From assembly GCA_012727675.1 (NCBI GenBank), contig JAAYGR010000048.1:1-33787 (forward strand): a stretch of DNA of 33,787 bases. The letters run 5' to 3'. Below are positions 1 to 33,787 of the stretch, piece by piece; position 1 is the first letter of the stretch; every line of letters starts with the position of its first letter. Below the pieces are notes generated by a model that was given only the letters and a program-made list of their open reading frames with translations, was not told the DNA's origin and did not search any database. The translations under genes were made by a program, and so were the position numbers. This DNA comes from Bacillota bacterium. Lineage in GTDB: Bacteria; Bacillota; Limnochordia; DTU087.

Positions 1-2
1 AG

Positions 3-149
3 CGAGCACTGGCTGCCGGAGCGGAGGCGGTCCATGTTGAGGTTTCTCAAGAGGATATAGTATCTGAGGTGGGAGACGAGAACGCCGCTCTATTCTTAGA
101 AAGAAGAATTGTCGCCCGAGCGGCAGGCCGGCCCAAGACCAGGGCGTAA
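3..149 (+). CDS. 3' end of a truncated CDS of unknown function (C-terminal ~48 aa)
   Basis: Open frame 3 from the window edge reads ...RALAAGAEAVHVEVSQEDIVSEVGDENAALFLERRIVARAAGRPKTRA* ending at TAA 147-149, just upstream of the next RBS. Confidence 0.45.
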   Translation, partial: RALAAGAEAVHVEVSQEDIVSEVGDENAALFLERRIVARAAGRPKTRA

Positions 150-177
150 GACCCGTTTCAGTCTACACGGAGGTATA

Positions 178-1875
178 ATGATGGAGGCAAATAATACCCT
201 TCTACAGGTACAAATTGAAGGCCTAGGTAGCCGGCAGGTAAAGCCGGGGACCACCCTTCAGGAGCTGGCCAAAGACTGCTGGCCTGACAGCTGGCCGCGG
301 ATTCTAGCAGCCTATGTAGATAATGATCTTCGGGAACTGACTTATCCCATAACTAAGGGCTGCAGTATTTCCTTTTTTGGACTGGAAGTCAAGGATGGCT
401 ACCGGATATATCAAAGAAGTGCTGTGTTTTTACTGATCCGGGCTGCCCGGGAAGTTTTGCCTGGATGCAGGGTGATTATCGAACACTCCCTCAGTAACGG
501 CCTTTACGGCGAGATCCACTGCCAGAGGGCATTGGTGAAAAAGGACGTGGAGGCTATCGAGGCGAGGATGAGGGAGATCGCCTCCCAGGATGAGCCCTTT
601 GAGAAGCTTGTCCTGCCTAAAGAAGAGGCCATGGAGCTCTTTGCCAAGGACGGTCAGTATGATAAGGTAAACCTAATGAAATACCGGCAGTCGGATACTG
701 TTAATGTCTACCGCTCCGGGTGGTTTCATGACTATTTCTACGGTTACATGGTTCCCAGTGCTGGGTACCTAACGAAGTTTCGACTCCATTATTACCTGCC
801 GGGCTTCATCCTGCAGATCCCCGACCCCGACAATCCTGATCGGATTCCGCCTTATCGGGAGCAGCCAAAACTTGCCAGTGTCCACCGGGAGGCGGAGCAG
901 TGGGCCAAAATCCTGGATGTCGAGACAGTAGGAGCTTTAAACGACCTCATTGTCCAGGGAAAGAGCGGAGAGTTAATTAGAATCGCTGAGGCTCTTCATG
1001 AGAAGAAGATTGCCCAAATGGCAGACATGATCCATGGCCGCCACGACACCTTGAGGGTTATTCTGATCGCCGGCCCTTCATCTTCAGGGAAAACAACCTT
1101 TGTTCAGCGGCTGTCGGTTCAGCTGCGGGTCAACGGCTTAAGGCCTGTGGCGATTCATCTCGATGACTATTTTCTCGATCGGGAAAAAACCCCAAAGAAT
1201 GAACACGGCGAATATGATTTCGAGAGCATTGAAGCCATTGATCTGGAGCTGTTTAACACCCATCTTGCACAGCTGATCCAGGGTGAGGAGGTAGAGATTC
1301 CAACCTTTGATTTCACCAGCGGACGGCGGGTTTACACCGGCAAGCGCCTGCGGGTTGATCAGGGTCAGCCTATCATTATCGAAGGTATCCACGCCTTGAA
1401 TGACCGCTTGACGGCATCAATTCCCAGCGGCAATAAATTTAAGATATACATTAGCGCTCTAACACAGCTGAATATCGATCATCATAACAGAATTCCCACC
1501 ACTGACGGCAGGCTCCTGCGGCGGATAGTGCGGGATCATCAGTTCCGGGGACATTCAGCCCCTGATACCCTGCGCCTCTGGAGAGCTGTCCGCCGGGGGG
1601 AGAAGGAGAACATCTTCCCCTTCCAGGAAGAAGCCGATGTGATGTTCAATTCTGCCCTGCTCTATGAGTTTGCAGTGCTCAAGCAGTTTGCTGAGCCTCT
1701 CCTTCAGACCATCGGCCAGGAGGACCCGGGCTACAGCGAGGCCAAGCGGCTCCTGAAGTTTCTCAGTTATTTCTTGCCGCTGGATCCAGACGATGTACCG
1801 CCTACTTCTATACTGAGAGAGTTTATTGGGGGGAGCTGTTTCGAAGAAACAATCTCGGTAGCGAACGAATCCTAA
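178..1875 (+). CDS. Uridine kinase-like nucleoside kinase with N-terminal TGS/ThrRS-like domain
   Basis: ORF 109..1875; likely start ATG 178 (or 181) after ACGGAGG. N-terminal TGS-like region; P-loop GPSSSGKTTF, HLDDYF, IIEGIHALN as in the Udk/PRK family. Confidence 0.85.
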   Translation: MMEANNTLLQVQIEGLGSRQVKPGTTLQELAKDCWPDSWPRILAAYVDNDLRELTYPITKGCSISFFGLEVKDGYRIYQRSAVFLLIRAAREVLPGCRVIIEHSLSNGLYGEIHCQRALVKKDVEAIEARMREIASQDEPFEKLVLPKEEAMELFAKDGQYDKVNLMKYRQSDTVNVYRSGWFHDYFYGYMVPSAGYLTKFRLHYYLPGFILQIPDPDNPDRIPPYREQPKLASVHREAEQWAKILDVETVGALNDLIVQGKSGELIRIAEALHEKKIAQMADMIHGRHDTLRVILIAGPSSSGKTTFVQRLSVQLRVNGLRPVAIHLDDYFLDREKTPKNEHGEYDFESIEAIDLELFNTHLAQLIQGEEVEIPTFDFTSGRRVYTGKRLRVDQGQPIIIEGIHALNDRLTASIPSGNKFKIYISALTQLNIDHHNRIPTTDGRLLRRIVRDHQFRGHSAPDTLRLWRAVRRGEKENIFPFQEEADVMFNSALLYEFAVLKQFAEPLLQTIGQEDPGYSEAKRLLKFLSYFLPLDPDDVPPTSILREFIGGSCFEETISVANES

Positions 1876-2090
1876 GTAAGAATAAGAATGATTTAATATA
1901 AATGTTACATTTCCCGGCAGGATTCTTCTCCTTCACCAGGAATATATTAGCAAAACGTAGTCATTCCTAACAAGGTATCGTTACTGAAAAGTTACAATGA
2001 CTATTACCATCCATGGTAAATAGAGACTGCGCCGGAAGGAGTCAACGACTTGTCGCTAATCGGAAGAACCTGAGGTGAAGGAGGGATAGA

Positions 2091-2864
2091 ATGCTGGCAC
2101 TGGAAGAGGTCTCCTACAGAAAGCTCTCGTACAGGAGAGATAAAGAGTTGGTGACCAAGTATCTGGCATTGTATGAGAAGAACCGGTCCCCGGAGCTACT
2201 AGAGCTCCTGGTAGAGGCTTATTGGGAATTGGTGGAATACCTGGCTGGTAAGTTTACTCAGGATAGACAGATGCGAGAGGATCTTGTTCAGGTAGGGGGA
2301 ATCGGGCTAATCAAGGCCCTGCAGCGGTTCGACAGCAGTCGGAAAGTCCAGTTCGTCACATATGCTACACCAACCATTATCGGGGAGATCAAGAGGTATT
2401 TAAGGGACAGTACCTGGAGTTTAAAGGTCGGCCGAGATGCAAAGCGGCTCTATTACCAGATTGAAGAGGCTAGGGCATACCTTTCCAGCAAGTTGGGCAG
2501 AGCCGTTACGATGAAAGAAATTGCCGAGTGGCTGGGTATTGAAGAGGAAAAGCTCCTGGAAGCCTATGAGGCAGGTCCCAATCGTGTATCTACTTCCCTC
2601 CAGCAGGAAAGCAGCGGCGACGAGATGGTGTTGGAAGATTTCCTAGGAGATACCGATGATGATTACGAAGCAGTAGAGAATCGTTTGCTGATTAGAGGCT
2701 TAATCGGTACTCTACCGCAGCGGGAACGCCAGATTCTTTACTTACGGTATGTCGAAGGATTGTCCCAAAGCCTGGTAGGTGAAATGCTCGGGATATCCCA
2801 GATGCATGTTTCTCGGCTTGAACGAAAGGCGCTAGGGAAGCTGCGGCGAGCCAGCTCCTCGTAA
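2091..2864 (+). CDS. RNA polymerase sigma factor, SigB/SigF/SigG family
   Basis: GGAGG RBS; DLVQVGGIGLIKALQRFD, FVTYATPTIIGEIKRYLRD (region 2) and LPQRERQILYLRYVEGLSQSLVGEMLGISQMHVSRLERKAL (region 4). Confidence 0.88.
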   Translation: MLALEEVSYRKLSYRRDKELVTKYLALYEKNRSPELLELLVEAYWELVEYLAGKFTQDRQMREDLVQVGGIGLIKALQRFDSSRKVQFVTYATPTIIGEIKRYLRDSTWSLKVGRDAKRLYYQIEEARAYLSSKLGRAVTMKEIAEWLGIEEEKLLEAYEAGPNRVSTSLQQESSGDEMVLEDFLGDTDDDYEAVENRLLIRGLIGTLPQRERQILYLRYVEGLSQSLVGEMLGISQMHVSRLERKALGKLRRASSS

Positions 2865-2888
2865 GAGTATAGACTTGGAATCAGCTGA

Positions 2889-2915
2889 AGCCAGGGTTTG
2901 CAAACCCTGGCTTTT
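2889..2915 (+). terminator. Intrinsic terminator after the sigma factor gene
   Basis: Perfect inverted repeat AGCCAGGGTTTGCAAACCCTGGCT followed by TTT. Confidence 0.75.
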
Positions 2916-2948
2916 GCACTAGTTGGAACCGTAAACTTCCAGTTTTAA

Positions 2949-2957
2949 TGGTATAAT
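2949..2957 (+). promoter_or_regulatory. Putative extended -10 promoter for the patatin/pur operon
   Basis: TGGTATAAT (TGn-TATAAT) in the intergenic region after the terminator; no convincing -35. Confidence 0.4.
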
Positions 2958-3009
2958 AAGTGGTAGTGATAGAAGCACATTTGACAAAATATGGCAGGAC
3001 AGGAAAGCT

Positions 3010-3037
3010 CCTGGCTTAGTAAACCTGGCTTAGTAAA
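3010..3037 (+). repeat. Perfect 14-bp tandem duplication
   Basis: CCTGGCTTAGTAAA repeated twice head-to-tail (3010-3023, 3024-3037). Confidence 0.9.
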
Positions 3038-3066
3038 GGGGTGGAGTCTGGCTGGTAGATAAACGG

Positions 3067-3834
3067 TTGGGATTAGCCTTAGGGGGAGGGGCTGCCAGGG
3101 GGATTGCCCATCTAGGCGTCCTTCAAGTCCTGTGGGAGCAGGGCATTCCCATTGGTGCCATTGCCGGTACCAGTGCCGGGGCCGTGGTGGGAGCACTTAT
3201 CGCTGCAGGTTTTTCCCCTTCTGAGCTCATAGAAATTGCCAAGTCCAGCAACTGGTGGTTCCTGGCCCGAGGCGTATCCCTAAGAACAGGTTTGCTTCAG
3301 TCTTCTGGAATAGAGAGATGGCTGGGCCGTTATCTAAAGGGCAAGAGCTTTGCGGAGTTGGATACCCCGCTGGCGGTGGTGGCTTCAGACTTAGTCAGGG
3401 GCGAGACAGTGGTCTTGAGCCAAGGGGATGTGGCGTTGGCAGTTCGGATAAGCTGTACTGTTCCCGGCATCTACGCACCGGTGGAGCACCACGGGCGATA
3501 TTTAGTTGATGGCGGATTGACGGAAAATGTCCCCGTTGACACTGCCCTTCAGATGGATATCGATGGGGTTATCGCGGTCAGTCTCAATGGTTCCTTCCTA
3601 GACGGGGAAAAGCCGGAACGCCCAGCCGATGTAATACAGCAGGCCATCAGCATCCTGCAGAGGGCCCATGTCGAGAAACAGCTGGGTAAGGCTGACTTGG
3701 CGATTGTGCCGGATTTAGGCGGCTTGGGCCTAACGGATTTCCACGCTGTAGATGAGTTTGTGCGGCTCGGCCGGGAGGCAATGGAGCAGGCTTTGCCAAA
3801 ACTGGGATTATTGCTGGAGAAAGGGAATCTATGA
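3067..3834 (+). CDS. Patatin-like phospholipase family protein (RssA-like)
   Basis: GLALGGGAARGIAHLGVL, GTSAGAVVGAL (GxSxG) and DGGLTENVPV (catalytic D-G). Start uncertain (TTG 3067; SD is ~20 nt upstream). Confidence 0.88.
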   Translation: MGLALGGGAARGIAHLGVLQVLWEQGIPIGAIAGTSAGAVVGALIAAGFSPSELIEIAKSSNWWFLARGVSLRTGLLQSSGIERWLGRYLKGKSFAELDTPLAVVASDLVRGETVVLSQGDVALAVRISCTVPGIYAPVEHHGRYLVDGGLTENVPVDTALQMDIDGVIAVSLNGSFLDGEKPERPADVIQQAISILQRAHVEKQLGKADLAIVPDLGGLGLTDFHAVDEFVRLGREAMEQALPKLGLLLEKGNL

Positions 3835-4379
3835 CTATGAACGGAGCAAAAGCGAAAAATAATTCTCTGATTGGTGTAGTGATCGGCAGTGACAGTGATC
3901 TACCGGTAATGGCCTCTGGTCTGGAACTCTTGGATGAATGGGGGGTACCCTTTGAGGTAAAGATCTTATCAGCTCATCGGACCCCAAAAGAGGCGGCGGA
4001 TTTTGCGCAGACTGCCGCAGAGCGGGGACTTAAAGTGATTATCGCGGCGGCGGGCATGGCAGCCCATCTGCCGGGGGTTCTCGCTGCTTATACCCATTTA
4101 CCGGTGATCGGGGTGCCCATCGCCAGCGGTCACCTTAAGGGAATAGATGCTCTGTATTCCATAGTACAAATGCCTCCAGGCATACCGGTGGCGTCGGTGG
4201 GAATCAATGCCGGAAGGAATGCAGCAATCTTAGCTGTTGAAATACTCAGCTTGACTGATCCTACTTGGCAGGATAAGCTAGATATGTACAGAAAGAAACA
4301 AGCAGAGGCAGTCTTGGATAAGAACGCGAGACTAGAGAAGTGCGGCTTTAGGGCATACCTAGATGGCGGGCAGCCCTAG
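3831..4379 (+). CDS. purE: 5-(carboxyamino)imidazole ribonucleotide mutase (class I PurE)
   Basis: VVIGSDSDLPVM, SAHRTPKEA, AAAGMAAHLPGVLAAYTHLPVIGVP; 4-nt ATGA overlap with the upstream ORF. Confidence 0.95.
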   Translation: MTMNGAKAKNNSLIGVVIGSDSDLPVMASGLELLDEWGVPFEVKILSAHRTPKEAADFAQTAAERGLKVIIAAAGMAAHLPGVLAAYTHLPVIGVPIASGHLKGIDALYSIVQMPPGIPVASVGINAGRNAAILAVEILSLTDPTWQDKLDMYRKKQAEAVLDKNARLEKCGFRAYLDGGQP

Positions 4380-4433
4380 AGCTCCGCAGCAAGTTGGATT
4401 GCCACTGGGAGTTAAAACTACATATTCATGGAT

Positions 4434-4580
4434 GAAAGTGCACCTAGGGTTCCGCCGCAGCTGACGGGTCTGGACCGAGTGGTGCAGGCACTGACCGAAA
4501 GGGTCAGCGCTACACCGTAGAAGGATAAAAGCCTGGGCGGGTAGGTTTCACGATAATTTGTGCAACCTACCCATTTTTTT
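4434..4580 (+). promoter_or_regulatory. ykkC-class riboswitch, probably the PRPP-sensing subtype, with expression-platform terminator
   Basis: CTAGGGTTCCG ... CTGGACCGAG ... ACCGTAGAAGGATAAAAGCCTGGG matches recalled ykkC-class landmarks (GGGUUCCG; CUGGUCCGAG; ACGG..GGAUAAAAGCC.GGG). ACCTA (4443-4447) can pair with TAGGT inside the downstream terminator arm. Lies directly upstream of purL. Confidence 0.85.
4539..4580 (+). terminator. Intrinsic terminator of the purL leader (riboswitch expression platform)
   Basis: GGGTAGGTT-t-CAC ... GTG-c-AACCTACCC stem followed by A then seven Ts. Confidence 0.88.
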
Positions 4581-4656
4581 CAAGACCAGGTTGGGTTTTC
4601 AGAGAAAACGATGAGTCTGGAAAGAAGCAGCAACATCCGAGAAGGAGGTAGGGGCA

Positions 4657-6894
4657 ATGACAGCCGACAAGTCCAAGCGTTGGGAAGATGCAGGGCTTAC
4701 CGCAGAGGAATATGGGATGATTGAGGATGCCCTTGGGCGGGAGCCCAATGATCTGGAATTGGCGCTGTTTTCTGTCATGTGGTCAGAACACTGCGGATAC
4801 AAGTATTCCCGGGCACTGCTTAAGAAGCTGCCGACTACCGGTAGTCAAGTGCTGCAGGGTCCCGGTGAGAATGCAGGGATTATTGATATTCAAGATGGAC
4901 AGGCAGTAGTTATGAAGATTGAAAGCCACAACCACCCTTCGGCAGTTGAGCCCTACGCCGGTGCTGCCACAGGGGTCGGCGGTATACTCAGGGATATTTT
5001 CACCATGGGGGCTAGGCCGGTGGCTGGTTTGAATTCCCTCCGTTTTGGTCCACTGACTGATTCCCACCAGCGGGAACTGTTGACTGGGGCGGTGGCCGGC
5101 ATGGCCGACTACGGCCGTACTTTCGGTATTCCCATGATCGCAGGCGAGGTCTATTTTGATGACTCATACAGTGAAAACTGTCTGGTTAATGCCATGGCTG
5201 TCGGTTTCTTGGATAAAGGCGACCCAATTGCCAAGGGAATTGCCGCTGGTGTCGGCAATGTAGTAATGGCTGCAGGAACACCAACGGGCCGGGACGGTAT
5301 CGAAGGTGCTGCCTTTGCATCAGTAGAACTCACCGAGGAAGCCGCCGAAAGAAAGGCTGCAATACCCAAAGGATATCCAGAAATGGGAAAACGCCTTATG
5401 GAAGCCTGCCTGGAGGCCATTAAGGCCGGTGTTTTGGTGGGCATTCAAGATATGGGAGCAGCGGGCCTAACCAGTTCTGCCTGTGAAATGGCCGCCAGGG
5501 GCAAGCACGGCATTGAGCTGGATCTTAGTTTGGTCCCTGTGCGGGAGCCGGATATGACGCCCTACGAAATCATGCTTTCTGAGACCCAGGAGCGGATGCT
5601 GTTTGTGGTGAAGGCCGGTGAAGAAGAGGCGGTTCAGGCCATCTTCGACAAATGGGATGTGCCTCTAGCTGTAATAGGTAGAGTAACCGATGACGGTCTT
5701 CTGAGGCTGAAGGACGGCGATGAGGTGGTGGCTGAGGTCCCCGCTGAGGCTCTGGCCGATGCACCTGTTTACCATCCTGCTGCCCGGCGTCCAGATTATT
5801 TGGATGAAACGGAGAGCTTTGACCTTGCTGCCGTTGCCGAACCTGATGATTACGGCAAGGTGCTCCTGAAACTGTTGGGTTCACCAAATATCTCCAGCAG
5901 GGAATGGATCTTTGAGCGGTTTGACCACCAGGTTGGCGGAAATACCCTTTCGGTAGCCGGCCTTACCGGGGCAGGAGTCATTGGGATCAAGGATAGCGAT
6001 AAGGCCGTTGCCTTTAGTGTAGACTGTAACTCCCGCTTGTGTTATCTGGGTCCCCGTACCGGTGCAGCTGCTGCCGTTGCCGAGGCTGCTAGGAATCTAG
6101 TCTGTACCGGGGCTAAGCCATTGGCTGTTACCGACGGTCTAAATTTCGGCAGCCCGGAAAAACCGGAGATCTATTGGCAGTTTTCCGAAACCATCGGCGG
6201 TATCGCTGAAGCTTGCAAAAAGCTAGATACGCCGGTAATCGGTGGTAATGTGTCGTTTTACAATGAGAGCAAAGGAAAAGCGATTTATCCTACGCCCATA
6301 ATTGGAATGGCAGGCCTCATCGATAACAAAGCAAACATCTGCACCCAGAACTTCAAGAAGGCCGGAGACGTCATTGTACTGCTGGGAGAGAATAAGGGTG
6401 AGCTGGGCGGGAGTGAATATCTCAATGTTATCCACGGCCTAGTGGCTGGGCGCCCGCCTCAGCTTGATCTGGAACTGGAAAAGCGGGTTCAGGATTTGTG
6501 CCTTGCTGCTATCCGGGAAGGATTGCTGAGTTCCGCCCATGACTGCAGTGAAGGCGGCTTGGCTGTGAACCTGGCCGAATCCTGCATTCTCGGCAGCTTA
6601 GGAGCTGAAGTAACCTTGGAGGACCAGGAACTGTCCCCTGCCCAGCTGCTTTACGGAGAAAGCCACAGCCGCATCGTGGTATCACTGGCACCTGAGCATC
6701 TAGGTAGGCTGCAGCAGCTGGCAGAGGAGTTTAGTGCTCCCTTGACTGTAATCGGGAAAGTCCAGGAGGGGAATCTGCAGATCCAAGCAAGAGCCCAGAC
6801 TGGAGAAGATACCGATCAGGTGCTAATCGATCTGCCGCTGCAAGAATTAGAAGCGGCTTGGCGGAGGGCTATTCCATGTCAAATGGAATCTTGA
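4657..6894 (+). CDS. purL: Phosphoribosylformylglycinamidine synthase II (short, PurSQ-dependent form)
   Basis: 745 aa; [50 protein letters not shown]-type RBS. Confidence 0.96.
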
Positions 6895-8303
6895 GATTGG
6901 CTGAGAAACACCCAGATAAGCCCCGGGAAGCCTGTGGGGTTATAGGGATCTGGGGCGAGAACCAAGATGTGCAGGTTGTGCATCTGTGCTATCTGGGTTT
7001 ATATGCCTTGCAGCATCGGGGACAAGAAGGGGCCGGCATCGTAACCTTTGATGGGCAGGAAATGCGGCTTTACAAGGGTGCCGGCCTTGTGCCGGAGGTT
7101 TTCGATGAAGACAATCTAGCGGAGCTGGAGGGTTTTGCGGGACTCGGCCATGTGCGCCTGGCAGCCAAGGGAGAGAGACATGTGGTCAATACCCAGCCTT
7201 TCCTGGTGAGATCATCCTACGGTAGTCTCGCTGTTGCTCAGAACGGGAGTCTCATAAACGGCAGCGAGCTTCGGGAGAGGCTCTTACAAAAGGGTACCGT
7301 TTTGCAGACCGACAGCGACTCGGAGGTGATCCTCAATCTTATTGCCCAAAGCGGTGAGGAAAGCCTGCCGGCAGCAGTTGCAAGAACTTTGGAGCTCATC
7401 GAAGGTGCCTACGCCCTGGTAATCCTCGGAGAGGATATGCTGCTGGCTGCCAGGGACCCTTGGGGAAATCGCCCGCTAACCCTGGGCAGGGTGGAACAGG
7501 GTTATATGGTAGCCTCCGAGTCCTGTGCCATCGCTAACCTAGGCGGAGAGGTAATTAGAGAAGTTGAGCCTGGAGAACTCCTGATTTTAGACTGGTCTGG
7601 ATGGCGCACGTACAGACAGCAAAGTGCAGACAGGAAGGCACTGTGTTCCTTTGAACATGTATATTTCGCCCGCCCAGACAGCTGCATTGGCGGGAAGAAT
7701 GCCTATCTTGTCCGTAAGGCCATCGGCAGAGAACTGGCCAGGGAAGCACCTGTTAATGCCGATGTAGTTATAGGTGCTCCTGATTCGGGAGTTGCTCCGG
7801 CCCTGGGTTTTGCGGAGGAGGCGGGTCTGCCCTTTGAGATCGGTGTGATCAAGAACCGCTATGTGGGACGAACCTTCATGCGGCCTACCCAAGCAGACAG
7901 ACGGACAGCGGTGAGGATCAAGCTGAACCCCGTGGTTGATGTCCTGCAGGGGAAGCGGGTAGCAGTCGTTGATGACTCTATTGTCCGGGGGACAACTTCC
8001 GGTAAACTGATTGCTTTGCTGCGGGAAGCTGGTGCCCGGGAAGTACACATGTATGTGGCTTCGCCTCCATATCGTTTTCCCTGTTTCTACGGCAATGAGC
8101 CTTCATCCAAGAGCGAACTGGTGGCTTCGGGTCGGACCCTTGACCAGCTTAAGGATCTCATCGGCGCTGATTCCCTGCACTATATTTCCATTGATGGGCT
8201 GGTAAGAGCCATCGGTATCCCCCGGGATCAATTGTGTGTTGCTTGTTTTACAGGCGAATACCCCATTACTCCAGCCAACTATCGGAGGGAAGAGGATGGA
8301 TAA
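6876..8303 (+). CDS. purF: Amidophosphoribosyltransferase
   Basis: ORF 6858..8303; ATG 6876 preferred (GGAGG at 6863-6867). Short propeptide then [31 protein letters not shown]; overlaps the end of purL. Confidence 0.95.
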
Positions 8304-9327
8304 GAGTACGTATAAAGCATCGGGTGTGGATATTCAAGCAGGTTACGAGGTGGTGCGCCGGATAAAGAAGCACACCGAATCCACCTTCCGACCTGAGGTG
8401 CTCAGCAACATCGGCAGTTTTGGTTCCTTTTTTGCCTTGGATACTTCCAAATACCGGGAGCCGATACTAGTCGCCGGTACTGATGGTGTGGGTACTAAGC
8501 TAAAGATAGCTTTTATGATGGACAAGCACGATACCATAGGTATCGATGTGGTAGCCTACTGTGTCAATGACATCATCTGCCAGGGGGCAGAACCGCTGTT
8601 TTTCCTGGACTACTTGGCTGTGGGCAAGAACTACCCAGAGAAGGTTGAGAGCATTATAGCGGGGGTCGCCGAGGGCTGCCGCCAGGCCGGCTGTGCCCTT
8701 GTGGGCGGTGAAACCGCTGAGATGCCGGGATTTTATCCGGAGGATGAGTATGATCTGGCGGGGTTTGCTGTAGGTGTTGTGGAAAAATCCCGGTGTATAA
8801 CAGGGCAGCAGGCCAAGGCGGGGGATGTGGTCATCGGCCTGGCCTCCAGCGGTCTGCAAAGCAGCGGGTTTTCCCTAGTTAGGAAGATTTTCTTCCACGA
8901 TCATGACTATAAGGTCACAGATCATTTTGATGAGTTGGGCCGCACCCTGGGGGAAGAGCTCCTGGAGCCAACCCTCATCTATGTTAAGCCCATTCTCAGC
9001 TTGATCGATGCCGTTGACGTTACCGGTATTGCCAACATCAGTGGGGGTGGAATACCGGAGAACATACCTAGGTCTATGCCTGATAATTTGGATGCGGTAA
9101 TCCGCAAGGGCAGCTGGCCGGTACATCCCATTTTTGCCGTTCTTCAGCGCTTAGGCGAAGTTGAGGAAACTGAGATGTATAACACCTTTAATATGGGTAT
9201 TGGCATGGTGGTTATCGTAAAGCGTGATCATGCAGATAAAGCTCTAGACAAGCTGGCCGAGTGGGGAATTGAGGCGTATATCATAGGTGAGCTGGTGCCT
9301 GGCCAGGGGAAAGTTGTTTTTGGGTAA
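8296..9327 (+). CDS. purM: Phosphoribosylformylglycinamidine cyclo-ligase
   Basis: ORF 8236..9327; start ATG 8296 ([20 protein letters not shown]); GTDGVGTKLKIAF, VGGETAEMPGFY. Confidence 0.95.
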   Translation: MDKSTYKASGVDIQAGYEVVRRIKKHTESTFRPEVLSNIGSFGSFFALDTSKYREPILVAGTDGVGTKLKIAFMMDKHDTIGIDVVAYCVNDIICQGAEPLFFLDYLAVGKNYPEKVESIIAGVAEGCRQAGCALVGGETAEMPGFYPEDEYDLAGFAVGVVEKSRCITGQQAKAGDVVIGLASSGLQSSGFSLVRKIFFHDHDYKVTDHFDELGRTLGEELLEPTLIYVKPILSLIDAVDVTGIANISGGGIPENIPRSMPDNLDAVIRKGSWPVHPIFAVLQRLGEVEETEMYNTFNMGIGMVVIVKRDHADKALDKLAEWGIEAYIIGELVPGQGKVVFG

Positions 9328-9340
9328 GGGGGAGTAATGA

Positions 9341-9946
9341 GTGGGACGGTTGGCGGTCTTAATTTCTGGGCGGGGGTCCAATTTGCAGGCTCTCATTGAC
9401 GCTATAGCCGCTGGCAAACTGGATGCGGAAATTGCCACTGTCATCAGTGACAGGGCCGATGCCTTGGGATTGGATAGGGCAAGGCGGGCCGGTATCCCTA
9501 CCCAGGTCCTTCCTTGGCTGGGCAAAAAGCGGCGGGATGAGTATTTCCAAAACCTGCAGAGACTCCTGGAGGAAGCCGATGTGGAGCTTGTGGTGTTGGC
9601 AGGGTTTATGCGGCTTCTCCCCAAAGAGCTGGTGAGGGCCTTTCCTCAGCGGATTATCAACATCCATCCCTCACTCCTGCCGGCCTTTCCTGGGCTAGAT
9701 GCCCAGCGGCAGGCTTTGGAGTACGGAGTAAAGGTCGCTGGATGTACCGTACATTTTGTCGATGAGGGAATGGATTCGGGACCCATCATTGTCCAGAAGG
9801 CCGTACCGGTGTATGACTATGACACTGAGGAGTCACTGGCAGAACGGATCTTGGCCAAAGAACATGAAGCTCTACCTCAAGCTGTTGCGCTGGTATTGAG
9901 CAAACAGTGGCAGATACGGGGGCGAAAAGTCGTATGCAAGTGCTAG
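9341..9946 (+). CDS. purN: Phosphoribosylglycinamide formyltransferase
   Basis: GTG start after GGGGGAG; LISGRGSNLQALID, INIHPSLLPAFPG, GCTVHFVDEGMDSGPII. Confidence 0.95.
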   Translation: MGRLAVLISGRGSNLQALIDAIAAGKLDAEIATVISDRADALGLDRARRAGIPTQVLPWLGKKRRDEYFQNLQRLLEEADVELVVLAGFMRLLPKELVRAFPQRIINIHPSLLPAFPGLDAQRQALEYGVKVAGCTVHFVDEGMDSGPIIVQKAVPVYDYDTEESLAERILAKEHEALPQAVALVLSKQWQIRGRKVVCKC

Positions 9947-11220
9947 TTGTAGGCAGCGGCGGCAGGGAACATGCCATTACGCTGAAGCTTGTGCAGAGTC
10001 CAAAGGTAGACGCAGTATGGTGTTATCCAGGGAATGCCGGCATGGCTCAGGCAGCCCGGATCCCCAAACTAGATAGTTCCGACGCCAATACCTTGGCTGA
10101 ATTTGCCGAAGGTCAAGGCATTGATTTGACCATTGTGGGACCGGAAGGGTACCTGGCAGAGGGGATCGTGGATGTCTTTCGTTCTAGGGGACTGTGTATA
10201 GTCGGCCCCAGCCAGTCTGCTGCCCGAATCGAAAGCAGCAAAGTCTTTGCTAAGGGACTTATGGAGAAGTACGGGATACCTACAGCAGCCTATCGGGTCT
10301 TCAGTGAATACCAAGAAGCCAAGGGGTATATCGAAGAAATGGGAGCACCCATTGTGATCAAAGCCGATGGCTTAGCGGCCGGCAAAGGAGTAGTAGTGGC
10401 AGAGGATGTGGAAACCGCTTTAGAGGCAGTTCGGGTTACCCTTTCTGGCCAGCGGGTGGGAGAAGCCGGCAGGCGCATCGTAGTAGAAGAGTTCATGGAA
10501 GGTCAAGAAGTATCAATCCTCGCGCTCTATGACGGGAAGACCTGTGTGCCGCTGGTGCCCAGCCAGGATCATAAGGCTGTGGGTGATGGAGATCAGGGGC
10601 CCAATACCGGCGGCATGGGGGCTTACAGCCCTGTGCCGGTGGTAGATGAGGCTTTACAGCGGGAGATCTGCCAATCCATCCTGCTTCCCACCCTGGAAGC
10701 TCTGCATAAGGAAGGGGTTACCTACACAGGGGTGCTTTACGCAGGGTTGATGCTGACAAAGGCCGGCCCTAAGGTGGTAGAGTTTAACTGTCGCTTCGGT
10801 GATCCTGAGACCCAGGCATTGATGCCTAGGCTGAGGACAGATTTGGCTGAGGTGCTGCTGGCTGTTGGTGAAGGACGCCTGGCTTCGCTGCCACCTTTGG
10901 AGTGGGATCCCAGGGCTTGTGTTTCCGTTATAGCTGCATCCCAGGGATATCCCGGTCCCCATGATACTGGTTTTCCCATTGTGGGTCTGGATGCAGTAGA
11001 GAAGATGGATGATGTTTTCGTGTATCACGGAGCAACTGCCCTCCGGGGTGATGAGATCGTTACTGCCGGGGGCCGGGTACTCAGCATTTCTGCCTTGGGT
11101 GATGATATCCAAGGGGCAAGAGATCGAGCCTACGAGGCAATTGCGAAGCTGGATTTTGAAAATATGTACTATAGAAAGGATATCGCCTGGAGAGCTCTAG
11201 ACCAAGGAAAAGTGGACTAG
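9934..11220 (+). CDS. purD: Phosphoribosylamine-glycine ligase
   Basis: ORF 9907..11220; start ATG 9934 (MQVLVVGSGGREHAI); ATP-grasp features KADGLAAGKGVVVA, NTGGMGAYSPVP. Confidence 0.95.
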   Translation: MQVLVVGSGGREHAITLKLVQSPKVDAVWCYPGNAGMAQAARIPKLDSSDANTLAEFAEGQGIDLTIVGPEGYLAEGIVDVFRSRGLCIVGPSQSAARIESSKVFAKGLMEKYGIPTAAYRVFSEYQEAKGYIEEMGAPIVIKADGLAAGKGVVVAEDVETALEAVRVTLSGQRVGEAGRRIVVEEFMEGQEVSILALYDGKTCVPLVPSQDHKAVGDGDQGPNTGGMGAYSPVPVVDEALQREICQSILLPTLEALHKEGVTYTGVLYAGLMLTKAGPKVVEFNCRFGDPETQALMPRLRTDLAEVLLAVGEGRLASLPPLEWDPRACVSVIAASQGYPGPHDTGFPIVGLDAVEKMDDVFVYHGATALRGDEIVTAGGRVLSISALGDDIQGARDRAYEAIAKLDFENMYYRKDIAWRALDQGKVD

Positions 11221-11260
11221 GCGGCTTGCAGCGGCGGTTTTGATACTGAAGGAACCGAAG

Positions 11261-11299
11261 AAGATAACCCCGGGTGTTGGGGCCCGGGGCTTTATCTTT
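11261..11299 (+). terminator. Putative hairpin/terminator after purD
   Basis: AAGATAA-CCCCGGG ... CCCGGGG-CT-TTATCTT stem; only a weak T-rich tail. Confidence 0.45.
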
Positions 11300-11525
11300 G
11301 ATGGTAAGCGTTTTCTTGGCTGCAGGTGTTTTTCGCAAGAGAAATCAGAAGCTCCGGGAAAGGCTATCTGGATGATTCCGCTGTATGATCTGGTGGAGCC
11401 GCTGGTACAAGATATGATATACTATTAGAAACATCGATTCTTTATTTACCTTTTGGCGAAGAATGTCGAGGGATTGGGGGCTTTAACGGCCGGCTTCGCT
11501 TGGGGAGGACAGGGGGGAGCTGCCC

Positions 11526-12158
11526 TTGAATCTGCTTATAGTTGCCGATGATGTCGATCCATTGCTGTATGATTATTATCGCCCAGAGCGATTTCCACCC
11601 ATTGACTTGATTCTTTCTTGTGGAGACTTGAAGCAGTGGTATCTGTCCTATCTGATGTCGACCTTTAATGCTCCTTTATACTACGTGCGGGGCAATCACG
11701 ATACATCCTATGCTGACAATCCCCCCGATGGAGGAGAGAACATCCACGGTAAGATAGTTAACTACAAAGGCATCAGAATTATGGGTTTTGAGGGAAGCCA
11801 GGTATACACCCGGGAAGCAGTGCAGTACACCGAGCGGGAAATGTATTGGACATACCAGTTCATGAGATTTCAGATCTGGCGCCATCGGGGAGTGGATATC
11901 GTGCTCACCCACAGTCCTCCAGAGGGCATCCATGACATGGACAACGTAACCCATAAGGGTTTTCGGGTGTTTAATCACATTATCAAGAAACACCGCCCAA
12001 AGTACCACATCCACGGCCATACCCATCTCAACTACGGCCGCAACCAGGAGCGGGTAACACAGGTTGAGGATACATATGTCATCAACGCGTACGGCTTTTA
12101 CATCTTAAATTACGAAAAGGGTCCGGAAGGAAGCGGCCGCTACCAGACCCCACGATAG
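11526..12158 (+). CDS. Metallophosphoesterase family protein
   Basis: TTG start; DLILSCGDL, YYVRGNHD, VLTHSPPEG, HIHGHTHL. Confidence 0.85.
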   Translation: MNLLIVADDVDPLLYDYYRPERFPPIDLILSCGDLKQWYLSYLMSTFNAPLYYVRGNHDTSYADNPPDGGENIHGKIVNYKGIRIMGFEGSQVYTREAVQYTEREMYWTYQFMRFQIWRHRGVDIVLTHSPPEGIHDMDNVTHKGFRVFNHIIKKHRPKYHIHGHTHLNYGRNQERVTQVEDTYVINAYGFYILNYEKGPEGSGRYQTPR

Positions 12159-12159
12159 C

Positions 12160-12248
12160 TCGGTATCAGCCGTGCGCGGCCGTCTCGGTATCAGCCTGGC
12201 AGCCTCGAAGCAGCGACCTTAGTATCAACTGGCGGCCCCGGTATTGGC
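12160..12248 (+). repeat. Short degenerate repeats of TCGGTATCAGCC
   Basis: TCGGTATCAGCC at 12160-12171 and 12185-12196 exactly; decayed copies TTAGTATCAAC (12219-12229) and CCGGTATTGGC (12238-12248). Confidence 0.6.
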
Positions 12249-13199
12249 AATATCCTGCCACTTGCGGCATCTATCTCCCCAGCGGGCAAGCACTATTTTT
12301 CCCTGCTTTATTTCGACGATTTCACAGTGGTTGGGGCATCCATTGCACTCAAAGCTTCTGGTGGCAAACTCAAGTTCACTGGCGCCGAAGCCTCGGAATA
12401 GTGTTTTCTTGCCCTGAGCTGCATTTTCTTTAGCTAGCAGCGCCATTCCCAAGGCTCCCATTACCGCGAAATGCTCTGGGACAATGACCGGAACTCCTAG
12501 TTCCTTTTCAAAGGCGTGTCTGATGCCCTGATTAGCGGCAACGCCCCCTTGAAAGGCGATGGGGGGAACAACCGGCTTGCCCTGGCCGACGTTATTTAGA
12601 TAGTTCCTCACCAAGGCTTCACACAATCCCGCGATAATATCCGGTGCTGAATGGCCCATCTGCTGTTTGTGGATCATGTCGGATTCTGCAAAAACCGAGC
12701 AGCGGCCTGCGATCCTAACTGGCTGCTTGCTCTTTAGAGCCAAGGCCCCAAACTCTTCAATGGGAATGCCCAGCCGATCGGCCTGGTGATCAAGGAAAGA
12801 GCCTGTGCCTGCTGAACAAACTGTGTTCATGGCAAAATCTACCACAACGCCGTCGCGGATAATGATCATTTTTGAATCCTGGCCGCCGATCTCCACCACA
12901 GTCTGTACATCGGGTATGCAGTGCATGGCTGCTACGGCGTGGGCCGTGATCTCATTCTTTACTATATCTGCCCCTAGAATAACTCCCGTAAGCTGGCGGG
13001 CTGAACCGGTGGCGCCCACCCCCATGATAGAGAGGGAAGAGGGGATCTCCTTTTCCAACATGCTCAGACCGTTTTGGATCGCTTGAATAGGTTGACCCTG
13101 GGTCCGAATATACAGATCGGCCAGTACCTGGTCATGTTCATCAATCAGGACGAAATTGGTGCTGACTGAACCGACATCGACTCCTAGATATGCGTTCAA
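12225..13199 (-). CDS. BadF/BadG/BcrA/HgdC-type ATPase (acyl-CoA dehydratase activase family)
   Basis: GVDVGSVSTNFVLID, VEIGGQDSKMI, NTVCSAGTGSFLDHQADRLG, IAGRCSVFAESDMIHKQQ; extra C-terminal CNGCPNHC...C. Confidence 0.9.
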   Translation of the reverse strand: MNAYLGVDVGSVSTNFVLIDEHDQVLADLYIRTQGQPIQAIQNGLSMLEKEIPSSLSIMGVGATGSARQLTGVILGADIVKNEITAHAVAAMHCIPDVQTVVEIGGQDSKMIIIRDGVVVDFAMNTVCSAGTGSFLDHQADRLGIPIEEFGALALKSKQPVRIAGRCSVFAESDMIHKQQMGHSAPDIIAGLCEALVRNYLNNVGQGKPVVPPIAFQGGVAANQGIRHAFEKELGVPVIVPEHFAVMGALGMALLAKENAAQGKKTLFRGFGASELEFATRSFECNGCPNHCEIVEIKQGKIVLARWGDRCRKWQDIANTGAAS

Positions 13200-14302
13200 G
13201 CGGTTTCACCTCTTGTTCTTGCCATTCTATTCCGTCTCATCCTGAGAAGGTCTACAAAGGCCTCCAAGCGGGTAGCAATACCTGCTTTTCCAGTCTGTTC
13301 ATCCAGCATGAGGGTCAAAACCGGGATATCCAACTCTTTGCTGACCCTCGGCATAATGCTCTTAGCCACTATCTCCGGAATGCAGGTAAAGGGGGCAAGC
13401 TGCACAACTCCATCAAAGCCTCTCTTGGCGTAAAGGACAGTCTCACCGATGCTTGTTTGGCCGTGGCCGCCGACCAGTTCAGGCAGATAGGGCCCAGCTG
13501 CCTTCTTTGCGCTGCGTTCTGCCTCCACCCGGAAGGTGTCCAGTAGGGTATTTTCCGTGACCCAATTGGTGAGGAAGATGGAGCGATTCACATAAACCCC
13601 CATATGGCCCAGTGTTTCTACAACATCGAGATTAACAAAGGGCTCAAGGACAACATAAATCTCCCCGATAACTCCCACTTTCAAAGGCTGATAGTCATAA
13701 TCCTTGGGCATTTCCTTGAACCGCTTGAGGAAGGCTGCTGTCACATTCTTAACCTCTTTTACCGAGTCGGCTCTATCGATTGCCTTAATCCCTTGAGATA
13801 AGATGCGGCTTGTTGTTCCCTTTTCCAGCTCCAGGGGCCTAACCCGGTGGCTCTCACGTTCTAGAGCATCTAGGGCAAGGAGCTTCTGCCACGCCAGCCA
13901 AGCACAGGCTGCGAATTTGGGGAAGCTGACCTTCACCAGGTCTCGGATTATGCGGTATGTCTGCATTAAGTGGCCCCGGGGCGGTTCAAAGGTGATGACC
14001 CTCACATCGTAGCCCAGCTGTTCCTTAAGGATCCTGCCTTGCAGCTGGGTATAATACCCGGCTCGGCAAGGCCCTACACCTCCAGAGGAGATTATTGTAT
14101 CGGCCCCCAGCTTCAGTGCCTCCAGGTAAGTTCCCAGGAGCACCTTAAAGGGCAGGCAGGCAAATTCCGGTGAGTACTTGGTCCCGAGATCTAAAGTGCG
14201 CTTAGTCGGGGGAGGAGGAAGTACTACCTCATGGCCCATTCCTTCCACCAAGGTCTTGAAGGCTATCCAAGAGGTCCCCATATGGGGGAAGGTTATTCTC
14301 AT
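13196..14302 (-). CDS. 2-hydroxyacyl-CoA dehydratase-activase-related protein (DUF2229-like), copy 1
   Basis: MRITFPHMGTSWIAFKTLVEGMGHEVVLPPPPTKRTLDLG...ACLPFKVLLG...SGGVGPCRAGYYTQLQ; 4-nt overlap with the ATPase gene. Confidence 0.8.
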   Translation of the reverse strand: MRITFPHMGTSWIAFKTLVEGMGHEVVLPPPPTKRTLDLGTKYSPEFACLPFKVLLGTYLEALKLGADTIISSGGVGPCRAGYYTQLQGRILKEQLGYDVRVITFEPPRGHLMQTYRIIRDLVKVSFPKFAACAWLAWQKLLALDALERESHRVRPLELEKGTTSRILSQGIKAIDRADSVKEVKNVTAAFLKRFKEMPKDYDYQPLKVGVIGEIYVVLEPFVNLDVVETLGHMGVYVNRSIFLTNWVTENTLLDTFRVEAERSAKKAAGPYLPELVGGHGQTSIGETVLYAKRGFDGVVQLAPFTCIPEIVAKSIMPRVSKELDIPVLTLMLDEQTGKAGIATRLEAFVDLLRMRRNRMARTRGETA

Positions 14303-15357
14303 TGTCTAACACCCCTTTTGCGCACCAGCATATCGGTAAAAGCCTCAAGTCTGGTGAGAATGCCGGCCCTACCTGTGTGTTCATCAAGACACAGTGACAG
14401 ATACGGTATGCGGCCGTGTTTTTGGCAATCCAGCTCCAGCAGTTTATCCACCATGGCATCGGGACCGCAGGCAAAGGCCGTAAGGTGAATTACTCCATCC
14501 ACCATGTTTTCCTGAAAGAAATAGTAAACAGATCTGATTACTTGGTTGCTGTAGTACCAAAACAAATACTTGGGCTGCTTCTTAGCCTGGGCTTGGCGGG
14601 CCTTAGCGGGAACCATCTCGGGTGTCAGGATGGAGACACCAAGGCGTTTCAAGGTGTCCAGGAGCCCACAGTTGATGAACTCATCGTAGATCATGTATGG
14701 ATAACCCACTACAGCTAAGCATATATTGCTATTCTGTAATTCTGAGGATCGAGCCGATGATGATTTAGCGGAGGCAATGCTGCTCTTAACATCAGAAGGT
14801 GTTTTCTTTTCACCCTTAACGGATGCTGCCAACTTATCCAGGAGCGATACGGCTTCTTCCGGCAGCATCCTGCTGGTCAAGAGCTCTTCGTAGTATTGCT
14901 TGACCTTTACAGACTTGCGGTAGGCCAGAAGGGCGTGCCGGTATCCTGCTCCCAGCACCTCGGCCACCTTCATCCAGGCCTTGGCCGGTGCGAAACGACC
15001 GTCTCTGACATCGAAGCGGGGAGTCAAGAGGGGCGGAATCCCCTTAACAGATGACTTGATCATATCGGGTAGACCGAGAAACTTTGGACAAAGGGTAGCA
15101 TCATGGTCGAGACCAACAATCCTTGGTACAAAGATATAGTCGACTTTGCCGGCTAAGCTGGCCACATGGCCGTGATAAACCTTGATGGGGATACATGCGT
15201 CGGTTACCGTGTCCCTGATACCCTCATTAACAATGTGCTTGTTGGTAAGCGGACTTAGTATAACTTCTGCTCCAAGCTCTTCAAAAAACGTCTTCCACTG
15301 CGGATAAAAGGAGTAGTAAGCCAGTGCTCTCGGAATACCGATACGAATCGCCATCAC
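14299..15357 (-). CDS. 2-hydroxyacyl-CoA dehydratase-activase-related protein (DUF2229-like), copy 2
   Basis: IRIGIPRALAYYSFYPQWKTFFEELGAEVILSPLTNKHIVNEG...DACIPIKVYHGHV...FACGPDAMVDKLLEL...LCLDEHTGRAG; GTG 15357 or ATG 15354 start; 4-nt overlap with copy 1. Confidence 0.8.
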   Translation of the reverse strand: MMAIRIGIPRALAYYSFYPQWKTFFEELGAEVILSPLTNKHIVNEGIRDTVTDACIPIKVYHGHVASLAGKVDYIFVPRIVGLDHDATLCPKFLGLPDMIKSSVKGIPPLLTPRFDVRDGRFAPAKAWMKVAEVLGAGYRHALLAYRKSVKVKQYYEELLTSRMLPEEAVSLLDKLAASVKGEKKTPSDVKSSIASAKSSSARSSELQNSNICLAVVGYPYMIYDEFINCGLLDTLKRLGVSILTPEMVPAKARQAQAKKQPKYLFWYYSNQVIRSVYYFFQENMVDGVIHLTAFACGPDAMVDKLLELDCQKHGRIPYLSLCLDEHTGRAGILTRLEAFTDMLVRKRGVRQ

Positions 15358-15364
15358 TCAACCT

Positions 15365-15449
15365 CCCCTAACTTCAACTTACTTCTAGATAAGGTTGGAA
15401 AAGCCTGCCTGTAGAGGCATTTTTCGACAGTTGATGTTGAAGCTAGGGG
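15365..15449 (-). promoter_or_regulatory. Long-range stem in the 5' leader of the activase operon, 3' arm overlapping the SD
   Basis: CCCCTAACTTCAAC (15365-15378) versus GTTGAAGCTAGGGG (15436-15449): 14-bp complement, one pair G-U in minus-strand RNA. The arm supplies GGGG of the GGGGAGG SD; inner hairpin TGCCT-ctac-AGGCA. Confidence 0.5.
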
Positions 15450-15466
15450 CATTGAAAAACTAGGGG

Positions 15467-15491
15467 TCGGCCGCCTTGCCGTGGCGGCCGA
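15467..15491 (-). terminator. Hairpin downstream of the lipoprotein gene, possible terminator
   Basis: Perfect TCGGCCGCC-7nt-GGCGGCCGA stem; minus-strand T5 lies ~8 nt after the stem. Confidence 0.45.
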
Positions 15492-15522
15492 GAAGGGTTA
15501 CGGCAGAGTCCTGAGGCACAAG

Positions 15523-16629
15523 TCACGGTCCTGGTCTATCGATGGTTGTTGGTATCCATTCAACATTCACCGGGTGACTGCGGATGCTCTCATTACCGCC
15601 TTTATCAACACTGGATACTGCAACCTGTATCGAGACAACCTCATCTTCCCAGTGGGAGGATGGCTCCGGCAGGTACAGATACGAAGTCTGCTGGCTGGAT
15701 ACCACGGCAACCAGCTGAAAACCGGCAAAGGGATCTGTCTGGACATAGATCTTGTAACCATGTAGATCGTTTTCCACCGGCACCACCGGGTCCCAGGAGA
15801 TTAGGATCCCATCCTCCTGCGCAAGAGTGTTGACATGGGCGGGAGGAGGGGGAGGGGCGTCAATATAGCCGATAATCTCGACACAGCCCCAAGCAGGGTT
15901 CCAGTTTACCTCAGTAGTCTGGCCCGGCCGGATGGTGACAGTCTCCCAAGGACTCTGATAAATCCGGTTGTAGCTGTGGAAGGTATTCTTGTACAGCTCT
16001 ATCCGAAGATCGTGGGTCTTAGGAGTAAGGCGGTCTATTTCCACTGTAACAATAGAGGAGTCCTCCCGGGTAAACTCTTTGACTACTTCTGATTGCTCAC
16101 CAGTGCCGATGATAATTCTACCTTTTACTTGCTCATAACCCTCAAAATCGCTGATATCCAAGTGGATGACAAGCACTCCAGGAGCAGCCCGGAGCGGCAG
16201 CTCAACACTGGCGGTTTTGCCTTCCTGGACAAGTACACTGGCAGTGCCTAAGTAGGTTAAATCTCCCCGCTGGCTGTATACCTTCACTTCCAGCTCCCAG
16301 GTGCCGATGAGTACCTTAGGGAAGCTGCCTGCGGCGGTCATGGTAGCAAGATCAACTGCAAGCTCCCGTTCAAGGATGTGACTGCCCCGGGTGAGGACGG
16401 CTTTGACTTGGCCGATGGGGGCGTCACCCGCCATGGTTGAAGCGAGCAGTGCCTTTACAGCAACACCTCCGGTGGGTCCGGTAAGGGGTGGGTCAGGGGA
16501 GGAGATTCTTTGTCCAGGCCCCCCGAAGCAGCCGCTAAGAAGGGTACTGACAGCGACAATTACATTGACAAAAAGGATAATCCTTCGCCGGGAGAACCTG
16601 CCTTTGGACCTAAGTACATCTCGTGACAT
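15523..16629 (-). CDS. Lipoprotein with C-terminal fibronectin type III-like domain
   Basis: Signal peptide with lipobox VSTLLSGC; C-terminal ...NTLAQEDGILISWDPVVPVENDLHGYKIYVQ...VAVSSVDKGGNES typical of FN3. Confidence 0.75.
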   Translation of the reverse strand: MSRDVLRSKGRFSRRRIILFVNVIVAVSTLLSGCFGGPGQRISSPDPPLTGPTGGVAVKALLASTMAGDAPIGQVKAVLTRGSHILERELAVDLATMTAAGSFPKVLIGTWELEVKVYSQRGDLTYLGTASVLVQEGKTASVELPLRAAPGVLVIHLDISDFEGYEQVKGRIIIGTGEQSEVVKEFTREDSSIVTVEIDRLTPKTHDLRIELYKNTFHSYNRIYQSPWETVTIRPGQTTEVNWNPAWGCVEIIGYIDAPPPPPAHVNTLAQEDGILISWDPVVPVENDLHGYKIYVQTDPFAGFQLVAVVSSQQTSYLYLPEPSSHWEDEVVSIQVAVSSVDKGGNESIRSHPVNVEWIPTTIDRPGP

Positions 16630-16634
16630 AAAAA

Positions 16635-16669
16635 ATCGCCTCCTTGACCCCTTAGGGCAAGGCGGCGAT
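16635..16669 (-). promoter_or_regulatory. Terminator-like hairpin containing the SD of the lipoprotein gene
   Basis: Minus strand ATCGCCgCCTTGcCCCTAAGGGGTCAAGGAGGCGAT followed by TTTTTT and directly by ATG (16629). Confidence 0.65.
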
Positions 16670-16673
16670 CAAT

Positions 16674-16698
16674 GCACAGGGAGACAGACTTCCTGTGC
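16674..16698 (-). promoter_or_regulatory. 5'-proximal hairpin of the lipoprotein mRNA leader
   Basis: Minus strand GCACAGG-11nt-CCTGTGC, perfect 7-bp stem at or near the predicted +1. Confidence 0.5.
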
Positions 16699-16702
16699 CT
16701 TC

Positions 16703-16731
16703 AGTATAGAAGGTGAGATTAGTGCTGTCAA
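16703..16731 (-). promoter_or_regulatory. SigA-type promoter for the lipoprotein gene
   Basis: Minus strand TTGACA (16731-16726) - 17 nt - TATACT (16708-16703). Confidence 0.8.
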
Positions 16732-16741
16732 GTACTGCCGA

Positions 16742-17881
16742 TTATTCCGAACCAACGGCAGCAAAGGGGTTCTTATCCAGTGAGGCTATGAGCTTCTCCT
16801 TGTCTACGTGGGTGTAGATAGTAGTTGTAGAAATGTGCTCATGGCCGAGAAGCCGCATTAGTGTTCGCAAATCCTCGCCGTTTAGGTAAAGGGCAGTAGC
16901 AAAGGTGTGGCGGAGTTTGTGGGGTGTCAGCATCAATTTCTTGCTGTCCGGCAGGTCGGTGAGCTGCACGTAATCCTTTAGCTTCTGCTGAATAGCTCTG
17001 GGAGTAATCCTGGTGTATTTGTTTCCGAGAAAAAGGGCCATCCTGTGCCGGCCTTCGGCTTTGTGGCCGGGACGCACCTTCTTGTATTCGGTTACTGCTT
17101 CCCTCACTGCTGGAGGCACCGGGACAGGCCGATTCCTGCCGCCTTTGCCGCCGGTAACCCTATAGAACTCGGTGTCGGGGCCTATGTCATCGACATTCAT
17201 TTGCACAACTTCTCCAATCCTAAGGCCCATACTCAGCATAATAAGAAAAATGGCATAATCTCGCTGGTCGCCGTGCTGCCGGACAGTATCTAGAAAGATT
17301 AGGGCCTCCTGAGCAGTCAAATGCATGGGAGCTTCATTGCGGTGAATCGTCTTGGTCTGGAGATCTCTAGTCAAAGACGGATCCGACAGCATCTGATGGT
17401 CAAAAAGGTAGGTGAAAAACCGCTTAACCGCCGTTATTTTGCGGTTGAGGGTAGTTTGGGTATAACCTAAGGTTTCCTTTAGAAATAGGAAGTATCCAAC
17501 GAGATCGTCAGCTGTAACAGTCTCAAGATCAACGGTAAAACTATCCAGCAGCCGGCTGGCCTCAGGCCCTAATCGATTATCATTGGCCTCAAGGGCAGTC
17601 TCCAGCCTATGATACGCCGTCCTATCCTGGGGCGGAGTTACGCAGTGGGCTCGGCTTAGGACAAGATGCAGCTTGAGAAGGCGAAGATCTGATCGATAAG
17701 CCTTGGCTGTATTAAGGCTCCTATTGATGCCCAACGCGGCGATAAATCTTTCGAGTTGAAGGTCAAAGTCTAACACAGGGAATACCTCCGGTATATCCAT
17801 TATGTAATTATGTAATGATGATTCGCTGCGGCCCGGGGCGGCTCCTTGGTCTTGATTGATTCTACCGGGAGGGACCTGCAA
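16742..17881 (-). CDS. Tyrosine recombinase (XerC/XerD-like)
   Basis: GLRIGE (R), GGKGGRNRPVPVP (K), LTPHKLRHTFATAL (HxxR), LLGHEHISTTTIYTHV (H...Y). True start probably at internal ATG (MDIPEVF...). Confidence 0.87.
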   Translation of the reverse strand: MQVPPGRINQDQGAAPGRSESSLHNYIMDIPEVFPVLDFDLQLERFIAALGINRSLNTAKAYRSDLRLLKLHLVLSRAHCVTPPQDRTAYHRLETALEANDNRLGPEASRLLDSFTVDLETVTADDLVGYFLFLKETLGYTQTTLNRKITAVKRFFTYLFDHQMLSDPSLTRDLQTKTIHRNEAPMHLTAQEALIFLDTVRQHGDQRDYAIFLIMLSMGLRIGEVVQMNVDDIGPDTEFYRVTGGKGGRNRPVPVPPAVREAVTEYKKVRPGHKAEGRHRMALFLGNKYTRITPRAIQQKLKDYVQLTDLPDSKKLMLTPHKLRHTFATALYLNGEDLRTLMRLLGHEHISTTTIYTHVDKEKLIASLDKNPFAAVGSE

Positions 17882-17908
17882 GCGAGCCGTGGGAGAGCCT
17901 GCGTCCAG

Positions 17909-17950
17909 TGTTTGTCTGAGTGCTTATCTGATTGATGTTTATCTGATTGA
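17909..17950 (+). repeat. Short tandem repeat (15-bp unit)
   Basis: TGCTTATCTGATTGA / TGTTTATCTGATTGA adjacent, preceded by partial TGTTTGTCTGAG. Confidence 0.7.
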
Positions 17951-18412
17951 ATAGAAGGTGGTCTATCATAGAACAGTAGAAAGCTATAGATACTTGGTTG
18001 TCGCCAGGGCACAGGTGGCTTTAGAGACACTGATCCAGGCTGACACTCAAGATCTTACTTCGCTGCAGCAGATAAATTTCCCTGCATTTCGTAGAAGATA
18101 TATTATGCGAAGTGGATGGATGGGTTTTCTGGGGTATTCCTAGACTCCGGCATAAGTTGCGCCTACAGTCCTCCTAATAGGCCTTAATATGCGTCTCTCT
18201 GAGTAGTCTGCTGACTTTTCCACTCGGATTACTCCCTTTTGCTGTGTTCGGTCGGTGCTTCGTATTCAATCTATTGGCTCTGTAAGCTCCTGCAGTTCTA
18301 AGACCAAGACACACACCCTAATTTAGGATGTCCAGCATTGCAACTAGAGCGGATTGTCTACGGAGCGTTTTGGAAATGAGTGGAGTTGAAAGCTCACCCT
18401 TCTCCGTCGCCA

Positions 18413-18793
18413 CTAGTTACGACAGACGATTACCGACGGTATCATAAGTCTCTGTCCCGGCTGCAGGTTTACTGACTCTAGCTGGTTAAGTTTCTTGATC
18501 TCATAAATAGTCTTCCGGGGATCGGTGCCCGGCCTTGCCCTCCGGGCAATGTCCCAGAGTGTATCTCCTTGGCGGACTACCACCGTTTCATAACTGGACT
18601 CAGGCATGCTGTGGGATACTAGCCCGGCAGTGACATTTAGCCCAATCAAAACAGCTGTGAGGACTATCAGAAAGATGCCTGAGAGTTTGATACGTCGAGA
18701 TATGCCCGTACGTATCTTAGCTGCTGTCCGACTGTAACTCCTCTGAGCCTCACTTGTTATCCTGCTTGACGATGATCGTATCATGTGAGCCAA
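18413..18793 (-). CDS. LysM-domain membrane-anchored protein, YneA-like SOS cell-division suppressor
   Basis: One TM segment (LSGIFLIVLTAVLIGLNVTAG) plus LysM (VVVRQGDTLWDIARRARPG...LNQLESVNLQPGQRLMIP); divergent from lexA; TTG start after AGGAGG. Confidence 0.78.
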   Translation of the reverse strand: MAHMIRSSSSRITSEAQRSYSRTAAKIRTGISRRIKLSGIFLIVLTAVLIGLNVTAGLVSHSMPESSYETVVVRQGDTLWDIARRARPGTDPRKTIYEIKKLNQLESVNLQPGQRLMIPSVIVCRN

Positions 18794-18868
18794 TATCGGG
18801 CACCTCCTAAAGGACTGTCGAGAGAACAGATGTCCGCAACGAACATGTGTGCTATTTATACCTTACCA

Positions 18869-18882
18869 CGAACAACTGTTTC
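18869..18882. promoter_or_regulatory. LexA (SOS) box, yneA-like side
   Basis: CGAACAACTGTTTC, near the Gram-positive consensus CGAAC-N4-GTTYG/C; lies between TTGACC and TAAGGT of a candidate minus-strand promoter. Confidence 0.8.
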
Positions 18883-18908
18883 GGTCAAGACAAAAAACTG
18901 TCTAAATA

Positions 18909-18922
18909 CGAACGGGCGTTTG
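18909..18922. promoter_or_regulatory. LexA (SOS) box, lexA side
   Basis: CGAACGGGCGTTTG; overlaps the lexA -35. Confidence 0.82.
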
Positions 18923-18949
18923 CAAAGCCGCTAATCCCTGTGTTATAAT
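18920..18949 (+). promoter_or_regulatory. lexA promoter
   Basis: TTGCAA - 18 nt - TATAAT. Confidence 0.7.
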
Positions 18950-19008
18950 GGAAAAGACTAATCTAGGAACGGAGTTTTCATGTAACAGCCTTGGGAGGGG
19001 GCCAGCTG

Positions 19009-19632
19009 ATGCGAGAGCTCACGGAGCGACAGAGGGAAGTGCTGGAATTCATCAAGGAACAGGTGCGGGAGAAGGGATATCCCCCATCTGTTCGGGAAAT
19101 AGGAGAGGCTGTAGGGCTGCGGAGTAGTTCTACGGTGCACGGCCATCTTCGGCGGTTGGAAAGCAAGGGATATATTCGACGGGATCCCACCAAACCCCGG
19201 GCCATAGAGGTTATCTGTGATGATGAGCCCGAGGCGAGTCCCATCATGATGAAGGAATTAGTCTCTGTTCCGCTGGTGGGGAGTGTTACAGCCGGACAGC
19301 CTATTCTAGCTGTAGAGAACATAGAGGACTATGTCCCTCTTCCCAGGGACTTTGCGTCAGATGAGGCGACCTTCATGTTGCGGGTCAAAGGAGACAGCAT
19401 GATGGATGCAGGAATTTTAGACGGTGACTATGTGGTAGTGCGGCAGCAGCCAGATGCCACCAACGGAGACATTGTAGTGGCACTCTTAGAGGATGAAGCT
19501 ACTGTGAAGCGTTTCTATCGAGAAGCTGATCACGTACGGCTGCAGCCCGAGAATCCCCACTATGATCCCATCATCACTACCGATGTGCAAATCTTGGGGA
19601 AAGTCATCGGAGTCTTGCGGAGGCTCCACTGA
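19009..19632 (+). CDS. lexA: LexA SOS repressor
   Basis: ORF 18991..19632, start ATG 19009; [15 protein letters not shown]...[24 protein letters not shown], cleavage-site [14 protein letters not shown] (Ser), EATVKRF (Lys). Confidence 0.95.
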
Positions 19633-19739
19633 AAGCTTGGAGAAATGCCCTCGGCACGGAAGCAAGGGGACCAAATCCGATTGAGTTCCAGGCTCTCACC
19701 GGCCCCCTGCTTCCCCGGTCGAGCGGTTCATGAGTAAAC

Positions 19740-20114
19740 CTATGAGGCCGAGTTTTCGTATTCTTCCTTAGTGATGAAAGTGCCCGATTCCAGCTGCTTG
19801 TTGACGACCCTATACGCTCCATCGAATTCTAGGCGCAGCTGCATTCGGTTAAAGCACCTATTACCCACTATCGTCTTATTAATGAACATTTGATATCCTT
19901 GGCCGCCTGCTTCCTCTCGCTGGATTTCCGATGATTTGCGCAGGCGCAAAGCTAGCTTTTCCCCGCATTTATTGCACTGAACGTAGACCCATACGGCATC
20001 CCTGGTAACCTCTACCCCCGGCTGCCGTGGAGTCTGAGCCGCAGATGTCAATTTGCCCATCAGTTTCGCCAGTAAGCCCAATCCTAAACCTCCATAGCCC
20101 TTTCTGTTTGCCAT
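19740..20114 (-). CDS. Hypothetical protein with CxxC (CNKCGE) motif
   Basis: 124-aa ORF; overlaps the end of the upstream ORF; alternative TTG start after an internal GGAGG is possible. Confidence 0.55.
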   Translation of the reverse strand: MANRKGYGGLGLGLLAKLMGKLTSAAQTPRQPGVEVTRDAVWVYVQCNKCGEKLALRLRKSSEIQREEAGGQGYQMFINKTIVGNRCFNRMQLRLEFDGAYRVVNKQLESGTFITKEEYENSAS

Positions 20115-20479
20115 TCCCCGGACTCAACTGCCAGAGTGCCCGATGTTCTGAGCACCTGCATCTGCTCTGAAGTCATTCCCAGAAGTGTGAAGAACATTTC
20201 CAGTGCCTGTTCTGTTCCCCGGAGCTGGGGATCAACACTATCTTGGGTACCAAAAAGAGGTAGTTTGGCATACTCCGCCGCCGCGGTCTGGAACGCCAAA
20301 TCTACCCCTTTTGCTTCTACTAGCTCCATTAACTGACTGTATTTCTCTCGTCGGCTTTCAGCTTGCACCTTCCAGAAGTCGGGGTTGGATGTCAAGCTGC
20401 TGGCCAGAAGATCTTGCTTGGCTAGGCGCTTGAACTTCTTCAACCCCCTGAGTACATCATCTTTGGCTACTTGTATCAT
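20084..20479 (-). CDS. Hypothetical protein
   Basis: ORF 20084..20503; likely start ATG 20479 (MIQVAKDDVLRG...) after GGGGG; same-strand neighbour overlap. Confidence 0.5.
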   Translation of the reverse strand: MIQVAKDDVLRGLKKFKRLAKQDLLASSLTSNPDFWKVQAESRREKYSQLMELVEAKGVDLAFQTAAAEYAKLPLFGTQDSVDPQLRGTEQALEMFFTLLGMTSEQMQVLRTSGTLAVESGEWQTERAMEV

Positions 20480-20631
20480 TGCGCATCCCCCCTCAATTGC
20501 CATCGCTTACTTAATTACTTCTACCCGACCATAGCAAATCCTCTCACGGTGAGGAGCAAATCCCAGCTTACTGGAAACCTCAAAGAAATTTGGGCGATGG
20601 TAGCTCAAGTAAGTAGCATATTCAGTACTAT

Positions 20632-20680
20632 AACCTATGCCGCGACTGCGGGGAAAAGTAACCTAACATTAGCATAGGTT
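20632..20680. repeat. Inverted repeat with nested hairpin upstream of the hypothetical gene pair
   Basis: AACCTATGC (20632-20640) and GCATAGGTT (20672-20680) enclosing CCGC-gact-GCGG; extra AACCTA at 20660-20665. Confidence 0.65.
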
Positions 20681-20765
20681 TGGTTTGTGGGTAATATGTA
20701 CCCAGAAATCTTTCTTGGAAAACCTTATTCTTTGGACGGGCTCTCGGCACAGATCAGCCCCTGGA

Positions 20766-21425
20766 CTAGAAGGCACCGTGGCGCTTAAGCTCACGGACTG
20801 CCTGAGGAGCTTGAAGATAATGATAGATGGCCATCAAGTACTGCTGCTTTTCTTTATAGGCAGCACTTAGAAGCAGATGGGTATACTGGTTTTCCCGGTC
20901 TATTTTCAGTGCTTGCTCTAGATGATGTAGAGCCCGGTCAATATCTCCCGCTTGGGCATAGGTAAAGGCACAGAAATTCCGGGTCCAGACATTGTTAGGA
21001 TCTAAACTGATGATCCGTTCAAAATAGCCGGTTGATTGCTCAAAATCCCCAAAGGCATAGCTGCCAAAGGCGGCACAATTAAGGAGCAGCACATCATCTG
21101 GGGAATGGCGCAGCTGATTCAGTTTGTCCAGGACAAAGCCAGCGATTTCCTCTCGATATGCCTTATCTCCAGCGATGGAGAGTTCATCCGCTGCCTGTGC
21201 AAGCAAACCCATATTGGCGTAGGCGATTCCCCTCAGCAGACGACTCTCTGCTTTGTCGCTTTCCTTGTTTTCTTCAATGACCTTTGCCCAATCTATCCCC
21301 TGATCTTGAAGCTTGTCCTCTGCATAGACCCTATCAGACAGCACTATGCCTGCTGCAACAAGACAGCAGATGAGCGCCATCAAAGATATATCTGCAATAA
21401 ACTGACGCCAGTTATGCTTTTTCAT
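20766..21425 (-). CDS. TPR-repeat protein with N-terminal transmembrane segment
   Basis: N-terminal hydrophobic helix, then TPR-like repeats (NNVWTRNFCAFTYAQAGDIDRALHHLEQALKIDRENQYTHLLLSAAYKEKQQYLMAIYHYLQA). Confidence 0.7.
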   Translation of the reverse strand: MKKHNWRQFIADISLMALICCLVAAGIVLSDRVYAEDKLQDQGIDWAKVIEENKESDKAESRLLRGIAYANMGLLAQAADELSIAGDKAYREEIAGFVLDKLNQLRHSPDDVLLLNCAAFGSYAFGDFEQSTGYFERIISLDPNNVWTRNFCAFTYAQAGDIDRALHHLEQALKIDRENQYTHLLLSAAYKEKQQYLMAIYHYLQAPQAVRELKRHGAF

Positions 21426-21724
21426 AGCTCCACTCCCCCTACACCCCCGAGTAAACGTAACCCTAATACCACTGTCTGTATCGCTATCGAGGCCTTAAAT
21501 ACCCAAATAGCCAACCTGATAAGCGCCGCCAGCAGCCTCAAGCTTCGGTTTTTTCCACCTTCTTGGGATAGAGCTGACCTAGAGAAGCTTTCCCATACCC
21601 AAAGATATATACCAATACCCAAGAAGGCCAATATTCCACTTGCTAGAGCCGTGGGCAGCACAACTGTACCAAGAAGCATGATCATCCCCCAGGCAGAATA
21701 TGCGGCTGCTGCACCAGGGGGCAC
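21422..21724 (-). CDS. Small hypothetical membrane protein
   Basis: 100 aa with three hydrophobic segments; ATGA overlap with the TPR gene. Confidence 0.55.
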   Translation of the reverse strand: MPPGAAAAYSAWGMIMLLGTVVLPTALASGILAFLGIGIYLWVWESFSRSALSQEGGKNRSLRLLAALIRLAIWVFKASIAIQTVVLGLRLLGGVGGVEL

Positions 21725-21733
21725 TATCTCAAG

Positions 21734-22498
21734 CTAGTCCAAATTCCAACTGGCCAATTCCTCCAAGAACTCTTCATGAGTCAGCCGGAATCGGACCGGT
21801 GTTATGGAAATCCAACCATCCTTAACTGCCTTGGTGTCTGAATCCGGGCCTTCATCCATATCAACGGCTTCCCCCGTCAACCAAAAGTAGGGCCTGCCCC
21901 AAGGATCCTTTCGCTTTTCTACAAAGTCTCGGTATCTGCGAATTCCCACCCGCGTAATCTTAATTCCCTTCATCTCTTCTGCCGGCAGTCGCGGCAGATT
22001 GATATTTAGCAACGTGTCCTCCGGAAGGCCCTTCTCTCCAATTGCTTGGGCAGTTCGAGCTGCCACTTCTACTGCTTTATCCAAGCCCAGCCATTCTTCA
22101 GAGTGATCAGCTATCGAAACTGCTATGGCGGGAACACCCATGATCAGTCCTTCCACTGCCGCTGACACTGTACCGGAATACAGGACATCGGTACCTAAAT
22201 TGGGACCGGCATTTACCCCCGAAACTACCAACTGGGGCCGCTGTTCCAGCAGTACCTCTACCCCCAGTTTTACGCAATCGGCTGGGGTACCATCCAGCTG
22301 AAAAGCCTGAACGGCACCGGGAATTCCAGTTATCTCAATGGCCCGCAGGGGTCGATGCATTGTTACAGCATGTCCCGTCCCACTGCGTTCCTGGTCTGGT
22401 GCTACAACGCTCACGTTTCCAACTTCACTTAGGACCTTGACCAGTTCCCGCAGTCCCCTTGATCTGATTCCATCATCATTGGTCACGAGAATGTTCAC
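21734..22498 (-). CDS. surE: 5'/3'-nucleotidase SurE
   Basis: ORF 21734..22522; start probably GTG 22498 (NILVTNDDGIRSRGL); VAPDQERSGTGHAVT, VSGVNAGPNLGTDVLYSGTVSAAVEG. Confidence 0.94.
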   Translation of the reverse strand: MNILVTNDDGIRSRGLRELVKVLSEVGNVSVVAPDQERSGTGHAVTMHRPLRAIEITGIPGAVQAFQLDGTPADCVKLGVEVLLEQRPQLVVSGVNAGPNLGTDVLYSGTVSAAVEGLIMGVPAIAVSIADHSEEWLGLDKAVEVAARTAQAIGEKGLPEDTLLNINLPRLPAEEMKGIKITRVGIRRYRDFVEKRKDPWGRPYFWLTGEAVDMDEGPDSDTKAVKDGWISITPVRFRLTHEEFLEELASWNLD

Positions 22499-22512
22499 CG
22501 TTCGGCCTCCTA

Positions 22513-23166
22513 CTACTGCCAAGTAATCTCTTTTACCTCAGGTAGAGCAGATAATTCCTGCATCAGCACTTCCAGGCGAAGGGTATGGGGAGTTTCTACT
22601 TTCATTTCTACGTAGCATTCCCCATCATCGGTTGTATCTACTTTCATAGTGCGGATGTTAACCCGCCTTTGTCCCAGCAGTGCAGCTATAGCTGCCAGCT
22701 GGCCGGGTCTATCGGCAATATGCATCCGCAGGGAACGTTCCTCGTGGGGAAGCAGGTACCTCTCCAACCTGTTGACCAAGGTCAAGACTGCAAGGATGGT
22801 GGTTACAACCGCGCCTAAGTAAAATCCAGCCCCAAGGGCAAGGCCGATACCGGCTACAACCCAAAGACTGGCTGCCGTGGTAAGACCTTTAATACTGGTA
22901 CCTTCCCTGAGAATAGTACCAGCACCGAGAAAACCGATACCGCTTACCACCTGGGCTGCAAGTCTGGCAGGATCCCGGGTTGTGCCTACCCCGGACTGCT
23001 CAAAGCCGTAGATGGAAATCAACATAATCAAGGTTGAACCTAAGCAAACAAGGATTTGAGTGCGAAATCCAGCAGCTCTGCCGTGGATCTCCCGCTCAAG
23101 GCCAATTAAGCCTCCAGCAGCAACTGCTAGAATCAGTCTTAGAACAATCTCCAATTGGGTCAGCAC
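22513..23166 (-). CDS. MgtC/SapB family membrane protein with C-terminal ACT-like domain
   Basis: LILAVAAGGLIGLEREIHGRAAGFRTQILVCLGSTLIM, SGIGFLGAGTILREG; C-terminal MHIADRPGQLAAIAALLGQRRVNIRTMKVD. Confidence 0.88.
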   Translation of the reverse strand: MLTQLEIVLRLILAVAAGGLIGLEREIHGRAAGFRTQILVCLGSTLIMLISIYGFEQSGVGTTRDPARLAAQVVSGIGFLGAGTILREGTSIKGLTTAASLWVVAGIGLALGAGFYLGAVVTTILAVLTLVNRLERYLLPHEERSLRMHIADRPGQLAAIAALLGQRRVNIRTMKVDTTDDGECYVEMKVETPHTLRLEVLMQELSALPEVKEITWQ

Positions 23167-23238
23167 CTAACTGCACCTCCACCGCTCTCAGCTCCCCAAG
23201 GTATTCAAACCTGAACCGGGATGAAGGGATTTAGGCTC

Positions 23239-23601
23239 TCAGCTTAGTTTGGTGTGGCAGTTGGGACAAAATTCACTCTCAGCATCCACTGCAGCAAAGC
23301 AGCGATAGCAATCCCGCTTTAATGCACCTTTACAGTGGGGACAAAAGGCCAGCCAATCGAGGGCTTTCTTCTTGCAGTAGGGGCAGATGCGCATGGCACC
23401 TTTCGGTCGAACCAGCAGATATATGATCAAGACGATCCCGGTGCCAAGGGGTCCCAGCGGTCCAAGAAAAAAAAGACCAACTAGAAGTGCGGTAGCGGCC
23501 CATAGAATGGGGTTAGCATCTCGTCCCTTAGCATCATTGTAAGTCCAATATGCAACAGGGCCAGCAAAAACCAGGTTTATGGCCAGAGCTGTCCAACTCA
23601 T
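23239..23601 (-). CDS. Zinc-ribbon membrane protein (hypothetical)
   Basis: Two hydrophobic segments followed by CPYCKKKALDWLAFCPHC and CYRCFAAVDAESEFCPNC. Confidence 0.65.
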   Translation of the reverse strand: MSWTALAINLVFAGPVAYWTYNDAKGRDANPILWAATALLVGLFFLGPLGPLGTGIVLIIYLLVRPKGAMRICPYCKKKALDWLAFCPHCKGALKRDCYRCFAAVDAESEFCPNCHTKLS

Positions 23602-23766
23602 GAATACGGCGCTGTTTTCCAGAGCAACCCTTTAGACGCGCCTTCTCCCCTTTCATAATAGACATTGGGCCTTCACCTAAAAACTAAGGAAGTCCATGTT
23701 GCCAGTATTTCGTCAGACAGCCCAAGAACCCCTGCCCTTCAAATGTCACGGTTTTTGCCAGTGCCG

Positions 23767-24417
23767 CTACAGGTGTCTTCCGATCTTGGCCTTGATTCGG
23801 CAAAGGGCGTTATCGATGGACTTGGTATGGGTACCCAACTCTTCAGCCATCTCTTTGTAAGACAGCCCGTTAATATAAAGCCTAAAAACCTTATACTCAA
23901 AATCACTCAGTACTTCTTTTATGTAGCGTTGAGTATGCTGAAGCCTTTCCCGATCGATAACCAGCGCCTCTGGGTCATCTACCCTGTTGTTGGAGAGAAC
24001 CTCCATCAGTGTTCGATCTCCCTCGGCATCATAAATGGGCTTGTGTAATGATGTGTACGAGTTCAGGGGGATATGCTTCTGCCTGGTAGTGCCCTTGATG
24101 GCACTGATGATATTGCGGGTGATACACAGCTTAGCGAAGGACCAGAAAGATGAGGAGCCTGGAGTAAAATCACGGATTGCCTTGTAGAGCCCGATCATCC
24201 CCTCTTGCAAGAGATCATCATCTTCGGCCCCCTGCAAGAAGTAGGGTCTGGTCCATATGTAAACCAGCTTCTGATACTTGTACAACAAGTAATCTACTGC
24301 ATCCTGACGACCAGCCTGGGCTTGCTTTACGATGTCTTCATCGGGCAAATCCCGGAAGGCCTTGAACCCATCAAAATGATGGTTGAGCGGCAATGCACTA
24401 CCCATGGACATGACCAC
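23767..24417 (-). CDS. sigH: RNA polymerase sporulation sigma factor SigH
   Basis: DEDIVKQAQAGRQDAVDYLLYKYQKLVYIWTRPYFLQGAEDDDLLQEGMIGLYKAIRDF; C-terminal LSDFEYKVFRLYINGLSYKEMAEELGTHTKSIDNALCRIKAKI. Confidence 0.9.
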   Translation of the reverse strand: MVMSMGSALPLNHHFDGFKAFRDLPDEDIVKQAQAGRQDAVDYLLYKYQKLVYIWTRPYFLQGAEDDDLLQEGMIGLYKAIRDFTPGSSSFWSFAKLCITRNIISAIKGTTRQKHIPLNSYTSLHKPIYDAEGDRTLMEVLSNNRVDDPEALVIDRERLQHTQRYIKEVLSDFEYKVFRLYINGLSYKEMAEELGTHTKSIDNALCRIKAKIGRHL

Positions 24418-24519
24418 TCCTTTGGCTCAAGAAAAAGAATGCTATGTTATCAATATCTACCAAATTGTACAATTCAACACAAGTACGTCAAATCCTTCAA
24501 TCCGGCCGGAAAACGAAAT

Positions 24520-24565
24520 ATGCCCTTGCCGCCTCGTTCATCAGAACGCAGAACGGTAAGGGCAT
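24520..24565. repeat. Nested inverted repeat between speD and sigH
   Basis: ATGCCCTTgCCGcctCGTTCatcaGAACGcagaaCGGtAAGGGCAT; no adjacent T-run. Confidence 0.7.
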
Positions 24566-24623
24566 GTCATGGACAACTACTCTCTTTGGAGTAACACATA
24601 TAACTCCAGCTTCGCCTCCTTTG

Positions 24624-25007
24624 TTAGGTGGCTTGCGGACTCTTCACCAACCCTTGCTTCATCACGCCCCTCTTCACCTCAGAGGAGTCTGTATCCTTGG
24701 CCTTAAAGTGCTCGAGCATGTAGTTCAGCGCATTCCAGGGGTCAACTGTATGTCCGCATGTAAATACATCAATGGCTGCATACTCGTATTCCGGCCATGT
24801 GTGAATAGCAAGGTGTGATTCAGAGATCACCACAACACCACTTACTCCTTGGGGCGCAAATTTGTGAAATGCAACTTCCCGCACTTCAGCCCCAGCATGC
24901 AGCGCCGCCTGTACCATGATATTTTCGACTTGATCTTTGTCGTCCAATACCTTAGGATCACATCCATATGCTTCGCACAGGACGTGACGACCCAAAGCAT
25001 TCTTCAT
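24624..25007 (-). CDS. speD: S-adenosylmethionine decarboxylase proenzyme
   Basis: ORF 24624..25109, start ATG 25007 (MKNALGRHVLCEAYGCD); processing-site region VISESHLAIHTWPEYEYAAIDVFTCG. Confidence 0.93.
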   Translation of the reverse strand: MKNALGRHVLCEAYGCDPKVLDDKDQVENIMVQAALHAGAEVREVAFHKFAPQGVSGVVVISESHLAIHTWPEYEYAAIDVFTCGHTVDPWNALNYMLEHFKAKDTDSSEVKRGVMKQGLVKSPQAT

Positions 25008-25131
25008 TCCATTCCCAGCCCCTTTCCGGTCTCTCCACCCTTCTGTTGATTTGTGGTCTACCACTTTAACAAGAACAATTTTAACAAACCTACCCCGCAA
25101 GTCAAGCACTGCAGTTTGAGCTTACTTCTCT

Positions 25132-26379
25132 TTATGCAGATCCTTCGGTTTTTGCCACAAGGGATTCTACCACCCGCTGAAGAGCAAGCTCCACATGTTC
25201 TTTGCACAGCCCTCCCTGCAAATAGGCTGTATATGGAGCCCGCAGTGGTCCATCGGCACTCAATTCTATGGAGGAGCCCTGAATGAAGGTGCCTCCAGCC
25301 ATAATAACAGGATCTTCATAACCAGGCATGTCCCCCGGCACCGGCTGGACAAAGCTATCTACAGGAGAAGCCGCTTGGATACCCTGACAAAAGGTTAGTA
25401 GTCCTTCCTTTGTTGACATCTCAACAGCCTGAACGATGTCTCCTCTCGGTTCATTCCACCGGGGAGAGACTGGATATCCGAGATCTTCCATGACCTTGGC
25501 CGCAAGAACCGCTCCGGCCAGTGCCTCACCTACTACATGGGGTGCTATCCACAACCCCTGCAGGATCCAGCGATTTAGCCCGAAGGTCGGTCCCAGCCTG
25601 CCCCCTAATCCCGGAGCAGTCATTCGATCCGCAACAGCCTCGATCAGCTGGGCACTACCGACTGCATAGCCGCCCCCTGCCACCAGACCGCCCCCGGGGT
25701 TTTTGATCAGAGAACCGGCTATAAGGTCTGCTCCCACGTGACACGGCTCCTTAGTCTCCACAAATTATCCGTAGCAATTATCCACGAAAATAATGGTCTT
25801 GAGGCTAACTTCTCTGACCAGGGACACTATCTCCCCGATTTCATCAACACTTAGGGCTGGACGCCAGCTGTAGCCCCGGGAGCGTTGAATCAATACCATC
25901 TTGGTTCCAGGGCTGACAGCAGCCAAAATTCCCTCTTTACTCCATCTGCCCCTCTCATCCAGCGGCACCTCTTTATAGGAAATACCCTGCTGCACCAAAC
26001 TGCGGGGTACATCACCTTTTGTGCCGATAACCTGCTGCAGGGTATCATAAGGGGCTCCAATGAGGGATACCAGTTCATCACCTGGCTCGAGTAAAGCGGC
26101 AAGACAAGTGGCAATGGCGTGGGTTCCAGAAACCAGCTGAGGTCGGACAAGGGCTGCTTCCCCGCCAAATACTTGGGCATAGATAGCCTCAATAGTCTCA
26201 CGACCGCTGTCGTTATAACCGTAGCCGGTGCTGCCGGCAAAATGATACTCGCTCACCTGATTGTCTTGAAAAGCCGCCAGTACCCGGGCTTGGTTGGCCA
26301 GCTTAATCCTTTCGATCTCATCCCATTTGGGCCTAATAGCTATCTTGGCGTCATTAATCAACTGCTTAACGGATTGCAT
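25132..26379 (-). pseudogene. ynbB: YnbB-type methionine gamma-lyase/aluminium-resistance family PLP enzyme, interrupted by an in-frame TAA
   Basis: ORFs 25765..26379 and 25132..25761 are in one frame and make one protein: ...TIIFVDNCYG*FVETKEPCHVGADLIAGSLIKNPGGGLVAGGGYAVG... TAA at 25767-25765. Confidence 0.82.
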
Positions 26380-26442
26380 ATCATTCTCCTCATATGGTAT
26401 CGATTATGTATTCTGCTTCTGCTGCTTGCTGTTTTGCTACAA

Positions 26443-26458
26443 AGCCGGTTAACCGGCT
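26443..26458. repeat. Perfect 16-bp palindrome
   Basis: AGCCGGTTAACCGGCT between the dapL-like gene and ynbB. Confidence 0.8.
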
Positions 26459-26514
26459 GAAGCGATGCTTTTCGGGCCTAGCTAGACTATCCCTTGCCTT
26501 CTGAAAATAGCGAA

Positions 26515-27684
26515 TTAAGAGTAGCGGATCCCGGCATCCTTCAGCCGCTGCAGAGCTGCCTTGATCCTTTCCTTCTCAACACAAAGGGATATGCGGATAA
26601 ATCCTTCGCCATACTCACCATACCCATTTCCAGGGGTCACTACAACCCCCGCCTTTTCTAAGAGCTCGGCGGCGAACTGTGTGGAGGTATACCCATTGGG
26701 GACTGGGGCCCAAACGTATATGGTAGCCTTGGGTTTATCGATCGTCCAGCCCAGTTCCCGCAGGCCTTCCACCATGAGGTCCCGCCGCTCCTTGTAGACC
26801 TCTCTCATAACATCTACAGAGTCCTGGGGCCCCTTCAATGCCTCTATACCAGCCAGCTGGACAGCAGAAAAAACTCCCGAATCAATGTTGCCCTTAACCC
26901 TGGCTAAAGCTTCAATGACTTCTGTATTTCCGGCAGCCCAGGCCAGCCGCCAGCCGGTCATGTTGTAGGTCTTGGAGAGAGAATGGAATTCGATGCCGAC
27001 GTCCTTAGCGCCGTCGATCTCAAGAAAGCTTAAAGGACGATAGCCGTCAAAGGCCACTTCGCTGTAGGCGGCATCATGACAGATTATGATGTCATACTCC
27101 CGGGCGAAGGCAATGACATCCTCGTAAAACTCCCTGGGGGCAACTGCCCCAGTGGGATTGTTGGGGTAGTTGAGAAACATCAGTTTTGCCTGTTTGGCTA
27201 TGTCAACGGGAATGGCATCAAGGTCCGGCAGAAATCCGTTCTGTTCCAAAAGGGGCATCTTGTAGCTTCTGCCTCCGGCAAACAAGGTGCCGGTGCTGTA
27301 GGCAGGATAACCGGGATCCGGAACTAGGTTAATGTCTCCGGGATCCACATAGCACAGCGATATGTGGGCTAGTCCTTCTTTAGACCCGATTAAGGCCACA
27401 ATCTCAGAAACCGGGTCAAGGTCTACCCCTCGGCTTTGCCGATACCAGTCGGCTACTGCCTCCCGAAATGACAGCATCCCCTCATAGGTGGGGTAGCGGT
27501 GGGTCCATGGCTCTTCTACCGCTGACTGCAGCCTCTTGATAATATGGGAAGGTGTTGGGCGATCGGGGTCACCCATTCCTAAGCTGATAATATCAACTCC
27601 GGCAGCTTTAGCCTTGGCAATCTTCTTATCTATCTCAGCGAACAAATACGGTGGCAATTGTTGAATACGTTTAGCAGTTTGCAT
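26515..27684 (-). CDS. dapL: LL-diaminopimelate aminotransferase-like class I/II PLP aminotransferase
   Basis: ORF 26515..27699; likely start [57 protein letters not shown] (PLP Lys), GFIRISL. Confidence 0.82.
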
Positions 27685-28153
27685 CGAACCTGCGGCCAAG
27701 CCAAGCCAGCTGTTCCCTCACCTTTGGTAGGGAATGCAGGATTAGCCGCCTCCAAGCCTCCTTTATGAATTCAGTTGTATACTTCCAGGGCATAGAAAAA
27801 GCTCCCATAAGCAGATTCAATACTTGCCGGCAACATCCTGCAATCACAGTTCCAAATTCCCCGTACTCTGCCTCAGCGGCTCCTCCTTCACTGCCTGGTC
27901 CCCTGCTGCCATCGTGAAGGGGATCGGGGGTATAGGTTTCAAGGGTGCCGGCAGCTTCTTGATCAGGGTCGCTGCCTGTGACAAGATGCAGGGAGTCACA
28001 GATGGGACAGCAGCCTGTTTCTAGACTTTGCCGCCTTGCGTCCAAGAGACCGTAGGCCATCCCAGCCTGAAACCCCTGGATAAGCCCCAGCCGGCGGCCT
28101 GCAGCAAGACCCACAAGTATACTCGAAAGAATGAGCACTATCATCTTAATCAC
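27671..28153 (-). CDS. Hypothetical membrane-anchored protein
   Basis: N-terminal hydrophobic helix, CCPICDSLH motif; overlaps both neighbours on the same strand. Confidence 0.5.
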
Positions 28154-28760
28154 CGGTTTGACCTCCCGTTCCTGCTCCCGACTCCTGAATGATTACAACC
28201 AGCAGGCTGCTCAATAGCACCAACACCAACTTGCCCAAATTCAAATAGGCCGAGACAGCAACAGCCAGTACCGCTGCTATGGCGGTTTCCACTGTTCCCC
28301 ACTTAACAGCCCAATTGCCGGCGCCGGTCAATCCATCCTCCCTCTGATCCCGCAGATCATCGATGGCCTGTAAAGCAAAAATCGCCATCCACGAGCTAAG
28401 CATTTCCTGCCACCCAAAAAGTAGGTGGGCAAGGAATGCCAAGACTAAAGCTTCCTGCCATCCCGTCAGCCCCAGACTTAACGGTCGGATCAAGTCTCCC
28501 CGCATTCCCACGGCATAACTTGCCCAAAAAAGGGTTATCGACCACACCGGATCAGCGGCAACTCCAAGGCTCAAGGCCGCAAGGGCGTAGGGGAAAGCGG
28601 CTTCCTTAAGTTCAGCGGCCCAAGTCCTTTTGCCAATCATTTGATCAAAGGGGGCATCTAGGTAATCATCCATCAACTTAACAGCAGTACCGGTAAGAAA
28701 ACAGGCCAGGGCCAATCGTATCAGAGAAAGCAAGGGAAGGTCAAAGGTGGTGCCAGACAA
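28146..28760 (-). CDS. Polytopic membrane protein with UbiA-like Asp-rich motifs
   Basis: Several hydrophobic segments; KLMDDYLDAPFD and QAIDDLRDQREDGL resemble UbiA-type Asp motifs. Family assignment tentative. Confidence 0.5.
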   Translation of the reverse strand: MSGTTFDLPLLSLIRLALACFLTGTAVKLMDDYLDAPFDQMIGKRTWAAELKEAAFPYALAALSLGVAADPVWSITLFWASYAVGMRGDLIRPLSLGLTGWQEALVLAFLAHLLFGWQEMLSSWMAIFALQAIDDLRDQREDGLTGAGNWAVKWGTVETAIAAVLAVAVSAYLNLGKLVLVLLSSLLVVIIQESGAGTGGQTGD

Positions 28761-29349
28761 ATTGTTTCACCTCGGCAAAGCCGGTTTTGAGGAGTGCAGA
28801 AATTGGCAGAATCACATGTCCGGGAAACTCTCTGCGAATCTGAACCAGACCATCGGCGGCCTCCGGCAGGTCCATCTTGTTGGCGAGAATAGCATACCCT
28901 GTCCGCATACCACCAAATTGAGCGACTTGCCAGTCCACCTGGCCCACAGCCTCTACTGCGCCGTGCTTACCGACGCTGCTGGCATCAATCAAGTGCAGGA
29001 TGACGGCAGCCTCCCGGACTTGGGCCAGGGTCTGAGCCATGGCCCGCCTGATCATCGATTCTTCGGGAATGCCGTCGGTTAGCCCGCTGGTATCCAATAG
29101 AGCGAATCGCTTCTTGCCCTTAAGGCCCGGCATCTGAATCTCCAAGCGCTGCAAACCTAAGGTATGGTGGGGATTTGGACTGGTAAGCTCCTCTACAGCC
29201 TCCCGTTGAGATAAGGTGCGGCGATAAGTCTCACCGTTGGGGGTTGTAAACTCTATATCGAGTCGGGAGACCCCGAGGTAGCCGGCAAAGTTGACGGCGA
29301 AAAGGGTCTTGCCCACATTAGCTTTGCCGATGATCATGCAAGCCTTCAA
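28741..29349 (-). CDS. Small GTP-binding protein (Era/TrmE-like G domain)
   Basis: GKANVGKT (G1), LLDTSGLTDG (G3-like), ANKMDLP (G4), ISALLKTGF (G5). Confidence 0.8.
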   Translation of the reverse strand: MKACMIIGKANVGKTLFAVNFAGYLGVSRLDIEFTTPNGETYRRTLSQREAVEELTSPNPHHTLGLQRLEIQMPGLKGKKRFALLDTSGLTDGIPEESMIRRAMAQTLAQVREAAVILHLIDASSVGKHGAVEAVGQVDWQVAQFGGMRTGYAILANKMDLPEAADGLVQIRREFPGHVILPISALLKTGFAEVKQFVWHHL

Positions 29350-29351
29350 GC

Positions 29352-30317
29352 TTACAATCCCTCCCCGAAATCCTCCGCTTCAATATACATCAAGTCTTCC
29401 CGGGTCACGTCACCGGGCTTCTGCACCAACCGGACAGCCTGTCGGCGAATGGCCAGCTCAATCCAGTTACGGACAGTGCGGGCATTGCCAAAGGTATAGG
29501 AATCGCTCCGCAGTCCCCTTTGAATCAGAAGGGCCAGCCGCCGGCGTGCTGCTTCACTGAGCTTGTATTGGCGTTTTTCCAGCATCAATTCTGCGATGGC
29601 AAGGAGCTCCTGGGCATTGTAATCAGGAAAATCTATGTGTATGGGAAACCGTGACCTTAAACCGGGATTGCTTTGGAGGAAGAAGTTCATTTCATCGGTG
29701 TATCCCGCAAGGATGAGGATAAATTCCTGCTTATGGTCTTCCATGGCCTTAACCAGGGTATCAATGGCTTCCTTGCCGAAATCCTTCTCACCGCCCCGGG
29801 CAAGGGAGTATGCCTCATCGATAAACAGGATACCTCCCATAGCTTTTCTTATCTGCTCCCGGGTTTTTTGGGCAGTGTGCCCGATGTATTCGCCTACCAG
29901 GTCTGCCCGTTCCACCTCCACTAGATGCCCCCTAGGCAGAACTCCCATATGGCGAAACATGCGGCCTAGAATCCTGGCCACCGTAGTTTTTCCAGTACCG
30001 GGATTGCCCCGGAAGATGGTATGGAGGACCAGCGGCTCGGTGACCAACCGCTCTTCTGTCCGCCGCTTTTGGATCTGCACAAAGGCTTGAATCTCCCTAA
30101 CAAGCTGCTTGACCTCTGTTAGACCGATTAGGCCGTCTAGCTCAGCCAGCACATCCTTAAGCTTCTCCTGGGTTTCCTTAGGCTGGCTGTTTACAATTTC
30201 AACCCGCTCTCCTATAGTTCGAAAAAGGGCAAAGGCTTCTGCCGGCGAAACCCTACCCTCCTCCAGCCAGTCAAGGACTTCTTCTACTGTCATCGGGGCT
30301 AAATTGCGGTTATGCAT
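29352..30317 (-). CDS. spoVK: Stage V sporulation protein K, AAA ATPase (CbxX/CfxQ family)
   Basis: LDGLIGLTEVKQLVREIQAFVQIQKRR, FRGNPGTGKTTVARILG, GGILFIDEAYSLARGGEKDFGKEAIDTLVKAMEDH; sits next to hfq. Confidence 0.92.
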   Translation of the reverse strand: MHNRNLAPMTVEEVLDWLEEGRVSPAEAFALFRTIGERVEIVNSQPKETQEKLKDVLAELDGLIGLTEVKQLVREIQAFVQIQKRRTEERLVTEPLVLHTIFRGNPGTGKTTVARILGRMFRHMGVLPRGHLVEVERADLVGEYIGHTAQKTREQIRKAMGGILFIDEAYSLARGGEKDFGKEAIDTLVKAMEDHKQEFILILAGYTDEMNFFLQSNPGLRSRFPIHIDFPDYNAQELLAIAELMLEKRQYKLSEAARRRLALLIQRGLRSDSYTFGNARTVRNWIELAIRRQAVRLVQKPGDVTREDLMYIEAEDFGEGL

Positions 30318-30401
30318 CCTCCCACCCCACGGATGCCGTGTTTTCGGTGCCCTATCATATATATGTAAATAGGCTTGTAAATGTGTTGACGGCGGGGCAT
30401 A

Positions 30402-30433
30402 AAAAAGAAAAGAGCTCCTTGCTGCAGCTCCTT
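30402..30433 (-). terminator. Intrinsic terminator downstream of hfq
   Basis: Minus strand AAGGAGCT-GCAGCAAGG-AGCTCTTT followed by T-rich TTCTTTTTT. Confidence 0.65.
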
Positions 30434-30463
30434 TCTTTGCAAAACAAAAGAGTTACGCTGGGT

Positions 30464-30703
30464 TTACTCTCCATGGGAAGTTGCGGCTAGAGTAAAGGGT
30501 TTTTGAGGTGTAATTGTTGAAATAGCGTGCTTATAAATCAAATCATTTCTCCCGTCGCTTTCTAGAAGGACGGTAAAATTGTCGAAGGCCCGGACAAGTC
30601 CCCGCAGCTGCACTCCGTTGATCAAGTAGATGATGCCAGGGATATGTTCCTTACGAATCTGGTTGAGATAGAGATCCTGCAATCCAATCGCTGTCTTTGC
30701 CAT
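30464..30703 (-). CDS. hfq: RNA chaperone Hfq
   Basis: ORF 30464..30817, start ATG 30703: MAKTAIGLQDLYLNQIRKEHIPGIIYLINGVQLRGLVRAFDNFTVLLESDGRNDLIYKHAISTITP. Confidence 0.94.
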   Translation of the reverse strand: MAKTAIGLQDLYLNQIRKEHIPGIIYLINGVQLRGLVRAFDNFTVLLESDGRNDLIYKHAISTITPQKPFTLAATSHGE

Positions 30704-30764
30704 ACATGCTCCTCCTAATGCTGCCGGCTGCTGTTGATGCACCCCCATGCATTCATATTTCCTT

Positions 30765-31700
30765 TCATATGTGAAAATTCCTCCAATAAATGGCCACAAT
30801 CTTGTGCACTGCGTCACGAATACTTAATCGATCTAGATCCAGCCAAATGATTTCCTTATCCCGCCGGAACCAGGTCAGCTGGCGCTTGGCATAGCGGCGG
30901 GTGTCCCGCTTAAGGAGGCGAACTGCCTCCTCCAAATCATACTCACCCCGAAGGTAGCCCACAAATTCCTTGTAGCCTAGGGCCTGCATGGCGGTGGAAT
31001 CATCACTTAGACCCTGCTCTAAGAGGCCCTTAACCTCATCTAACAGTCCAGCCTCCATCATGAGATCAACCCGGGTATTGATGCGCTCATAGAGACGGGC
31101 CCGGTTGCGGATGAGTCCAAACTTCACCGATCTATGTCGGGGTCCCCCCTCCCTTTGCATCTTGAGATGCTGGGAAAGGGGCTGGCCTGTAGAATAGAAT
31201 ACTTCCAAAGCCCGGATAATCCGGCGGCGGTCATTGGGATGAAGTCTCCTAGCCGTTTCCGGATCCACCTGGGCCAGCTGTGCATGGAGCGCTTTATTGC
31301 CCTCAGCATCTGCCATGTCCTCCAACCGAGACCGCAGCTCTGGATCCTTTCCTTCAGGGCTAAAGACAAATCCTTGTAAGACAGCCTGAATATAAAGCCC
31401 AGTACCTCCGGTTAGAATTGGAGTCTTGTCCCTCGCGGCCAGGTCTGCAAGAACTTCCTCCACCATAGCCTGGTAATCAGCTACGCTAAACTCATCTTTG
31501 GGATCAACTATGTCCAACAGGTGATGGGGGACTCCTCGGCGTTCCTCTTCTGTAGGCTTAGCGGTGCCGATATCCAATCCCCGATACACCTGCATCGAAT
31601 CCGCGGAGATAATCTCTCCATCCACCTCTTCTGCTACCTCGATGGCCAGCTCCGTCTTTCCTACGGCTGTAGGCCCTACAATTACCAATATGGGACGCAT
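30765..31700 (-). CDS. miaA: tRNA dimethylallyltransferase MiaA
   Basis: ORF 30765..31760, start MRPILVIVGPTAVGKTELAI; ISADSMQVYRGLDIGTAKP, LTGGTGLYIQAVL, KRDTRRYAKRQLTWFRRD. Confidence 0.95.
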   Translation of the reverse strand: MRPILVIVGPTAVGKTELAIEVAEEVDGEIISADSMQVYRGLDIGTAKPTEEERRGVPHHLLDIVDPKDEFSVADYQAMVEEVLADLAARDKTPILTGGTGLYIQAVLQGFVFSPEGKDPELRSRLEDMADAEGNKALHAQLAQVDPETARRLHPNDRRRIIRALEVFYSTGQPLSQHLKMQREGGPRHRSVKFGLIRNRARLYERINTRVDLMMEAGLLDEVKGLLEQGLSDDSTAMQALGYKEFVGYLRGEYDLEEAVRLLKRDTRRYAKRQLTWFRRDKEIIWLDLDRLSIRDAVHKIVAIYWRNFHI

Positions 31701-31728
31701 GCCCTTCACTCCCAGTGTCGAAATTGAT

Positions 31729-33597
31729 CTAGAGCCTGCCGAACCGCCGATGAATATCATCTAATGCCAGGCGCACTATCACAGGCCTGCCGTGGGGGCA
31801 AGTAAAGGGATTCTTGGTATTTAGGAGGCTGCCGAGGAGGTCTTCCATCGCGGCCGGTGTAAGCCTCTCACCTGCCTTGACGGCTCCTTTGCAGGCCATG
31901 AGAATTAAAGCATTCTCCCGATAATCAGTAGTCTCTCCCTTAGTGATTACTCCCAACAGCAGCTCTTCTAGGTCCTTTGGTCCTATCCCGGAAAGCTCAG
32001 CTGGAACCGAACGGATCAGACAGTCCTTTGAGCCGAACTCCTCAACCTCAAAGCCCAGCTGCTGGAGCTTAGAAGACCACTCCATAACCGCCGCTGCCGC
32101 CGCTGGTCCCAGCTCCAAGTTAATCGGCACAAGGAGCGGCTGGGTCTTAATTCGGCTGGTCTGCAGTTCCTCTAGGAAACGTTCATAAAGGATCCGCTCA
32201 TGGGCTGCGTGCTGGTCAATTAGCCATAGTTCCTCTTCCGCCTCAACCAAGATATACGTTGCCTGAAACTGCCCCAGAATCCGGTGGAAAGCATGCCGAG
32301 GAGCGAAGCTGGTGTCACAATGATCTGGACCGGAAGGTGGGGTATATGATGACCGGACCTCAGGCTGGCTATCTGTTGTCACATCAGCAGAAGGCAGGCT
32401 GTGACTAACTTCGACCCTTGCTGCCTTTTCTTGCCTTATAGGGGGAATCACCGGGATTGCCCTTCTTTTCAGGGAAGGCGAATTCATGGTTTGCCCCATG
32501 GTCTCCTGCACAAAGCTGGGCTTTCCGACAGACGAAGTAGGTTCCGGTGGAGATATTGCTTCTCTCGTATCTTCCTCCTGCCGGGGAAAAGCCCAGGGCT
32601 CAAAAGGTGTGGTTGTTTCCAGGGCTTGCTTTACAGCCAGCAGCACCTGCCTGTATACTTCGCTGCTGTCACTTAAGCGGATCTCCCGTTTTGTAGGATG
32701 TACATTGACATCCACTCTAGTTGGCTCTATGGTCAGTGCCAGCACCCCGATGGGAAACCGACGGCGAGGCAGCATGGTTTGGTAGCCTTTCTCCATGGCA
32801 CTGGCCAGCAGGGGGCTTTCAACGACTCGACCGTTGACGATAAATGTCTGTGCCTGCCGATTGCCCCGATGGATTTCCGGCTTGCAAACATAGCCGCTGA
32901 TGACAAGATAGCCGCTCTCCCGGTGAACAGGCACTAAATGTTTACCGATGCGGGAGCCGTAAATACTCCACATTACAGCCTCGATGTTGCCATCACCCGG
33001 GGTGACAAAGATCTCCTCACCATCAGATACCAGTCGAAAGCGAACATTGGGGTTAGCTAGAGCCAGTCGTCCCACAATGTCAAAGACGTAGCGCCGTTCG
33101 CTGGCTGCTTGATTGAGAAACTTATACCGGGCAGGAGTGTTGAAAAAAAGCCTCTGTACAGTGACAGCGGTGCCCGGAGGTGCTCCCACACTCTCCAGTC
33201 TGGTCCGCCTGCCGCCTGAGAAGGCAATCAGTGTCCCCATGGGAGCTTCTTGGGTCTTGGTCACCATTTCCATCTCAGACACAGCCGCGATACTGGGCAG
33301 TGCTTCGCCCCGAAAGCCCAAGGTGACAATCCGAAACAAATCATCTGCCGAACGGATCTTGCTGGTGGCGTGGCGTTCAAAGGCCAGGGGCACTTCCTCC
33401 GGCGGAATCCCGCGGCCGTTGTCTACGACCCGCAGGTACTCTTTACCTCCCTCTCGGATTTCAATGTCGATACTTGTGGCTCCAGCATCTAGGGAGTTTT
33501 CCACTATTTCTTTGACAACCGATGCCGGTCTTTCTACAACTTCACCGGCGGCGATCTTGTTAGCTGTATGTTCTTCCAAAACAATAATTGGAGTCAT
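31729..33597 (-). CDS. mutL: DNA mismatch repair protein MutL
   Basis: NKIAAGEVVERPASVVKEIVENSLDAGA, VDNGRGIP, ATSKI, TLGFRGEALPSIAAVS; C-terminal CHGRPVIVRL-type CPHGRP motif. Confidence 0.96.
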   Translation of the reverse strand: MTPIIVLEEHTANKIAAGEVVERPASVVKEIVENSLDAGATSIDIEIREGGKEYLRVVDNGRGIPPEEVPLAFERHATSKIRSADDLFRIVTLGFRGEALPSIAAVSEMEMVTKTQEAPMGTLIAFSGGRRTRLESVGAPPGTAVTVQRLFFNTPARYKFLNQAASERRYVFDIVGRLALANPNVRFRLVSDGEEIFVTPGDGNIEAVMWSIYGSRIGKHLVPVHRESGYLVISGYVCKPEIHRGNRQAQTFIVNGRVVESPLLASAMEKGYQTMLPRRRFPIGVLALTIEPTRVDVNVHPTKREIRLSDSSEVYRQVLLAVKQALETTTPFEPWAFPRQEEDTREAISPPEPTSSVGKPSFVQETMGQTMNSPSLKRRAIPVIPPIRQEKAARVEVSHSLPSADVTTDSQPEVRSSYTPPSGPDHCDTSFAPRHAFHRILGQFQATYILVEAEEELWLIDQHAAHERILYERFLEELQTSRIKTQPLLVPINLELGPAAAAAVMEWSSKLQQLGFEVEEFGSKDCLIRSVPAELSGIGPKDLEELLLGVITKGETTDYRENALILMACKGAVKAGERLTPAAMEDLLGSLLNTKNPFTCPHGRPVIVRLALDDIHRRFGRL

Positions 33598-33600
33598 TTT

Positions 33601-33787
33601 CTATTTCTCCTTACGCAGGCGAGCTTGCCATTCAACCAGGCGATTGAGAGCTTCAAAGGGCGTCATGTGGGCTAGTTCCGCTGTCTCGATTTCCCGCAGG
33701 ATCTGAACCTTCGGAGCCTCCTCTGAATTTTCCCGGGATGCTGCTAGCTCACTTTGCAGCTCCAAGTCGGATAAGCTGTCTAGAGCC
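33601..33787 (-). CDS. mutS: 3' end of mutS (truncated by window edge)
   Basis: Minus-strand frame ends ...EIETAELAHMTPFEALNRLVEWQARLRKEK* at 33601-33603, typical MutS C-terminus directly before mutL. Confidence 0.8.
   Translation of the reverse strand, partial: ALDSLSDLELQSELAASRENSEEAPKVQILREIETAELAHMTPFEALNRLVEWQARLRKEK

Follow-up and report, generated by a model that had tools for sequence, protein, structure and literature searches.

A probable singlet PRPP riboswitch in the purE-purL gap of a Limnochordia family

Introduction

The closest described system is the singlet PRPP riboswitch. One example is the switch of H. modesticaldum purB, for which PRPP-ON control of termination has been measured (PMC5912903). 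The bases that set the related aptamers apart have also been described. PRPP aptamers (ykkC subtype 2b) carry an extra end helix, P0, and position 96 is a G in more than 97% of them. In ppGpp aptamers (subtype 2a) it is not a G but, when present, reportedly an A, C, or U. Subtype 2 has a pyrimidine at position 49, where guanidine aptamers have an A. Position 101 is a purine in more than 75% of the class. A UAGG stretch lines the ligand pocket in the crystal structure (PMC6031431).

Here we describe an aptamer in a 33,787-nucleotide stretch of DNA (the window; contig JAAYGR010000048.1 of assembly GCA_012727675.1) from an uncultured Bacillota bacterium of the class Limnochordia. It shares its class, singlet form, terminator platform, purine genes, and phylum with the singlet PRPP riboswitch of H. 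modesticaldum (PMC5912903). It differs from that type in its position, which is after purE and before purL and not at the head of the cluster. With the T. mathranii PRPP aptamer (PMC6031431) it shares the 5' end UGAAAG, the 3' end UAGGUUUCA, P0, G96, C75, the pyrimidine at 49, and the contact bases. Compared at the two ends, the window has C instead of A at 98, G instead of A at 101, and U instead of C at 94.

The scaffold is shared with the ppGpp riboswitch, which lacks G96 and is associated with amino acid genes (PMC6031431). The Guanidine-I riboswitch (RF00442) has the same P1-P2-P3 scaffold but, unlike the window, has an A at 49 and lacks P0 and the conserved 3' extension. The tandem guanine-PRPP riboswitch contains the same PRPP aptamer together with a guanine aptamer, which the window lacks. 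The switch is a further representative of a known riboswitch class, and its position alone is unusual. A literature search retrieved no paper linking Limnochordia with riboswitches.

Identity of the aptamer

The aptamer was recognized with two covariance models. The Rfam model RF00442 (Guanidine-I) matched within 4380-4660 with 62.2 bits (E 5.2e-11; Rfam cmscan) over its full length (1-107). It is the sole Rfam family with a significant match to the aptamer. Because this match lies 0.8 bit below the gathering score of 63, a scan of the window at default Rfam thresholds listed no match. Two of the 11 family aptamers miss the same threshold. The second model, R1, is of the PRPP type and was built from 31 diverse aptamers of other lineages, with the window's family excluded. 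Its single match in the window was 4433-4550, with 81.6 bits and an E value of 1e-19, and this was also its single match in the entire 2.19-Mb genome. The matches place PRPP riboswitches in a family of the Limnochordia, where the default threshold of Rfam can miss them.

The initial annotation had assigned 4434-4580 to the ykkC class and had proposed an Rfam search as a check. Both models support the class, and the RF00442 match is significant and full length, though below the gathering score. The element is real, and its span was redrawn as an aptamer at 4433-4550 and a terminator at 4539-4580 (Table 1).

A score a little under the Rfam cutoff might also be expected of a decayed, nonfunctional aptamer whose terminator alone still works. 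This is extremely unlikely, since every diagnostic and contact base is intact. When relatives from the family and the class are aligned, the conserved blocks are invariant, and the P1b and P2 loops are variable.

Table 1. Coordinates of the riboswitch and neighboring features in the window
Feature	Position	Strand	Evidence
Terminator-like hairpin GCCAGGGTTTGCAAACCCTGGC + TTTT after sigma factor gene (2091-2864)	2890..2915	+	Sequence, RNAfold
Candidate extended -10 promoter TGGTATAAT before patatin-like gene and purE	2949..2957	+	Consensus match only
Patatin-like (RssA-type) phospholipase gene, overlaps purE by 4 bases	3067..3834	+	PF01734, E 1.3e-32
purE, upstream of switch	3831..4379	+	TIGR01162, 199 bits, above cutoff
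Weak promoter-like TTGCCA-16-CATATT abutting aptamer; probably not a promoter	4399..4426	+	Promoter scan; not conserved genus-wide
PRPP-type ykkC (subtype 2b) aptamer	4433..4550	+	RF00442, 62.2 bits; PRPP model R1, 81.6 bits
P0 5' strand TGAAA (A5 = 4437, then G6 = 4438)	4433..4437	+	Same as T. mathranii UGAAAG (PMC6031431 primers); RNAfold
P1 5' strand TGCACC	4439..4444	+	P1 covariation (121 aptamers, 97.9% paired)
Position 49 = U, pyrimidine setting subtype 2 apart from guanidine aptamers (A)	4480	+	Rfam consensus alignment; rule of PMC6031431
P1 3' strand GGTGCA	4481..4486	+	RNAfold, P1 covariation
P2 hairpin	4487..4511	+	RNAfold; P2 covariation in alignment A2
P3 region with GGATAAAAG loop; C75-A-C-C78 = 4513-4516	4512..4542	+	Rfam alignment, RNAfold, model R1
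G96, predicted to select PRPP over ppGpp	4536	+	Gapless alignment to T. mathranii 3' end from primers
Ligand-contact bases R101, (U102), A103, G104, G105	4541..4545	+	T. mathranii alignment; contacts from PMC6031431
P0 3' strand TTTCA	4546..4550	+	RNAfold; model R1 alignment
Intrinsic terminator: stem 4539-4547/4564-4572, inner stem 4549-4553/4558-4562, then T4574-T4580	4539..4580	+	RNAfold
purL ribosome-binding site GAAGGAGGT	4641..4649	+	Sequence
Regulated genes purL 4657-6894, purF 6858-8303, purM 8236-9327, purN 9341-9946, purD 9907-11220	4657..11220	+	NCBIfam equivalogs

Gene neighborhood

The gene upstream of the switch matches TIGR01162 (purE), and the gene downstream (4657-6894) matches TIGR01736 (purL). 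This confirms the placement between purE and purL given in the initial annotation. The annotation had also seen no guanine aptamer in tandem. In agreement, the purine (guanine) riboswitch model RF00167 had no match in the window or in the whole genome.

The gene at 2091-2864 encodes a SigB/SigF/SigG-type sigma factor and in every family member directly precedes the patatin-purE pair. In one genome (G006; L006:1-1395) the patatin-like phospholipase and PurE are encoded in a single open reading frame of 464 amino acids, which appears to be a fusion. The product of the gene at 109-1875 is ThrRS-like in its N-terminal part and also has a uridine-kinase/phosphoribulokinase domain. This gene is conserved upstream of the sigma factor gene within the family.

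Ligand specificity

Base numbering was anchored by the G96A primer of PMC6031431. The primers in that paper show how the T. mathranii PRPP aptamer begins and ends (UGAAAGUGUACC... and ...GGACAAAAGCCCGGGAGGAUAGGUUUCA). The ends in the window (TGAAAGTGCACC... and ...GGATAAAAGCCTGGGCGGGTAGGTTTCA) align with them without gaps, which fixes U49 at 4480 and G96 at 4536 and shows that the contact bases are present. C75, the possible partner of G96, is C4513. The other contact bases are A5 (4437), G6 (4438), G48 (4479), C77 (4515), and C78 (4516) by alignment. R101, A103, G104, and G105 fall at 4541, 4543, 4544, and 4545, so that all published contacts are present.

The RNA almost certainly senses PRPP, judging from these bases. 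The pyrimidine at 49 argues against a guanidine aptamer, and the G at 96 points to PRPP over ppGpp by what is an empirical rule. G96 is conserved in 24 of 24 loci that were found with RF00442 and thus independently of G96. These loci alone count for G96, which is fixed by construction in the sequences from the pattern scan.

The PRPP subtype had been proposed before, with the call resting on gene context. The subtype holds, since the pyrimidine at 49, G96, P0, and the contact bases match the T. mathranii aptamer. Inspection of the specificity position gave G4536, the PRPP type. The call is independent of gene context, because the diagnostic bases can be read in the sequence itself.

The consensus sequences of subtypes 2a and 2b are nearly identical (PMC6031431), and a ppGpp riboswitch that chances to precede purine genes would resemble this element. 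We consider this very unlikely. Position 96 is G and not A, C, or U, and it is retained in all the loci found without using it. Purine genes also lie downstream of the switch almost everywhere. A Guanidine-I (subtype 1) riboswitch would account for the sole significant Rfam match, but this reading can be practically dismissed. Position 49 is U and not A, the aptamer has both P0 and the conserved 3' extension, and no guanidine-related gene adjoins it. The PRPP-type model also scores 19 bits above RF00442.

Fold of the aptamer

Folded alone with RNAfold, 4433-4550 forms a P0/P1/P2/P3 four-way junction, as in the described crystal structure. The terminator prevails once the 30 downstream bases are added (4433-4580). 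The five variable pairs of P1 are 97.9% paired over 121 distinct aptamers. They contain 110 compensatory cells, compared with at most 35 in 500 shuffles, which ignore sequence kinship. Pairing falls to 22 to 46% when the P1 partner is slid out of register. P2 and the outer P0 pair (pair 1) also covary in an alignment outside the family, with kinship uncorrected. P0 of an order-level relative (L012) is AGGAA/TTCCT.

The initial annotation had drawn P1 as a helix of ACCTA (4442-4446) with TAGGT (4542-4546). We rejected this helix. It can be paired on paper in 116 of the 121 aptamers, a count that is no evidence because one strand is fixed by the search pattern in the collection set. It has no support from covariation, since both strands are near-invariant. 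Each strand also has another role. In the known fold, ACC (4442-4444) belongs to P1 and pairs with GGT (4481-4483), the UAGG of the other strand lies along the ligand pocket in the crystal, and P0 closes the aptamer.

Terminator and proposed mechanism

The terminator hairpin (4539-4572) has a predicted energy of -20.0 kcal/mol (RNAfold) and is followed by 7 T. Its 5' arm (4539-4553) includes the 3' strand of P0 (4546-4550) and contact bases 101-105. Therefore, the bound aptamer and the terminator should be mutually exclusive, and this reuse of P0 and contact bases suggests a PRPP-ON transcription switch. The ON direction is taken by analogy from the riboswitch class. The element is very probably a PRPP riboswitch of the singlet form (ykkC subtype 2b), controlling whether transcription passes from purE into purL-purF-purM-purN-purD. 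Transcription into these genes probably goes on only when PRPP is plentiful. An ON switch acting through an intrinsic terminator had been annotated, and this part stands with another helix: the terminator would compete with P0 and the pocket instead of with P1.

At high PRPP, the nascent RNA would fold P0-P1-P2-P3 about PRPP and its metal ions. The segment GGGTAGGTTTCA (4539-4550) would be kept in the pocket and P0. The terminator would be blocked, and the polymerase would enter purL. At low PRPP, GGGTAGGTTTCA (4539-4550) would supply the 5' arm of a strong hairpin with U7 behind it, and transcription would end before purL. Lying upstream of the switch, purE would be outside the gate.

Transcript context

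The sister genera and the window genus differ in the gap between purE and the aptamer. In six of six sister-genus genomes the gap contains a promoter-like site of the extended -10 type, TTGCRC-17-TATAAT (with TTGCAC or TTGCGC), 35 to 44 nt upstream of the aptamer. Given this site, the switch in these genera is most likely at the head of a transcript of its own. The site is absent from the gap in all five window-genus genomes. There, purE ends 53 nt before the aptamer (20 nt in L152).

In the window genus, which lacks TTGCRC-17-TATAAT, transcription therefore probably reaches the switch by read-through from a promoter close to 2949-2957. TATAAT boxes upstream of the patatin-like gene recur in relatives from this genus. 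Most likely, one transcript would begin at about 2965, cover the patatin-like gene and purE, and be gated before purL. We give an even chance to the view that a promoter between purE and the riboswitch was lost in the window genus, leaving an intra-operon gate. Under this gate purE would be independent of PRPP, and purLFMND on the same transcript would be expressed only at high PRPP. The position inside an operon given by the initial annotation agrees with the gene order, but six sister-genus genomes of the 11 have a strong promoter-like site before the switch. Since the window genus alone lacks that site, the switch is plausibly intra-operonic only there.

The switch might instead head a separate purLFMND transcript from a weak promoter of its own at 4399-4426. 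We consider this rather unlikely, although it matches what the promoter-like sites of the six sister-genus genomes indicate for those genera. It would be compatible with the PRPP ligand and the mechanism and concerns the transcript only. The candidate, TTGCCA-16-CATATT, is the only promoter-scan match in 1850-4700 and is unchanged in L160. However, it is within chance (1 found versus 2.5 expected in shuffles; shuffle P about 0.08). A start from it would sit at the extreme 5' end of P0. In L152, L156, and L157 the candidate is either missing or degraded. Being within chance and not kept in the whole genus, 4399-4426 is probably not a promoter, and we retain read-through from the region of 2949-2957 as the preferred source of the transcript.

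Position of the switch in relatives

The order purE-[switch]-purL was found in all 11 family genomes examined, with the aptamer at the orthologous site. The patatin-like gene was recognized before purE in 10 of the 11 and the sigma factor gene further upstream in all of them.

Wider context came from a pattern scan of named genomes, which is a sample and not a census and gave 111 aptamers among the matches listed. The next recognized gene was purE in 56 of these 111, with a permease gene just upstream in 3 of the 56. It was a xanthine/uracil-type permease in 28. The switch lay between purE and purL in 7 of the 111 listed, all with the gene order of the window's family, and between purE and purB in 2. 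Elsewhere in the sampled genomes the usual place of the switch is at the head of the cluster, ahead of purE or a permease. Other arrangements in the same class are [switch]-purE-purL or purE-purK (f7), [switch]-purE-purB (f6), [switch]-purL (f3), and [switch]-purM (f5). The position of the switch thus shifts within the pur cluster among the permease, purE, and the purE/purL gap. Pattern matches in Calothrix, Luteolibacter, Chlorobiota, Planctomycetaceae, and one betaproteobacterium were rejected as chance, with the rest of the aptamer missing.

PurL partners

All 11 family genomes encode PurL at the switch locus and PurH. The PurL of the window is the small form, with 745 amino acids. A PurL of that length usually functions together with PurQ and PurS (PMC3261824). 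PurQ was not recognized in any of the 11 family genomes with TIGR01737 or PF13507, each of which was positive in 14 of 14 controls. PurS was likewise not recognized in the 11 with TIGR00302 (12 of 14 controls). PurQ and PurS were both absent from another genome of the class with adjacent purE and purL (G016). Either the family PurL uses free ammonia or an unrecognized amidotransferase serves it. A PurL without its usual partners may make the locus useful for studying nitrogen donation in purine synthesis.

Unusual aptamers in other genomes

Compact PRPP-type aptamers without the GGTTCCG...CTGG form that P1a/P1b takes in the Rfam consensus were found in L019, L020, L021, and L024 and in many sequences of alignment A2. 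P0, G96, and the contact bases are intact in these aptamers (e.g., CTAGGGCGCAAGTGATGTCCAAGCG). The four named scored 37 to 48 bits with RF00442 and 84 to 90 bits with the PRPP model.

In L012, L013, and L024, which are order and class relatives, a guanine aptamer and a PRPP aptamer stand in tandem. In L013 (L013:1501-1610) a tandem guanine-ykkC element lies before a nucleoside-phosphorylase-like gene. Its 3' part deviates (GGAAGGATTGGTTTC), with A at 97, 98, and 101 and U at 103. It possibly binds another ligand.

L086 and L135 each contain two PRPP aptamers about 0.9 to 2.3 kb apart within one purine locus. An RF00167 guanine aptamer precedes three of these four PRPP aptamers.
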